Source of the DNA: Haloplanus sp. HW8-1
GTDB taxonomy: Archaea > Halobacteriota > Halobacteria > Halobacteriales > Haloferacaceae
Reading direction: 5' to 3'
DNA length: 64,000 bases
NCBI RefSeq assembly: GCF_023703795.1
Contig: NZ_CP098518.1
Span: forward strand, 1,922,001-1,986,000
Each line of letters opens with the position of its first letter. Within the stretch, counting starts at the first letter, position 1. The notes beneath the pieces were generated by a model that saw only the letters and a list, made by a program, of their open reading frames with translations, was not told where the DNA came from and searched no databases. The position numbers and the translations under genes are program-made. Shown piece by piece: positions 1 through 64,000 of this stretch.

Positions 1-51
1 GTCGTCGGAACGTTCGACGCCCTCTCGGCGTTTCGGGAGGCGGTCGCGTGA
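1..51 (+). CDS. C-terminal end of an upstream TrkA-C type protein (partial)
   Basis: Only the last 16 codons are in the window, reading through VVGTFDALSAFREAVA to a TGA at 49-51. The ending resembles the final strand and helix of an RCK_C/TrkA_C domain. The stop overlaps the GTG start of the next gene (GTGA), so the two are very likely translated as a coupled pair. The next gene also carries RCK_C-like domains, which supports a paired potassium-channel regulatory function. The family assignment rests on a short tail and on context. Confidence 0.55.
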   Translation, partial: VVGTFDALSAFREAVA

Positions 52-1229
52 TTCTCTCCCTCCCGGGGCAGGTGTCGGTGCCCGCCGTCGATCCCTCGCT
101 GCTGCGCACGCTCACGCAGTTGATCGCGTTCGTTGTCGGCGCCGCCCTCGTCAGCGGCGTCGCGGCGCTGACGTATCGCTGGTACACCAAACTCCGGCTC
201 CCGCTCTGGCTGTCGATACTTCTGGGCCTCTCGACTGTCGCGCTGACGCTCAACACCGTCGGCGTGTTCACCGACCTCCTGAGCGGCGAAATGGCCATCT
301 TCTCGCCCGCCCGCGTCGTCTTCAACGTCCTCGCACTCGGGACGGGGGCGGTTGCAGCCCCGGTCGGGCGCCTCGTGGGCGACCGGATCGCGACCGACGT
401 GTTCGCGGTAGCGGGCGCCAGAGAACTCGACGTCGAACTGAGCCGCATCGTGCGCTCGGTTGGCCGGATCACGGACGTGACGTTGCCGGAAGATCCCGGC
501 GATATCGCGGACATCGAGGGGTACGACCCCGTCGCCGCCGCGACCAAGGAGGCGCTCGCGGGCAAGACGCTCATCTTTCCTCGTCGGCTGACCCTCGCCG
601 ACATGGAGGCACGCCTCGTCACCCGTCTGCAGGACGACTACGGCGTCGGCAACGTCGATGCGGAGCTGTCGGCCGACGGCACCGTCGAGTACCTCGCGCT
701 CGGCAGTCGCGCGACTGGCATCGGGCCGACACTCGCACCCGGAACCGTCGCCGTCGCGGTCCGGGCCGACCCCGCCAACGCCGCCAGCCCCGGCGACCGC
801 GTCCAGGTGTGGCGCACGGATCCGGAGCCGAAACGACTGCTGACGGCCGAACTCCGCGCGCACGCCGAGGACGTGGCCACCCTCGCGGTCGACGAGGAAG
901 ACACCACGCGACTCGACGCCGCCGAGACCTACCGGCTGGTGACGCTGCCGTCCGAGCCACGGGCCGAACGCGAGTTCGCCTCGCTCCTGCGCGCGGCCGA
1001 GGAGACGATGTACGTCATCACGGTCGCCGCGGGGAGCGACCTCGTGGGGACGTCGGTCGACGCGCTGGACGTCACGGTCGTGGCGGTCAAAGGCGAGGAC
1101 GGCGGTATCGACACGCTCGCCCGCGACCGGACGCTCGCGGCCGGCGACGAGGTGTACCTCGTGAGCCGCCCGGAGGCGTTCCGCCGGCTGGAGTCCCGGA
1201 GTCGCCCCCCCGAGACACAATCCTCTTGA
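48..1229 (+). CDS. Membrane protein with C-terminal TrkA-C (RCK_C) domains
   Basis: The 393-residue protein has about three hydrophobic segments near residues 20-42, 50-72 and 85-108, then a long acidic soluble part. Residues roughly 310-385 (starting FASLLRAAEETMYVITV) read as an RCK_C/TrkA_C fold, with a phrase of the type AAGDEVYLVSRPEAFRRL that ends such domains. A second, more diverged copy seems to lie near residues 200-300. In the family these domains bind small ligands and gate potassium or other ion transport at the cell membrane. The GTG start overlaps the upstream stop, indicating a two-gene operon. No pore-loop motif (TVGYG-like) is visible, so this is probably an accessory or regulatory subunit rather than a complete channel. 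Confidence 0.7.
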   Translation: MILSLPGQVSVPAVDPSLLRTLTQLIAFVVGAALVSGVAALTYRWYTKLRLPLWLSILLGLSTVALTLNTVGVFTDLLSGEMAIFSPARVVFNVLALGTGAVAAPVGRLVGDRIATDVFAVAGARELDVELSRIVRSVGRITDVTLPEDPGDIADIEGYDPVAAATKEALAGKTLIFPRRLTLADMEARLVTRLQDDYGVGNVDAELSADGTVEYLALGSRATGIGPTLAPGTVAVAVRADPANAASPGDRVQVWRTDPEPKRLLTAELRAHAEDVATLAVDEEDTTRLDAAETYRLVTLPSEPRAEREFASLLRAAEETMYVITVAAGSDLVGTSVDALDVTVVAVKGEDGGIDTLARDRTLAAGDEVYLVSRPEAFRRLESRSRPPETQSS

Positions 1230-1252
1230 CCGGCGGGGTGTGAGACACGCGC

Positions 1253-1534
1253 ATGCAGTGGAAGCTGTTCGCGGATCTCGCGGAGGTCGCCGGTGATCGG
1301 GAGGTTCGCGTCGACGTCGGTCCGGGGGCGACGGTCGGCGACGCCCTCGAGGAACTGTTCGAGACCAAGCCGGCGCTCCGCGACCGCGTTCTCGACGACT
1401 CCGGCGCGGTCGCCGACCACATCAACGTGCTCCGCAACGGCGAGAACGTCCACGCGGCCGACGGACTGGCGACGGCTCTTGAGGACGATGACGAACTCGC
1501 GCTGTTCCCGCCGGTGAGCGGCGGGACGCAGTAG
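1253..1534 (+). CDS. samp1: SAMP1-like ubiquitin-like modifier / MoaD-family protein with extended C-terminus
   Basis: The 93-residue protein has a beta-grasp fold: it begins MQWKLFADLAEVAGDREVRV, has the HINVLRNGENV central strand, and ends near LFPPVSGG. This closely follows the haloarchaeal SAMP1 pattern. In that family the C-terminal Gly-Gly is adenylated by UbaA and then joined to lysines of target proteins or used in sulfur transfer for molybdopterin. Here the diglycine is followed by Thr-Gln before the TAG stop, so the reactive carboxylate is not exposed as translated. The gene starts with ATG 23 bases after the previous stop. It could be a precursor needing trimming, or a paralogue that no longer conjugates. 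Confidence 0.85.
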   Translation: MQWKLFADLAEVAGDREVRVDVGPGATVGDALEELFETKPALRDRVLDDSGAVADHINVLRNGENVHAADGLATALEDDDELALFPPVSGGTQ

Positions 1535-1536
1535 CG

Positions 1537-2373
1537 TTAGTCCGGGCGCGGCCGGGAGATGAACAGCGTCTGGACGAGGTTGAACGGGTCGTACGTCGAC
1601 TGGTGACACTGGCAGTAGACGCTGTTGGGGTTCCCGAACCGGGCGGCGTCGGCGGACTGCTTGTACCCCGGGACACAGCAGAAGTGGGTACACTTGTTGA
1701 GCCAGGCGATGAACCCCTCGGACGTGCTCGCCTGGAGCCACTCGTCGTCCTGGGCGGCCTCCTCGATGCGCGTACTTCGGAGCAGCTGGATGGGGACCAC
1801 GTCACTGGCGTCCTCGGAGCGCCACCGGCCGCTCGCGGGCTTTCCCGTCCCCGAGTCGCCGATGCCGTTGCCCCACTCCTCGTAGTCGTTGAAGTCGTCG
1901 ACGTGGAAGCGGTCGCCTTCCTCCTTGCTGGCGGATTGCCAGTCGTAGGCCGGGTTCGATCCCGTCCGGAAGTAGTTATCGCTCTCGTAGCCGGGCTGGA
2001 TGCCCGCGTACCCCTCGACGCCGCAGTACTGGAACCACTCCGAGGAGTACGTCGATCCGCCGAGGTCCATCTCGGCGATCTGGATCTGCCGACCGCCCTG
2101 CGTGACGGTTTCGACGTCCGGCCAGACGCCTTTGATGTATCCCTCCGAGTCGATCTCGATCGGAATCTGGGGCATCCCGCGCGGTGCCGGCCCCCCGGTG
2201 TTCTCGATGGCCCACGCCTGGGTACTCCCCCCACCAGCCCCGGGCGAGGCGGTCGCGCTGTTGACGGTGACCGTCCCGACGGCGCCGACGCCGGCGAGCG
2301 CCGAGCCACCGACGACCCCTTTCACGAACCGTCGCCGGCCACTGTCTTCGGGATACTTATCGTCCGCGCTCAT
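1537..2373 (-). CDS. Tat-exported Rieske [2Fe-2S] protein
   Basis: The 278-residue protein begins at the ATG before SADDKYPEDSGRRRFVKGVV, a twin-arginine leader followed by a hydrophobic stretch; upstream in-frame codons add a non-conserved extension. The C-terminal part has the Rieske cluster-binding pattern: CTHFCC near residue 230 and CQCH about 25 residues later, giving the two Cys and two His ligands. Such proteins sit on the outer face of the membrane and pass electrons from quinol to copper proteins or cytochromes. No cytochrome b gene lies beside it, so its partner is elsewhere. It is transcribed leftward, convergent with the SAMP-like gene, with only two bases between the two stops. 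Confidence 0.88.
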   Translation of the reverse strand: MSADDKYPEDSGRRRFVKGVVGGSALAGVGAVGTVTVNSATASPGAGGGSTQAWAIENTGGPAPRGMPQIPIEIDSEGYIKGVWPDVETVTQGGRQIQIAEMDLGGSTYSSEWFQYCGVEGYAGIQPGYESDNYFRTGSNPAYDWQSASKEEGDRFHVDDFNDYEEWGNGIGDSGTGKPASGRWRSEDASDVVPIQLLRSTRIEEAAQDDEWLQASTSEGFIAWLNKCTHFCCVPGYKQSADAARFGNPNSVYCQCHQSTYDPFNLVQTLFISRPRPD

Positions 2374-2394
2374 GCCCGAACCTTGGTGTGGGAC

Positions 2395-2402
2395 GTAAAA
2401 AG
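2395..2402 (-). promoter_or_regulatory. TATA-like box of the Rieske gene
   Basis: On the minus strand the sequence CTTTTTAC lies 22-29 bases before the chosen ATG at 2373. That spacing fits a haloarchaeal leaderless transcript and supports the shorter start. Confidence 0.45.
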
Positions 2403-2463
2403 CATGACGAAGTACCCGGCCACGTCCGGCGTCTGCTTCCCGCGACGGCACGCGTCGCCGCGC

Positions 2464-5035
<2,572 letters not shown>

Positions 5036-5036
<1 letters not shown>

Positions 5037-5953
5037 TGGTCGACGTCGACGAATTCATCGCGGAGGCGACCGCGGAGATCGAGTCCGAGATCGGCGACGC
5101 GAACGCCATCATCGCGCTCTCGGGCGGCGTCGACTCGTCGGTCGCGGCCGCGCTGGCCTACCGCGCCATCGGCGACCGTCTCACGCCCGTCTACGTCGAC
5201 ACCGGGCTGATGCGGAAAGGGGAGACTGAGGGGATCCGCGAGACGTTCTCCTTCATGGACAGCCTGCGGATCGTCGAGGCACAGGACCGCTTCCTCGACG
5301 CCCTCGAAGGCGTGACCGACCCCGAGGAGAAGCGCCACGCCATCGGCGAAGGGTTCATCCGCGAGTTCGAACGCGAGGCCCGGGAGGCCGACGCCGACTA
5401 CCTCGTCCAGGGGACCATCTACCCCGACCGCATCGAGAGCGAGGGTAACATCAAGTCCCACCACAACGTCGGCGGACTGCCCGACGTGATCGACTTCGAG
5501 GGCATCGTCGAACCCGTCCGCGACCTCTACAAGGACGAGGTGCGGGAGGTCGCCCGCGCCCTCGACCTCGAAGAGGTGGTCTCGGAACGGATGCCCTTCC
5601 CCGGGCCGGGACTCGCCGTTCGCATCCTCGGCGAGGTGACCGAGGAGAAACTGGACGTGGCCCGCGAGGCGTGTCACATCGTCGAGGAGGAGGTCGAAGA
5701 ACACGATCCGTGGCAGGCCTTCGCGGCCGTCATCGGCAAGGCGACCGGCGTCAAGGGCGACAACCGGGTCCACGGCTGGGTGGTCGCCGTCCGGTCGGTC
5801 GAGAGCCGAGACGGCATGACCGCCCGCGCCCAGGATCTCCCGTGGGAGACCCTGCAACGGATTCAGAGCCGCATCACCGGCGAGAACGACGACGTCGCCC
5901 GCGTCGTCTACGACGTGACCCACAAACCGCCCGCGACCATCGAGTACGAATGA
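5036..5953 (+). CDS. guaAB: GMP synthase, ATP-pyrophosphatase subunit B
   Basis: The 305-residue protein has the N-type ATP-pyrophosphatase loop SGGVDSS near residue 30, the [11 protein letters not shown] block, the [12 protein letters not shown] segment, and the C-terminal GMP-synthase dimerisation domain ending in the conserved KPPATIEYE. It aminates XMP to GMP using ammonia from a separate glutaminase subunit (GuaAA), the usual split arrangement in archaea. That subunit is not in this window. The gene is translationally coupled to pyrG (one-base overlap) and to the small protein downstream (ATGA). Confidence 0.97.
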
Positions 5954-6270
5954 CCCGGGCCATCGTCGCCGGCCCGGACGACGCCGGCCTCGGGACCGCC
6001 TTGGAGACGGAAGGGATCGAGGTGTGCCGTGTCGAGGGCGTCCTCACCGCCGCAGTGCTCGACGACGCCGGCCTAGCCGACGCCGACCTGTTCGTCCTCA
6101 CGGATCTCGACGAGGCGACGGCCATCACCGTCGCCAAGGACCGCAACCCCGACGTCCGGGTTGTCGTCTACAGCCACGACTCCCTGCCCGAGTTCGTGCG
6201 CGGGCAGGCCGACCTCGCGATGGATCCCGACCTGTTCGGCGTCGACATGGTCGCCGAGGAACTGGCCTGA
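5950..6270 (+). CDS. Small Rossmann-like protein coupled to guaAB, unknown function
   Basis: The 106-residue acidic protein begins [19 protein letters not shown] and has alternating strands and helices such as [15 protein letters not shown] and [17 protein letters not shown]. This looks like half of a TrkA-N or receiver-type Rossmann fold. I do not recognise a catalytic motif. Its ATG overlaps the guaAB stop (ATGA), and this pyrG-guaAB-small gene order argues for a role in, or regulation of, nucleotide synthesis, but that is inference only. It ends 51 bases before the next start. Confidence 0.75.
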
Positions 6271-6321
6271 GTGCCGTCGCCGAAGCCCCATCGTTAAGAC
6301 GCAGGCGGCCGATTTTCCCCC

Positions 6322-6645
6322 ATGACCCTCGACCGACTGGAGACGCTCGACCCGGCCCCCGAGGAGGTACTGACGGCCGAGTTGGTCGTCAACGACGACG
6401 TGTTGGTGAAAGCCTTCGCGCTCGGCCCCGGCGCGGAACTCGACGCCCACGCCCACGCCGATAGCACGAACGTCTTCCACGTGCTCCGGGGTACGGTGAC
6501 CGTGGTTCAGGGCGGCGAGACGGAGGCCATCACGGCCCCCGGCGTCGTCCACCATCAGCGCGGCGTGAGTCACGGTGCCCGGAACGAGACGGACGAGGTG
6601 GCGGTGTTCACCGCCAGCCTCTGTCCGATGCCCGGGTCCGGATGA
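6322..6645 (+). CDS. Cupin-domain protein
   Basis: The 107-residue single-domain protein carries the two cupin motifs. Motif 1 is HAHADSTNVFHVLRG (metal-binding His residues and Glu/Asn position) and motif 2 is PGVVHHQRGVSHGARN. It therefore forms a small beta barrel that probably binds a metal. Single-domain cupins cover many activities, and nothing in the neighbours fixes the substrate. It starts with ATG after a short AT-poor spacer and is probably monocistronic. Confidence 0.85.
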   Translation: MTLDRLETLDPAPEEVLTAELVVNDDVLVKAFALGPGAELDAHAHADSTNVFHVLRGTVTVVQGGETEAITAPGVVHHQRGVSHGARNETDEVAVFTASLCPMPGSG

Positions 6646-6687
6646 GGTCGCCCCCGTCCGTCCCCTCGCTGTTTCGGTGAGTCAGTC

Positions 6688-7668
6688 ATGCCACACACGA
6701 GCGTCACTGCCCACGCCCGACTTCACTTCGGGTTCTGTAACCTGAGCCTCGCAAACGAACGCCTCTATGGGAGCCTCGGCGTCGGCCTCGACCGGCCGTC
6801 GGTGACCGTCACCGCGTCGCCGGCCGCCGCCGTCGACTGCGAGCATCCGACCGTCCGGGAGTACGCCGCACGGTCGGTCAACCTCCTCGGCGTCGACGGC
6901 GCAGAGGTGGCCGTCGAGAGCGCGTTCCCGAGACACGTCGGCCTCGGGAGTGGAACCCAGTTCGCGCTCGCGACGCTCGCCGCGGTCGCGCGCGCCCACG
7001 ACCGGACGGTCGACGTCCGGGACCGCGCTCCGGACCTCGGCCGCGGCGGCCGGTCGGGCGTCGGCGTCGCCACCTTCGAGGACGGCGGGTTCGTCCTTGA
7101 CGCCGGCCACCCGACCGCCCGGTTCACCACCGACCGGCCGGCGGTCGGCAAGTGGTCGGTGCCGCCGGTCGCGGCCCGACATCCCATCCCCTCCGACTGG
7201 CGCTTTCTGGTCGTCGTCCCCGACGCCCCCTCGGGGCCGAGCGGCGACGCCGAGGATCGAAGCATGCGCTCGGCCGTGGAGTCGGCGGCGGCGGCGCCGA
7301 GCGACCGCCTCGCCGGCGTGATCCTCCGGCGCGTCCTGCCGGCGATCACGGAGGGATCGGTCGAGCGGTTCGGCGCCGCCCTCGCCGAGGTCGGTCGCCT
7401 CAACGGCACTTGGTACGCGGACGAACAGGGCGGCGTCTACCGGCCGCCGGCGGGCGAACTCGTCGCCGCCCTCGACGACGAACCGGCGGTCGACGGGGCC
7501 GGGCAGTCCTCGTGGGGACCGGCGGTCTACGGCGTGACCGACGCCGAGCGCGAGACGGCGGCACGGGCGGCGGGGCGGGCGGCCCTCGACGCGGCGGGCG
7601 TCGACGGACGCGTCCTCGTCGCCGACGGGCGAAACCGGGGCGCCGAAGCGATGACGGGGGAGCGGTAG
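6688..7668 (+). CDS. mptG: GHMP-family beta-ribofuranosylaminobenzene 5'-phosphate synthase
   Basis: The 326-residue protein starts MPHTSVTAHARLHFGFCNL and has the GHMP ATP-binding-type loop PRHVGLGSGTQFALA near residue 80, then GRGGRSGVGVATFEDGGFVLD. This pattern is typical of RFA-P synthase, which joins 4-hydroxybenzoate or p-aminobenzoate to PRPP in the first committed step to (tetrahydro)methanopterin-type pterins. The C-terminal half (SSWGPAVYGVTD) also fits. The presence of this enzyme in a haloarchaeon, usually thought to rely on folate, is known but unexplained. No other methanopterin gene is adjacent. Confidence 0.85.
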   Translation: MPHTSVTAHARLHFGFCNLSLANERLYGSLGVGLDRPSVTVTASPAAAVDCEHPTVREYAARSVNLLGVDGAEVAVESAFPRHVGLGSGTQFALATLAAVARAHDRTVDVRDRAPDLGRGGRSGVGVATFEDGGFVLDAGHPTARFTTDRPAVGKWSVPPVAARHPIPSDWRFLVVVPDAPSGPSGDAEDRSMRSAVESAAAAPSDRLAGVILRRVLPAITEGSVERFGAALAEVGRLNGTWYADEQGGVYRPPAGELVAALDDEPAVDGAGQSSWGPAVYGVTDAERETAARAAGRAALDAAGVDGRVLVADGRNRGAEAMTGER

Positions 7669-7699
7669 CTCCCGGCCTTCCGGTGCCGAAACGAGCGGT

Positions 7700-8254
7700 T
7701 CAGTCCCCGGATCCGGACGGGCTGACGGTGAACTCGACCAGTTCGTAAGCGTCGTCGCCGCGGACGGTCCCCGGATTTACTCCCCGTACCGGCTCGGTGT
7801 TCCAGTAGATGCGGATCCGCACGCCGTCGGTCGTCCCAGTCGGGTCCAGATACACGGTCTCCCCGGCCTCCCAGGTGTCGCCGATGCCGACCTGCGGCGG
7901 GCGACCGCCGGACGACTCGGAGAACCGTTCCCGCTCGCTCGCGTACGACTCGTCTGCCGGGTGGGCGCCACCCGGCGGGCCACCGATGTCGAGCGCCTTC
8001 GACCCGCTGACGTAGAGTCGATCGATCCTGACCGCGTCGCCATCTTCGAGCGTCACCGCCACCGTCGCGTCGCCCCCGTCGTCTATCGTCGTGTGTGAGA
8101 CGCTGATCGTCGGCGACGGGGGCGGCACGTCGCTTCCCTCGGTGAGGACGAACGCCGAGACGGCCGTGCTGATGATCACGACGATCGCCACCAGCAGAAC
8201 CAGCCCGACGACCGCCGAGGCCGCCCGCTCGCGCTCGTACGCGTCACTTCCCAT
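7700..8254 (-). CDS. Type IV pilin/archaellin-like N-terminal domain protein
   Basis: The 184-residue protein begins MGSDAYERERAASAVVGLVL, a short basic/acidic leader followed by one hydrophobic helix (about residues 11-40). This is the haloarchaeal pilin-type (DUF1628-like) signature, and PibD cleavage would be expected close to the ERAASAV junction. The rest is a Ser/Thr/Gly-rich beta-rich ectodomain with no cysteine. It would be anchored in the membrane or assembled into an extracellular fibre. It is convergent with the RFA-P synthase gene and divergent from the HTR-like gene. Confidence 0.8.
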   Translation of the reverse strand: MGSDAYERERAASAVVGLVLLVAIVVIISTAVSAFVLTEGSDVPPPSPTISVSHTTIDDGGDATVAVTLEDGDAVRIDRLYVSGSKALDIGGPPGGAHPADESYASERERFSESSGGRPPQVGIGDTWEAGETVYLDPTGTTDGVRIRIYWNTEPVRGVNPGTVRGDDAYELVEFTVSPSGSGD

Positions 8255-8383
8255 GCAATCGAGTTTACATCCTTCGGCTAAATACTCTCGCCCGGATCAC
8301 GAGCCACCGTGCAGTCGCGACGCTCCCCGCCACGTCCGCCGCCTCGCCGCAACGACTAACCCACCGACGGCCATACCCCCCAC

Positions 8384-9220
8384 ATGGCTCGCATTCCCTT
8401 CGGTATCTCCCGACTCGACTCGATCATCGGCGGGGGGGCGCCACCGGGGAGCGTCGTCCTCCTGACCGGCGAGGCCGGGGCGGGCGCCCGCGAGTTTCTC
8501 CACACCAGCGCCGCGATGAACGGGCTGTACCACGGGGATCGCGAGGCGTTCGAACTCCACTACGGCGACCTGGAATCGGCCGCCGAACCTCCGCCAGAGA
8601 TCCACTACATCTCTTTTACTGCCGGCCGCGACCACCTCGAACAGGAACTCTCCTACACGATGGACGAGGATCTCGTCCACTCGGCCGTCGAGCACATTCG
8701 GTTTCGCGACCTCTCGCCCGAGTACTTCCAGTTGAGCCCCATCCCCCGGGAGTGGTACGCCGGCGAGGCCCAGTCGGTGAGCGACCTGGCCACCCGGGAG
8801 CGACTGGAGACCGCGTTGAGCGCGCTCGGGGAGTACCTCGGCGAGCACGCGCCCGGGAACCTCGTCCTCGTCGACTCCATCACGGACCTCGTCGCGGCCG
8901 TCAGCGACGACATGTCATGGAGCGACATCGCCCTGCTGATGAAGGGAATCCAGAAGGCGGCCTACGAGTGGGGCGGGTTGATCCTCCTCCTCGTCCAGGG
9001 CGAAACCCTCCAACCGACCGAACTCGGGCATCTGATGGACGCCGCCTCCGGGACCCTGCAGTTCGAGTGGGAGAGCGGCGGATCGAAACGTGCCCGGACG
9101 ATGTTCGTCAAGGAGTTCCGTGGCGTCCTCTCCAGGCTCGAAGCGGAGAACGTCATCCGCTTCGAGACGGAGGTCCACGAGGGCGGCTTCGACGTGAGCG
9201 GCGTCCGGAAGATCCGCTAG
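8384..9220 (+). CDS. KaiC/RadA-like HTR-like ATPase with degenerate Walker A
   Basis: The 278-residue protein starts MARIPFGISRLDSIIGGGAP, the usual opening of RecA/KaiC-type domains. The Walker A position reads GEAGAGAREF, so the invariant Lys before Thr/Ser is missing. The Walker B region NLVLVDSITDLVA is present. Haloarchaeal proteins of this type are often called HTR-like. The protein may bind nucleotide weakly or act as a non-hydrolysing scaffold in signalling. It starts with ATG and ends 42 bases before the next gene, so a two- or three-gene unit is possible. Confidence 0.75.
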   Translation: MARIPFGISRLDSIIGGGAPPGSVVLLTGEAGAGAREFLHTSAAMNGLYHGDREAFELHYGDLESAAEPPPEIHYISFTAGRDHLEQELSYTMDEDLVHSAVEHIRFRDLSPEYFQLSPIPREWYAGEAQSVSDLATRERLETALSALGEYLGEHAPGNLVLVDSITDLVAAVSDDMSWSDIALLMKGIQKAAYEWGGLILLLVQGETLQPTELGHLMDAASGTLQFEWESGGSKRARTMFVKEFRGVLSRLEAENVIRFETEVHEGGFDVSGVRKIR

Positions 9221-9262
9221 GCCGACCGATACTTAAGCCGCCGCGTGGTTAGTCACGTACAC

Positions 9263-10108
9263 ATGGCAGGGGAACAGTCGGAGGCCTTCCCGACGGAACT
9301 CCGGGAGTGGGTCGAACGGCAGGCGGCCGAGCGCGACGCGCCTCCGGAGCGGATCCTCGCCCGCGCGGTGGCGATCTATCGGGCGCTCGATGCCGAGGCC
9401 GCCGGCGACGCCGACGATCCCCTCGATATCGACCCGGAGCGCGTCTCGGACCTGCGCGATCGGGTGACGGCCCTCGAGGACCGCGTCGCCACGCTCGAGG
9501 ACGACCTCGACACGAAGATCGACGACGTCCGTGATCGGGTGGTTCAGGTCAAACGCGAGACCGACGCCAAGGCGCCCCGCGGTCACGACCACCCCGACCT
9601 GGAAGCGCGCGCCGACGCCGCCGGGCGCACCGCGGAGGACGTCGATGATCGGATCGACACCCTCGGCGAGCGACTCGACCGCGGCTTCGAGAACTACGAG
9701 GAGATCCTGGAGTATCTGACGGACACGACCGACGACCTCGACCGGAAGGTGGAGCAGTTGGCCGGCGCCGTCGTCGACGTGCAATCGGAACTTCATCGCG
9801 TCAGCGCCGCGGACCACGACCGCGAGGCAGTCGACGACCTCCGGACCGCCGCGAACCGGCACGGCGAGCGTACGGCAGCGTGTGCCGACTGCGGCGCGAC
9901 AGTCGACCTCGGACTGCTCTCACGGCCCCGGTGTCCCCACTGCGAGGCCACGTACGTCGACTTCGAACCGCCGAGTGGCTTCTTCGGCAGCGCCACGTTG
10001 ACAACCGGCGACCGTCCCGCGCTGACCGACGGGACCGACGGCGAGGCCGCCGATCTGTTCGACCTCGACGCGCGGAGCGACGGGAAGGGGGTGTCGACGG
10101 ATGAGTGA
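9263..10108 (+). CDS. Coiled-coil protein with C-terminal zinc ribbon
   Basis: The 281-residue protein has a short alpha-helical head (TELREWVERQAAERD, ribbon-helix-helix-like). A long heptad-rich region of about residues 55-190 follows (DRVTALEDRVATLEDDLD), then a zinc ribbon CADCGATVD with a second CPHCEATY pair near residues 210-235. It is probably cytoplasmic and oligomeric. The ATG at 9263 is preferred to an upstream GTG at 9245, which lies in the promoter region. It overlaps the next gene by eight bases, indicating coupling. Function is unknown; related proteins seem confined to haloarchaea. Confidence 0.8.
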   Translation: MAGEQSEAFPTELREWVERQAAERDAPPERILARAVAIYRALDAEAAGDADDPLDIDPERVSDLRDRVTALEDRVATLEDDLDTKIDDVRDRVVQVKRETDAKAPRGHDHPDLEARADAAGRTAEDVDDRIDTLGERLDRGFENYEEILEYLTDTTDDLDRKVEQLAGAVVDVQSELHRVSAADHDREAVDDLRTAANRHGERTAACADCGATVDLGLLSRPRCPHCEATYVDFEPPSGFFGSATLTTGDRPALTDGTDGEAADLFDLDARSDGKGVSTDE

Positions 10109-10556
10109 AGACGAGGACGACGACCCGGGCGCCCCCGCGGACGACGCCGGCGCCGACGACGCTCCGCTCGACGACCTCGTCCGCGAGGTGCGCGCCAAGC
10201 AGGCCTCCCGCGAGGAGGGGGCGGACGCGAGCGTCGATCCCGAGACGGACCTCTTCGAGGCCGTCGAGGTCGGCGAGGTGGACGACGAGGCCGTCTGGGA
10301 GGCGTTCGCCGAGGGGGAGATGGGCCCCGAGGAGCGGGTCGGCGTCGGCGCCGACCCCGAGGACGCGTCGGGAGACGACGAGGCCGTCGTCCCGAAACGG
10401 GAGTTCTGTCAGCGATGCCCACACTTCGCGGACCCGCCGGAGACGGCCTGTACTCACGAGGGGACGACCATCGTCGAGGTGGTCGACGCCGACAGCTTCC
10501 GCGTGCGGAACTGCCCCGTCGTCGCCGAGGACCGGGAGACAGCCTCGATCGAGTGA
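10101..10556 (+). CDS. Acidic Cys-containing haloarchaeal protein, unknown function
   Basis: The 151-residue protein has a disordered acidic N-terminal half (MSEDEDDDPGAPADDAG) and a C-terminal Cys/His cluster: FCQRCPHFADP, then ACTHEG, then NCPV. Together these could bind one metal ion. It overlaps the upstream coiled-coil gene by eight bases, so the two proteins are probably made together and may form a complex. I recognise no enzymatic motif. Transcription factor S follows 74 bases downstream with its own spacer. Confidence 0.75.
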   Translation: MSEDEDDDPGAPADDAGADDAPLDDLVREVRAKQASREEGADASVDPETDLFEAVEVGEVDDEAVWEAFAEGEMGPEERVGVGADPEDASGDDEAVVPKREFCQRCPHFADPPETACTHEGTTIVEVVDADSFRVRNCPVVAEDRETASIE

Positions 10557-10630
10557 CGGCTGTGGCCAAAGCGGGATCGCCACCGAAACGGGGCCGGGGA
10601 ACCTTTGTGGGCCGCCCCGCTACCCCCGGT

Positions 10631-10954
10631 ATGCAGTTCTGCGACGACTGCGGGTCGATGATGGTCACCCGCGACGGCGAGATGGTCTGTACCTCCTGTG
10701 GCGCCACCAGCGAACGCGACGAGGAACGCGCCGCTGCCTTCGTCTCTACCGAGGCCCAGAGCGACGACGACGTCATCGAGACCGAGGAGGGAGCCAACTT
10801 CGAGGGCAAGCCCACCGCCACCGACGTCACCTGCGAGGAGTGTGGCGCGAGCGAGGCGTGGTACACGATCAAACAGACCGGCGCCGCCGACGAACCGCCG
10901 ACGCGGTTCTTCAAGTGCAAGGAGTGTGGGTATCGGTGGCGCGAGTACAACTGA
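10631..10954 (+). CDS. tfs: Transcription factor S (TFIIS-like RNA cleavage factor)
   Basis: The 107-residue protein has two zinc ribbons. The N-terminal one has CDDCG and CTSCGA; the C-terminal one has CEECGASEAWY and CKECGYRWREY. This is the archaeal TFS architecture, a factor that stimulates RNA cleavage by backtracked RNA polymerase. The usual acidic hairpin between the third and fourth Cys pairs reads QTGAADEPPT here, in place of the common Arg-Ser-Ala-Asp-Glu loop, but the Asp-Glu pair is kept. Length and ending match the family. It is monocistronic with an ATG start. Confidence 0.93.
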   Translation: MQFCDDCGSMMVTRDGEMVCTSCGATSERDEERAAAFVSTEAQSDDDVIETEEGANFEGKPTATDVTCEECGASEAWYTIKQTGAADEPPTRFFKCKECGYRWREYN

Positions 10955-11263
10955 CTCCTCCGACGGATCGATTCGTTCGGGGATCCGGTTGCTTCGAAAA
11001 CGGCCCGGGTTCTCGGCATCGAGACGTACGTGGACCCGGACGATCGGCGTATCGGCACGGTCGGTGGGTCGTCGGACACCGACCCGATCCTGAAACGTCC
11101 CACTTCGAGCGTCGGCGCGTCGAACGCCACTGGTGAGGATCGAGTCGCCGAGGGAATGACCACCGCGGATGGAACCGTTCGACGTCGGAGACGAGTTCTC
11201 CGCACGAGATCGATCCTCGGAGTATAACTGTCTGCCCGGCTAATTTACTCCGGAGAGGTTCAG
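10955..11263. other. 309-base non-genic stretch between tfs and the histidine kinase
   Basis: No convincing gene is present. One frame stays open from just after the tfs stop to 11227 and would give an Arg-rich tail, but it has no good start. A promoter-like patch (taatttactc, 11241-11250) lies about 20 bases before the kinase ATG. Confidence 0.4.
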
Positions 11264-13138
11264 ATGCACGAAGATCCAGACGCCGATACCGACACCGGGA
11301 CGCTTCGAACGCTCGGAGGTGAGTCAGAAGAGATCTACGAGGTGATCTTCCGTGAAATGGCGGACGCCGTCTTTCTGATCGACGTCGAGCGAACGGGCGA
11401 CGACTACACGTTCGTTTTTCGACGAAACAACGCCTCACACCGACACCAGACTGGTCTCTCGGAAGACGAAATGCGCGGACAGACGCCACGAGAACTTCTC
11501 GGCGACGAGCAGGGTGCGGCCGTCGCAGCGAACTACCGCCGCTGTGTCGAGAAAGGGGATACTATCGAGTACGAAGAGACCCTGGGCCTGCCGGGCGGAA
11601 CCAGTCACTGGCAGACGAAACTCACTCCGATCACCGAGGGCGGGCGGGTCACTCGGATCGTCGGAGTCGCCCGGGACATCACCGACCGAAAGGAACGAGA
11701 ACGGGAGATGAAGCGGCTTCACCGTCGGTTCGAGACCGTCCTCGGGACCATGTCCGCGGCGGTGTTTCTGAAGGATACCGACGGTCGGTATCTCATGATG
11801 AACAGGGCGTGCCGCGAACTGTTCGACGTAGAAGAGCAAGATATCGTGGAGCTGACTGACGACGACCTCCTCCCTCCGGCGGTCGTCGAAAAGGCCAGAG
11901 CGGACGACCGACACGTCATCGAGAACGGTGAGACGATCGAAATCGAGGAGACGGTTCCGGCAGCCACGGGGAACACCGTCCGGCTTACGCGGAAATCCCC
12001 CGTCTACGACGACGACGGCGAAGTCGTGGCTCTCTGTGGCGTCTCGACCGATATTACCGGACAGAAACGGCGCGAACGGGAACTCCAGCGTCTCAAGGAA
12101 CGGTTCGAACTGGCCGTGGAGGGTGCAAATCTCGGCCTCTGGGACTGGGATATGACCTCCGACGAAGTCGAGTTCAACGAACAGTGGGCCAGGATGCTCG
12201 GATATTCGCCCGACGAGATCGATTCCCGTATCGAGGCGTGGGAGCGGCGTGTCCATCCCGACGACCTCGACCGCGTCGAAGACGCTCTGGACGATCATAT
12301 GGCGGGCGAGACCGACCTCTACGAGACGGAACACCGGATGGAAACCGCCGACGGCCGCTGGAAGTGGATTCGCGATATCGGAAAGATCGTCGAACGCGAC
12401 GAGGACGGCGAGCCGCTTCGAGCCGTCGGCATCCATCTGGACGTCGGCGAGCGCAAGGAGTACGAACGGGCCCTCGAACGGCAGCGGGACAACCTCGAAG
12501 TGCTCAACCAAGTCGTTCGCCACGACGTCCGTAACGCTCTCCAACTCGTACTCGCTCACGCAGACATCCTCGAAGAGTACGTCGGCGACGACGGGGAGGC
12601 ACATCTCCGACGGATCTTGGAAGCGGGTCGTGAAGCCGTCGACATCATCCGAACTGCCGGCGACGTCACCAAGGTGTTACTCCGCTCCGAGGCCGAGCGC
12701 ACCGCAATAGACGTTCGGCCAATCCTCGAAGAGCAGGTCGACGACGCGCGAACCAGCCACGAACGCGCCATCGTCTCCATCGAAGAGACGATCCCGAACG
12801 TCGAGGTGCTGGCCGACGATATGCTGGAGTCGGTGTTCCGGAACCTGCTGAACAACGCTATCGTTCACAACGACAAGGAACTTCCCACCATCACCGTTTC
12901 GGCGACTGCCGCCGACGAGGCCGTTCGGATTTGTGTCACGGACAACGGGCCGGGGATTCCCGACGATCAGAAGGAACGAATCTTCGACGAGGGTGAGAAG
13001 GGCCTCGACAGTCAGGGAACCGGACTGGGGTTGTATCTCGTCAGGACGCTCGTTGACCGCTATGGCGGTCGTGTCTGGGTCGAAGACAACGAGCCGGAAG
13101 GAAGCGTGTTCATCGTCGAGTTGCCCACGTGTGAGTGA
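11264..13138 (+). CDS. Three-PAS-domain sensor histidine kinase
   Basis: The 624-residue cytoplasmic protein has no membrane segment. It carries PAS domains at about residues 25-145, 150-275 and 280-405 (each ending in a GVARDITDRKERE-like linker) and a HisKA-type helix with the phospho-acceptor His in VVRHDVRNALQ near residue 415. The HATPase_c domain has an N box NNAIVHND, a DNGPGIPDD G1 box and a GTGLGLYLV G2 box. It would sense a small ligand or redox state and phosphorylate a response regulator. None is adjacent, so it is an orphan kinase. It lies between the intact tfs and a degenerate tfs-like relic, suggesting it was inserted or duplicated in this place. Confidence 0.92.
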   Translation: MHEDPDADTDTGTLRTLGGESEEIYEVIFREMADAVFLIDVERTGDDYTFVFRRNNASHRHQTGLSEDEMRGQTPRELLGDEQGAAVAANYRRCVEKGDTIEYEETLGLPGGTSHWQTKLTPITEGGRVTRIVGVARDITDRKEREREMKRLHRRFETVLGTMSAAVFLKDTDGRYLMMNRACRELFDVEEQDIVELTDDDLLPPAVVEKARADDRHVIENGETIEIEETVPAATGNTVRLTRKSPVYDDDGEVVALCGVSTDITGQKRRERELQRLKERFELAVEGANLGLWDWDMTSDEVEFNEQWARMLGYSPDEIDSRIEAWERRVHPDDLDRVEDALDDHMAGETDLYETEHRMETADGRWKWIRDIGKIVERDEDGEPLRAVGIHLDVGERKEYERALERQRDNLEVLNQVVRHDVRNALQLVLAHADILEEYVGDDGEAHLRRILEAGREAVDIIRTAGDVTKVLLRSEAERTAIDVRPILEEQVDDARTSHERAIVSIEETIPNVEVLADDMLESVFRNLLNNAIVHNDKELPTITVSATAADEAVRICVTDNGPGIPDDQKERIFDEGEKGLDSQGTGLGLYLVRTLVDRYGGRVWVEDNEPEGSVFIVELPTCE

Positions 13139-13169
13139 CCGCCTTGGGTCAGCCCACACGGGAGAGTCC

Positions 13170-13469
13170 ATGACAGCATGCCGTTCCCCCGATACGCTCG
13201 TGTTCGTCTCCAGCGTGTGCTCGGCGGCAGGAGCGACGCCATCGGGATACGCCTCGGCCGACCGAACCGGTCTCCGCACGCTCGACCGGAGCGTTGCCGA
13301 CCTCCCAGTCCCGGAACGGCCGGGGCTCACGGAAACAACCACCTGCGGAGGATGTGGTCACCGCTGGCGTGACTACGACCGACCGCAGCCGACTGGTTCC
13401 CCGTCGATCCCGTACTTCCGCCGAACGCGTGGACGAGCGACGCGAGCCAACGGCGTTCCGCTCGACTAG
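13170..13469 (+). pseudogene. Degenerate transcription factor S-like relic
   Basis: An open frame of 99 codons starting MTACRSPDTLVFVSS contains a segment resembling the end of the first TFS ribbon (SVCSAAGATPSG, compare MVCTSCGATSER in the intact copy). Near its middle it has TTTCGGCGHRWRDYD, which matches the TFS ending KCKECGYRWREYN. The first Cys pair is damaged and the middle CxxC of the second ribbon is gone. A Pro/Arg-rich run-on follows the true family end. This looks like a decayed paralogue rather than a working gene. An alternative is a fast-evolving zinc-ribbon protein. Confidence 0.45.
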
Positions 13470-13506
13470 CCGGACAGTATATGTGTCTGTGGTGAAAACT
13501 ACTCAC

Positions 13507-13746
13507 GTGAGCGAGACATCCGAAGAACGATCGGGCGCACTGGCGGACGAACTCGAATCGAGCGGCCTCGGCCCGGCGGCGTTTGCCTCCATCGGCTCCG
13601 TCGCCCTCGCCCTCTACTACTACTACGTCAAGGGTGACGAACAGCGCGGGCAGTTCGTCGGCCTGTGGCCGGCGACGATCCTGGCGATGGCGTCCTACCT
13701 CAAGATTTCGCGGATGGAGCGGGTGGCGGACGCCGAATCCGAGTAA
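13507..13746 (+). CDS. Small membrane protein, unknown function
   Basis: The 79-residue protein starts at GTG with MSETSEERSGALADELESS. An amphipathic acidic head is followed by hydrophobic segments at about residues 24-41 (ASIGSVALALYYYYV) and 52-66 (VGLWPATILAMASYL). Two short membrane helices are therefore likely. A promoter-like patch (cagtatatgt, 13475-13484) lies about 25 bases upstream. No family is recognised. Confidence 0.7.
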   Translation: MSETSEERSGALADELESSGLGPAAFASIGSVALALYYYYVKGDEQRGQFVGLWPATILAMASYLKISRMERVADAESE

Positions 13747-13755
13747 TCGGACGCG

Positions 13756-14331
13756 TTACGGGCACGTTCGGTCGGCCGTCGACCGCCGTTCGGAACCCTG
13801 TCGGACGGCCTCGGTCGCACCGGTCTCCACGTTCACGAGCATCGCCTGCCCGCCGTAGTCGTGTGCCCGGTCGTGACCCCGGACGACCACACAGGTCGTC
13901 CCCGAAGGGAGCGAGACGGTCGCCGACCGCGTGAACTCGCGAGTGCCGTGCGCGTGCAGGAGTTCGCGCCGGCCCAGTCGCTCGCCGGTCGTGGTCTCGA
14001 CCTGCCACCAGTTCGCGTATCCGTCCTCGCCGTCGTCGTCGTGAAGGAGCGTCACGTCGAAGCGGTGGCCATCGGCGGTCGGGTCGACTGCCACGCCGAC
14101 GACGTTCGCCTCGCGAAGGTCGAGGTCGGTCGATGCCGTCGCAGTCGGGGTGTCTGTCGTGGTATCGGACGCCGCGTCCGTCGCTTCGGCCGGGACCTCC
14201 GACGCGGTCGGCGTCGGGTCGGTCGCACTGGCGGGCGACGTTTCGGTTCCGTCCCCCGCACAGCCGGCGACCCCCGTGACGCCGGCGACGAGCCCCAACA
14301 CGGCCCGTCGCGTGTGGCGAGTCGGTGACAC
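13756..14331 (-). CDS. Tat lipoprotein, unknown function
   Basis: The 191-residue protein starts at GTG with SPTRHTRRAVLGLVAGVTG and ends its leader in VAGC, a twin-arginine signal with lipobox. The mature N-terminus is a Thr/Ser/Ala/Pro-rich linker of about 50 residues, then a beta-rich domain of about 110 residues (NVVGVAVDPTADGHRFDVTL, QAMLVNVETGATEAV). It is therefore expected on the outer face of the membrane. The in-frame extension before the GTG is Arg/Ser-rich and ignored. No enzymatic motif is visible. It is convergent with the small membrane protein, nine bases away. Confidence 0.78.
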   Translation of the reverse strand: MSPTRHTRRAVLGLVAGVTGVAGCAGDGTETSPASATDPTPTASEVPAEATDAASDTTTDTPTATASTDLDLREANVVGVAVDPTADGHRFDVTLLHDDDGEDGYANWWQVETTTGERLGRRELLHAHGTREFTRSATVSLPSGTTCVVVRGHDRAHDYGGQAMLVNVETGATEAVRQGSERRSTADRTCP

Positions 14332-14371
14332 GGACGTCCCTACGGTCGCCCGGGTCAAGAATCGCCGGGGC

Positions 14372-14971
14372 TCAGAGCGCGTCACCGAGGAACGTGGCCA
14401 CGCGCTCCCCGACCGTCCGTTGCTGGCCAACAAAAAAGTGATCGGCCGAGAACCGCTCGACCGTCCCGCCGCGTTCGGCCGCCGCGTCGGCCACGGCCGC
14501 GGCGTCGACGGTGTCGTCACGGGTGCCGTACCCGATCCACAGGGGGGCGTCGATCCGACGGACGGCGTCGACCACGTCGCTCCCGTCGTCGAGCCTGGCG
14601 GTCGGCGAGAGGGCCGCGACGGGGCGTTCGATCCCGGGTTCGGAGTCGGCGGCGGTCAGCAGGGCGATCCCGCCACCGAAGCTATACCCGAAGAGACCGA
14701 CCGCGTCGTAGCGGTCGCCGGCCCACTCCAGGGCCGTCCGAGCGTCGGCGCGCTCGCCGCGACCCTCGTCCCACGGGCCGTAGTCGAAGCGGAGGCAGTC
14801 GATCCGCCGGGGGAGGGCGCCGCTCACCGCTTCGAGGCGGGGATCGTGACGACTCCCATCGTGCTGAGGGTGAGGCGGGCAGGCGACGACGATGGCGTCG
14901 GCCTCGCCGTGCGTATCGAGGCTGGCGGTCAACCCTCGACCGTCGGGTAGGTGAATGCGTTCGGTTGGCAC
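14372..14971 (-). CDS. Alpha/beta hydrolase (dienelactone hydrolase-like)
   Basis: The 199-residue protein has CPPHPQHDGSRHDPRLEAV near residue 35 (the HPHP-type oxyanion region seen in this family), the nucleophile elbow LFGYSFGGG near residue 95, an Asp in GTRDDTVD and a catalytic His in SADHFFVG. That is a complete Ser-Asp-His triad in a short hydrolase fold. It acts in the cytoplasm, probably on an ester or lactone; the substrate is unknown. It lies upstream of the lipoprotein gene on the same strand with a 40-base gap. Confidence 0.85.
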   Translation of the reverse strand: MPTERIHLPDGRGLTASLDTHGEADAIVVACPPHPQHDGSRHDPRLEAVSGALPRRIDCLRFDYGPWDEGRGERADARTALEWAGDRYDAVGLFGYSFGGGIALLTAADSEPGIERPVAALSPTARLDDGSDVVDAVRRIDAPLWIGYGTRDDTVDAAAVADAAAERGGTVERFSADHFFVGQQRTVGERVATFLGDAL

Positions 14972-15050
14972 GGTGGCCGTTGAGCCGCCAGCCCCTCAAT
15001 CCTCCCGTTCGGCGGGTGAGATTTTAAGGCTCGCGCCCCGAACGGAGGGT

Positions 15051-15869
15051 ATGGGAATACTCTCGCGGGCCTCCTACGTCGTCCGGTCGAAGCTCAACGC
15101 CCTCCTGAATCGGGCCGAGGACCCGACGGAGACGCTCGATTACTCCTACGAGCGGATGCGCGACGAGTTACAGGAGGTCAAACAGGGGATCGCCGACCTG
15201 ACGACCCAGAAAAAGCGCCTGGAGATCCAGAAACGGCGACTGGAGGAGAACGTCGACAAGCACAACGAGCAGGCACGGGAGGCGGTCCGGCAGGACCGCG
15301 ACGACCTGGCGCGGCGGGCGCTGGAAAAAAAGAAAGAGAAGATGAACCAGATCGAGGAGCTGGAGGGACAGATCGCCGACCTCCAGTCCACACAGGATGA
15401 TCTGGTCGAGAAGAAAAACGAGCTACAGAGCCGGATCGAGGAGTTCCGCACGAAAAAGGAGACGATGAAGGCCAGATACGAGGCGGCGGAGGCGTCCACC
15501 CGCGTCTCGGAGGCGATGAGCGGCGTCGGCGACGAGATGAGCGAGGTCGGCCAGGCGCTGGAGCGCGCGGAGGAGCGGACCGACGATATGGAGGCCCGCG
15601 CGGCGGCGATGGACGAACTTCAGGAGTCGGGTGCCTTCGATGACGCCCTCTCCGACGAGGACGAGATCGACCGTCAACTGGAGGCCGGTCGGACGGCGAC
15701 CGAGGTGGACGCGGAACTCGAGACGCTCAAAAGCGAACTGGGCGAGTCGACCGGAGCGGGCGGTGAGGCTGCGGCCGAAGACGACGTGGAGGCGGAACTC
15801 GACGAGTTGCGGGAGAGCGAGGGCGAGGCCGAGGAGGAAGACGACGCCGACACCGAGGAGTCGGCCTGA
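15051..15869 (+). CDS. pspA: PspA/IM30 family membrane stress protein
   Basis: The 272-residue, almost wholly helical protein starts MGILSRASYVVRSKLNALLN, followed by DPTETLDYSYERMRDELQEV, the family opening. It has a long coiled coil through about residue 190 and an acidic tail ending in Glu/Asp-rich repeats. PspA proteins polymerise on membranes and protect their integrity under stress. The ATG at 15051 gives the normal family start; upstream codons are not conserved in type. The stop overlaps the next start by one base (TGATGG), so it is co-translated with the GCS2-like enzyme. Confidence 0.92.
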   Translation: MGILSRASYVVRSKLNALLNRAEDPTETLDYSYERMRDELQEVKQGIADLTTQKKRLEIQKRRLEENVDKHNEQAREAVRQDRDDLARRALEKKKEKMNQIEELEGQIADLQSTQDDLVEKKNELQSRIEEFRTKKETMKARYEAAEASTRVSEAMSGVGDEMSEVGQALERAEERTDDMEARAAAMDELQESGAFDDALSDEDEIDRQLEAGRTATEVDAELETLKSELGESTGAGGEAAAEDDVEAELDELRESEGEAEEEDDADTEESA

Positions 15870-17395
15870 TGGAGGCGTCGTCGCTCGTCGACGCGGTGGC
15901 GCGCTCGACCGACCTCGACATCCGCGAGGCGTTCGACCGACGCGTCCGCGAACAGGCCGAGCGGATCCGCGAGGACATCCGATCGGGGCGGCTCGACACC
16001 GACGAGTTCGCCGTCGGGATGGAACTCGAGGGGTACGCGGTCGACGAGTCGGGGCGTCTCGCCCGCATTCCCGACCCCGTCTTCGACCGGGCGGGCTGTG
16101 GGAAGGAACTCGGCGCCCACAACTTCGAGGTGAACTCGCCGGCGACGGTGTTCGACGCCGCCGGAGTCGCCGAACAGGCCGACCACATCCGGGCGAACGT
16201 CGATGCCGCGGCCGAAGCGCTCGGGGCGGAGGGGCTGGCTCCCGTCCTCGACGCCGTGTGGACGGTGCCGCCGGTCGGGGGGACCGACGCCTACCTCGGC
16301 TCGGTCGAGGACCACGATGGCGTCGTCGTCGCGACGAACATGCGCCACCACCCTCGCTACGTCGCCCTCGACAACGAGATCCTGGAGCGAAGCGGCGGTC
16401 GGATCACGCTCGACGTGCCCGGCGTCACCCTCTCGTACCGAACCATCCTGATGGAGTCGCTCGCCACGTCGCTCCAGCCCCACCTCCAGATCCCCGACGT
16501 CACCGCCTTCCCCCGGTATTTCAACGCCGCCCTCCGGACGGCGGGGCCGCTCCTGTCGCTCACGAGCAACGCGCCCTTCCTTCCCGCGGATTGTTACGAC
16601 GACGACCCTGCGGTGATCGACGCGACGCCACACGAACTCCGGATCCCGATCTTCGAGGAGAGCATCAACGCCGGCGCGCCACGCGGCGAGGGGAAAGTCC
16701 GATTCCCGAAGGACCTGGAGCGAGCCACGGGCGTGGTCGACCGGGTCGTCGCAGACGAGACGTACGCGCCCGTGCTCGCGGACCGCGAGGACGACCCGGA
16801 CGCCGGCTCGTACCGGTCGACGCTCCGGGAGTACGATCACAAGCGTGGCGTCCACTGGCGGTGGGTCCGGGGGGTCGTCGGCGGCCAACCCGTCGGCACG
16901 GCGCGCGACGGCGCGTCGCTTCGCGTCGAGTACCGCCCGCTTCCCACCCAGCCGACGGTCCGAGACACCGTCTCCGTGCAGGTGCTCGTCGTGGGTCTCC
17001 TGCGGGGACTGGTGGCCGCGGACCACCCGTTGACCGATCTCCCGTGGACGGCGGCGCGCGACTGCTTCTACGACGCCGTCGACGCCGGCCCGGACGCCGA
17101 CCTCGCGTGGGTGACCGCCGAGGGCGACCGGACCGACGACTCCGAGACCGTCTACGACGAGGTGTTCGCGTACGCCCGTCGTGGCCTCCGGGCGGCCGGC
17201 CTCGCGGACGACGTGATCGAGGGCTACCTCGACCCGATCGAACGCCGCCGCGACGGGAGCGTCCCGAGTGCGTGGAAGAAGGCCCGCGTCCGCGAGGCGG
17301 TCGCCGACGGTGCCACCCTCCCCGAGGCCATCGAGGCGATGCAACGCGAGTACATCGGTCGGGCGGGCGGTGAGACGCCCTTCGTCGACTGGTGA
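15869..17395 (+). CDS. GCS2-like carboxylate-amine ligase family protein coupled to pspA
   Basis: The 508-residue cytoplasmic protein has the glutamate-cysteine-ligase-2 style segment FAVGMELEGYAVDESG near residue 50, where the acidic residues bind metal and ATP. A GAHNFEVNSPATVF block, an NAPFLPADCYDD loop and RVEYRPLPTQPTVRD near residue 350 follow. This fits the glutamine-synthetase-like fold of GCS2/YbdK ligases. The substrate is unknown; the haloarchaeal gamma-glutamylcysteine ligase GshA is a related but shorter enzyme. Overlap with pspA suggests a shared stress function, perhaps making a low-molecular-weight thiol or peptide. Confidence 0.7.
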   Translation: MEASSLVDAVARSTDLDIREAFDRRVREQAERIREDIRSGRLDTDEFAVGMELEGYAVDESGRLARIPDPVFDRAGCGKELGAHNFEVNSPATVFDAAGVAEQADHIRANVDAAAEALGAEGLAPVLDAVWTVPPVGGTDAYLGSVEDHDGVVVATNMRHHPRYVALDNEILERSGGRITLDVPGVTLSYRTILMESLATSLQPHLQIPDVTAFPRYFNAALRTAGPLLSLTSNAPFLPADCYDDDPAVIDATPHELRIPIFEESINAGAPRGEGKVRFPKDLERATGVVDRVVADETYAPVLADREDDPDAGSYRSTLREYDHKRGVHWRWVRGVVGGQPVGTARDGASLRVEYRPLPTQPTVRDTVSVQVLVVGLLRGLVAADHPLTDLPWTAARDCFYDAVDAGPDADLAWVTAEGDRTDDSETVYDEVFAYARRGLRAAGLADDVIEGYLDPIERRRDGSVPSAWKKARVREAVADGATLPEAIEAMQREYIGRAGGETPFVDW

Positions 17396-17630
17396 GCGCC
17401 GGCGTCGCCACCTCCGGAAGCTATCGGATCGACGACCGTCCGGAACACCGTATTCGTCACACTCGGGACCGGGCGGCCGCCACCGTGGACACGGAGTCAC
17501 CGTCGGCCCACCGGCCGCCGAGACGGCGGTGTTCGTTCGGTGAGGCTGTCACTGCACACACCCCCGGTCCGTTTGTGATGGATCGGGTGAACTGCGGGAT
17601 ATACCCGGTCACAGCGACATATGGTACCAA

Positions 17631-17840
17631 ATGGCATCCCACGACGATCAGTCCGAGACGGACCGGAACGCCGGTGTGACCCGCGCTGGAACCGCCGACC
17701 AGGGCCGAATCTCGTTCGACACGCCGACGAGCCGTCACCTCGAAGCGGCACTCGACACGGACCGCCTCGACGAAAAGAACTACCACATTCGATCCGCACT
17801 ACAGCGGACGATGATCGCCGAGCAAAACCGTCCCGATTGA
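17631..17840 (+). CDS. Small acidic haloarchaeal protein, unknown function
   Basis: The 69-residue protein starts MASHDDQSETDRNAGVTRAG and has a conserved-looking C-terminal helix pair (DRLDEKNYHIRSALQRTMIA). It has no membrane segment or cysteine. The compact helical tail and high third-position G+C support a true gene. A weak promoter patch (ggatataccc, 17598-17607) lies 24-33 bases upstream of the ATG. No function is assigned. Confidence 0.6.
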   Translation: MASHDDQSETDRNAGVTRAGTADQGRISFDTPTSRHLEAALDTDRLDEKNYHIRSALQRTMIAEQNRPD

Positions 17841-17991
17841 GCCTTCGATTCGCCGTTCGGCCTCCCGGGACCGAGCGGTACGTCCGATCCCCGACGAGTC
17901 CTCGCATCGTTCGCGACGACCCGCCATTGCCGAAGGCCTCCGCCGACGGGTCCGGTTTCGACGTGGGGTCGGCGGCGTCGTGCCGGGTGCT

Positions 17992-18807
17992 TCAACGAAC
18001 CGCGCGCACGCCCGTTCCAGGACGGTCCGGGAAGGTGACCGTCCCGCCCTCGTAGGCGTCCTCGGCGAGGAGGAGCGCCCCGGTCGGCCACCGCGGCCAC
18101 ATCGGAGAGGGTTCGGCAGGACTCGTCGGCGGCCACGGGAAGGGCACTCCGCTCGTGGACACGTCGAAGGCCCTCGCGGTTCTCCGCGGGGACCGGTTGT
18201 TCGACGAACTCCACGTCGAGGTCGGCCAGCCACTCGCTTTTCACGACCGCCTCGTGGGGTGTCCAGGCCTCGTTGGCATCGACGCGAATCGTCGCGTCGG
18301 GGGGGGGCGGCTCTCACGGCCTCGACGCGTTCGCGGTCCCGTTCGGTTCCCAGTTTCCCCTTCAGGATCCGGTAGCCGTCATCGACGCCGGCCGCGGCCG
18401 CCTCGCCCATCGCCCCGGGGTCGTCGATGGCGCGCGTTCGGCGTCGAGGCCCAGAAACGGTAGAGCGGAACGCCCAGTCGGCGGGTCGCCAGGTCGTGAC
18501 AGGCGACGCTGACGGCCGCGTGCGCAGCGGGGTTGTCACGAACCGTCCCGCGGAGTCGCCGCTCGATCCGGTCGAGCGCCAGGGGGTCGTCGACCGACTC
18601 GACGGCGTCGAGTCGGTCGGGCAGGACCGCCGTCACGGTGTCGGCCGTCTCGCCGTAGTGGGCCGAGGGTGCGGCGGCGCCGATGCCGGTCGCCCCCGCG
18701 CCGTCGTGGACCCGGACGACGACCGTCTCCACCTCGGTCTGGGCGCCACGGGAGATGGTGAACTCGCCGTCGACCGGGAGGTGCAGTCGCTCGTACTCCG
18801 CGTTCAT
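17992..18807 (-). pseudogene. dgcA: Broken N-acyl-glutamate racemase / dipeptide epimerase (enolase superfamily)
   Basis: The opening is intact (MNAEYERLHLPVDGEFTISR through DLATRRLGVPLYRFWAS), overlapping the upstream dgcN stop (ATGA). The frame is then lost near 18440-18460 and resumes as AIDDPGAMGEAAAAGVDDGY with about six residues missing. A nine-G run at 18299-18307 adds a base and shifts the frame again. The third frame gives EAWTPHEAVVKSEWLADLDV and VEFVEQPVPAENREGL. A deletion of roughly 50 residues then removes most of the second half of the barrel, joining VAAVADRG to the terminal ALLLAEDAYEGG. In the DgcN-DgcA route this enzyme converts N-acetyl-D-glutamate to the L form. With several lesions it cannot be active. 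Confidence 0.85.
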
Positions 18808-19853
18808 AGCAGAGCGTCGAGCACCTCGTCGGCGCCGAAGCGGACGGGATCGGTCGCCGGCGCATCGAGGGCGGTGGCGTACGCGTCGACGGCCTCACGG
18901 GCCGCCACGTCGTCGTCGTCGAACGTCCGTGTATCGAGCGCGCCGGCGGCCACCGTGGTCGGTGCGACCGGCGCCGCGAGCCCCTCGTAGAGGTCGACGT
19001 AGGTCTCTACCGGCGGGATGGCGTAGTCCTCGTAGCCGTGGATGACATCCCGGCCGGCGCTGTGGACCATCACCAGCGAGTCGGGCATCGACCCGTGGAG
19101 CAGGCTACAGGTGACGCCGGAGTAGGCGGGGTGAACGATCGTCCCCTGCCCCTCGACGAAGAGGACGTCGTGGTCGGGGGCGGCGTCGAGGACCATCCGC
19201 TCGACGGCACCGGCGGCGAAGTCGGAGATAACCCGGTCGACCGGGGTCCCCCAGCCCGCGATCATGATCCCCGTCTGTCCCGTCGGGACGAACCCGGCGT
19301 CGATTCCCCGATCACGGGCGGCGGCGACGAGTTCGAGCGTCGTCGTCATCTTGCCGGTCGAGCAGTCGGTGCCGACGGTCAACACCACCTCGGCGTCGGC
19401 GTCGCGGGCGCGGCCCTCGCTCACCGTGAGATCCTCTGGCGGCCGCCGCACGTCGATCAGGTCGACGCCGCGCTCGGCGGCCAGCGCCGCGAACTCCTCG
19501 TCGTCCGCGAGGAAGTAATGCAGGCCGGCGATCACGTCACACTCCGCCTCGATGGCGGTGCGCACGTCCGGGCGCCAGGATTCGTCGAAGCCGCCGCCGA
19601 TGGGTGCGATTCCGATCACCAGCGCGTCCGGGTCCGCCACGTCGAGGGCGGCGTCCATACTCTCGACGATGGGGGTATCGGGGACGTCGGGCACGTGGTC
19701 GGCGACCGTCTCACCGGCGCGATCACGGTCAAGAACCGCCGTCACGTCGTAGTCCGCGTATCGGAGGACGCCGATGGCCGTCTTCGCCCGCTCGGGGAAC
19801 TTCCCGTGTGCGAGAACGACGACCGAGTCGTCCGGGTCGAGTGAGATCGACAT
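18804..19853 (-). CDS. dgcN: DUF1611 protein, D-glutamate N-acetyltransferase (DgcN) type
   Basis: The 349-residue protein has a Rossmann-like N-terminal part (VVVLAHGKFPERAKTAIGVL). The C-terminal P-loop-like part has VLTVGTDCSTGKMTTTLEL near residue 165, then FVPTGQTGIMIAGWG and FVEGQGTIVHPAYSGV. This is the DUF1611 pattern. In proteobacteria and haloarchaea members paired with a dipeptide-epimerase homologue act as DgcN, acetylating D-glutamate before racemisation. Here the gene is intact but its partner immediately downstream (overlap 18804-18807) is a pseudogene. It may still detoxify D-glutamate or use a racemase elsewhere. Confidence 0.82.
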   Translation of the reverse strand: MSISLDPDDSVVVLAHGKFPERAKTAIGVLRYADYDVTAVLDRDRAGETVADHVPDVPDTPIVESMDAALDVADPDALVIGIAPIGGGFDESWRPDVRTAIEAECDVIAGLHYFLADDEEFAALAAERGVDLIDVRRPPEDLTVSEGRARDADAEVVLTVGTDCSTGKMTTTLELVAAARDRGIDAGFVPTGQTGIMIAGWGTPVDRVISDFAAGAVERMVLDAAPDHDVLFVEGQGTIVHPAYSGVTCSLLHGSMPDSLVMVHSAGRDVIHGYEDYAIPPVETYVDLYEGLAAPVAPTTVAAGALDTRTFDDDDVAAREAVDAYATALDAPATDPVRFGADEVLDALL

Positions 19854-19941
19854 GGTTAGAGCGACGCGGGTGGGGTGAATTAACCTCCCGCTTTCGGCCC
19901 GCTTCCACGGGCTTATCCCCGACTCGGCCCAACAGCGGGAT

Positions 19942-20430
19942 ATGGCGAGCTACCACCGCCGGACGCGCGTCGACGCGCCGCTGGATGCGGTCTGGGACTT
20001 TCACTCCCGGGTGAGCGGACTGGAGGCGCTGACCCCCGACTGGATGAACCTCCGAATCGAGAGCGTCCGTGGCCCAGACGGGGAGCCGGATCCCGAGATC
20101 CTGGAGCCGGGCGCACGGATCGACGCCTCGGTCCGTCCTCTCGGCGTCGGGCCACGACAGCGGTGGACCTCCGCCATCACCGAGCGCGAACGTGACGGCG
20201 CGACGGCGTTCTTCGTCGACGAGATGACCGACGGACCGTTCCGTCACTGGGAGCACACTCACCGCTTTTTCGCCGACGGTGCCGAAACCGTCGTCGACGA
20301 TCGGGTCGTCTACGCCCTCCCGTTCGGCTCGCTCGGCGACGCCGTCGCTCCGCTCGCCCGCGTCGGCTTCGAACCCATGTTCCGCTACCGCCACCGTCGG
20401 ACGCGTGACCTCCTCGAAGGCACCGAGTAG
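19942..20430 (+). CDS. SRPBCC (START/Bet v1-like) family protein
   Basis: The 162-residue protein starts MASYHRRTRVDAPLDAVWDF, the usual first strand and helix of SRPBCC polyketide-cyclase/START-like folds. It continues with beta-rich segments (RQRWTSAITERERDGATAFF) and ends with a long helix (RYRHRRTRDLLEG). Such proteins bind hydrophobic ligands in a deep pocket; no ligand can be inferred. It is divergent from dgcN with an 88-base shared promoter region. Confidence 0.8.
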   Translation: MASYHRRTRVDAPLDAVWDFHSRVSGLEALTPDWMNLRIESVRGPDGEPDPEILEPGARIDASVRPLGVGPRQRWTSAITERERDGATAFFVDEMTDGPFRHWEHTHRFFADGAETVVDDRVVYALPFGSLGDAVAPLARVGFEPMFRYRHRRTRDLLEGTE

Positions 20431-20529
20431 TCGACCGACGCCGTGCCGACGTCTCGGTGTCCGCGGCCGTCTCGACGCTCCCGATCGGGTGACCGTACGG
20501 TTTTGAGGACGGCGACCCAACGGCCGCGC

Positions 20530-20928
20530 ATGGACGTCGTCGACATGGACCACGTCGCCATCCGCGTGAGCGATCTCGATCGGGCGCTCGACTTCTATCA
20601 CGACCTGCTGGGGATGGAGATCCGCGACCGCGAGCGGTACGAGGGCGGCGAGGTGCCGTACGTCGCGGTCGTCGCCGGCGGTCGCCACCTCCACCTCGTG
20701 CCGACCGACGAGGCGTTCGACGTGGGTGGAGAACACGTCTGTCTGCTTCTCCGGTCGGACGGGACGGGCACCCGGGCAGAACTCGACGCCTTGCTCGACG
20801 ACCTCCGGGCGGCGGGCGTCGAGGTCGAATCCGGGGAGCCCAACGAACGCTACGGGGCCTACGGCCGCGACTGGGCGGCGTACGTCCGCGACCCCGACGG
20901 CCGGCGGATCGAACTCAAGCTTCACTGA
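20530..20928 (+). CDS. VOC/glyoxalase-fold metalloprotein
   Basis: The 132-residue protein has paired beta-alpha-beta-beta-beta modules. The first starts DHVAIRVSDLDRALDFYHDL and the second carries GAYGRDWAAYVRDPDGRRIEL. Putative metal ligands are the His of DHVAI, His of LHLVP, and Glu of the final IEL. This matches the vicinal-oxygen-chelate superfamily (glyoxalase I, dioxygenases, fosfomycin-resistance types). The exact reaction is unknown. The 3' end overlaps the convergent transporter gene by 14 bases. Confidence 0.88.
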   Translation: MDVVDMDHVAIRVSDLDRALDFYHDLLGMEIRDRERYEGGEVPYVAVVAGGRHLHLVPTDEAFDVGGEHVCLLLRSDGTGTRAELDALLDDLRAAGVEVESGEPNERYGAYGRDWAAYVRDPDGRRIELKLH

Positions 20929-21844
20929 CCGGCCGCCGTGCCGACGCGGTGACGTAGATGCCCGCGAGGACGACCGTCCCCCCGACGAGCGTTCCCCACG
21001 TCGGTACCTCGGCCAGGAGGACGACCGCGAGGAGCGTGCTCCCGACGGGTTCGCCGAGCAGGGAGACGCTGACGACGTGGGACTCGAGGTGTCCGAGCGC
21101 CCAGTTCACGACGGTGTGACCGAGGACGCCCGGGCCGAGCGCCATCGCCGCGAACAGCGCCCACTCGTGGGGAGGATACGCCATCAACGGCAGTCCCCGT
21201 GCCACGGCGACGACGAGCAAGACGAACGTACAGGCCGTGTAGACGACCGTCACGTACGGCAACACGCCCAGCCGCCGCCGCAGCGACCGACCGGCGAGGT
21301 AGTACGCCGCCACCGCCACCGCGCCGAGGAGGGCGAGCGCGTTGCCGTACTGGGCCCCCGTCACGTCCCCGGCCGGCGCGACCGTCGGATCGAGCGCCGC
21401 GAGCAGTCCGGGCCCGAACGAGAGACCGATCATCCCGACCAGGGCGACCCCGATACCGAGCGCGCTCCGTCGGCTCACGCGTTCTCCGAGGAGCACCCAC
21501 GCGCCGACGGCGACGAACACCGGCTGTGCCTGGACGAGGGTGACGCTCGCGGCGACGGTCGTGTGTTCGAGGCTCTCGAACCACACCACGAAGTGGAGGG
21601 CGAGCGCGACGCCGGCACCGACGGCTACCGTCCCGTCGCGTCGACCGACCTGCTCCAGCGACCGCCGGTCTTCGCCGTCGAAGAGCGGTACGAGGGCGCC
21701 GACGGTGAACCCCACCCGGTACAGCGCCTTGATCACGTTCGGCGCGTCGCTCCAGCGAACCAGGATCGCACTCGTGCTGATCGCGAGGACCGCGAGGCCG
21801 AGTGCGGCAAGCGGCGGGACGGCGACGTCGTCTGCCCCGGGCAC
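20915..21844 (-). CDS. EamA/DMT-family transporter
   Basis: The 309-residue integral membrane protein has about ten hydrophobic helices arranged as two EamA repeats. The first has AISTSAILVRWSDAPNVIKA, the common drug/metabolite transporter opening; the second ends in VVLLAEVPTWGTLVGGTVVL, the usual repeat ending. It is probably an exporter of an amino acid or small metabolite. The GTG at 21844 is taken as start because it lies directly before the first helix. An AT-rich spacer of about 160 bases separates it from the divergent DUF3311 gene. Confidence 0.88.
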   Translation of the reverse strand: MPGADDVAVPPLAALGLAVLAISTSAILVRWSDAPNVIKALYRVGFTVGALVPLFDGEDRRSLEQVGRRDGTVAVGAGVALALHFVVWFESLEHTTVAASVTLVQAQPVFVAVGAWVLLGERVSRRSALGIGVALVGMIGLSFGPGLLAALDPTVAPAGDVTGAQYGNALALLGAVAVAAYYLAGRSLRRRLGVLPYVTVVYTACTFVLLVVAVARGLPLMAYPPHEWALFAAMALGPGVLGHTVVNWALGHLESHVVSVSLLGEPVGSTLLAVVLLAEVPTWGTLVGGTVVLAGIYVTASARRPVSEA

Positions 21845-22004
21845 ACGACGTCGGTCGTGGGGCCGCGGTTTACCGGTGTCGACGCGGATCGAACGTCGGA
21901 TATCGCTCGATCCGTCTTTCGAAGATAATTTTTCTTCAAACAGTTCCGTAGGAGAGATTATTCCATATCATTTACGTAGTTGGAGATATAAGCACGGTCC
22001 AACC

Positions 22005-22262
22005 ATGCGTTCGATACGCGATTGGTTGTGGATCGTGGCGTTCGTCGTACTCGTTACGTTCTCGGTTCCCTGGTTCCTCTGGGGGACCTCGACGGTGGTC
22101 GCCGGGCTCCCCGTCTGGCTCTGGTGGCACGTCGGCTGGATGGGGCTCGCGGCGGTCGTCTTCGCGCTGTTCACCCGACATGGCTGGGATCGACTCATGG
22201 GCGTCGATAGCGAGGTCGGACTCGGCGTCGACAGCCGGCCGGGTCGAGGTGGTGAGCCGTGA
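22005..22262 (+). CDS. DUF3311 small membrane subunit of a symporter
   Basis: The 85-residue protein starts MRSIRDWLWIVAFVVLVTFS and has two membrane helices with a VPWFLWGTS motif between them, typical of DUF3311 (YhjW/YidK-type) partners of sodium-solute symporters. Its stop overlaps the symporter start (GTGA at 22259-22262), so the two are coupled and probably form one transporter. Promoter-like sequence (gatataagc, 21985-21993) lies about 15 bases upstream of the start codon. Confidence 0.85.
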   Translation: MRSIRDWLWIVAFVVLVTFSVPWFLWGTSTVVAGLPVWLWWHVGWMGLAAVVFALFTRHGWDRLMGVDSEVGLGVDSRPGRGGEP

Positions 22263-23755
22263 GTCTCCAGCCACTCGGCATCGTCTTCGGGTATCTCGTG
22301 CTCGCTCTCGGGATAGGTCTGCTGGCCTACCGCGTCGGCGGCAGCGATGCCGAGGACTTCTATCTCGCCAGCCGAACCTTGGGGACGCTCGTCCTCCTCT
22401 TTACGACGTTCGCGACCCTGCTGTCGGCCTTTACCTTCTTCGGCGGGCCGAACCTGGCCTACGCGGCCGGTCCCGAGTGGATCCTCGTCATGGGCGTGAT
22501 GGACGGCGTGCTCTTTGCTATCCTCTGGTACGTCGTCGGTTACCGCCAGTGGCTCATCGGGCGCGCACGCGAGTACGTCACGTTGGGCGAGATGCTCGGC
22601 GACCGCTTTGCCTCCCCCGGCCTCCGGGGGCTGGTCGCCGGCGTCAGCCTCCTGTGGCTCTTCCCGTACGTCATGCTCCAGCAGATGGGCGCCGGCGAGG
22701 CGCTCCGCGGCCTCACTGGCGGCGCCGTCCCCTACTGGGGTGGCGCCGCGATCATCACGCTGTTCATGATCGTCTACGTGATGGTCGCCGGCCTGCGCGG
22801 CGTCGCCTGGACCGACACGCTTCAGGGGCTGTTCATGCTCTCCGTGCTGTGGATCGCGGTCGCCTGGATCGTCGGCGACATCGGTGGCGTCGGCGCCGCC
22901 ACGCGGGGCATGATCGCGGCAGAGCCCGACTTCGCCGCCCTCGGCGGCGGCCTCTACACGCCGCAGTTCATCGTTTCCTCGGCGATCACCATCGCCTTCG
23001 GCGTCAGCATGTTCCCCCAGATCAACCAGCGCTTTTTCGTCGCCAGGTCGGCGACGGTGCTGAAACGCTCTTTCGCGCTGTGGCCCGTGCTCGTGCTCCT
23101 CCTGTTCGTGCCCGCGTTCCTACTCGGTGCGTGGGCCGCCGGTCTTCCCATCGAGGTGCCCGAGGGGGCGAACGTGCTCTCCGTACTCCTCAGCGAGTAC
23201 ACCCCCGGTTGGTTCGCGGCCCTCGTCGTCGCCGGCGCGATGGCCGCGATGATGTCCTCGTCGGATTCGATGCTGCTATCGGGGTCGTCGTACTTCACCC
23301 GCGACCTCTATCGTCCCTTCGTCGACCCCGACGCGAGCGACCGCCGCGAGGCCTGGATCGCCCGGGCCGGTGTCGCCGTCTTCGCCACGCTCGCCTTCGT
23401 CGCGAGCCTTACCCGCCCCGGTACGTTGATCGAAGTCGGCGACACTGCCTTCTCCGGCTTTGCCCTCCTCGCCCCGCCGGTCATCGTCGCACTCTACTGG
23501 GAGGCGACCACCCGCGACGGCATGCTCGTCGGGATCGGCGTCCCACAGGCGCTTTACCTCGCGCACGTCCTCGGTCCCGCGACTCCCGTGCGGGTCGGTG
23601 GGACGACCGTCGACCTCCTCGCGCGCTCCTACGGCGGGTGGGACGTCGCCCTCGCGTTCATGCTCCTCGGGGGTCTCCTCACCGTCGGCGTCTCCCTCGT
23701 CTCATCGCCGGCGGTCGACGAGGACGCGACGGCCTTCGCCGTCGGCGGCGACTGA
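22259..23755 (+). CDS. Sodium:solute symporter (SSS family)
   Basis: The 498-residue protein has about thirteen membrane helices. It shows the SSS features DAEDFYLASRTLGTLVLLFT near residue 30, the AFTFFGGPNLAYAAG unwound first core helix, and the sodium-site helix with AGAMAAMMSSSDSMLLSGSS near residue 330. It moves an organic solute such as a carboxylate, amino acid or pantothenate into the cell with sodium. It starts with GTG inside the end of the DUF3311 gene. The substrate cannot be read from sequence. Confidence 0.93.
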   Translation: MSLQPLGIVFGYLVLALGIGLLAYRVGGSDAEDFYLASRTLGTLVLLFTTFATLLSAFTFFGGPNLAYAAGPEWILVMGVMDGVLFAILWYVVGYRQWLIGRAREYVTLGEMLGDRFASPGLRGLVAGVSLLWLFPYVMLQQMGAGEALRGLTGGAVPYWGGAAIITLFMIVYVMVAGLRGVAWTDTLQGLFMLSVLWIAVAWIVGDIGGVGAATRGMIAAEPDFAALGGGLYTPQFIVSSAITIAFGVSMFPQINQRFFVARSATVLKRSFALWPVLVLLLFVPAFLLGAWAAGLPIEVPEGANVLSVLLSEYTPGWFAALVVAGAMAAMMSSSDSMLLSGSSYFTRDLYRPFVDPDASDRREAWIARAGVAVFATLAFVASLTRPGTLIEVGDTAFSGFALLAPPVIVALYWEATTRDGMLVGIGVPQALYLAHVLGPATPVRVGGTTVDLLARSYGGWDVALAFMLLGGLLTVGVSLVSSPAVDEDATAFAVGGD

Positions 23756-23837
23756 ACCCCTCGTCAGATCCCGGGTCATCGAGGTGTGGTCCCCCGGCAC
23801 CGATACCCTGATTGGAGACCCGACCCACCTTCGTCGT

Positions 23838-24062
23838 ATGAGCGACATCCTTGACGACGTCACCGCCGCGAAACTCATCAAACACATCCGGGAGAGCGAT
23901 CAGCCGAGCCCGCATTTCCAGGCCACCATGATCAACTTCGTCTGGTCGCTCCACCGGAGCGACGGCGATCTGGACGAGATCGTTCTCGAAGACGGCGAGA
24001 TGGAGGAGATGTTCAACGGCCTCCCGACCGATCCGGAACAGGAACTAGCGTTCATCGAGTAG
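23838..24062 (+). CDS. Small acidic protein, unknown function
   Basis: The 74-residue protein starts MSDILDDVTAAKLIKHIRES and is predicted helical, with a QATMINFVWSLHRSDGDLDE central segment and an acidic tail. It has no membrane segment or cysteine. A promoter-like patch (cctgattgg, 23807-23815) lies about 25 bases upstream. Family unknown, but composition and codon use are like neighbouring genes. Confidence 0.65.
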   Translation: MSDILDDVTAAKLIKHIRESDQPSPHFQATMINFVWSLHRSDGDLDEIVLEDGEMEEMFNGLPTDPEQELAFIE

Positions 24063-24446
24063 CCCCGACCGGCCTTCCCTCTCCCGACGGGATTCGGCTC
24101 GACGTAACGCACGGTTACGGTTCGAGTGACAAACGTACCGTTCTATGAAGATCGAAACGGCGTTCGTATTGCTATCTTGGGTGAACGCGCAAATTCTTTT
24201 ATTCGCGTGTCGATGTCCCCTCTGGGGGAACGGCGCCTCTGACATGGACCCATCCGAGTCTCGCTCGGCCGATACCCTGCCCCCGAGTTTCCGTTCGTCG
24301 GTTCCGGCCTTCTCGGCCCGGAACCGTTGGTCGACCGCGACCCCGTCCGGTTCGGCTTCGCAGTACGGTCCGTGGTAGTCCGTGACGAACTCTCTCCCCC
24401 GTAGCGGCGTGTCGGGGTCGATTTTACGGGACGCCACCTGCCGGTC
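24063..24446. other. 384-base stretch without a firm gene
   Basis: It holds a strong TATA-like patch on the plus strand (attcttttat, 24192-24201), followed by a possible 44-codon ORF at 24244-24378 (MDPSESRSADTLPPSF). On the minus strand a longer frame starts at 24437, ten bases after the lyase stop, and has good codon use only in its first two thirds. Either could be a small gene or a relic. Confidence 0.3.
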
Positions 24447-25325
24447 TCACCCGCCGAAGGTCGCTTCGAACGCCTCGTACTCCTCGACTCCGAGGAGCGA
24501 CGACACCTGGTTCAGGGGGAGCAGATCCTCGTCGTGATCCCCGTCCTTCGTCATGGAGTCCATGTACGCTTGCATGGCGGGTATCGACGCCTGTAGCATA
24601 CCGGCGACATCCGACACCAAGGAGACCCCAGCCTCGTCGTACGCCGCGACCGGATGCCAGGTTTCGAACTCGTCGTGGTCCATCTCGACTCCCAGCGCGT
24701 AGAACGGAGCGTCGACGCCCGCGGCGATCGTCGAGAGGTCCTCGAGGGGGGCAACTTCCCCCAGCATGAACACGTCCGCGCCCGCCTCGGCGTAGCGATT
24801 CCCACGGCGAACGACGTCGTCGATCCCCTCCGTTTCGTAGGCGTCCGTCCGCGCCATGACGACGAACTCGTCGTCGCTCCGGGCCTCGATGGCCGCCGCG
24901 AGTTTGTCCGCCATGGTGTCGGCGTCGATCAACTCTTTTCCTTCCAGCAGTCCACATTTTTTGGGCGTCGCCTGGTCCTCTATGAACACGCCGGCTGCCC
25001 CCGTTCGCTCGATCTCCGAGATCGTATGTGGGAGATTGACGACGCCGCCGTACCCGGTATCACCGTCGACGACGACGGGCGTCTCACCGGCGGCACGGAC
25101 CATACTGTGAACGACGTCGACGGTCTCTTTCAACGAGGTGAAATTCAGATCCGGATAGCCGAGCAGACTCGCGGCGGTCCCGTAGCCGGACTGTTGGACT
25201 GCGTCGACGTCGGCGTACTCACAGGCGATCTTGGTACTCAACGAATCGTGTACGCCGGCGAGATACGCGACCTCTTCGCGCTCGATCAGTTCCCGCAACC
25301 GTTCCCGGCGCGCCGTGTCGTCCAT
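24447..25325 (-). CDS. Isocitrate lyase/PEP mutase family enzyme
   Basis: The 292-residue TIM-barrel protein has VDAVQQSGYGTAASLLGYPD near residue 40, the Mg-binding DGDTGYGG near residue 92, the FIEDQATPKKCG active-site loop near residue 130, and VVMARTDAYETEG near residue 160. The KKCG loop is used for C-C bond cleavage in 2-methylisocitrate and related lyases and oxaloacetate decarboxylases. The exact substrate is not certain. The gene is monocistronic, starts with ATG, and is divergent from pglX. Confidence 0.9.
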   Translation of the reverse strand: MDDTARRERLRELIEREEVAYLAGVHDSLSTKIACEYADVDAVQQSGYGTAASLLGYPDLNFTSLKETVDVVHSMVRAAGETPVVVDGDTGYGGVVNLPHTISEIERTGAAGVFIEDQATPKKCGLLEGKELIDADTMADKLAAAIEARSDDEFVVMARTDAYETEGIDDVVRRGNRYAEAGADVFMLGEVAPLEDLSTIAAGVDAPFYALGVEMDHDEFETWHPVAAYDEAGVSLVSDVAGMLQASIPAMQAYMDSMTKDGDHDEDLLPLNQVSSLLGVEEYEAFEATFGG

Positions 25326-25546
25326 CGTGTGTCACCGATCGTCGTGTTCGTCGGCACCGACTTGAATGCGTCCCTGGGTCGGGTCGTTCGCCGGGTCGTC
25401 CCGGGCAACTCCGAGTCGTCAGCGCGAGGCTCTCGACGGATGTCCGCTCGGACTGCGGACGCGACGCTTCGGGTCAGAAGTGTTCGCGATCACGGAAGCA
25501 ACTTTGAAATCACCCGCCACTGTTGATGGCGTACCCAGCTCTCCAT

Positions 25547-28500
25547 ATGACCGATCACGGCTCACAGGGGCAGAAGGCACAACTGGACAAGGCCGAACGC
25601 GAACACCTCGAGGACGTCGTCGCAGACATGCGAGGCCGGGTCGAGGCAAACGTCGAACACCGACTCACACAGCGGGGTCTCGACGACGAACCGGATTCCC
25701 GCCACGAACGCGACGGCGACACGAAGCAACTGGTCGAAGCCATCGAACTCGAGGCGGTCGATGGCCAGGACTGGGACGAAGCCTTCGAGCAGTACGTCAC
25801 CGGCGTCGGCTACACGCTCGTCAACCGTCTCGCCGCCCTACGCTGTATGGAGGTTCGTGGATTCCTCGACGAGGAAGTCACGGTGTTCAAAGACGACGGG
25901 CTGACGCCCGCCGCCGAGACGCTCGTTCGCGAGGAATTCCTGCTGGAAGGGGAAGCCCTTCTCCAAGCGTATCACGACGCCTGTGACGCCTTCGCCGCGG
26001 AGATCGAGATCCTCTTCGACCGCTCGTCGGTGTATAGTCAGGTCGACCCGGACCAGAGTACCTTCGAGGATCTCTGTGAACTGCTCGACGCGGTACCCGA
26101 CGCCGTCTGGCGGGCCGACGACGTGTTGGGGTGGGTGTACGAGTATTACAACCGACCCAACCTCGCCGACGTGAGAGAACGGGCTCACTCCGGCGGCGGA
26201 CTCGGAACGGACGACATCGGCGTCGCGAACCAGTTTTATACGCCCCACTGGGTCGTCCGGATGCTCACCGACAATTCGCTCGGTAAGCTCTATCTCGAAA
26301 CCCGGGACAAACTGGCAGAGACGATTCGATCACAGGACTCGCTCACGGCCGGCGCCCGGAAACGGCGATCGACGGCACCGAGTGAAACCCCGACCGTCTC
26401 GGAGTTCTGTACGTATCTGGTACCGTCCGACGCCGGCGAAACGCCGACGTTCGACCATCCCGCCGAAATCCGCGTCATCGACCCTGCGTGTGGGAGTGGC
26501 CACTTCTTACTCTATGCCTTCGACGTGCTGGAACGAATTTGGCGTGCGGAAACCGACCTCGACCACGCCGAGATTCCCCGAGAGATCCTCCGGCACAATC
26601 TTCACGGTGTCGACCTCGATATGCGAGCCTGTCAGCTCACTGCCTTCAACCTCTATCTGAAAGGTCGAACCCGGGCGGAAAGGGAAGGTGCGGATGGCTT
26701 CGACATGCCCGACTCGGGTATCGTCTGTGCCGACGCGGCGGTGGCCGAACTCGACGGTGTCGAGGATGTGTTCGACGAGGTGGCCAAGGGGAGAGAGGAC
26801 GTCGAGACGGCTCTCCGGACGATCCTCGATGCGTTCGAAGATATTCACGGTCTCGGCAGTCTGCTCGACGTCCGTGGAACGCTCGGCGAACTGTTCGAAG
26901 CGAGTGCCGACGGAACGGTACAGCTCACACTCGGCGATGATCCACGGGAGGATCACACGCTCGGTCAGGTTCTCCGCAATCTCCGGGAGGCCGTCGACGA
27001 ACGGACGGACGACGATTCGTTCCTCGCACGGGATCTGCGGAGCTTCGTGCGACTGCTGGACGTACTGGCCCGGGAGTACGATGTGGCCCTGATGAACCCC
27101 CCCTACGGGAGTGGTAAACGCATGCCGGATTCGATCCAGCGGTATCTCGACGAGCAGTACGAATACTACCGGGAATTTTATATCAATTTCTTCGAAGCGT
27201 GTTACTCCCTGGCGAAAGACGACGGCCGAATCGGGATGTTGGTCCCGTGGACATTGATGTTCAAGCCCTCGTTTCAGGAGTTTCGAGAGGATTTCATCGG
27301 CAACCGCGGGGCGTTCGATTTCCTGGCCGAGTACGGCTACGGCGTCCTCGACAACGCGACTGTAGGGACGGTCGGAACGGTCGTCAGGAAGTCGGCACGG
27401 TCGAACCAACAGGGGGAGTTCATACGGTTACACGACGTGGCGAAGGGAAACAAGGAAGGGGTGTTCACCGACGTCATCTCGGGAACGTCGGACGATGTCC
27501 GGCGTTACTACTCGATCGACTTGAACGAGTTTTCCGCCATTCCCGGGACGCCGATGATATACTCCATCCCCCGAGCGATCCGTACACTCCACGATACCGA
27601 GTTGAAACTCGATCCCGGGCGGGCGGATATCGACGGGACGGGTATCGCCGACGCCGTTCAGGGACTCGCCACCAGCAACAACGATCGATTCGTGCGGTAT
27701 CACTGGGAATGCGACGGTGACTCGTTCAGACCGTACGCCAAGGGCGGTGCCGATGCGTGGGTGCTGCCACAGTCGACCACTTCGATCAGTTGGGAACGGG
27801 ACGGAACGGAGATTCAACGACTCTCTAGCTCCCGCTTTCAGAACGAACGGTTCTACATGAGGGAGGGGTTGACGTGGACTTACATCAAACGCACGGGAAG
27901 ACGGTTCGGATATATGCCCGAGACGATCTTCGATGTCACGGGTTCGATGCTCTTCCCCGACGACGGCTACTCGCCGTGGCGGTTACTGAGCGTACTCAAT
28001 TCGACAGTGTATCACGGCTTGTTCCTCTCTCTCACGCCGGAGCGCGACTGGCAGATGGGCGTCGTGGGGCGTATCCCGTGGCACGAGGCTCTCGACGATG
28101 CCGAACGTCTCGAAGAGATAGCGAGAGCGCAATACGTGGCCGTCGCGACGCAGAAATCCCACGACCCCCGCCATCCACTCTACGTCGCGCCGAGAATTCT
28201 GCCGACGGAGGCGACACCGTTCTATCCGGACTCGGAACATATCGCCCGGCACCAGGACGTCGATCTCGACCGGATGGTGGTCGACGAATCGTGGCCGATC
28301 GGACGTGCAGCGAGAGTCGGTGAACGGGATCGTCGACGGTCTCGAAGGCGTCTCGAGAAGTTGGCGGACCGGGCCGACGAAGTCGTCGCCGACGCTCTCG
28401 ACATTCCTCCGGAGGTCAACGACGCGATGAAACAGGAAATATTCCTCCGAACGTCGGAGGAACCGGACGACCGAACGGTTCCCGATCCGGACTCCGTTCC

Positions 28501-29848
28501 GGAGACGCCCGACGATATCGAACAGCAGGTGACCGACCTCGTTCACCATTTCGCGATGGACATCGTTCGCGAGACATCCGATGGGATCGTCCCGGTCGAG
28601 GCCGCCCGGGATCGGGCGACGATGCTCGACCGCATCGTCGATCGGTTCCACGACGTGTACGAAGAGCACGCGGAGGACCGCCTCGTCGAGGTGGACGACG
28701 TTCTGGGTGCACGATCCGCCACCGACGAGGCCTATCCGAACCTCCGAGCGTTCATCGCCCAGGATCTGTTCGACTACCACGTCGACCGGATGGAGAAGAC
28801 GCCGATCCTCTGGCGGCTCACCACCGAGCGCCTCATCGCCGACTCGGTGGGCGAGGGGTTCGCCTGCTTTCTCGATTACCACAGCCTCGATTCGGGTACG
28901 TTCGACCGGTTGTCCACTCGATATCTGGAACCACGAAAGGCCGAACTCAGAGAGCGCCGTAGTGCCGCGAATCGCCGTCGTAGCGACGATTCGCTCCCGG
29001 CTCGCGAACAGGCTGCGGCCGCCGAGACCTACGAGCACTGTGCGAGCGGGCTCGATCAGATCGGTCGCTTCGAGGACGTGCTTCAGGAACTCGGGAGGAT
29101 CGACGAACGCGACTTCGACGACGCTGGCCGCCGGCGAGCCGAGGAACTGGCGCCGAAGGTCGCCGCGTTCCGCGAGACGACGCGCGAACGCGTCGAGACG
29201 CTAGCGAAACTGCGCGAGCGCAACGGCGAGGCGTGGTTCAAGGACGCGTTCTCGGATACGTTCTGGGAGACGGTCGACGAATGGCGCGAAGAGTGGCTCG
29301 ACGCGCTGGACGAGCTCGAATACGCCTGCTCGGAGTACGCCGCCCCCGTCGACGAACCCGTCGAGGCACATCTGGCGGACCTGTTCGACTACTTCGGCTG
29401 GCGGCTCAAGGGGTCGGATCACTACTCCAGTACGGGGATTCTGTTCATGACCTACTACTTCGAGCGGGAGGGTGCTGACTTCCTCGACGCTGACGGCCAA
29501 CCACACGACAATCTGACTGCAGACGAACGCCTGCTTGCCTCGCTCGGGATGGGCCTCGATTCCTCGGTCGTCGACGAGACGTCCCTCGAAGCGATCGCCG
29601 ACGACGAGGGTGTCGACGACGTCGACGAACTCCCGCCGCTTGCCGAGTTCAAGGCACTGGCCGAGGACATCGACGATCGCTGCCAGGCCGTGGACAAGCA
29701 TATTCCCTCGAACTGGGCCGACCGTGCGCTCTCGGAGATCACGACCGCCGGCTACCAGCCGAATCGGAAATACGGCGTCGAAATCAACATCACACCGCTC
29801 GCCGACGCCGAAATCGTCCCGAAAACCGTCGACGACGACGTGTTGTAG
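25547..29848 (+). CDS. pglX: BREX-type PglX adenine-specific DNA methyltransferase, orphan
   Basis: The 1433-residue protein has an N-terminal helical part and motif I VIDPACGSGHFLLYAFDVL near residue 310. A DLDMRACQLTAFNLYLKGR segment and the catalytic NPPYGSGKRMPDSIQ (NPPY motif IV) near residue 515 follow. A long target-recognition and helical C-terminal half then ends in a GYQPNRKYGVEINITPLADA block typical of PglX. These enzymes methylate one adenine of an asymmetric site to mark self DNA in BREX phage defence. No brxC, brxA/B or pglZ gene is in the window, so it stands alone in a mobile-like segment. The ATG at 25547 follows a promoter-like cactttgaaatc; an ATG at 25526 is an alternative. 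Confidence 0.88.
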   Translation: MTDHGSQGQKAQLDKAEREHLEDVVADMRGRVEANVEHRLTQRGLDDEPDSRHERDGDTKQLVEAIELEAVDGQDWDEAFEQYVTGVGYTLVNRLAALRCMEVRGFLDEEVTVFKDDGLTPAAETLVREEFLLEGEALLQAYHDACDAFAAEIEILFDRSSVYSQVDPDQSTFEDLCELLDAVPDAVWRADDVLGWVYEYYNRPNLADVRERAHSGGGLGTDDIGVANQFYTPHWVVRMLTDNSLGKLYLETRDKLAETIRSQDSLTAGARKRRSTAPSETPTVSEFCTYLVPSDAGETPTFDHPAEIRVIDPACGSGHFLLYAFDVLERIWRAETDLDHAEIPREILRHNLHGVDLDMRACQLTAFNLYLKGRTRAEREGADGFDMPDSGIVCADAAVAELDGVEDVFDEVAKGREDVETALRTILDAFEDIHGLGSLLDVRGTLGELFEASADGTVQLTLGDDPREDHTLGQVLRNLREAVDERTDDDSFLARDLRSFVRLLDVLAREYDVALMNPPYGSGKRMPDSIQRYLDEQYEYYREFYINFFEACYSLAKDDGRIGMLVPWTLMFKPSFQEFREDFIGNRGAFDFLAEYGYGVLDNATVGTVGTVVRKSARSNQQGEFIRLHDVAKGNKEGVFTDVISGTSDDVRRYYSIDLNEFSAIPGTPMIYSIPRAIRTLHDTELKLDPGRADIDGTGIADAVQGLATSNNDRFVRYHWECDGDSFRPYAKGGADAWVLPQSTTSISWERDGTEIQRLSSSRFQNERFYMREGLTWTYIKRTGRRFGYMPETIFDVTGSMLFPDDGYSPWRLLSVLNSTVYHGLFLSLTPERDWQMGVVGRIPWHEALDDAERLEEIARAQYVAVATQKSHDPRHPLYVAPRILPTEATPFYPDSEHIARHQDVDLDRMVVDESWPIGRAARVGERDRRRSRRRLEKLADRADEVVADALDIPPEVNDAMKQEIFLRTSEEPDDRTVPDPDSVPETPDDIEQQVTDLVHHFAMDIVRETSDGIVPVEAARDRATMLDRIVDRFHDVYEEHAEDRLVEVDDVLGARSATDEAYPNLRAFIAQDLFDYHVDRMEKTPILWRLTTERLIADSVGEGFACFLDYHSLDSGTFDRLSTRYLEPRKAELRERRSAANRRRSDDSLPAREQAAAAETYEHCASGLDQIGRFEDVLQELGRIDERDFDDAGRRRAEELAPKVAAFRETTRERVETLAKLRERNGEAWFKDAFSDTFWETVDEWREEWLDALDELEYACSEYAAPVDEPVEAHLADLFDYFGWRLKGSDHYSSTGILFMTYYFEREGADFLDADGQPHDNLTADERLLASLGMGLDSSVVDETSLEAIADDEGVDDVDELPPLAEFKALAEDIDDRCQAVDKHIPSNWADRALSEITTAGYQPNRKYGVEINITPLADAEIVPKTVDDDVL

Positions 29849-30025
29849 TCTCGGGCCCGGCGGGAGGGGTGCGTTCCACGCGCTTTCGAGTCCCCCTCAC
29901 GACGGCCCCGGGAGGTACAGCAGTCGATCATAAACGATGGGGAACGCTCCGACGGTCTGAGAGCACCGATGCGGTGACGGAGCATATCCATCCGGCTCGT
30001 GTTCTTCCCAACGAGACCTACCGCG

Positions 30026-30415
30026 GTGGCCCGTCCCCAGTACGGGAAGGGCGACAAGTACCGAGAGACGCCACTGACGGACTCGCTGGCGGCGACGATC
30101 AACGCCTATGCCGACGTTGCGTGACGACGCCCCCGACGACGCGCTCGTGCCGCGCACGACGCGCACCGTCCGCGACTGGGTCACCAGTATCGGCGAGCAT
30201 CGGCTCGACGAGACTGACGACGAGGGGTGGTCGTACCTCTCCGCGCACGACCTACGGCGCACCTGGGGGACGCTGCTCGTCGACGACGAAGTCGAACCGG
30301 GACTGGTGATGGAGTGGGGGGCTGGGAAGACTGGGAGACGTTTCGGGAGGCGTACCTCGGCACCTACTCGACGAAAGCGAAGACTCGGGCGCGGGCAAAA
30401 GTCGACTGGCTCTGA
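30026..30415 (+). pseudogene. Truncated, frameshifted tyrosine recombinase (phage integrase) relic
   Basis: Three frames together give the C-terminal catalytic half. The first reads ARPQYGKGDKYRETPLTDSL. After a shift near 30108 come LVPRTTRTVRDWVTS and the HxxR box SAHDLRRTWGTLLVDDEVEP. After a lost base in the six-G run at 30316-30321 comes GGWEDWETFREAYLGTYSTK, including the nucleophile Tyr. The N-terminal core-binding domain is missing. It closely resembles virus-type haloarchaeal integrases, unlike the intact recombinase at 31967. It therefore marks an earlier integration or a decayed second element. Confidence 0.85.
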
Positions 30416-30760
30416 CTACAGCCACTCGGTCCCGACGTATTCGAGACCGTCGACCTCTTTCTGGGCATACACCTGCGAGACTCGATGTATCACGTCCGCA
30501 ACCTGCTTGGCCGACAGGGTCGCGTCGGCGAAGTAGAACGCCGCTCGGTAGTCGTCATCATCGAGTTCGAGGGCGAAATCGTCGTCGTAGGTGACGATGA
30601 TTCGGTCGGTCTCTCTGGAGTACCGAGCGATTGGTCGGTCGTCAGTCCCCTTCCCGAGTTCGGTCGCGAAGTCGATGTGTTCGACGTCGTGGCCGTAGTT
30701 TTCGAGACGGTGGAGTACCTCGTGCTCGACGTTCTCGTCGAGAATCAGCCGATACACCAT
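30416..30760 (-). CDS. DUF5615 PIN-like toxin
   Basis: The 114-residue protein starts MVYRLILDENVEHEVLHRLE and carries the PIN-like acidic residues in LILDEN, ARYSRETDRIIVTYDDDFA and the following Asp cluster. DUF5615 proteins are the nuclease-like half of toxin-antitoxin pairs with DUF433 antitoxins. The upstream DUF433 gene ends four bases before this start, giving antitoxin first, toxin second. It abuts the integrase relic convergently. The toxicity itself is inferred from the family. Confidence 0.85.
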   Translation of the reverse strand: MVYRLILDENVEHEVLHRLENYGHDVEHIDFATELGKGTDDRPIARYSRETDRIIVTYDDDFALELDDDDYRAAFYFADATLSAKQVADVIHRVSQVYAQKEVDGLEYVGTEWL

Positions 30761-30764
30761 CCGG

Positions 30765-31055
30765 TCACTCCTCGGGTGGTGTCAGCGTCGACCGGCGCTT
30801 GGCTTCCTCGACGGCCCGCTCGTGTCGCTCCTCGACCTGTTCCATCTCCTCGGGATTGTTGTGGAAGTAGGCCAGCGCCTCGTACACGTCCGCAACGTCG
30901 AGGCCGTGACGGTCCGCGACCGTCTCCGGGCGAAGCCCGCGCTCCTCGACGCGCTCGTGGACGTACCGGACGGTAATTCGACTCCCCTCGATGTGGGGCT
31001 CTCCGTGGACCGTCGACTCCTCGCTCGACACGATCCGGTATGTCTGCGTCGCCAT
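30765..31055 (-). CDS. DUF433 antitoxin
   Basis: The 96-residue protein starts MATQTYRIVSSEESTVHGEP, then has the DUF433 core HIEGSRITVRYVHERVEERG and LDVADVYEALAYFHNNPEEM, a small winged-helix-like DNA-binding fold. It ends in a charged helix that would wrap the toxin. It forms an operon with the DUF5615 gene (four-base gap) and probably represses it. The ATG at 31055 is chosen because longer in-frame codons overlap the neighbouring regulator gene. Confidence 0.85.
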   Translation of the reverse strand: MATQTYRIVSSEESTVHGEPHIEGSRITVRYVHERVEERGLRPETVADRHGLDVADVYEALAYFHNNPEEMEQVEERHERAVEEAKRRSTLTPPEE

Positions 31056-31098
31056 TCTGCTCACACCTACGCCGTCGATACTGAAATAGATTCGCCGG

Positions 31099-31434
31099 TC
31101 ATCCGAACCCCGCCCACCAGCCGGACCGGACCTTATCGGGCGGCCGCACCGCCGGCAACGGCCGCTGTAACTCCGCGTCGACATCCCCACCGAGATACAA
31201 CTCGCCCCAGCTGGTAATCTCGTACTCGTCGTCAAGGCCGACATCCCGAATGTAGACATCAACGAACCCCGCGTTCGCCAGAACGCGACACCGATGCTCG
31301 ATCCGACGACGGTCGCCCTCGACGCCCTGATCGTAGGCGATCTCCCACGCCGTCGCCGTCGATACCTCGGACAGATACTCGAGTATCCGCTCGTCGGTGT
31401 ACTTCATCCAGTGGCCCGTCTTCCGATACTTCAT
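31099..31434 (-). CDS. PhiH1 repressor-like winged-helix protein (second of pair)
   Basis: The 111-residue protein starts MKYRKTGHWMKYTDERILEY and has a winged-helix DNA-binding domain: LSEVSTATAWEIAYDQGVEG, then IEHRCRVLANAGFVDVY and a wing YEITSWGELYLGGD. It follows the virus PhiH1 repressor pattern common in haloarchaeal proviruses. It starts three bases after the stop of a similar upstream gene, so the two regulators are co-expressed. A start at the internal Met nine codons in is possible. Confidence 0.8.
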   Translation of the reverse strand: MKYRKTGHWMKYTDERILEYLSEVSTATAWEIAYDQGVEGDRRRIEHRCRVLANAGFVDVYIRDVGLDDEYEITSWGELYLGGDVDAELQRPLPAVRPPDKVRSGWWAGFG

Positions 31435-31437
31435 ATC

Positions 31438-31728
31438 TTATGCGCTCGCCGCCCCCTCTCCGTTGTCGCTCGCATCCTCCAATTCATCGGCGTCGAGTTC
31501 ACCATCGAGATACTTCTTCCCCTCTTCGGTGATGACGTAGACTCCGTTTCCGAGGTGGGTGAGCAGTTGATGATCTGCGAGTTTCTGGAGACGGCGAGAA
31601 ACGTGCTGTCGAGAGACACGAATAACGTCGGTATCGGCCAATTCGGACGGTGATCCAGACCCTTCCTCCCGGATCACCTCTAAGATTCGATCATCCCAGA
31701 TCGTCATCCACGTCCCGGATAGTCGCAT
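31438..31728 (-). CDS. PhiH1 repressor-like winged-helix protein (first of pair)
   Basis: The 96-residue protein starts MRLSGTWMTIWDDRILEVIR and has a winged-helix core: GSPSELADTDVIRVSRQHVS as helix-turn-helix, RRLQKLADHQLLTHLGN, and the wing VYVITEEGKKYLDGELD. It resembles its neighbour in size and fold but not closely in sequence. It heads the leftward unit that continues through the second regulator, 44 bases before the antitoxin start. AT-rich DNA with repeated short motifs lies upstream and may be its operator. Confidence 0.82.
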   Translation of the reverse strand: MRLSGTWMTIWDDRILEVIREEGSGSPSELADTDVIRVSRQHVSRRLQKLADHQLLTHLGNGVYVITEEGKKYLDGELDADELEDASDNGEGAASA

Positions 31729-31830
31729 TAAGCACCTATGTGGACCACTGTCACCTAATAAATGGTAAAATAGCCAAATAGCACCAAATGATTGCTTTAG
31801 TGCCTGCGTAAATTATATGTGATGCTGGTG
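31729..31830 (-). promoter_or_regulatory. AT-rich promoter and possible operator of the repressor pair
   Basis: This stretch is much richer in A+T than its surroundings and contains repeated short words: gtcacctaataaatgg, aaatagccaaatagcacc, and gcttt followed by agtgcc. A leftward TATA-like tattttaccattta (minus strand, 31761-31774) fits transcription of the repressor gene at 31728. The repeats could be repressor-binding half sites. Confidence 0.4.
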
Positions 31831-31888
31831 CGGATTAGGTCGTGCAGAGCCGCGTGAGACTCTGTTGGCACTTCGAGGTTGGTCGGTG

Positions 31889-31919
31889 ACGCGGACGGTG
31901 CTGGAACCACCGTCCGCGT
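31889..31919. repeat. Perfect 12-bp inverted repeat with 7-base loop
   Basis: acgcggacggtg at 31889-31900 is the exact reverse complement of caccgtccgcgt at 31908-31919. A second inverted repeat (cgcggtt at 31928-31934, aaccgcg at 31945-31951) follows nine bases later, directly before the recombinase start. Could be a terminator, operator, or recombinase arm site. Confidence 0.7.
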
Positions 31920-31966
31920 TACGGTTCCGCGGTTAAGCCATCCGAACCGCGAGTACCACGGGACGA

Positions 31967-33124
31967 ATGTCCTGCATGACCGGAAACGGACCGAGCGGAA
32001 ATCAACCTGACGACGGCGACTGCGTCGTCTGTGGTGACCCAGCAGACGGGGTCGACGCGCCCACGCGCCAGCCTATCTGTCGGCGCTGTGCGTCGATCCG
32101 GTGTGACGGCGGACAGGAGATCCGACCGGGACGCCGGCGCGTCACGTCGTCGATCACCTTCGGCGGCAGTTCGGGGAACCACGTCGCCACGCCCGGCGAC
32201 GACGTGAACCACATCAGCGGCGAGGTGGACATCGAGGTGTCCGGCGCGTCGTCGGACTACCCACATCCGACGCGGCTTCAACGGGAGATCGAGGCCGCCG
32301 TCGCCGACATGCTCGACGACTACGCCGAGCGGGTGAGCGACGACGTCGACCGCGGCGACGGTATCGAGACGGACGGTGGCGAGGATCAGTTTTCGGTCCG
32401 CGTCGGCGAGATGGTCCGGGAGATCGAGGAGGACGTCGAGGACTCGACGAAGGCCGAGGCGATGCTGTACGCCCGGTGCTCGGCCGCGTTCGAGGACCTG
32501 CTCGACCACTACCGACAGTTCGCGTACGCGAGCCGCGAGCACGTCATCCTCGAACTGCTGTTCCACGTCGGGTGTCGCGTCGGCGCGCTCCACGGTCTCG
32601 ACGTCGCCGACTACCACCCGGACGAGGCGTACCTGGAGTTCGTCAACCGCGAGCCGGAGACGCCGCTGAAGAACGACGTCCACGGCGAGCGGCCGGTCGC
32701 ACTGTCCGACCGTGTCGTCGACGTCATCGAGGACTACCGACGGGTGAACCGCCCCGACGTGTCGGACGACCAGGGGCGCCGGCCGCTCATCGCCACGACG
32801 CGCGGCCGCATGAGTATCTCGGCGATGCGGGACACCGTGTACCGGATGACCCGCCCGTGCGAGTACGGCGAGTGCCCCCACGACCGGGACCCGGAGAACT
32901 GCGAGGCGATGAAGACCGGACGCGCATCACGGTGCCCGTCGAGCCGTGCGCCCCATGACGTCCGCGCGGCGGCGATCATGCGGATGCGCGGACTCGACAT
33001 CCCTGCCGAGGTGGTGTCTGCTCGGGTCAACGCCACGCAGGAAGTGATCGAGGACTACTACGACGAACGGACGCCTCGGGAGCGGATGGAACAGCGCCGC
33101 GAGAAACTGGGTGATCTGGACTGA
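31967..33124 (+). CDS. Tyrosine-type site-specific recombinase (integrase)
   Basis: The 385-residue protein has an N-terminal zinc-ribbon-like CVVCGDPADG and CRRCASIRCDG. A variable linker and core-binding helices around residues 120-190 follow, then the catalytic domain. The first Arg lies in LLFHVGCRVGALHGLDV near residue 205, an HxxR box in APHDVRAAAIMRMRG near residue 325, and the Tyr nucleophile in VIEDYYDER near residue 365. It ends 43 bases from the 3' end of tRNA-Tyr on the opposite strand, the usual place for an element that integrates into a tRNA gene. An alternative start is the ATG three codons downstream. Confidence 0.88.
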   Translation: MSCMTGNGPSGNQPDDGDCVVCGDPADGVDAPTRQPICRRCASIRCDGGQEIRPGRRRVTSSITFGGSSGNHVATPGDDVNHISGEVDIEVSGASSDYPHPTRLQREIEAAVADMLDDYAERVSDDVDRGDGIETDGGEDQFSVRVGEMVREIEEDVEDSTKAEAMLYARCSAAFEDLLDHYRQFAYASREHVILELLFHVGCRVGALHGLDVADYHPDEAYLEFVNREPETPLKNDVHGERPVALSDRVVDVIEDYRRVNRPDVSDDQGRRPLIATTRGRMSISAMRDTVYRMTRPCEYGECPHDRDPENCEAMKTGRASRCPSSRAPHDVRAAAIMRMRGLDIPAEVVSARVNATQEVIEDYYDERTPRERMEQRREKLGDLD

Positions 33125-33166
33125 AATCGACTGACCGCCCGCGAGGGGACCGTCTTTATTTCGTAT

Positions 33167-33239
33167 CCGCCCTCCCCGATTTGAACGGGGGGCAAGCCGA
33201 TCTACAGTCGGCTGCTCTACCAGTCTGAGCTAAGGGCGG
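33167..33239 (-). tRNA. tRNA-Tyr (anticodon GTA)
   Basis: On the minus strand a full cloverleaf forms: acceptor CCGCCCT/AGGGCGG, D arm with GCTC and GGTAGAGC, anticodon stem GCCGA/TCGGC around loop CTGTAGA (anticodon GTA), T arm CCCCG TTCAAAT CGGGG. The 3' CCA is not encoded. The 3' end faces the recombinase gene and is the likely attachment site. Confidence 0.96.
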
Positions 33240-33335
33240 GCACGTAAACGTAATCGCCAGACTGGACTTAAGGATTCTCATTTACTCGGCGGCCGGACCC
33301 GAACCCTTTCGTCGGCCGGTCGCCATCGACGTCGC

Positions 33336-34097
33336 ATGGACGAGGAGCGCCAGGCCACCTTCGGGCCGGACGGCGAACTGGAGACGGAGGCGCCGGAGGC
33401 GACGGGCACCAACGACTTCGGGGCGGAGACCGGTGCCGACGAGACGGATGGCGGCTTCAATCGCTACGCGGTCGTCAGCCTACTCCAGAAGGCGATCCGA
33501 CGGGGCGACGAGGAGGCGTCGGCGTGGTGTGCGTGGGAACTCGCCCGATCCGGTTTCGGGTGGAACCTCTGGGAACGACTGAACACCTTCGTCGTCGAAG
33601 ACCTGAAGGCGGACACGCGAGCGCCCCTGCTCGTGGGTCGATACGAGGAACTGGCCGAGCGATGGGACATGGACTCCCGGCGAGGACAGATGGCGGCGGT
33701 GCAGGCCGCACTGGTCGTCGCCCGCACGCGGGGCGCTCGCGAGGGCGCCAACGCGGTCAACGGCTTCCACGCCGTCGCGAGGAAGCGCGCCGAGGCACGG
33801 GCCGAAGGCGAGGAGCCGACGCACACGTTCCCAGTCACGGCCGACGACCTGTCTCAGGGCGGCGAGTACGACGTCGCCCTCGACGGCCACACCGGCGAGG
33901 GGAAGCGACTGGGTCGTAGCTCGCCGTTCTTTCGGATCCACGGCGCACGTGTCGGCCCCGAAGGCGAAACCGAGGTGAGCGCGCGCTGGAAGCGGCTCTT
34001 CCTGGCGCTCGACGAGTACGACTACACCGACGAACAGGTCGCCCACGCGCTCGCGGCGGTCGATCCGGACGACCGGTGGGCCGATCCCGACCTCTAG
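33336..34097 (+). CDS. Helical protein resembling the C-terminal region of MgsA/RarA ATPases
   Basis: The 253-residue protein has no P-loop. After an acidic disordered head of about 40 residues it has YAVVSLLQKAIRRGDEEASAWCAWELARSG. That looks like the helical C-terminal domain of MgsA/RarA replication-repair ATPases (in that family a segment about K-S-x-R-G-S-D-P-D-A-A). It continues ARTRGAREGANAVNGFHAVA and a beta-rich end. It is cytoplasmic and probably binds DNA or a clamp-loader-like partner, but this is weak. It overlaps the convergent AIR-synthase gene by four bases. Confidence 0.6.
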   Translation: MDEERQATFGPDGELETEAPEATGTNDFGAETGADETDGGFNRYAVVSLLQKAIRRGDEEASAWCAWELARSGFGWNLWERLNTFVVEDLKADTRAPLLVGRYEELAERWDMDSRRGQMAAVQAALVVARTRGAREGANAVNGFHAVARKRAEARAEGEEPTHTFPVTADDLSQGGEYDVALDGHTGEGKRLGRSSPFFRIHGARVGPEGETEVSARWKRLFLALDEYDYTDEQVAHALAAVDPDDRWADPDL

Positions 34098-35053
34098 TCC
34101 CAGAGCGCGTACATGTCGTCGCGGATCGGCTCCGTGTAGCGGTTCCCGTTCAGTTCGACGGCCGGTTCGTCACCCTTGATCCGGCCGACGTCGACGGCGG
34201 CGATGTCCTCGTCGTGAAGCGCCGAGAGCGCGGCATCCGCCTCGTCGTCGGGGACGGTCGCCAGCAACGCCCCGGAGCCGAGGACTCGAAGCGGGTCGAC
34301 GCCCACGGCATCACAGAGCATGCGGGTCTCCTCGCGGACGTGGATGGCGTCGGCGTCGACGACGAGGGTAACCTCGCCGGCCAGCGCCATCTCGATCAGC
34401 CCTCCGAGGACGCCGCCCTCGGTGGGGTCGTGCATGGCGGTCGCCACCGGTGCGAGGATGGCCGCCTCGGGCATGACGCTGAGGTCGTCGAACGCCGCCC
34501 GCGCACGGTCGAGCACGCCGGTGGACACGTCGAGGCGGTCCCGGAAGTCAGTCGCGAGGACGCCCGTGGCCTCGATGCCCGCGCCCTTCGTGAGAAGGAG
34601 ACGGTCGCCCGGGGTCGCTCCGCCCGTGGCGACGAAGCGATCCGCCATCCCGAGACAGGCGAGCGAACAGAGCGGGCGGTCGAGGCCGGCGACCACCTCC
34701 GTGTGCCCACCGGCGATCGCCAGTCCGAGACGATCGGACTCCGCGTCGAGTTGGCCGGTGATCGTCCCCAGCAGGTCGGGGTCCGCATCGGGGAGCAGGA
34801 GGGTGCTCAGGAGGTATTCGGGACGGCCGCCGGCGGCCGCTACGTCGTTCGAGGCGACCGCGACGGCCAACTGGCCGATGCGGTCGGCCGCGAGCGAGAT
34901 AGGATCGGTGCTGACGATCAGCGTTCCCTCCCTGACCCTGATCGCCGCGGCGTCCTCGCCGAACGCCGGCCCCGCGAGCAGGTTCGGGTTGGCGGCGCCC
35001 GTCCGGGAGAGGACGAACTCCGACAGCACCGCCGGGTCGAGCTTACCGGTCAT
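34094..35053 (-). CDS. AIR synthase-related (HypE/PurM-like) protein
   Basis: The 319-residue protein has the PurM fold signatures: FGEDAAAIRVREGTLIVSTD near residue 30, AVASNDVAAAGGRPEYLLST near residue 65, the ATP-binding MHDPTEGGVLGGLIEMA near residue 210, and VLGSGALLATVPDD near residue 260. It lacks the C-terminal Cys that HypE needs for carbamoyl transfer, and no other hydrogenase genes are near. It is therefore a stand-alone AIR-synthase-like ATPase of unknown substrate. It is divergent from the aminotransferase with an 88-base gap. Confidence 0.85.
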   Translation of the reverse strand: MTGKLDPAVLSEFVLSRTGAANPNLLAGPAFGEDAAAIRVREGTLIVSTDPISLAADRIGQLAVAVASNDVAAAGGRPEYLLSTLLLPDADPDLLGTITGQLDAESDRLGLAIAGGHTEVVAGLDRPLCSLACLGMADRFVATGGATPGDRLLLTKGAGIEATGVLATDFRDRLDVSTGVLDRARAAFDDLSVMPEAAILAPVATAMHDPTEGGVLGGLIEMALAGEVTLVVDADAIHVREETRMLCDAVGVDPLRVLGSGALLATVPDDEADAALSALHDEDIAAVDVGRIKGDEPAVELNGNRYTEPIRDDMYALWD

Positions 35054-35141
35054 GCGCGATCCGTACGCCCGCCCCGCTCATGTGCCTTCCCGTCGGCGGC
35101 CGGACCGCACCCTACAAGCCCTCCCGCCGGCAACGTTGACT

Positions 35142-36188
35142 ATGCTCATGACACCCGGTCCGACGGCGCTCCCCCCGTCGGTCAGGGAGGCGGCCAGCGA
35201 GGAACTGCTCAACCCCGACGTGGATCCGGCCTTCGCCGACCGATACGACGGCCTCCGCGACACGCTGGCGAGGGCGTACGGCACCGACGACGAGGTGGTC
35301 GTCCTCGGCGGCGAGGGCATCCTCGGACTGGAGGCGGCCATCGCGTCGACCGTCGCACCCGGCGACCGCGTGCTCTGTCTCTCGAACGGCCCGTACGGCG
35401 ACGGCTTCGCGGATTTCGTCGAGAGCTACGGCGGCGAGGCAACGCTCGTCGGCGCCGACTACGACGACCCGCTCCCTCTCGACGCCCTGGAGCGAACACT
35501 CGACGACGGCGAGTTCGACCTCGCGACGATGGTCCACTGCGAGACACCGACGGGGACGCTCAACGACCTCTGCCCCGCGCTCGACCTGTTCGACGCCCAC
35601 GACGTCCTCACCGTCGTCGACGCCGTCTCGTCGCTCGGTGGCGTTCCGGTTCCGACCGACCGCATCGACATCGCGCTCGGCGCGTCACAGAAGTGTTTCA
35701 GCGCACCACCGGGACTCGCGGTCTGTGCCGTCAGCGACGACGCGTGGGACCGCATCGAAGCCCGTGACCCCGACTCGCTGTACACCAACCTGCTTCCGTG
35801 GCACGACGCCGAACAGCCCTACCCCTACACCCACCTCTCGACGCTCGTCGTCGCGCTGGAGGCGGCGCTGGATCGGCTGCTGGAGGAGGGACTCGACGCC
35901 GTCTACGACCGCCACCGTGAGGCCGCCCGCGTCTGTCGGAAGCGGGCGCGCGAACTCGGTCTGGCACCCTACCCCCGTCCCGAGCGGAGTTCGCCGACGG
36001 TCACCGCCCTCTCGGTGCCGGGCCGGGCGACCGACCTGCAGGAGCGCCTGCATCGTGAGCACGACGTGACGCTCTCGACCGGGCTCGGCGGTCTAGAGGA
36101 CGACGTGCTCCGTGTCGGCCACATGGGGTACAACGCCGACGTCGAGAAGGTCGAACGGACCATGGACGCGCTGGCGGCGACGCTCTAG
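35142..36188 (+). CDS. Class V aminotransferase (alanine-glyoxylate/serine-pyruvate type)
   Basis: The 348-residue PLP enzyme begins MLMTPGPTALPPSVREAASE, the family opening, and has VVVLGGEGILGLEAAIASTV for cofactor phosphate binding. MVHCETPTGTLNDL and VVDAVSSLGGVPVPTD (Asp that pairs with the PLP ring nitrogen) follow. The PLP Lys is in IALGASQKCFSAPPGLAV near residue 185. It probably moves the amino group between alanine or serine and glyoxylate or a similar acceptor. It overlaps the convergent helicase gene by four bases. Confidence 0.93.
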   Translation: MLMTPGPTALPPSVREAASEELLNPDVDPAFADRYDGLRDTLARAYGTDDEVVVLGGEGILGLEAAIASTVAPGDRVLCLSNGPYGDGFADFVESYGGEATLVGADYDDPLPLDALERTLDDGEFDLATMVHCETPTGTLNDLCPALDLFDAHDVLTVVDAVSSLGGVPVPTDRIDIALGASQKCFSAPPGLAVCAVSDDAWDRIEARDPDSLYTNLLPWHDAEQPYPYTHLSTLVVALEAALDRLLEEGLDAVYDRHREAARVCRKRARELGLAPYPRPERSSPTVTALSVPGRATDLQERLHREHDVTLSTGLGGLEDDVLRVGHMGYNADVEKVERTMDALAATL

Positions 36189-38002
36189 TCGACGCCACGC
36201 TCGGTCACGCGGATCCCCTTCTCCGCGAGGTGGCGCATCTGTCGTTGGGCGAAGTCCTCCTCGCTCGTCCCCCGGGTCGCCAGCACGTACACCGTGGCGC
36301 TCCCCGCGGGACGCATCGTCCGACCGGCACGCTGGGCGCCCTGGCGACGCGACCCGCCCAGTCCCGAGGCGACGACGGCGAGTTCCGCGTTCGGGAGGTC
36401 GATTCCCTCGTCGCCGACGCGGGAGACGACGAGCGTCCGGCGCTCGCCCTCGCGGAACTCGCGGAACAGGCGGTCGCGCTCGTGGTGGGGTGTCTCGCCG
36501 CTCACGAACGGGGCGTCGACGGCCTCGGCGATGGCCCGTCCGTGGTCCAGCCAGTCGACGAACACCAGCGCCTTGGCGGTGGGGTGCTCGGCGAGCAGAT
36601 GCCGGACCTCGTCGACCTTCGCCGGATTCTCCGCCGCGATCCGGTGTTTCGCGCGCCGCTCCGCGCTCGCGTACGCGTTTCGATCCTCGTCGGTCGCCCA
36701 AGGCAGATACCGGATCTCCACTTCGGGCTCCTGAACGTAGCCCGCGTCGAAGAGCGCGTCCCAGTCGGTGCCGATCGGCGGCCCGACGAGCGTGTAGATG
36801 TCCGTCTCGCGGTCGTCCTCCCGAACGGGCGTCGCGGAGAGGCCGAGACGGTGCTTGCTCTGGAGGTCTGCACTCCGGCGGTACACCTCGCTGGGGATGT
36901 GGTGGACCTCGTCGTAGACGATCAGCCCCCACTCCCGACGGTCGAACAGCGACCGGTGGCGGTCCATCCCCGCGATCTGATAGGTGGCGATTGTAACGGG
37001 CCGTATCTCCTTCTCGCCGCCGTGGTACTCGCCGACGTTTTCGGGGTCGAGGGTCGTGTGTTCGAGGAGTTCAGCCCGCCACTGACCCGCGAGTTCGCGG
37101 CTCGGAACGAGGATCAGCGTCTCGCCGCCGACCGCCGCGAGCGCACCGATGGCGGCGACCGTCTTCCCGCTCCCCGAGGGACCGACGAACACGCCCGCTC
37201 GCTGGTCGAGGAAGCGATCCCTCCAGTCGCGCTGGTAGTCCCGCAGCGAGGTCGTCAGTTCCACGTCGAGGGGATCGCCGGTTTCGAGGTCGCGGTCGTC
37301 GACGACGGGGTAGCCCGCCTCGTAGAGGATTCGCTTGATCGCCGCCTCGCTCCCCTCGACGACCCAGCTCTCCGTGTCCGAGATCGGTGCGTGGAGGTGG
37401 TCCTCGTCGAGTTTCTGTCTGGCGACGTTTCCCATCAAGCTCTCGCTCGCCGCCTCCAGTACGGTGTAGCCGTCCTCGTGCGTCCGGAGCGTGAACTGCT
37501 CGGCGCGGGTCCACTGGCGTTCGATCCACTCCTCCAGGTGCGGGGAGCGCCGGGGCAGTACCGACCGGAGGGTGTCCCGGAACCCCTCGAACTCGTCGAA
37601 CGGTGCCGCCCACACGTCCTCCCGACGGATCCGATAGAGGTAGCCCTTCGTCCCCGAGGTGTCGACCAGGTGCGCGACGCGGGAGAGCTGTGCGCGGGTG
37701 TACTGGGTCGGCTGGTCCACGACGAGTTCGCGCCGTTCGGGAAAGAGGATCACGCGCTCGCGGTCGGCGAGGCGCCCCCACTCGGTCGGATACCAGACCA
37801 CCGGATCGGCGCCCACATCCAGCCGTTCGACGTCGCCGCCGGCGGCCAACCGGTCGAGCGCCGCGCCCGCGGCCGCCTGCGAACAGCCGAGTCGGCGGGC
37901 AACTTGTTGGGCGGTGGCGACGGGTCGTCCCTCGTCCTGTAACGCGTCGAGAAACGACTCCAGTGTGACGGCGTCGGCCTCGTCCGTCGGCGTCTCGGTC
38001 AT
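36185..38002 (-). CDS. XPB/Rad25-like DNA helicase
   Basis: The 605-residue protein has an N-terminal winged helix near residues 15-60 (VATAQQVARRLGCSQAAAGA), a middle damage-recognition-like region, then superfamily-2 helicase motifs. These are motif I FVGPSGSGKT near residue 275, motif II DEVHH, motif III LGLSATPVRED, and in the second RecA lobe LVVSRVGDEGIDLPNAE and QRAGRTMRPAG (motif VI). Archaeal XPB proteins unwind DNA in repair, often with the nuclease Bax1. No bax1 gene is beside it here. It is leftward and separated from tbp by 97 bases. Confidence 0.92.
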   Translation of the reverse strand: MTETPTDEADAVTLESFLDALQDEGRPVATAQQVARRLGCSQAAAGAALDRLAAGGDVERLDVGADPVVWYPTEWGRLADRERVILFPERRELVVDQPTQYTRAQLSRVAHLVDTSGTKGYLYRIRREDVWAAPFDEFEGFRDTLRSVLPRRSPHLEEWIERQWTRAEQFTLRTHEDGYTVLEAASESLMGNVARQKLDEDHLHAPISDTESWVVEGSEAAIKRILYEAGYPVVDDRDLETGDPLDVELTTSLRDYQRDWRDRFLDQRAGVFVGPSGSGKTVAAIGALAAVGGETLILVPSRELAGQWRAELLEHTTLDPENVGEYHGGEKEIRPVTIATYQIAGMDRHRSLFDRREWGLIVYDEVHHIPSEVYRRSADLQSKHRLGLSATPVREDDRETDIYTLVGPPIGTDWDALFDAGYVQEPEVEIRYLPWATDEDRNAYASAERRAKHRIAAENPAKVDEVRHLLAEHPTAKALVFVDWLDHGRAIAEAVDAPFVSGETPHHERDRLFREFREGERRTLVVSRVGDEGIDLPNAELAVVASGLGGSRRQGAQRAGRTMRPAGSATVYVLATRGTSEEDFAQRQMRHLAEKGIRVTERGVD

Positions 38003-38099
38003 CGGCCGCCGTAGGGGCCCGACGGAGAAACGCGTTGTGACCCGGCGGACGGCCGTCGCTGTCGATGGGGCGGGTCGGGGCGGTGGTCCGTGACGCGAC

Positions 38100-38660
38100 C
38101 TACCCCAGGAGGCCGAGGTCGTCGATCCGGTCGACGATCACCTCGACCGCCTCGGCGGCGTCGACGGTGCGTTTCCCTCCCGTGATGACGATCTTGCCGC
38201 TCCCGAAGAGCAGGATCACCACGTCGGGGTCGTCCATCCGGTAGACCAGTCCCGGGAACTGCTCGGGTTCGTACTCCACATCCTCCAGGCCCAGACCGAT
38301 GGCCAGGGCGTTGAGATTGAGCGTGTGTCCCAGATCGGCGCTGGAGACGATGTTCTGGACGGTGATCTCGGGGTCCTCCTCGACCGGGATGTGCAGGTCG
38401 CGGAGTTTCCCGAAGATGATGCCGAGTGCCTCGTGTACGTCGTCGATGCTCTTGGCGCCCGTACACACGATCTTGCCGGAGCGGAAGATGAGGGCCGCCG
38501 CCTTCGGTTCTTGTGTCCGGTAGACCAACCCCGGGAAGTTGTCCGGATTGAAGTCGGCACCGGGGAGGTCCTCGGCCAGTGCCTCCAGGTCGAGTTCCTG
38601 TCCGATTCCCGTCGATGCCACCACGTTCTGAATCTCTATCGAATCTGCCGGGTCACTCAT
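38100..38660 (-). CDS. tbp: TATA-box-binding protein
   Basis: The 186-residue protein consists of two direct repeats of the TBP saddle: EIQNVVASTGIGQELDLEAL through the first half, and VQNIVSSADLGHTLNLNALA in the second. Each is followed by the FPGLVYR and SGKIV(C/I)TG strands that contact the DNA minor groove. The acidic character is typical of haloarchaea, which often carry several tbp genes. Start at 38660 is supported by a strong TATA element upstream. It is divergent from the rRNA operon, so both core transcription units share this intergenic region. Confidence 0.97.
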   Translation of the reverse strand: MSDPADSIEIQNVVASTGIGQELDLEALAEDLPGADFNPDNFPGLVYRTQEPKAAALIFRSGKIVCTGAKSIDDVHEALGIIFGKLRDLHIPVEEDPEITVQNIVSSADLGHTLNLNALAIGLGLEDVEYEPEQFPGLVYRMDDPDVVILLFGSGKIVITGGKRTVDAAEAVEVIVDRIDDLGLLG

Positions 38661-38686
38661 CGTATGCGCGACATTGGTATCCCCAT

Positions 38687-38697
38687 CCTTATAAAGG
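38687..38697 (-). promoter_or_regulatory. TATA element of the tbp promoter
   Basis: Minus-strand cctttataagg, an 11-base near-palindrome, lies 27-37 bases upstream of the tbp ATG. Transcription would start close to the start codon. The palindrome means TBP could bind its own promoter in either orientation. Confidence 0.65.
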
Positions 38698-38808
38698 ACC
38701 ACGGCGGCAGGACGGAGGCGCGCCCACCGCCCGTGGGGCCCGCCCCCACGAGAGGGATCACCACGCAAATATCAGTCCGGCAGCCGATTTCGGCGGAGAT
38801 CAGAGGGG

Positions 38809-38836
38809 TTAAGTATTCACCTCCCATCGGAATGTA
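38809..38836 (+). promoter_or_regulatory. Main rRNA operon promoter
   Basis: gttaagtattcacc at 38808-38821 gives the TATA-type element, and the sequence atgcgaaggg about 25 bases downstream resembles the TGCGAA start site used by haloarchaeal rRNA promoters. A second weaker candidate (gggcttatgtgg) lies near 38918-38929. Confidence 0.6.
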
Positions 38837-39000
38837 ATGCGAAGGGCGAGGGCGACGGTGCCCCCGGCCTCCCCGGACCGGTCACGCCGACCGGGGCGAT
38901 TCCACGCCCGATCAACGGGCTTATGTGGGTTGCCCTCCTCGGTTCAGGTCCGGACGAAACATGAGGATCCCACCCCTGCGGTCCGCCGTAAGCCGGGATC

Positions 39001-39021
39001 TGATGTGAGCCTTGGTGGTTC
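39001..39021 (+). other. 16S rRNA processing stem, 5' arm
   Basis: tgatgtgagcc followed by ttggtggttc pairs with gaaccaccacggctcacacca at 40695-40715 after the 16S gene, with one mismatch region. The long helix brings the ends of the 16S precursor together for cleavage, as in other archaea. The pairing appears to extend inward through 39035. Confidence 0.7.
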
Positions 39022-39140
39022 GGTGTCACCCGGTCGGCGCGGTGACTCGAACCACGGACCTCAGTGGTCTATACGACGCGGAGACTGTCTCTCAGAGAGA
39101 GACAATCTCCCCGCCACCCCTCACTCGCAAGAGTGAGCCC

Positions 39141-40610
<1,470 letters not shown>

Positions 40611-40747
40611 ACTGACCGGGACCTCCCTCACGGGAGGCCCACCACACGACCACTGCCGTCCACGGTTCGCCCACCGCACCGATCGGGCACCGTAGAACCA
40701 CCACGGCTCACACCACTACGCCAACGCTTCCGCCCTGTGGTGGAAGC

Positions 40748-40819
40748 GGGCCCATAGCTCAGCGGTAGAGTGCCTCCTTTGCAAGGAGGATGCCCTGGGT
40801 TCGAATCCCAGTGGGTCCA
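40748..40819 (+). tRNA. tRNA-Ala (anticodon TGC) in the 16S-23S spacer
   Basis: A cloverleaf forms with acceptor GGGCCCA/TGGGTCC, D arm GCTC...GAGT, anticodon stem CTCCT/AGGAG around TTTGCAA, and T arm CTGGG TTCGAAT CCCAG. This is the standard position of tRNA-Ala in euryarchaeal rRNA operons. No CCA is encoded. Confidence 0.97.
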
Positions 40820-40962
40820 TGCCAACCCACCCGCGCCGAATCGCACGCCTTAAGTGCGAGACGGCGTTGGGTTGGGTTACGCAAGACCGATGCACCAGCC
40901 CGCGAAAGCGCGGCTGGGAAGGGTCGAACGCGCTCGCATCCACGAGAGCGTAATGAGACCGT

Positions 40963-41013
40963 GTGTACGTGCGATCCAGGCGTCCACTGGACCCGACAGT
41001 CAAACCGGGTCAC
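40963..41013 (+). other. 23S rRNA processing stem, 5' arm with bulge-helix-bulge
   Basis: gtgtacgtgcgatccag (40963-40979) pairs with 43998-44014. After seven-base bulges on both sides, ctggacccgacagtcaaa (40987-41004) pairs perfectly with 43973-43990, and cgggtcac (41006-41013) with 43959-43966. The bulges are the expected cut sites for the tRNA-splicing endonuclease. Confidence 0.85.
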
Positions 41014-41031
41014 TAGTGTGACAACCATCAA

Positions 41032-43945
<2,914 letters not shown>

Positions 43946-43958
43946 TGGAGTTCGCACT

Positions 43959-44014
43959 GTGACCCGATTCGATTTGACTGTCGGGTCCAGGCGCAAACTG
44001 GATCGCACGTACAT
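43959..44014 (+). other. 23S rRNA processing stem, 3' arm
   Basis: This is the partner of 40963-41013: three helical blocks at 43959-43966, 43973-43990 and 43998-44014, the last two separated by the bulge gcgcaaa. The central 18-base block is a perfect match. Confidence 0.85.
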
Positions 44015-44064
44015 ACGGTCAGACCGACGCTGGCGTGACGACGGTTCGATTCCGTCGGTCGGCA

Positions 44065-44186
44065 TGAAGGCGGCCAGAGCGGCGGGGGCACACCCGTACC
44101 CATCCCGAACACGGACGTTAAGCCCGCCTGCGTATCGAGCAGTACTGGAGTGGGCGACCCTCTGGGAGTCTCGGTTCGCCGCCTCA
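44065..44186 (+). rRNA. rrf: 5S ribosomal RNA
   Basis: The terminal helix aggcggc...gccgcct closes a 122-base RNA with the archaeal 5S core cccatcccgaacacgg and the gtactggagtgggcgacc helix. It lies about 120 bases after 23S in the usual order. No tRNA-Cys follows it before the terminator, unlike many haloarchaeal operons. Confidence 0.93.
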
Positions 44187-44203
44187 CTACTCATACTACG
44201 GAT

Positions 44204-44240
44204 GGCGAGCGACGCGTTCGGACGCGTCGCTCGCCCTTTC
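44204..44240 (+). terminator. Hairpin terminator after the rRNA operon
   Basis: ggcgagcgacgcg (44204-44216) and cgcgtcgctcgcc (44223-44235) form a perfect 13-bp stem with a six-base loop, followed by ctttcc. The position 18 bases after 5S and the pyrimidine tract fit a transcription stop. Confidence 0.7.
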
Positions 44241-44346
44241 CATATACACGGAGCGACCGCACCGCCGCTGCCGCCACACCCACGCCCGAACAGCGGCCGC
44301 GCCGGTCGTTTCTCCGCCGTCGGATCGGAGGGAGTATCCTTCCAGT

Positions 44347-44365
44347 AGCCGGATTAAATCCGGCT
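44347..44365. repeat. 19-base perfect palindrome upstream of the surface protein gene
   Basis: agccggat-taa-atccggct is an exact inverted repeat. A second imperfect one (cccgaaaccggg) follows near 44385. They lie 80-100 bases before the start of the secreted repeat protein and could bind a regulator or end transcription from the left. Confidence 0.55.
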
Positions 44366-44408
44366 TAATCGGGGTAAAACGGGCCCGAAACCGGGTTCAG
44401 CGCGTTCC

Positions 44409-44418
44409 CGATTTAATG
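44409..44418 (+). promoter_or_regulatory. TATA-type promoter of the secreted repeat protein
   Basis: cgatttaatg lies 27-36 bases before the ATG at 44445, the spacing of a leaderless haloarchaeal transcript. Confidence 0.55.
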
Positions 44419-44444
44419 GGGTTCGGATTCAGGGGACGAACGGA

Positions 44445-46331
44445 ATGAGCACGAACCGAACCGGTGCGATACTGATCACAGTCGTATTACTGGTGTCGGC
44501 GGTGGCGCCAGCGACGGTAGCCGCACAGACGGACACGTTGTCGATCGACGTCACGCAGGACGACGAGACGGGCGTCGCGACGGTCTCCGTCGCCAGCAAC
44601 GGGACAGCAGTCGAGAACGCGACGGTAAACGTGACCAGCGACGAGAACGCGACGTACGCCGGAGTCGGCGAGTACGAGACGGACGCGAACGGGACGGTCA
44701 CGCTCCCAGAACCGTCGGCGTCGGTGACGGTGACGATCGAAGCGACTGCCGACGACACGAACGCGTCGACGACCGTCACGCTCGATCCGGCACTTGACGT
44801 CGTCGTCGAGGAGGCCGACGACGGCTCGGCCGTCGTGACGGTGACGCGCGGGAACGACACGGTGGAGAACGCGACGGTGAACGTGACCACCGACGAGAAC
44901 GTGACGTACGCGGGGACGGGCGAGTACGAGACGGACGCGAACGGAACGGTCACGCTCCCCGACCCGTCGGCGTCGGTGACGGTGACGGTCGAAGCGACGG
45001 CCGATGGTGACGGGGCGACGACCACGGTCACGCTCGATCCGGCGCTCGACGTCGCCGTGGAGGGAGCCGACGACGGCTCGGTCGTCGTGACGGTCACACG
45101 CGGGAACGACACGGTAGAGAACGCGACGGTGAACGTGACGGCGAACACGACCTACGTCGACACCGGCGAGTACGAGACGGACGCGAACGGGACGGTCACG
45201 CTCGCCAATCCCGACGAGACGACCGAACTGACCATCACGGCCACGGAGGGCGGTGACGAGACGACGACCTCGGTGATCGTCGAACCCGTGCAGACGCTCG
45301 GAGTGGGCGTCGAACAGGCCACGGACGGCACGGTGACCGTATCCGTCGGTCGACTCGGCGACCCCGTCACGAACGCGACGGTCGAGGTGACGGCCCTCGA
45401 CGACGGCACGTACGCCGGTGCTGGCGAGTACGAGACGGACGAGAGTGGAACGGTCGTCCTCCCCGCACCCGCCGAGAACGTCACGGTGGAGGTGACCGCC
45501 GCCGACGGGAACGACACGGCGACGACGACGGCAGAGCTGACGGTTCCGGAGCCGGTCGGGCCGTTCGGTCAGGTCGTTGCCGCGTTCGTCGACGCGCTGA
45601 AGGGGTCGGGCTTCAGCGGCCCGCTCGGACAGCAGGTCTCGGAGTTCGTGACGAACAACAACCCGTCGAACGCCGACCAGCGCGGCCCGCCCGCCGACGC
45701 GGATCCGGACGACGCGGATGACGGAAACGACACCGAGGGGGACGGCAACCAGTCCCGGATCGTTCCGGCCGGACCGCCGACCGAGCAGCCGGGTAACGCG
45801 GACGAGGCACCGGGGCAGTCCGACGGCGGCGAGGACGGCCCGGGTAACGCGGGCGATGCACCGGGGCGATCCGAGGAGCCCGAAGACGACGAAACTGAGG
45901 AGACTGACGACGAGACCGACGAGGACAAGCCGGGTAACGCGGACGAGGCACCGGGCCGGTCCGACGAACCCGAAGACGAAGCGGAAGACGAGGGCGAGAA
46001 CGAAGCAGAAGACGAAGACGAAGCAGAAGACGAAGACGAAGCAGAAGACGAGGGCGAGAACGAAGCAGAAGACGAAGACGAAGCAGAAGACGAAGACGAA
46101 GCAGAAGACGAAGACGAAGCAGAAGACGAAGACGAAGCAGAAGACGAAGACGAAGCAGAAGACGAAGACGAAGCAGAAGACGAAGACGAAGCAGAAGACG
46201 AAGACGAAGCAGAAGACGAAGACGAAGCAGAAGACGAAGACGAAGCAGAAGACGAAGCGGACGGCGCCGCTGGCGGCAACGGTAACGGCGGCGGCAACGG
46301 CAATGCCGGCGGCAACGGTAACGGCCGATAA
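44445..46331 (+). CDS. Secreted surface protein with Ig-like repeats and acidic tandem-repeat tail
   Basis: The 628-residue protein has a Sec-type signal (MSTNRTGAILITVVLLVSAV, cleavage near VAAQ). Four tandem beta-sandwich-like repeats of about 80-90 residues follow, each with an ENATVNVT-like strand, a GEYETDANGTVTLP turn and a long Thr/Val strand. Many Asn-x-Thr/Ser sites (NAT, NVT, NGT) suggest heavy N-glycosylation. After residue 375 come a short linker, a PGNADEAPG motif repeated with variation, the EDEDEA tract, and a GGNGNGGG tail. No membrane anchor or archaeosortase motif is seen at the end, so it is probably released or held by the tail. Function unknown; a cell-surface or matrix role is inferred. 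Confidence 0.82.
   Translation: MSTNRTGAILITVVLLVSAVAPATVAAQTDTLSIDVTQDDETGVATVSVASNGTAVENATVNVTSDENATYAGVGEYETDANGTVTLPEPSASVTVTIEATADDTNASTTVTLDPALDVVVEEADDGSAVVTVTRGNDTVENATVNVTTDENVTYAGTGEYETDANGTVTLPDPSASVTVTVEATADGDGATTTVTLDPALDVAVEGADDGSVVVTVTRGNDTVENATVNVTANTTYVDTGEYETDANGTVTLANPDETTELTITATEGGDETTTSVIVEPVQTLGVGVEQATDGTVTVSVGRLGDPVTNATVEVTALDDGTYAGAGEYETDESGTVVLPAPAENVTVEVTAADGNDTATTTAELTVPEPVGPFGQVVAAFVDALKGSGFSGPLGQQVSEFVTNNNPSNADQRGPPADADPDDADDGNDTEGDGNQSRIVPAGPPTEQPGNADEAPGQSDGGEDGPGNAGDAPGRSEEPEDDETEETDDETDEDKPGNADEAPGRSDEPEDEAEDEGENEAEDEDEAEDEDEAEDEGENEAEDEDEAEDEDEAEDEDEAEDEDEAEDEDEAEDEDEAEDEDEAEDEDEAEDEDEAEDEDEAEDEADGAAGGNGNGGGNGNAGGNGNGR
46068..46247 (+). repeat. 18-bp tandem repeat coding EDEDEA, ten copies
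   Basis: The unit gaagacgaagacgaagca is repeated ten times without visible change, in frame within the secreted protein. Earlier variant units, including two EDEGENEA forms, occupy 45978-46067. The near-identity of copies points to recent expansion by slippage or recombination, and copy number is probably variable. Confidence 0.92.
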
Positions 46332-46340
46332 CTGACGCGT

Positions 46341-46733
46341 TCACAGCTCCTCTCGCCGTTCGACGACAGCCCCGAGCGTCGCCCGCGAACAGCCAGCGAG
46401 GTCGGCCGCTCGGTCGACGGCGAGGTCGCGCGACTCGACGGCGACGGCCGCGCCGGCGAGGACGAACGGATCGGTGTCGCGTCCGGGGATCCACGCCAGT
46501 TCGTCGAGCGAGCGGTCGCCTTCCGGAACGCCCGACCGGTCGGTGGCTGGAGGAGCCGACCGGCCGATCGCTGCCACCGCCGAGCCGACCGCGAGCATCG
46601 TGGCCGCGATCGGGTCGCCGACCGTCTCGGTACCGACGGCGTCGACGGCACCGGCCAGCGCGAGTGCGGTTTCGGGGTCGTCACCGACCAGCGCACGGTC
46701 GATGGCGGCCGCCCGAACGCAGTCGAGCGTCAT
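46341..46733 (-). CDS. Ala-rich haloarchaeal protein, unknown function
   Basis: The 130-residue protein starts MTLDCVRAAAIDRALVGDDP and is mainly helical (ALALAGAVDAVGTETVGDPI, AATMLAVGSAVAAIGRS). It ends with a helix-turn-helix-like VDRAADLAGCSRATLGAVVE segment that could bind DNA. The start overlaps the upstream gene's stop (ATGA at 46730-46733), so the two form a coupled pair. Family not recognised. Confidence 0.65.
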   Translation of the reverse strand: MTLDCVRAAAIDRALVGDDPETALALAGAVDAVGTETVGDPIAATMLAVGSAVAAIGRSAPPATDRSGVPEGDRSLDELAWIPGRDTDPFVLAGAAVAVESRDLAVDRAADLAGCSRATLGAVVERREEL

Positions 46734-47029
46734 TCGCCCGGCACGGAGAGGGTGTGGTCGACGACGGTCCCGTCGGGTGCCAGCGTCACCGTCCCGAGTT
46801 CGACGCGCTCGCCTGCGTCGGCGACTCGATCGACGACCTCCAGAGCGCGTTCCCGATCGAGCCGTTCCCAGACGGTTCGTTCGACGAGGCGCTGGAAGGC
46901 GTCGCGGTCGCTCCACGCCGCGTCGAGGGTCGAGGGGACGTGGACGAGAAACCGGAAGGCGTCGTCGTCGACGCCGATACTGACGCCGAAGGTGTCGGCG
47001 GTCGGCGTCGATTCGGTGTCGTCGGCCAT
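46730..47029 (-). CDS. Small beta/alpha protein coupled to the gene downstream, unknown function
   Basis: The 99-residue protein starts MADDTESTPTADTFGVSIGV and has a strand-helix pattern (FRFLVHVPSTLDAAWSDRDA, VELGTVTLAPDGTVVDHTLS). It contains no cysteine and no membrane segment. Its stop overlaps the next start, so both products are made in parallel and may interact. The ATG at 47029 is chosen because the upstream extension is unlike the rest in composition. Divergent from the ychF relic. Confidence 0.65.
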   Translation of the reverse strand: MADDTESTPTADTFGVSIGVDDDAFRFLVHVPSTLDAAWSDRDAFQRLVERTVWERLDRERALEVVDRVADAGERVELGTVTLAPDGTVVDHTLSVPGE

Positions 47030-47135
47030 GTGCTCGCTCCGCGCGCCGACGGTATAAGCTCCCGGTGTGTCAGAAATTGACTGCCGGACGTCGACGCGAT
47101 GGCGGCGTTTTTGTCCGGCGTCTTGGACCGAACTC

Positions 47136-48373
47136 ATGAGCTACGCCATCGGACTCGTCGGCAAGCCCTCCGTAGGCAAGTCGACGTTTTTCAATGCGGT
47201 CGTCGGAGCATCGCCCCGATGGGAAGCAGGATCGAAGGTGGTCCTGCGACGGCGACGATGAACGACGTGCCGGAGGATGCGTACCCGTTCACGACCATCG
47301 ATCCGAGCGTCGCGAGGCGTACGTCCGCGTCGAGTGTGCGGCCTCCGAATTCGACGAGACCTGTACGACGAGTGTCGGATACTGCGACGACGGCGTCCGG
47401 TTCGTCCCGATCCAACTCGTCGACGTCGCCTGTCTCATTCCCGGCGCCCATCGGGGAAAGGGCCTCGGCAACCAGTTCCTGAGCGACCCCAACGAGACGG
47501 ACGTACTGGTTCACGTCGTCGACTTCTCGGGCGAGACCGACAGCCAAGGGGGTGCCGGCGGAGGGCAACGATCCCCGCGACGACATCGACTTCCTCGAGG
47601 ACGAACTCGACATGTGGTATTCGGAGATTCTGGGAAAGGGAGCCGAGCGCTTCGAGACGAAATACTACGACGCAGATGCGGCCACCGAGGCGGATCTGCC
47701 CGGACAGATGAGTGCCTTCCGGATAACCGAGGAGGAGATCGAGCAGATGATCCTCTCGCTCGGGTTCGACCTCGATCCCGAAAGCTGGGACACGGCGGAC
47801 CGCGAGTCGCGGCACGGGAGATCCGCAAGCGAACGAAGCCGATCGTGATCGCGGCGAACGAGATCGACGATCCATCGGCAGCGAGCTTTGCGGAGATCGC
47901 CGCCGACCCCGCATACGGTCACCTGACGTTCGTCCCCGCGAGCGCCTACGCGGAGAAGGTCTTGAAGGCCGCGGACGAGTCGGGGACGGCCGACTACCGC
48001 CCGGGCGACGACGACTTCGGTCTCGTCGGCGACCTGAGCGGGGAGCAGGCGCCGGGGTTGGAACGGATTCGGGGCTTGCTGGGGGCGTACGGTGGCACGG
48101 GCGTTCAGGCGTCGCTGGAGGCGGCGCCGTTCGACGCCCTCGACCTCATCGCGGTGTTCCCTGGGAGCGACGACGGGTCGACGAGCGAGACGGGCGTTTT
48201 CGGCGACGCTTTCCTCCTGCCCGAGGTCGACGACGTCGGATTTCGCCTATCACAGCCACTCGGACCTGGGCGACGGCTTGCTCCACGGCAGCGACTGCCG
48301 ATCGTCGCGACAGATCGGCGGGGATCACGTACTCGACGACCGCGACGTGGTCGAACTCGTGACGACGAACTAG
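47136..48373 (+). pseudogene. ychF: Frameshifted YchF/Ola1-type ATPase relic
   Basis: The start is intact with the P-loop (MSYAIGLVGKPSVGKSTFFNA). About 53 extra bases (47199-47251) then break the frame before TMNDVPEDAYPFTTIDPSV. One base is lost near 47311, after which EAYVRVECAASEFDETC and LIPGAHRGKGLGNQFL follow. One G is gained in the run at 47548-47552 before GNDPRDDIDFLEDELDMWY. One base is lost near 47810 before REIRKRTKPIVIAANEI. Another shift near 48238 precedes the family ending DCRSSRQ...DVVELVTTN. YchF binds ATP or GTP and ribosomes and is nearly universal, so a working copy should exist elsewhere. At least five lesions make this copy dead. Confidence 0.9.
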
Positions 48374-48906
48374 TCCGTGGCGGCGAGTAGCGTGTCGAGG
48401 GCTTGGCGGGCGCTCTCGTTTTTGACCGTCCAGCGATCGCCGTCGAAGACGTGGCGTTCGGCGCGGACGAAGGAGTCGTCGGTCCCCCAGGGAGCAGCGT
48501 GGGCGAGGCCGACGAAGACGAGACCGACGGGTTTCTCGTCGGTGCCGCCTGCGGGTCCGGCGATGCCGGTGGTCGAGACGCCCCAGTCGGTCCCCGCGGC
48601 GTCGCGGACGCCCTGTGCCATCTCGCGGGCGACGGGGGCGGAGACGGCGCCGTGGGCGTCGAGGGACTCCCGGGAGACGCCTAGTGCGTCGAGTTTGGCG
48701 TCGTTCGAGTACGCGACGATCCCGCGGTCGAAGTAGTCGCTCGATCCCGGCACGTCGGTCAGGTAGGAGCCGACCAGCCCCCCGGTGAGCGATTCGGCGA
48801 CGGCGACGGTCTCGCCGCGTTCCCGGAGGCGGCGGCCGAGTCGGCGTTCGGCGGCGTCGGTGTCGGGACTGTTCGTGGTCGGAGCGTCGGCGGTGGTGTC
48901 GGGCAC
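48370..48906 (-). CDS. pncC: CinA-type nicotinamide-nucleotide amidohydrolase
   Basis: The 178-residue protein has the PncC pattern: GETVAVAESLTGGLVGSYLT near residue 34 (catalytic Ser), DYFDRGIVAYSNDAKLDALG, HGAVSAPVAREMAQGVRDAA and STTGIAGPAGGTDEKPVGLV. It deamidates NMN to nicotinate mononucleotide in the NAD salvage cycle, and lacks the N-terminal molybdopterin-like domain of full CinA. The GTG at 48906 is preferred; an upstream TTG would add ten residues but lies in a TATA-like patch. It is convergent with the ychF relic. Confidence 0.9.
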   Translation of the reverse strand: MPDTTADAPTTNSPDTDAAERRLGRRLRERGETVAVAESLTGGLVGSYLTDVPGSSDYFDRGIVAYSNDAKLDALGVSRESLDAHGAVSAPVAREMAQGVRDAAGTDWGVSTTGIAGPAGGTDEKPVGLVFVGLAHAAPWGTDDSFVRAERHVFDGDRWTVKNESARQALDTLLAATD

Positions 48907-49068
48907 GTGATCGCGTTGGGCGCCGTCGCCTATCAATCGGCCGCCGTCGTGGCCGTCTCGCTCCCCGGTGGCGTCGTCGACCAGGACGCCGTCCGGTCCC
49001 CGACTGCCCGGAGATATAATGAACGTTTCTGAGGAAATTTTATCAATGTACAGTCATACACTGCGGAT

Positions 49069-49248
49069 ATGGCGACCGACGAGTTCCCCGCAACCCGTCA
49101 CCGTCCAGTGGTCCCGTCCGGCGACGCCGCGCGTGCCGTTCCCGAGTCGATACGAGGAGTGACCGGTCCCCATTGCGGTGACCCCGGACCCACGCAGGCG
49201 GCGCTCGGCGGGGGGAGACCCGGAGGACACGTTGGGGTCACTCGATGA
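49069..49248 (+). CDS. Possible small leaderless ORF coupled to a binding protein
   Basis: A 59-codon frame starts MATDEFPATRHRPVVPSGDA. A TATA-like aattttatcaat sits about 25-35 bases upstream, so transcription could begin near the ATG. Its TGA overlaps the ATG of the binding-protein gene (ATGA at 49245-49248). The sequence is Gly/Pro/Arg-rich with one Cys and matches no family I know. It may be a translated leader that couples expression of the next gene, or a chance frame. This and the rest of the 338-base gap 48907-49244 hold no other gene. Confidence 0.35.
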   Translation: MATDEFPATRHRPVVPSGDAARAVPESIRGVTGPHCGDPGPTQAALGGGRPGGHVGVTR

Positions 49249-50213
49249 CCGAGACGGTTACCTTCCAGTTGAACTGGGAACCGAACGGGTTTCAGGCGCC
49301 CTACTTCCTCGCACGCCGGGAGGGATTCTATGCCGACGAAGGCCTCGACGTGGAGTTCGTCGAGGGTCACGGCTCGCCCTTCGCTGCCGAACGGACCGCC
49401 AACGGCCGGAGCGACCTCGGTCTCGCCGGCGGGAGCGCCGTCCTCTCGGTGCGGAGTCAGGGGCTCGACCCGCTCGCCGTCGCCGCGGTGAGCCAGAAAA
49501 CGCCGGCGACCATCTACACCCTGCGGGACGTCTTCGGCGAACCGCTCACCGACCCCGAACAGCTCCGAGGGCGGACGGTCGGTCCGTCGGCGACCAAGAC
49601 CCGGATTCTAGCGCTCCAGTTGCTCGAGGACCGGGGGATTCGGGATGCGGTCGAGGTCCACGACGTCCAGAAACACACCCACCACCGCGTCGAACACCAG
49701 TTGCTCGACGGCGACATCGACGCCGCTGTGGGCGTCGTCACCAACGGCAAGGAACTCGAACGCGAGTACGGTCGGACGGCGGACGAACTCCTCGTCGGCA
49801 ACTACCTCGACGTGTACGGGATGACGGTCGTCACCAACCCCGACTTCGCCGACGCCAACCCCGAGACGGTTCGCTCGTTCCTGCGTGCGACCGCTCGGGG
49901 GTGGGGGGCGGCGACGGACGACCCCGACCGCGCCATCGACGCGCTGATCGCTCGGAACGCCCAACTCGAACACAACCGCGAGATCGAGCACATGAAGTTC
50001 CTCGCCTCCGCGGAGGACCTCCAGTTCACGGAGTTCGTCCGCGAGGCGGGGTGGGGTCATTTCGATGCGGAACGGTGGACGAACCTGGCCGGGATGCTCG
50101 CGGAGACGGACCTGCTGGAGTCGCCCGTCGATCCCGACGAGGCGTGGACGAACGAGTACGTCGACGACGCCGACCCGGTGATCGCGAACTACGCCGAGCG
50201 GATCGGTCGTTAG
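49245..50213 (+). CDS. NMT1/THI5-like substrate-binding protein lacking an export signal
   Basis: The 322-residue protein starts directly in the mature-type fold: VTFQLNWEPNGFQAPYFLAR, then EGFYADEGLDVEFVEG. It shows the two-lobe periplasmic-binding pattern through EPLTDPEQLRGRTVGPSATK and ends WTNEYVDDADPVIANY. Related proteins carry ABC-importer ligands such as pyrimidine thiamine precursors, riboflavin, nitrate or sulfonates. No signal peptide or lipobox is present and no permease is adjacent. It therefore acts inside the cell or depends on a mis-called start; no upstream in-frame signal is seen. It also resembles the two other binding proteins at 58106 and 61710. Confidence 0.8.
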   Translation: MTETVTFQLNWEPNGFQAPYFLARREGFYADEGLDVEFVEGHGSPFAAERTANGRSDLGLAGGSAVLSVRSQGLDPLAVAAVSQKTPATIYTLRDVFGEPLTDPEQLRGRTVGPSATKTRILALQLLEDRGIRDAVEVHDVQKHTHHRVEHQLLDGDIDAAVGVVTNGKELEREYGRTADELLVGNYLDVYGMTVVTNPDFADANPETVRSFLRATARGWGAATDDPDRAIDALIARNAQLEHNREIEHMKFLASAEDLQFTEFVREAGWGHFDAERWTNLAGMLAETDLLESPVDPDEAWTNEYVDDADPVIANYAERIGR

Positions 50214-50809
50214 TCGTCCGCACCGGCGCGCCACAGCGCGCGATACACCGTCCAGCGGTCGTGGCCGGTCCGATCCGAAACGGACCGAACGGAGCCGATA
50301 TACCGCCGATACGCGGTGGGGCTGATCGAGTCCGGATACGACCCGTCGAGTTCGCCCGCCGCGGACAGGGCCGCCCACTCACGTTCCCCGACTGCGACGT
50401 ACTCGTCAGGGCGCGTGTACGCCAGAAAGGCGGAGGCGACGGGTACGTCGACGCCCGTGAGCGACATCAACCGCCGGAGTTTCTCGTCGAGCGAATCGGC
50501 CGTCGCCGCCCCCTGAATGGCGTCGACCATCGCCTCGTAGTCGTTGTCGAGGAAGCGTTCCTCGGCCTCCCGTCGCTCCGTATCCGAGACGGTCCCGCGC
50601 CGGTAGTACCACTGGACGACCCACTCGGCGTCGCGGCGGCCGAAGTCGCCCTCGGCGAACGCGCGCGGAAGCGTCTCGGTGTGTTCTCGCTCCACCAGAT
50701 CGAACGGTTCGCGCTCCTCGTACTCGTCCGCGAGGGCCGCAATCCGCTCGTGGGTGAGGTCGATTGTGGTTTCGTTTCCACCGTCAGTTCGTGCTCCGTA
50801 ACCGGTCAT
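50210..50809 (-). CDS. Helix-hairpin-helix-like haloarchaeal protein, unknown function
   Basis: The 199-residue helical protein has an N-terminal HERIAALADEYEEREPFDLV, an Arg/Trp-rich middle (GRRDAEWVVQWYYRRGTVSD) and a SLTGVDVPVASAFLAYTRPD segment. The last resembles the HhH core of DNA glycosylase-like or related small folds (patterns like GVGVPVASAxLxxxxPxxY). The catalytic Lys/Asp of true glycosylases is not clear, so function is unknown. Start at the ATG 50809; a GTG two codons upstream is possible. Convergent with the binding-protein gene (four-base overlap). Confidence 0.7.
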   Translation of the reverse strand: MTGYGARTDGGNETTIDLTHERIAALADEYEEREPFDLVEREHTETLPRAFAEGDFGRRDAEWVVQWYYRRGTVSDTERREAEERFLDNDYEAMVDAIQGAATADSLDEKLRRLMSLTGVDVPVASAFLAYTRPDEYVAVGEREWAALSAAGELDGSYPDSISPTAYRRYIGSVRSVSDRTGHDRWTVYRALWRAGADD

Positions 50810-50922
50810 ACACACTCGTTCACCCCCCCGACGGGTGAACGTTTTCCCACGGGGTCATTTGCCTGAAACGCCACTTTAAGAGCCCGATGGCGGGGTTTCC
50901 CACGGTACCGGATGACAACATT

Positions 50923-50936
50923 GATGGTCCACCATC
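50923..50936. promoter_or_regulatory. Inverted repeat in the fdhA upstream region
   Basis: gatggt-cc-accatc is a perfect six-base inverted repeat ending 16 bases before the ATG. Two direct copies of tttcccacgg (50843-50852 and 50896-50905) and a TATA-like actttaag (50873-50880) lie upstream. These suggest regulated transcription with a short leader. Confidence 0.5.
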
Positions 50937-50952
50937 CTGATTTTTACGTATA

Positions 50953-53079
50953 ATGTCATCCGAATCAAGCGGTGAATCGGACGGGGCGACCAAGACCATC
51001 TGCCCGTACTGTGGGGTGGGCTGTGGCATCAAGATCGCACAGGACGACGACGGGGAGGTCACGTTCCGTCCGTGGGGCGACGCACCGGTCAACGAGGGAA
51101 GCATCTGCATCAAGGGCGGGGCGGCCACCCAGTCGGTCAACCACGAAGACCGGTTGACCGATCCGCTGGTCCGTGGCGAGGACGGCGAATTCCACGAGGC
51201 GACGTGGGACGAGGCCTACGATCTGATCGTCGACGAGATGGAGCACATCCGCGACGACTACAGCGCCCAGGCCATGGGCTTCTATGGCTGTTCGAAGGCG
51301 ATGAACGAGGAGAACTACCTCATCCAGAAACTCGCCCGCCGTTACGGCACCAACAGCGTGGACACGTGTACGCGGATGTGCCACTCCTCGACGGTGTACG
51401 CGCTCAAAAACAGCCTCGGCGAGGGCGCGATGACCAACAGCATGGAGGACTTAGAGGAGGCAGCCGACGTGTTCTGGATTCAGGGTGCCAACCCCGGCGA
51501 GCAACACCCAATCGCCAACAGCCAGTACTTCCGGCAGGCCGTTCTGGAAGGTGCGACGGTCATCCAGGTGGATCCCCACGCCAACAAGACGACGCGGTCG
51601 TTCGAGATCGACGAGACCGACCGGCATATGCACCTCCAGCTCGAACCCGGGACGGACATTCCCCTGCTCAACGTCGTCATCAAGACGATCCTCGAAAACG
51701 ACTGGATCGACGAGGAGTTCATCGCGGAGCGCACCGAGGGCTTCGAGCACCTCCAAGAGACCTTGGAGGACTTCGACAAGGAGGCGGCCGCCGAAGAGTG
51801 TGGCGTCCCCCTCGAGGACATCGAACTCGCCGCCGAGAAGTACGCGATGGCGAACAACGCCGCCATCTTCACCGGCATGGGGATGAGCCAGCACACCTGC
51901 GGCGTCGACAACGTCCAAAACGAGATCAACCTCGCCTTGATCACCGGCAACCTCGGCCGTCCGGGAACCGGTGTCAACCCGCTCCGTGGCCAGAACAACG
52001 TTCAGGGTGCCTCGGACGTCGGGGCGATGCCGAACGTCCTCCCCGGGTACCGGGACGTCTCCGACCCCGAGGTCCGAGCCGACGTCGAGGAGGTTTGGGA
52101 CTTCGAGATTCCGTCCGAACCCGGGCTGACGAACGTCGAACTCTCCCATGAGATCGGTAAGACGGTTCACGGCCTCTACATCATGGGTGAGAACCCCGTG
52201 ATGAGCGAACCCGACACCAACGAGGTCGAGAAGCGCCTCGAAGAACTCGACTTCATGGTGGTCCAAGACATCTACAAGACCGAGACTGCCGAGTACGCCG
52301 ACGTGATCCTGCCGGCCACCTCGTGGGCGGAACGCGACGGCACGGTCGTCAACACCGACCGCCGCACCCAGCGGATGCGCGGCGTCGAGAAGGTCCACCC
52401 GAACACGAAAGACGACCTCGAGATCCTGTGTGACGTCGGCAGCCGCCTGTTCGGCGACGGCAGTTTCGACTTCGACGGTCCCGAAGAAGTCTTCGAAGAA
52501 CTCCGGCAGGTCGCACCCATCTTCCACGGCATGACCTACGATGTCCTCGGCGAGGAGGGCGTCCACTGGCCCTGTTACGAGCCCGGCGACGAGGGCGACC
52601 CGTTCCTCTACGAGGACGGATTCACTACCGAGAGCGGTAACGGCCAGATCGAGGGCGTCCGCCACCAGCCGCCGAAGGAGACTCCCGACGAGGAGTACCC
52701 GCTGATCCTCACCACGGGCCGGATCATCGAACACTACAACACGGGGACGATGAGCCGCCGTTCCGAGACGCTCAACCGCGTCGAACCCGAGAACTTCGTC
52801 GACGTCCACCCGAACGACGCCGACCACTACGGGATCGAGGACGGCGACTACGTGACGCTCAAATCCCGGCGCGGCGAAATCGAGGTGGAAGCCCGCGTCA
52901 CCGAGGACATCAAGGAGGGAACCGTCTGGACGACGCCACACTTCGCGGACGCCGCGGGGAACCGCCTCACGAACGACGTCCTCGACGAGCGCGCAAAGAT
53001 CCCCGAGTACAAGGCCGCAGCCGCCGAAATAGAGGTCACTGTCGATACGGACGACGCCGACGCCCCGGCCGACGACTAA
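50953..53079 (+). CDS. fdhA: Formate dehydrogenase alpha subunit, molybdopterin oxidoreductase
   Basis: The 708-residue protein has one N-terminal [4Fe-4S] motif CPYCGVGCGIKIAQ near residue 17 and the molybdopterin domains. The active-site region is NSVDTCTRMCHSSTVYALKN, with Cys in the Sec/Cys position, followed by WIQGANPGEQHPIANSQYF and MGMSQHTCGVDNVQNEINLA. The C-terminal binding domain ends ILTTGRIIEHYNTGTMSRRS. This is the FdhA/FdhF pattern. It lacks a Tat signal, so it is cytoplasmic, and has no beta, gamma or FdhD gene beside it. Electrons would go to an unlinked ferredoxin or NAD(P) module. Confidence 0.93.
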   Translation: MSSESSGESDGATKTICPYCGVGCGIKIAQDDDGEVTFRPWGDAPVNEGSICIKGGAATQSVNHEDRLTDPLVRGEDGEFHEATWDEAYDLIVDEMEHIRDDYSAQAMGFYGCSKAMNEENYLIQKLARRYGTNSVDTCTRMCHSSTVYALKNSLGEGAMTNSMEDLEEAADVFWIQGANPGEQHPIANSQYFRQAVLEGATVIQVDPHANKTTRSFEIDETDRHMHLQLEPGTDIPLLNVVIKTILENDWIDEEFIAERTEGFEHLQETLEDFDKEAAAEECGVPLEDIELAAEKYAMANNAAIFTGMGMSQHTCGVDNVQNEINLALITGNLGRPGTGVNPLRGQNNVQGASDVGAMPNVLPGYRDVSDPEVRADVEEVWDFEIPSEPGLTNVELSHEIGKTVHGLYIMGENPVMSEPDTNEVEKRLEELDFMVVQDIYKTETAEYADVILPATSWAERDGTVVNTDRRTQRMRGVEKVHPNTKDDLEILCDVGSRLFGDGSFDFDGPEEVFEELRQVAPIFHGMTYDVLGEEGVHWPCYEPGDEGDPFLYEDGFTTESGNGQIEGVRHQPPKETPDEEYPLILTTGRIIEHYNTGTMSRRSETLNRVEPENFVDVHPNDADHYGIEDGDYVTLKSRRGEIEVEARVTEDIKEGTVWTTPHFADAAGNRLTNDVLDERAKIPEYKAAAAEIEVTVDTDDADAPADD

Positions 53080-53849
53080 GTCGGCCGTTCGCCGACGTCC
53101 TCTACCAGCCGAACGTCACAGTCGGAGCAGGTCGCCATCAGAACGCGTTCGGATTCGGTACAGCAGGTCTCGATGGTCTCCGTCTCCCCGGCGTCGAGTT
53201 CGCCGCCACAGAGCGGACAGGTGTCGCGGTACTTTCTGAGGTCACGGAGCGCCGCCACCCGCTCGTCAGGACCGAGCGACGCCCACGACTCATCCCCGCG
53301 TTCCTCGAGGACCGCCGCCGCCGCGGCGTCCGCGAGTAATGCGGATTCGGAGAGCCACCGTCGGAGCCGTTCGTCGACGACGTACGCCGTCTCGCCGACG
53401 TTCGACGCCGTCGGGATTCCGAGCAGCGTCGCCACGTCCTCTTCGCCGACGCCGTCGGCACGTAACCGTTCGATCCGATCGTCCCACGCCGACGCGAACG
53501 GGTCGAGCAGGCGCCCGCCCTCGGGCGTGGCCCGGACGGCCGTCCCGCCGAGGGGTTCGAGCGGCTCGGGGAGGCGAAGTTCCTTCCCGAACAGTCCGAG
53601 GAGCCACGGCGGGAGATAGCGAACGGTGAACGCCGGCGTTCCGGGTACGAGATAGCCCCGGAAGTAGATCACACCGAGGGCACCCACCAGCACGACGGCC
53701 CCGCCGGCGACCCCGACCACCGTCGTGACGGCCGCGGCGATGATGGCTGCGATGACGACGTTCACGACCGTACAGGGGAGACACCGGTTTTCACCCGTGT
53801 ATTCCGGACGTCGCAGGCGATCACCGACCGCAGCGAGTGGGTTACGCAT
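53076..53849 (-). CDS. Haloarchaeal membrane protein with N-terminal CxxC and C-terminal zinc ribbon
   Basis: The 257-residue protein starts MRNPLAAVGDRLRRPEYTGE, then has NRCLPCTVVNVVIAAIIAAA. Two membrane helices at about residues 30-75 follow, then a soluble domain (TAYVVDERLRRWLSESALLA) and a terminal zinc ribbon (CPLCGGELD, ETCCTES, CSDCDVR). Both cysteine clusters could bind metal or take part in redox chemistry. Family function unknown. It overlaps the fdhA stop convergently. The start is at 53849; further upstream codons are Arg/Ser-rich and unlike the family style. Confidence 0.72.
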   Translation of the reverse strand: MRNPLAAVGDRLRRPEYTGENRCLPCTVVNVVIAAIIAAAVTTVVGVAGGAVVLVGALGVIYFRGYLVPGTPAFTVRYLPPWLLGLFGKELRLPEPLEPLGGTAVRATPEGGRLLDPFASAWDDRIERLRADGVGEEDVATLLGIPTASNVGETAYVVDERLRRWLSESALLADAAAAAVLEERGDESWASLGPDERVAALRDLRKYRDTCPLCGGELDAGETETIETCCTESERVLMATCSDCDVRLVEDVGERPT

Positions 53850-53898
53850 CGCCGTCGGGTAGGGTATACTCCTCGAAAAAGGCTGTGTGCGAGGGCGG

Positions 53899-54537
53899 CT
53901 ACTCGTCGCCGTTGTGCCGCAGTGCGCCGTACGCACCCGCACCGATCGCGGTCAGCGCCGCACCGACGCCGAAGCCGGGGCCGCCGCCGTTGGTCTCTCC
54001 ATCGCCACCGTCACCGCCGTCGCCGCCGTCGCCGCCGTCGCCGCCGTCGCCGCCGTCGCCCATCGGCGTGTCAGTCGCCGTGGCGGTCCCGCCACCGCCG
54101 TCGCCGCCGTCACCCATGTCGCCGCCGGTGACGTCGAACTCGCCCCCTTCGCCCATGTGCTCCTCGCAGAAGTACTCCGACAGGCTGGCGGTCGCCTGGA
54201 AGTTCACGGTTCGGGTCCGCCCCGTCTCGAACACGTACTCACCCCGTCTGACGACACCGTCTTCGGACGTGATCACGAGGTTGTGTCGTGCCGGCAGTCC
54301 CTCGCTCTCGGGGTTGTAACTGTTGGTCCACTGGATAGCGTACCGGTTGCCCGCTTCGACTTCCAGCGTCGGGTTGGTCGTCCCCGCGATGCTCGATGGA
54401 GCACGGCCGACGAAGCCTTCTTGGGTCAGTTCGAGTTCGAACGTCGTCTCGACCTGTGCCGTCGCCGATCCCACCGCCCCGGCCAATCCCGCGGTCGTTG
54501 CTGCAGCGCCGATCAGGAACATTCTTCGCGTCGCCAT
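53899..54537 (-). CDS. Secreted cupredoxin-like protein with PGF-CTERM anchor
   Basis: The 212-residue protein starts MATRRMFLIGAAATTAGLAG, a Tat-type leader. A cupredoxin-like beta barrel of about 105 residues follows with candidate copper ligands in LPARHNLVITSEDG and SEYFCEEHMGEGGEF (His, Cys, His, Met). Then come a GDGGDGG low-complexity linker and a GPGFGVGAALTAIGAG PGF-CTERM helix with terminal basic residues for archaeosortase anchoring. It lies directly downstream of the PQQ dehydrogenase on the same strand with a 116-base gap, so it could accept electrons from it. Ligand assignment is from pattern only. Confidence 0.8.
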   Translation of the reverse strand: MATRRMFLIGAAATTAGLAGAVGSATAQVETTFELELTQEGFVGRAPSSIAGTTNPTLEVEAGNRYAIQWTNSYNPESEGLPARHNLVITSEDGVVRRGEYVFETGRTRTVNFQATASLSEYFCEEHMGEGGEFDVTGGDMGDGGDGGGGTATATDTPMGDGGDGGDGGDGGDGGDGGDGETNGGGPGFGVGAALTAIGAGAYGALRHNGDE

Positions 54538-54653
54538 GTCCGTCAAGAGAATCCCTCATCAAATAAAATTACGGGAGAACGTTCATGATTTTCACGCTCG
54601 CGGTGGCTAAAAACGGACTACTAGAACGTGAAAAAACGGCGAAATCGGCGGAA

Positions 54654-56381
54654 CTACTCTTCGCTGAGGCCGAAGACGGCGATGGTGGAGCCACGACGGC
54701 CGCCGTGGAGCCAGCCGGAGCCGCCGACTTGGACCGCGACGTACTGCTTGCCCTCGCCGGGGTCGTACCAACTGGACAGTGAGGAGCAGATCGGTGCGCC
54801 GAGCTGGAACTGCCAGAGACGGTCACCGCTCTCGCCGTCGTAGGCGACGAGGTTGCCGTTCTGGGTGCCGGCGAACATGAGGCCGGTCGCGGTCGTGATC
54901 GACCCGCCCCAGAGGTAGTCGCTGGTCGTGTCCGAGGAGATCCAGTCGCGCCAGACACGCTCGCCGCTGACCGGATCGACGGCGACGATGGCGCTGAGGT
55001 TCCCGTTCCAGTTGGACGGCTCGCTGACGTCGGGCCAGTCGTTGAGGCCGCCACCCCAGTAGGTTTGGCCGGCCTCGTACTCCGCCTCTTCCCAGAAGAT
55101 TTCGTGGGGGGCGTTGTTCTGGTTCATATACATCAGTCCCGTCGCGTGGCTGTACGACGGGGGCTGCCAGTCGTTCCCGCCGTGAGCACCGGGCACGAAG
55201 GAGACCCGACGGTCCTCGTCGGTGTGTGGAACCATCTTCCACATGTTGATGTGTTGGGTCGTCTCCTGGGACCGCTCGAGGAGCCGCCCGTTCTCGGCGT
55301 CCATGGTGTAGACCCAGGCGGTCTTGCCGGGGCTGAGGACGACGTCGCGGGTCTCGTCACCCATCTCCATGTCGTTGACACGGATCTTGGTCGCCGAGGA
55401 GTCGTAGTCCCACACGTCGTGGGGGCTCTCGCCGTAGTGCCACTGGATGGAGCCGTCGTCGGCGCTGAGCGTCAGCGTCCCGATGGTGTAGCGGTTCGGA
55501 CCCGGACGGACCGTCCCGTCGAAGTCCGGACCGGGGTTCCCGACCGGCGCGTGGATCATACCGCTGTCGGGGTCGATGGTCGGTGTCATCCACACGGTCC
55601 CGGCACCGTGTTCGTGGGAGTCGCCAGCCCACTCCTCGGGTGGCGTCGTGTTGGTCCGCCACATCTCGTCCCCGCTCTCGGGGTCGAGGGCCGCGACGAA
55701 CCCGGTGACGCCGTACTCGCCGCCGGCGGACCCCGTGATGACCTGTTCGTCGTAGACGACGGGCGCCCACGTGGCGGAGTAGCCGATCTCGTGGTCGCCG
55801 GTCGAGGTGTACCACGCCTCCTCCCCGGTGTAGCGGTCGAGCGCCACGACGCCGGAGTCGAGCGTCGTCATGTAGACCTTGTCGCCGTAGACGGCGAACC
55901 CACGGTTGTTCGCGTCACAGCAGAGCAGGAGGCCCTGCGGGTTCGCGTACGTGTAACTCCAGAGGGTCTCGCCGGTTCTGGCGTTGATGGCCTTCGCGTG
56001 GTTCGGCCCGTTGGTCTGGTACATGACCGGCGGATCGCCCGGAACGACGATCGGAACCCCCTCCATGCTGGAGGCGACGCCGCTCTGTACCATATACTCC
56101 ATCTCGAGGTCGTCGACGTTGTCCGGCGTGATGACGTCGGCCGACGTGTAGCGCTGTTGCTGGTAGTTCCCCCCGTACATCAGCCAGCTCGTCGGATCGT
56201 CGACCGCCGAGCTGTCGAGCATCTCCTGGGTGACGTCTTTCTGGGGGATCTGCTCGACGTTGAACTGGTGGGTGATCGACTCGTCGGGTAGGTTCGTCAG
56301 CGTGTACCCGTCTTCGACCGCCACCATCTCGATGTTCTGTGCCGCCTGTGCCGCCTTGTCTACTTCGTGAGTGCTAGCCAT
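54654..56381 (-). CDS. PQQ-dependent alcohol dehydrogenase with lanthanide-type Asp-Tyr-Asp motif
   Basis: The 575-residue protein is an eight-bladed beta propeller with tryptophan-docking motifs (ARTGETLW, RYTGEEAW, PESGDEMW, PVSGERVW and others). It has the vicinal disulfide Cys154-Cys155 (LLCCDANNRG) that covers PQQ. Metal-site residues are Glu222 in GGEYGVTG, Asn282 in VGNPGP, catalytic Asp325 and Asp327 in PHDVWDYDSS. An Asp two residues after the catalytic Asp is the mark of rare-earth enzymes (XoxF, PedH); calcium enzymes have Ala or Ser there. It starts MASTHEVDKAAQ with no signal peptide, three bases after the stop of a Tat-signal protein. It is probably a methanol or short-alcohol dehydrogenase; the substrate is not proven. 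Confidence 0.9.
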   Translation of the reverse strand: MASTHEVDKAAQAAQNIEMVAVEDGYTLTNLPDESITHQFNVEQIPQKDVTQEMLDSSAVDDPTSWLMYGGNYQQQRYTSADVITPDNVDDLEMEYMVQSGVASSMEGVPIVVPGDPPVMYQTNGPNHAKAINARTGETLWSYTYANPQGLLLCCDANNRGFAVYGDKVYMTTLDSGVVALDRYTGEEAWYTSTGDHEIGYSATWAPVVYDEQVITGSAGGEYGVTGFVAALDPESGDEMWRTNTTPPEEWAGDSHEHGAGTVWMTPTIDPDSGMIHAPVGNPGPDFDGTVRPGPNRYTIGTLTLSADDGSIQWHYGESPHDVWDYDSSATKIRVNDMEMGDETRDVVLSPGKTAWVYTMDAENGRLLERSQETTQHINMWKMVPHTDEDRRVSFVPGAHGGNDWQPPSYSHATGLMYMNQNNAPHEIFWEEAEYEAGQTYWGGGLNDWPDVSEPSNWNGNLSAIVAVDPVSGERVWRDWISSDTTSDYLWGGSITTATGLMFAGTQNGNLVAYDGESGDRLWQFQLGAPICSSLSSWYDPGEGKQYVAVQVGGSGWLHGGRRGSTIAVFGLSEE

Positions 56382-56384
56382 GCG

Positions 56385-57302
56385 TTACGCACCTCCCGTG
56401 CGCGGGGCGCGCATTTCGTCCGTGATGCGCATCACGTCGTTCGTCAGGTCCTCCTGTCCGACGACCATCATCGCCGCGCCGGCGGACAGCGCAGCGGTGA
56501 GCTGTGCGTCGCCGAGTTCCCGAGCGCCGGCGAGGTCCTCGGCGGCGTTGGCCAACAGATGTAGTCCGGCGTACATCTGCTTGAGGTCCCCGTAGTTGTT
56601 GTCGAGGATGGTCTCCGTCAGGAGCACCTCGTTCTGCCAGAGATACGTATCCAGATAGTCCGTCCACAGCAGGACGCCGGCCGCCGCTCGCTGGTGGAGC
56701 GGGGCGACGTTCGCCGGATCGAACCCCTCGACGCCGGCCGGAATGTCCTTCGTCGGCACCCACATGGCCAGTCGTTCCTTGTTGTTGACGACGTTGACCA
56801 TCGTCGACGTCAGTTCCGCTTCGGTGTACCCGATTTCGAGGAGCGCCGACGCGAGCGGTGCCGTGTTGATGAGTTCGCGTGCCGTGGCACCGATATGCTC
56901 GGGTGTGAACGCCGGCAGGTTCTCTTCGACGCTCTCGAAGAAGCCGACCTCGACGAGATGCTCGTGGATCGCCCAGCCGGGTTCGGCGAGCTCCTGATAC
57001 GCCGTACTGTCCTCGGCCGGGACGCCCATCGCACGGAGTTCGTCCAGTTGTGCGATCTGTTCTTCGAGGCCTGCGAGTTCACTGCTCAGGAGACCCGCGT
57101 CCAGCTCTCCGGTCAGGTCGTCGCTGATGGCCTCGCCCATCGCGGCGAGTTCCCCCGCCGTCTCCCCTTCTACTTCTCCCCTGAGTTCGCTCAGGGTGAA
57201 CTCACTACCTGCTGCCACTGCGCCGGTCAACCCGACGACCTTGAGGAACTGACGCCGGTCCTCTCGGTCGATCTGGGGCATTCCGTTTACATGTTGCGAC
57301 AT
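56385..57302 (-). CDS. Tat-signal helical partner protein of the PQQ dehydrogenase
   Basis: The 305-residue protein starts MSQHVNGMPQIDREDRRQFL and continues KVVGLTGAVAAGS, a twin-arginine leader. The mature part is almost wholly helical with a charged coiled region near residues 60-95 (LSSELAGLEEQIAQLDELRA), then LINTAPLASALLEIGY and AGVLLWTDYLDTYLWQNEVL. No known domain is recognised. It lies upstream of, and three bases from, the signal-less PQQ dehydrogenase in the same operon. That suggests it exports or holds the enzyme as a complex through the Tat pore, like the signal-bearing subunits of gluconate 2-dehydrogenase and similar oxidoreductases. Confidence 0.75.
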   Translation of the reverse strand: MSQHVNGMPQIDREDRRQFLKVVGLTGAVAAGSEFTLSELRGEVEGETAGELAAMGEAISDDLTGELDAGLLSSELAGLEEQIAQLDELRAMGVPAEDSTAYQELAEPGWAIHEHLVEVGFFESVEENLPAFTPEHIGATARELINTAPLASALLEIGYTEAELTSTMVNVVNNKERLAMWVPTKDIPAGVEGFDPANVAPLHQRAAAGVLLWTDYLDTYLWQNEVLLTETILDNNYGDLKQMYAGLHLLANAAEDLAGARELGDAQLTAALSAGAAMMVVGQEDLTNDVMRITDEMRAPRTGGA

Positions 57303-57329
57303 GCCATACCACTCCGTACATAGGGTAGG

Positions 57330-57420
57330 AGTTGTCTATATTTAACTTTGTGATATATTTCATTATTTAGAAGGTAAATTAAACAATATTAATAATTATT
57401 TTTAATGAGAGATGCCACGG
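57330..57420. promoter_or_regulatory. Very AT-rich 90-base control region of the PQQ operon
   Basis: A run with roughly 80 percent A+T (atatttaacttt, gatatatttcattattt, aataattatttttaat) stands out from the G+C-rich surroundings. A minus-strand TATA-type box lies about 35-45 bases before the Tat-protein ATG. The rest may bind a regulator or nucleoid protein. With flanks to 57466 there is no gene. Confidence 0.5.
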
Positions 57421-57466
57421 CCGCGGGGGTGAGGCCATCTATCCGTCGTTACCGAATTTGTTCGGG

Positions 57467-57997
57467 TTATCGAACGGTAAGGTGGCCGATCATGTCGTTG
57501 TTCACGTGCAAGATGCAGACGTACGTGTAGTCACCCGTGGTGTCGAACGTGTGCGTGTACGTTGCCCCCTGCGGGTTGATCCCCTGGGGGTTCCCCTCTG
57601 GATGGCTGCCGAACGGTTCCGCTCCTTCGGGGAGCGAGACGTCCGAGTGGTGTGACGGATGAGCACAGATGTTGTGGCCTCCCGATTTGAACTCCCATCT
57701 GACCGTATCACCCGCAGATATACGAACCCGTTCCGGGACGTAGTCGAAGTAACTCCCATCCGGACCGACTTCGATAACGGCGTCCGCCTCCTCTGTGGGA
57801 GTCGACGTGGGGGTCGTCGTCGCCGTGGCTGTCGCCGTCGGCTCCGGCGTGTCGGTCGCCGTCGCCTCCCCACCGTCGCCGCCGTCACCGCCACCGCTAC
57901 CGCCGGAACAGCCGGCGAATCCGGCGAGAACGGCACTACTGAAGGTGGCTGCGAACTTCCGTCGCGACAGGAACTCCTTTGGCTGTTTTGAGACCAT
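57467..57997 (-). CDS. Halocyanin-like blue copper lipoprotein
   Basis: The 176-residue protein starts MVSKQPKEFLSRRKFAATFS and ends its leader at FAGC, a Tat lipobox signal. After a Ser/Thr/Pro-rich linker comes a plastocyanin fold with copper ligands His in KSGGHNICAHPS and Cys, His, Met in YTYVCILHVNNDMIGHLTV. It would carry electrons on the outer face of the membrane. A TATA-like ggtttattag lies 20-30 bases before the ATG. It sits upstream of the PQQ operon on the same strand and could be its electron acceptor. The in-frame extension upstream of this ATG is discarded. Confidence 0.9.
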   Translation of the reverse strand: MVSKQPKEFLSRRKFAATFSSAVLAGFAGCSGGSGGGDGGDGGEATATDTPEPTATATATTTPTSTPTEEADAVIEVGPDGSYFDYVPERVRISAGDTVRWEFKSGGHNICAHPSHHSDVSLPEGAEPFGSHPEGNPQGINPQGATYTHTFDTTGDYTYVCILHVNNDMIGHLTVR

Positions 57998-58105
57998 CGA
58001 ATCGAAGTTCGGTTTGCATCTAATAAACCTGATGAAGTCCCGGCAGTCACTCCCACACACGACCGACCGTGTTCGCGACGTCACCCGTTCGCCTGCAGTT
58101 TATAT

Positions 58106-59383
58106 ATGGCGCGGGACCAAGTGGCCACCGTGCGAGTTCGAGAGTTTCCGGTCCTCGGCGACGAGGACGAACGGGCGGTCGAGACGTTCGCCGTGGGGCT
58201 CGACCGCGAGGCCGCGCGCGTACTCGCCTACCTAGTCGGTCGCGAGGACTCCGACCGCTTCTCCGGGGAGGCCGCGTCGCGGTTGGCCGTCCGCGTCGGT
58301 GTCGACCTCGGTCGGGGTCGGGTCTCCGACGTGCTCGCGACGCTCACCGACCACGGCCTGGTCACCGAGACGACCGTCGAGAGCGAGGCACCGGGCCGCC
58401 CCCCCAAGGGGTGGCGGGCCGACGCCGGTCACGACCGAACGGCTTCCCGCGTACGCGCCCTCCACTCGGAGGCGTTGCTCGACCGGGCGGCGACGGTCGC
58501 TGCGACCCTCGACGACGACCTCGACGTGGACGCTGGGCCCCTCACCGACGACGCCTCACCGATCGAGGTCGGCCTGAACTGGGAGCCGAACGGGCTCCAC
58601 GCACCCCTGTTCGCGGGCACGTACGACGTGGACGTCTCCCTCTCCGGTTGTCGGGGGTCCCGTGCCGCCCTCTCGGCCGTCGCCGATGGCGACGTCGATA
58701 TCGGCCTCACCGGCGCGGCGACGTTTCTCCGTGGGCACGCCGACGGCCACGAGGTGATCCCGCTCGCGCTGTACTACCAGCGGGCGATGGTCGTTCTCTA
58801 CACCACGCGTGGGACGTTCGGCGGCCCGCTCCGGAGCGTCGAGGACGTACGCGGCCGCCGGGTCGCCATGCCCGCCGGCTCCGAAACCGGTGCGCTCGGG
58901 CGCCTCTTCCTGTCACAGGCCGGCGTCGTCGACGACGTGACCGTCGTCCCCGCCGACGGCGAGGAGCGCGAGGCGTTGCTCCGCGGCGACGCCGACGTGG
59001 CGACCGGCGTCTTCACCGACCCGCTGGCACTGGGCGCCGACGGCCACGAGGTGGATTCGGTGCTCGTCGCCGATCACTTCCCGGTACCCGGTCCCGCGCT
59101 CGTCGTCCGCCAGGAGACGCTCCGGGACCGTCCCGCCGCGCTCCGAGCGTTCCTCGAAGGAGCGATGGCCGGCTGGAGCACCGCTCGACTCGACCCCGCG
59201 GCGGCCGTCGACGCCGTCGCCGACCACGGTAGCGAACCGGCCGCGGCCGAACGCCGGAAGCTCACCCAGGCGCTCGATCGTTTCGCGTCCAGCGACGCCG
59301 TCGAGAAGAACGGCTGGGGGTGGCACTCCGCCGAGACGTGGCAGCGACTCCGGGTCGCGCTCGAACAGGCGGACGCACTATGA
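58106..59383 (+). CDS. Winged-helix regulator fused to an NMT1/THI5-like substrate-binding domain
   Basis: The 425-residue protein has an N-terminal winged-helix domain (about residues 30-105: ARVLAYLVGREDSDRFSGEA through DVLATLTDHGLVTETTVESE, then a PGRPPKGWRADAG wing). It continues with a complete two-lobe binding domain starting VGLNWEPNGLHAPLFAG near residue 155 and ending GWGWHSAETWQRLRVALEQA. No signal peptide is present, so it is a cytoplasmic one-component regulator that senses its ligand with a transporter-type binding fold. It overlaps the ATPase gene (ATGA), so it may control its own ABC operon. The TATA-like tttatata right before the ATG leaves open a start at GTG 58121 or 58130. 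Confidence 0.85.
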   Translation: MARDQVATVRVREFPVLGDEDERAVETFAVGLDREAARVLAYLVGREDSDRFSGEAASRLAVRVGVDLGRGRVSDVLATLTDHGLVTETTVESEAPGRPPKGWRADAGHDRTASRVRALHSEALLDRAATVAATLDDDLDVDAGPLTDDASPIEVGLNWEPNGLHAPLFAGTYDVDVSLSGCRGSRAALSAVADGDVDIGLTGAATFLRGHADGHEVIPLALYYQRAMVVLYTTRGTFGGPLRSVEDVRGRRVAMPAGSETGALGRLFLSQAGVVDDVTVVPADGEEREALLRGDADVATGVFTDPLALGADGHEVDSVLVADHFPVPGPALVVRQETLRDRPAALRAFLEGAMAGWSTARLDPAAAVDAVADHGSEPAAAERRKLTQALDRFASSDAVEKNGWGWHSAETWQRLRVALEQADAL

Positions 59384-60147
59384 TCCGCGTAGAGAACCTG
59401 TCGGTTGCCTACGGCGACTTGCGTGCCCTCGCCGACGTCTCGCTCGACGTCGCCGACGGCGAGTTCGTCACGGTCGTCGGGCCGTCAGGCTGTGGCAAGA
59501 CCACCCTGTTGCGGACCATCGGTGGGCTAGAGGAACCGACGACGGGCGAGGTTACCGTCGACGGTGACCCACCCGGCGTCGCTCAGTCCGACGCCCGCCT
59601 CGGGTTCGTCTTCCAGGAGCATACGCTCCTGCCCTGGAAGACGGCCCTCGAGAACGTCACCTTCCTCCGTCGGATGGCGGGCAAGGACCCCGATCCGGCG
59701 GGGGCTCGCGACCTCCTGGCGACGACCGGACTCGACGGGTTCGAGGACGCCCGTCCCGCCGAACTCTCCGGCGGTATGAAACAGCGGGTCGCCATCGCCC
59801 GGGCCATCCATCTCGGCGCCGACGTGTTGCTGATGGACGAGCCGTTCGGCGAACTCGACGAGATCACCCGCGACGAGATGAGCGTCGAGATCCTCCGGCT
59901 CTGGCGCGAGACCCGCAAGACCGTCGTGTTCGTCACCCACAGCGTGCCGGAGGCGGTGTTTCTCGGCGACCGCTGTGTCGTCGTCTCGGGCGCCAGCGAT
60001 CCGGCGGCCGGCGACGACTCGCCCGGACGGATCGTCGCCGAGTTCGAGGTCGACCTTCCGCGTCCCCGCGACGAGTCGGTGTTCGGTTCCGAGGCCTTCG
60101 GCGCGCAGGTCGCCCGGGTTCGTCGGGCGCTTCACGACGACACATGA
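59380..60147 (+). CDS. ABC transporter ATPase (nitrate/taurine/thiamine-precursor type)
   Basis: The 255-residue protein has Walker A VVGPSGCGKTTLLR near residue 35, a Q loop FVFQEHTLLPWKTALENV, signature LSGGMKQRVAIARAI near residue 135, Walker B VLLMDEPFGELDEITR, and the H-loop VTHSVPEAVFLG. The ending fits the SsuB/TauB/ThiZ subfamily that pairs with NMT1-like binding proteins. It overlaps the regulator upstream and the permease downstream, both by ATGA. It probably energises both permeases of this cluster, since the convergent half has no ATPase gene. Confidence 0.93.
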   Translation: MIRVENLSVAYGDLRALADVSLDVADGEFVTVVGPSGCGKTTLLRTIGGLEEPTTGEVTVDGDPPGVAQSDARLGFVFQEHTLLPWKTALENVTFLRRMAGKDPDPAGARDLLATTGLDGFEDARPAELSGGMKQRVAIARAIHLGADVLLMDEPFGELDEITRDEMSVEILRLWRETRKTVVFVTHSVPEAVFLGDRCVVVSGASDPAAGDDSPGRIVAEFEVDLPRPRDESVFGSEAFGAQVARVRRALHDDT

Positions 60148-60899
60148 GCGTCGCCGAACGCGTCCCCTTCCCGGACGTGACACTGCCGGTCGCGGGACTC
60201 GTCGGCGCCGTCGCCTGCTGGTGGGCGATCACGACCTTCTTTGCCATCCCCGCGTTCCTCCTACCGTCGCCCGTCGCCGTCGCCGCCCGCCTCGCCGGCA
60301 ACCCGGAACTCTACCTCACCAACGCCGCCGAGACGCTCCGGAAGGTCCTCGTCGGCGGCGCCGTCGGAGTGGTCGGGGGCTTCTCGCTCGCCCTCGTCGT
60401 CGCCACGGTCCCCCTGCTCAAGCGAGCGATCTACCCCTACCTCGTCGCCGCCCGCGTCCTCCCGAAGATCGCCGTCGCACCGCTGTTTCTCATCTACTTC
60501 GGCGTCGGCTTCGGCACGGCCGTCCTCTTCGTCGCCCTCGTCGTCTTCTTCCCCGTGGTCGTCGGGACGGCGGCCGGCCTCTCGCGGACCCCCGAGGCGC
60601 ACCTCGACTTGCTCCGCTCGGTCGACGCCGATCCCGTCCGCACCTTCCTCGCGGTTCGGCTCCGGCACGCGCTCCCGGACGTCTTCGCGGGGTTGAAACA
60701 GGCGGTCACGCTCGCCGTCGTCGGCGCCGTCGTCGCCGAGTGGATCCTCTCGAACGACGGCCTTGGCTCACTCGTCCTCGTCGCCTCCGAGAACGTGCAG
60801 GTGGACGTGATGCTCGCGGCGCTCGCGGTCCTCCTGCCGATCGGTCTGCTGCTCTACGGCGCCGTGACCCTCTGTCAGCGTGCGGTCGTGTGGCAGTGA
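60144..60899 (+). CDS. ABC transporter permease (SsuC/ThiX-like)
   Basis: The 251-residue protein has about six membrane helices and the coupling loop LLRSVDADPVRTFLAVRLRH that contacts the ATPase (EAA-like region). It opens VAGLVGAVACWWAITTFFAI and contains AARVLPKIAVAPLFLIYFGV. It belongs to the family serving nitrate, sulfonate and pyrimidine uptake. It is fully coupled to the ATPase gene, and its stop faces the stop of the second permease one base apart. Confidence 0.9.
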   Translation: MSVAERVPFPDVTLPVAGLVGAVACWWAITTFFAIPAFLLPSPVAVAARLAGNPELYLTNAAETLRKVLVGGAVGVVGGFSLALVVATVPLLKRAIYPYLVAARVLPKIAVAPLFLIYFGVGFGTAVLFVALVVFFPVVVGTAAGLSRTPEAHLDLLRSVDADPVRTFLAVRLRHALPDVFAGLKQAVTLAVVGAVVAEWILSNDGLGSLVLVASENVQVDVMLAALAVLLPIGLLLYGAVTLCQRAVVWQ

Positions 60900-60900
60900 C

Positions 60901-61704
60901 TCATCCCCAGTCCAGCCGGCGTTCGACCGCCGCCGGCGCGAGATAGAAGCCGAGACCGAGCAGCGTGAGTACGCCGAGCGTGGCGAAGGTGGCGCTCGTT
61001 TGCAGGAACTCGGCGGTGTGAAAGAGCCGGTAGCCGAGCCCCGACTGGAGGGTGAGAAACTCCGCGACGACGGTGCCGACGACGGCGAGCGCCGCGGCGA
61101 GTTTCACGCCCGCGAAGACGCTGGGTGCGGCCGCCGGCACCCGAATCCGGAGGAAGGTCCTCGTCGACGGCGCACGGACCGAGCGGGCGAGGTCGGTGTA
61201 CTCCCGGGGGACCGACCGGAGGCCGTCGACCGACGCGATGGCGACGGGAAACACCGTCATCGTGGTGACGAGGGCGCCCCGCGAGAGCACGCCGTCACCG
61301 ATCCAGAGGAAGACGAGGGGGGCGATGGCGATCAGCGGCGCGATGCGCAGCGCGATCAGGTAGGGGTGAAGCACCGCCGCCGCCGCGCGCGACCCGACCA
61401 TCGCGAAGGCGAGCGTGAGGCCGACGACGACCCCGCCGACCAGACCGAGCGCCGCCGTCAGCGCCGTGACGCCAGCCGCCGCGAGCAGGGCCCCGCGGGT
61501 CGCGACGGCCGCCGTCAGCACGTCCACCGGCGAGGGGAGGACCACGGCCGGGACGCCGGTCGCCGTCACGAACCACTGCCAGCAGCCGACGACGACGGTG
61601 AAGACGGCGACGGGTGGCCAGACGTGGCCCGCGACCGACTGGACGTCCGCACGGCTCACCGTCGGCGTCTCGATGGCCGCGAGTCGTCGGTCGGAGGTGG
61701 CCAT
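60901..61704 (-). CDS. ABC transporter permease, second copy
   Basis: The 267-residue protein starts MATSDRRLAAIETPTVSRAD and has six hydrophobic helices with AVVLPSPVDVLTAAVATRGA, PYLIALRIAPLIAIAPLVFL and the coupling loop DLARSVRAPSTRTFLRIRVP. It is related to the convergent permease but clearly diverged. A longer in-frame stretch upstream is Arg-rich and rejected. It lies five bases after the binding-protein gene on the same strand. Together with the other permease it could form a heterodimeric channel or a second transporter sharing one ATPase. Confidence 0.9.
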   Translation of the reverse strand: MATSDRRLAAIETPTVSRADVQSVAGHVWPPVAVFTVVVGCWQWFVTATGVPAVVLPSPVDVLTAAVATRGALLAAAGVTALTAALGLVGGVVVGLTLAFAMVGSRAAAAVLHPYLIALRIAPLIAIAPLVFLWIGDGVLSRGALVTTMTVFPVAIASVDGLRSVPREYTDLARSVRAPSTRTFLRIRVPAAAPSVFAGVKLAAALAVVGTVVAEFLTLQSGLGYRLFHTAEFLQTSATFATLGVLTLLGLGFYLAPAAVERRLDWG

Positions 61705-61709
61705 CAGCG

Positions 61710-62822
61710 CTAGTCCGCGAACGACCCCACGGACTCGGCGTCGGTGCCGAGGTAGTCGTTGGTCCAGACGGTACTCGGATCGACCCGGCCGCCGAGGGCG
61801 TCGGCGTCCGCGAGGGCGTCGTGGACGACCCGCCAGGGTTCGGCCTCGCTCCAGCCCCAGCCGTGTTCCCTGACGGCGTCGCTCAGCATGAACTCCTCGG
61901 CCATGGTCTCCCACTTCCGTCGCTGCTGGTCGCGTGACTCCGCGAGGACGCCGTTTGCTTCGACGAGCAGGTCGGTCGCCTCGGCGGGCCGCTCGTGAGC
62001 CCACGCGGCTCCGCGGGCGGTCGCCCGCAGGAAGGCCCGGACGGCCTCGGGATTCGAGTCCGCCCAGTCCCGCTTGGCCGCGATCACGTGGCCGTAGGAG
62101 GGAATCGTCTCCGCGACGGGGACGCTGTCGACCGTGTACCCCTGGGCCTCGGCACTGATGGCGTCACCGAAGACCCCACCCGCGGCGTCGACCTTTCCCG
62201 AGAGGAGTTGCTGGACCGTGTCGTAGCCCGTATCGACCATCTCCACGTCCTCCCGAACGCCCGCTTCCTCCAAGAGTAGCGATGTGAGCCTCCGAACCAT
62301 CCCGGGACCGGTACCCACCGTCCTGCCGGCGAGTTGTTCGACGTCCGTCAGTTCCCCGCCGAAGGTCTCCCGGGTCGAGAACACCACCGCTGGACTCTTC
62401 TGCATCACGACACTCACCGACTGCGGCGAGAGCCCCCGACTGTTGATGTTCAACACCTGATCGCTACTGGTGACCGCGAAGTCGACGTTGCCGAGGCCGA
62501 CCTGCTTCGCCGAGAACGTCGATCCCTCGCCGGTTTCGATCGAACCGAGCGTCAGTCCCTCCTCCTCGTAGAACCCCTTTGCCTTCGCGGTGAAGTACGG
62601 CACGTGGAGGCCGCTCGGCTTCCAGTTGAGGAGCAGCGACGACTCGTCCGGAATCGGCGTTCCCGTGGCGGTGCCGGTCGGCGTGTCCGTGTCGGTCGGC
62701 GCCTCCGTGTCGGTCCCGTTGCCCCCACCGCCGTTCGTTCCGCCGAGACACCCCGCGAGTCCCGTCGTTCCCGCCGCCCCCGCCGCGACGAGAAAGGACC
62801 GTCTCGTCGGTGTCGATTGCAT
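61710..62822 (-). CDS. NMT1/THI5-like substrate-binding lipoprotein
   Basis: The 370-residue protein starts MQSTPTRRSFLVAAGAAGTT and ends its leader in GLAGC, a Tat lipobox signal. An acidic Thr/Gly linker is followed by the fold SSLLLNWKPSGLHVPYFTAK, KGFYEEEGLTLGSIETGEGS and later KVDAAGGVFGDAISAEAQGY. It is the extracellular ligand receptor of the ABC system and is anchored in the membrane. The binding core resembles the regulator domain at 58106 and the soluble protein at 49245. A TATA-like tttttatac lies about 25-30 bases before the ATG. Confidence 0.92.
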   Translation of the reverse strand: MQSTPTRRSFLVAAGAAGTTGLAGCLGGTNGGGGNGTDTEAPTDTDTPTGTATGTPIPDESSLLLNWKPSGLHVPYFTAKAKGFYEEEGLTLGSIETGEGSTFSAKQVGLGNVDFAVTSSDQVLNINSRGLSPQSVSVVMQKSPAVVFSTRETFGGELTDVEQLAGRTVGTGPGMVRRLTSLLLEEAGVREDVEMVDTGYDTVQQLLSGKVDAAGGVFGDAISAEAQGYTVDSVPVAETIPSYGHVIAAKRDWADSNPEAVRAFLRATARGAAWAHERPAEATDLLVEANGVLAESRDQQRRKWETMAEEFMLSDAVREHGWGWSEAEPWRVVHDALADADALGGRVDPSTVWTNDYLGTDAESVGSFAD

Positions 62823-62871
62823 ACGCGGCTATCAGGTCACCTTTAGTATAAAAATTCCGGTGAATTATTTA

Positions 62872-63162
62872 TTAACTAACGCCGATCTCGTCCTCCGGTG
62901 GCGACCACTCGAACTCGAGTTCGAGTTCGAGTTGGCGGTGGGTCTCGCCCACGAACTCCACCTCAACCTCGATGGGCTCGTCGAACTCGAAGGGGATCTC
63001 CCACTCGTCGGTCGAGATGGTGAGACGCGGTTCCGATTCGATCTGATCGGCGAGGTCACGGAGGAACCCCGCCGTCGACTCCCGCGAGAGGCGTACCTCC
63101 CGCTCGAAGTAGCCGTCGGTCACGGTCCGTGGCCCGTCGTTCGCGTCCGGCAGGTCGGCCAT
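62872..63162 (-). CDS. Amphi-Trp domain protein
   Basis: The 96-residue protein starts MADLPDANDGPRTVTDGYFE and has the haloarchaeal amphi-Trp pattern: VRLSRESTAGFLRDLADQIE, then a strand DEWEIPFEFDEPIEVEVEFV and a final LELELEFEWSPPED strand. It is a compact beta-helix fold of unknown role, often near redox or stress genes. It shares a short promoter region with the divergent ArsR-type gene. Confidence 0.82.
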   Translation of the reverse strand: MADLPDANDGPRTVTDGYFEREVRLSRESTAGFLRDLADQIESEPRLTISTDEWEIPFEFDEPIEVEVEFVGETHRQLELELEFEWSPPEDEIGVS

Positions 63163-63218
63163 ACGGCTTCTACGGGGAGAGAGGTAAAATAGTGTGCGTC
63201 CCAAGGACGGCACGACAG

Positions 63219-63509
63219 ATGTCTTTGTTCGATATCCTCGGGAGCAAGGCACGACTGCAGATCATCCGCGAGCTAGCCACGGAGCCCCGGTACGTCTCCG
63301 AACTCGCCGATCGGGTGGGGATGGACGGCAAGACGGCCGTCCACCACCTCTCGACGCTCGAGGAGGCGGATATCGTCGAGAGCTACCGCACGAGCCGCCG
63401 CAAGTACTACCGACTGACCAAGCGCATCGAACTCCGGGCGTCGCCCGACCCCGACCCCATGTTTCTCCTGCACGCCGACGACGTCGACGAAGCGGAGCGG
63501 TCTCAGTAG
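63219..63509 (+). CDS. ArsR-family winged-helix regulator
   Basis: The 96-residue protein starts MSLFDILGSKARLQIIREL and has the ArsR helix-turn-helix ATEPRYVSELADRVGMDGKT with AVHHLSTLEEADIVESYRTS, then a wing RRKYYRLTKRIELRAS. No metal-binding Cys is visible, so the signal is not a classic ArsR metal. A TATA-like ggtaaaatag (63183-63192) lies 27-36 bases before the ATG, a leaderless design. It may control the divergent amphi-Trp gene or the downstream antiporter. Confidence 0.85.
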   Translation: MSLFDILGSKARLQIIRELATEPRYVSELADRVGMDGKTAVHHLSTLEEADIVESYRTSRRKYYRLTKRIELRASPDPDPMFLLHADDVDEAERSQ

Positions 63510-63608
63510 TCCGCCGTCCGCCGCGCTCCCGGCTGCGTGTATACTAATTCAATAGATGTTACTACTCACGTACTAACATACATCACAGTCGACCGCTAGC
63601 GACTGGTC

Positions 63609-64000
63609 ATGGTACGAACGCGGATGGTCGTCGGTATCGTGTTGTTACTGTCGCTGCTCGTCGCCTCTCCGGCCACGTCCGCGGTCGCTCAGGATTTCGG
63701 GGTCGACGGCCCGGCCGGGACGGTCGTCGCACAGGACGCGGGCGAAGGGGGCGAGGAAGGCGAAGCGGGTGACGGGGAAGAAGGCGGAATCGAGGGTGCC
63801 ATCGAAGGCTTCATCGAGGCGCAGGGAACCATCGGCGCGGTGATCGTCCTTCTCGGCGGTATCCTCCTCCTGACGGCGTGTACGGAGAAACTCATCAGCT
63901 ACCTCGCCCGTGCGTCGCTCAACATGAAGATGTCGCTGTTCGCACTCGCGATCGTCTTCACCGGCTTCGAGTTCGACGACACGATCCTCGCCTTGGTCCT
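63609..64000 (+). CDS. Sodium/calcium exchanger-like membrane protein (partial, runs off the window)
   Basis: The visible 130 codons start MVRTRMVVGIVLLLSLLVAS, a signal or first helix. An acidic Gly-rich loop (AQDAGEGGEEGEAGDGEEGG) follows, then a helix VIVLLGGILLLTACTEKLIS and the segment KMSLFALAIVFTGFEFDDTI. The last resembles the alpha-repeat of CaCA family antiporters (pattern of small residues and an Asp/Glu in a helix turn). The gene continues past 64000. The upstream 63541-63600 stretch is AT-rich with repeated tactaa/tactac words, a plausible control region. Confidence 0.65.
   Translation, partial: MVRTRMVVGIVLLLSLLVASPATSAVAQDFGVDGPAGTVVAQDAGEGGEEGEAGDGEEGGIEGAIEGFIEAQGTIGAVIVLLGGILLLTACTEKLISYLARASLNMKMSLFALAIVFTGFEFDDTILALV

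Follow-up and report, generated by a model that had tools for sequence, protein, structure and literature searches.

In a window of 64,000 nucleotides from the genome of Haloplanus sp. HW8-1, a gene encoding a quinoprotein alcohol dehydrogenase was identified that, judged from its residues, possesses a lanthanide-type metal site composed of Glu222, Asn282, Asp325 and Asp327. The enzyme belongs to a clade of quinoprotein dehydrogenases that is haloarchaeal and separate from XoxF. The initial annotation had read it as a XoxF-type lanthanide enzyme. The lanthanide part of this reading stood, with all four ligand positions present and the additional Asp invariant in the clade, but membership in XoxF agreed neither with the tree nor with the pocket. 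The features are listed in Table 1.

Table 1. Features of the dehydrogenase region in the window and of the cupredoxin fusions, the latter numbered within their own loci
Feature	Coordinates	Strand	Basis or remark
Quinoprotein (PQQ-type) alcohol dehydrogenase, 575 aa, without signal peptide	54654..56381	-	ORF, Pfam, PDB matches
PHDVWDYDSS motif, residues 320-329	55395..55424	-	Alignment
Catalytic Asp325, codon	55407-55409	-	In PHDVWDYDSS motif
Lanthanide-type Asp327, codon	55401-55403	-	In PHDVWDYDSS motif
Glu222, predicted metal ligand	55716..55718	-	Same column as Glu of PedH/XoxF/MxaF/ExaA
Asn282, predicted metal ligand	55536..55538	-	Invariant, 84/84
Cys154-Cys155 vicinal pair, PQQ pocket	55917..55922	-	Kept in 64/84 haloarchaeal homologues
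Lys353, replaces Arg of XoxF/MxaF/PedH/ExaA	55323..55325	-	No exception in 84 haloarchaeal sequences
Helical partner protein of 305 aa, uncharacterised, N-terminus Tat-like (DRRQFLK)	56385..57302	-	Directly upstream of dehydrogenase
Halocyanin-like blue-copper lipoprotein (Tat motif and lipobox), upstream	57467..57997	-	Pfam, NCBIfam
Cupredoxin-like protein, Tat signal, PGF-CTERM-like end, directly downstream	53899..54537	-	Pfam only weak
Formate dehydrogenase alpha subunit	50953..53079	+	TIGR01591, 748 bits, over cut-off
HTH-like and NMT1/SsuA substrate-binding-domain protein	58106..59383	+	Divergent from dehydrogenase operon
ABC importer ATPase, SsuA/TauA/NMT1 kind	59320-60147	+	
ABC importer permease, SsuA/TauA/NMT1 kind	60144-60899	+	
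Tat-signal NMT1-type substrate-binding lipoprotein	61710..62822	-	
Cupredoxin-dehydrogenase fusion, L092	2252-4345		One paralogue clade
Cupredoxin-dehydrogenase fusion, L094	2607-4703	-	One paralogue clade
Cupredoxin-dehydrogenase fusion, L095	2321-4423		One paralogue clade
Cupredoxin-dehydrogenase fusion, L096	2229-4331		One paralogue clade

Metal site, fold and clade of the dehydrogenase

Translation of the open reading frame, which starts with ATG, placed the motif, the four ligands and the Cys pair exactly at the residue numbers given by the initial annotation. Further residues of the PQQ pocket were retained as well, so that E107, CC, R160, T204, S218, W264, W491 and GW at 556-557 were all present. 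Asp327 had been assigned to the lanthanide-ligand column, and it did align without gaps with the Asp that binds the lanthanide in PedH and XoxF. The block reads SPHDVWDYD here, TPHDGWDFD in PedH and TPHDEWDYD in XoxF, whereas the calcium enzymes end, as had been expected of them, in Ser (TPNDAWDFS, ExaA) or Ala (TPHDEWDYA, MxaF 1lrw). The XoxF from pSymB of S. meliloti, used as a reference, also has Asp in this column. Because this column is occupied by Asp and not by Ala or Ser, the reading as a plain MxaF/ExaA-type calcium enzyme was rejected.

The alignment used to evaluate conservation comprised 84 homologues from haloarchaea, 13 encoded on bacterial plasmids and four structural references. 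All 84 haloarchaeal homologues, the most distant of them at about 35% identity, had Asp at 327, whereas the residues after it varied (Ser, Ala, Thr, Gly or Val at 328; Ser, Ala, Val, Ile, Pro, His and others at 329), which indicates that this Asp is not a matter of chance. Asp325, Asn282 and Trp264 were likewise invariant in these sequences, and position 222 was Glu in 76 of them. In the clade that has kept the Cys pair, 64 of 64 sequences agreed in the catalytic Asp, the metal ligands, the pair itself, Arg160, Thr204 and Trp264, and the positions examined were almost uniform altogether.

That the Asp in question coordinates the lanthanide in XoxF and PedH has been demonstrated by mutation or structure work (reviewed in PMC11845868, PMC11996626), and the additional Asp is treated as diagnostic of enzymes that use lanthanides at least facultatively (PMC11996626, PMC11845868). 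The m-GDH of E. coli also carries DxD but has been described as functional with Ca, Mg, Zn and Sr, and lanthanide use is only predicted for it (PMC11996626). Because m-GDH possesses the motif without proven lanthanide dependence, DxD is a strong but not a conclusive indication of a lanthanide. Use of a rare earth by the haloarchaeal dehydrogenase would be more probable than not.

The eight-bladed quinoprotein fold was recovered by Pfam (PQQ beta-propeller, E 8e-53) and by an AlphaFold2 model. The top NCBIfam match was TIGR03075 (PQQ_enz_alc_DH, methanol/ethanol PQQ dehydrogenases) with 385 bits, below the curated cut-off of 480; a weaker match was to TIGR04528 with 282 bits, below the cut-off of 650. 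In a phmmer search against PDB, PedH (6zcv/6zcw) and XoxF (6dam) came out on top. The model, built from 16 window and locus sequences, reached a mean pLDDT of 74 and a pTM of 0.82, with the N-terminal 60 residues largely folded and a confidence of only about 60 at residues 321-330. It was closest to PedH 6zcw (Z 38.9, rmsd 2.5, 481 residues), with calcium and quinohaemoprotein relatives close behind at Z 35-38, so the fold cannot discriminate the metal.

In a maximum-likelihood tree, a branch with support 100/99 separated the 30 representative sequences from haloarchaea, without exception, from XoxF, MxaF, PedH, ExaA and every bacterial sequence; this tree tests the split and not the fine placement, since its references were taken from PDB alignments and lack short unaligned linkers, its root is arbitrary and its bacterial sequences are a small, plasmid-derived sample. 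In the clade tests, the dehydrogenase was neither nested in XoxF/MxaF nor grouped with PedH/ExaA. The pocket differed as well. Besides Lys353, which stands for an Arg of the catalytic site, position 404 was Asp or Glu instead of the conserved Asn in all 64 sequences of the Cys-pair clade, with Asp404 in the Haloplanus enzyme, and Pro285, three residues after the Asn ligand, took the place of the Thr of XoxF, as does a Pro in PedH. Gly221 in front of the Glu ligand agrees with XoxF, of which Gly instead of Ala at this site is a feature (PMC11845868). On the tree and the pocket residues, the XoxF label was rejected. The neighbourhood contained genes for blue-copper proteins, and a Pfam scan of flanking ORFs revealed no cytochrome c (XoxG).

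PedH/ExaF, the lanthanide-dependent ethanol dehydrogenase, was the nearest PDB match by sequence and by fold. It shares the Glu/Asn/Asp/Asp ligands, the Gly before Glu and the Pro after Asn with the Haloplanus enzyme, at about 33% identity over the structural alignment, but the two belong to separate clades. Unlike PedH, the Haloplanus enzyme has Lys for Arg and Asp for Asn, has no signal peptide, is accompanied by blue copper in place of cytochrome c, and PQQ genes were not found for it. The lanthanide-dependent methanol dehydrogenase XoxF (6dam, 4mae) shares DYD, the Cys pair, Glu107 and the ligand set, but differs in clade, in the Thr after the Asn ligand, in the residue at position 353 and in its cytochrome c, which was not found adjoining here. 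Archaeal DYD quinoproteins are not unprecedented. In marine HMT Thaumarchaeota, 4 of 21 quinoproteins have DYD, and blue copper was proposed as a possible acceptor (PMC7300363). All of these quinoproteins are without the Cys pair, which the Haloplanus enzyme possesses; PQQ synthase is encoded, and many carry signal peptides or membrane helices (PMC7300363). No report on haloarchaeal lanthanide enzymes was found in the open-access literature.

Partner gene, possible export and proposed coupling to blue copper

A gene for a helical partner protein directly upstream of a dehydrogenase without a signal peptide, often with a Tat motif on the partner, is a new observation. In the window, the stop codon of the partner gene is located 3 bases ahead of the dehydrogenase start, and the N-terminus of the partner matched the NCBIfam model TAT_signal_seq with 18.0 bits, over the cut-off of 16.7. 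By coordinates, the partner was directly upstream at 91 of 100 haloarchaeal dehydrogenase ORFs, some of whose loci overlap, and this included paralogues at 35-40% identity; at several of the nine remaining loci, where the ORF had been called in the wrong frame, it was recovered upstream by tblastn. Among plasmid records, it occurred in haloarchaea only. Pfam found no domain apart from the signal. The protein was predicted to be all-helical (pLDDT 87), and the fold search against PDB returned nothing at E <= 0.001, with a top Z of 5.8 that is too weak for naming a fold.

The partner with its Tat signal, the adjacent gene and the cargo without a signal together form the layout of a Tat hitchhiker, and for Haloplanus the export of the dehydrogenase on its partner would be a good reading of this gene order. 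An RRxFL-like motif was present on the partner in 36 loci, including every readable cupredoxin-fusion locus. In 55 of 91 loci, from Natrinema, Natrialba, Halomarina and relatives, the motif was degenerate and the hydrophobic stretch lost, which means that Tat co-export is not a general rule.

The dehydrogenase is flanked by two genes for blue-copper-like proteins (Table 1). The halocyanin-like ORF extends to position 58084, and its true start is probably an internal Met. Also new is a clade of paralogues in which a cupredoxin is fused to the dehydrogenase. In L092, L094, L095 and L096, the dehydrogenase ORF carries at its N-terminus a cupredoxin domain whose ligands are His, Cys, His and Met; the Pfam Copper-bind model was over its cut-off in L092 (25.6 bits) and just under it in L094 (19.4). 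These fusion proteins have no signal peptide either, and a partner with an RR motif is encoded upstream of the fusion in L092, L094 and L095. The dehydrogenase of the window is not fused to a cupredoxin. The fusion is nevertheless the best evidence that this family may pass electrons to blue copper, and it offers a concrete example of an alcohol dehydrogenase wired to such a protein. Quinohaemoprotein alcohol dehydrogenases (1kb0, 1kv9), which are close to the Haloplanus enzyme in fold (Z 37-38), follow the same logic with a fused cytochrome c as acceptor.

Supply of PQQ and the possible readings

Known PQQ synthesis is absent from the Halobacteria that carry the dehydrogenase, which is again a new observation. 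None of 391 Halobacteria genomes contained PqqC (TIGR02111) over the cut-off, the single match being at noise level (E 7e-4, 19 bits), while pSymB of S. meliloti as positive control gave 428 bits. PqqD was missing from the host genome and from three other genomes with the dehydrogenase, and was found in the control. The search for PqqE was uninformative, with nothing over the cut-off and a model that matches many radical-SAM proteins, including all 14 controls. No PQQ synthesis genes were thus found in the host genome as a source of the cofactor; these are not strictly required if PQQ is scavenged, as is often the case in bacteria without PQQ synthesis (PMC12124388). Alternatively, there may be a divergent or different PQQ pathway in Halobacteria. 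The missing synthesis is the chief problem for the reading as a rare-earth quinoprotein. In a class in which 69 of 391 genomes carry the dehydrogenase, the absence of PqqC makes the question of PQQ supply directly testable.

The reading preferred here is a quinoprotein dehydrogenase outside the cytoplasm that has a lanthanide-type site, works with scavenged PQQ, delivers electrons to blue copper and is probably exported by its Tat partner; we would give this combination an even chance. An alcohol would be oxidised outside the cytoplasmic membrane by the eight-bladed enzyme, its proton going to Asp325 and its hydride to PQQ. A trivalent rare-earth ion, for which calcium may substitute, would anchor the PQQ in the pocket, and, since the genome is without known PQQ synthesis, this cofactor would be taken up from the environment. 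The electrons would exit singly to the halocyanin and the cupredoxin encoded alongside, and not to a cytochrome c, and the dehydrogenase without its own signal would probably leave the cell on the Tat-tagged partner. Should a rare earth prove to be the metal, lanthanide enzymology would reach a second, culturable archaeal group and hypersaline habitats. Besides the lack of PqqC in the 391 genomes and of PqqD in four, the pocket changes from Arg to Lys and from Asn to Asp, which set the enzyme apart from all four reference enzymes, would speak against this reading.

A PQQ dehydrogenase with DxD may also use Ca2+ or Mg2+ in the cell, with Asp327 inherited from an ancestor and allowing a lanthanide without making it necessary. 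This is a possible case, although we consider it the less probable one. The motif occurs on both sides of the tree, in haloarchaea and in bacterial clades, and is therefore probably the ancestral state, which is also compatible with an ancestral lanthanide-type site and derived calcium types. Brines are rich in calcium, and the example of m-GDH indicates that DxD can be combined with other metals, but the Asp has been kept in every one of the 84 haloarchaeal sequences and is the very residue that coordinates the lanthanide in XoxF and PedH. Rather improbable is a quinoprotein fold without any use of PQQ, be it an empty propeller that serves some other role or a protein with a different quinone or cofactor. 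The lack of PqqC and PqqD in the genome, with the positive control found, would agree with it, as would the existence of empty quinoprotein families and the match to TIGR04528, which was nevertheless weaker than that to TIGR03075. In some haloarchaeal paralogues, moreover, the Cys pair, Glu222 or the Trp of the pocket is no longer present, but the uniform catalytic, ligand and pocket residues in the 64 sequences of the clade of the Haloplanus enzyme, together with the scavenging of PQQ by many bacteria without its synthesis, argue against this reading. A true XoxF methanol dehydrogenase of bacterial origin would explain the lanthanide ligand set, Gly221 and the adjoining formate dehydrogenase gene, but is very improbable given the branch that separates the clade from XoxF/MxaF, the deviating residues at 353, 404 and 285, and flanking ORFs without cytochrome c among those scanned. 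As a wider and rather speculative idea, which we regard as unlikely in its entirety, haloarchaea could have a lanthanide quinoprotein respiration of their own, with a separate clade of enzymes, export on the unrelated helical partner, coupling or even fusion to blue copper, and PQQ or another quinone delivered by a further route, perhaps through the linked NMT1-type ABC importer.

Distribution, paralogues and further neighbours

Matches to the dehydrogenase at E <= 1e-40 were found in about one sixth of the 391 Halobacteria genomes, distributed over 20 of 86 genera. The Haloplanus genome contains a single full copy, with 87-93% identity between the window and genomes of the same genus (89% for named Haloplanus records), and several other genomes have two or three paralogues. 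A search of a phage collection gave only distant glucose-dehydrogenase matches, and a promoter scan gave no useful result. The more distant haloarchaeal paralogues have lost the Cys pair. L082, L083, L087, L016, L134 and relatives have kept DYD while losing the Cys pair, Glu107 and other pocket residues, and their cofactor or function may have changed. On a Halomarina plasmid (L078) and a Natrinema plasmid (L134), genes for a Na+/Ca2+ antiporter, an amphi-Trp protein and a winged-helix/ArsR regulator are located near the dehydrogenase and its partner. L078 also contains two dehydrogenase-partner pairs, an aldehyde ferredoxin oxidoreductase, a hydrolase of the metallo-beta-lactamase fold and three substrate-binding-like proteins without an obvious transporter.

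A formate dehydrogenase alpha gene is located near the dehydrogenase in several genera, which hints at an oxidation of C1 compounds. An ABC importer of the NMT1/SsuA type, encoded divergently from the operon, is a conserved neighbour of the dehydrogenase in loci of Haloplanus, Natronococcus, Natronorubrum and Haloterrigena, and PQQ, the substrate of the dehydrogenase or something unrelated are candidates for its cargo. In the product of 58106-59383, the NMT1/SsuA domain is fused behind the HTH-like N-terminus and a signal peptide is missing; this protein resembles a regulator that senses a ligand more than a component of a transporter. Another NMT1/THI5-type protein of 322 aa, encoded at 49245-50213, has no signal peptide and is therefore probably cytoplasmic. 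The region from 44445 to 46331 encodes a secreted-looking protein with a long acidic tail of EDEDEAED repeats.
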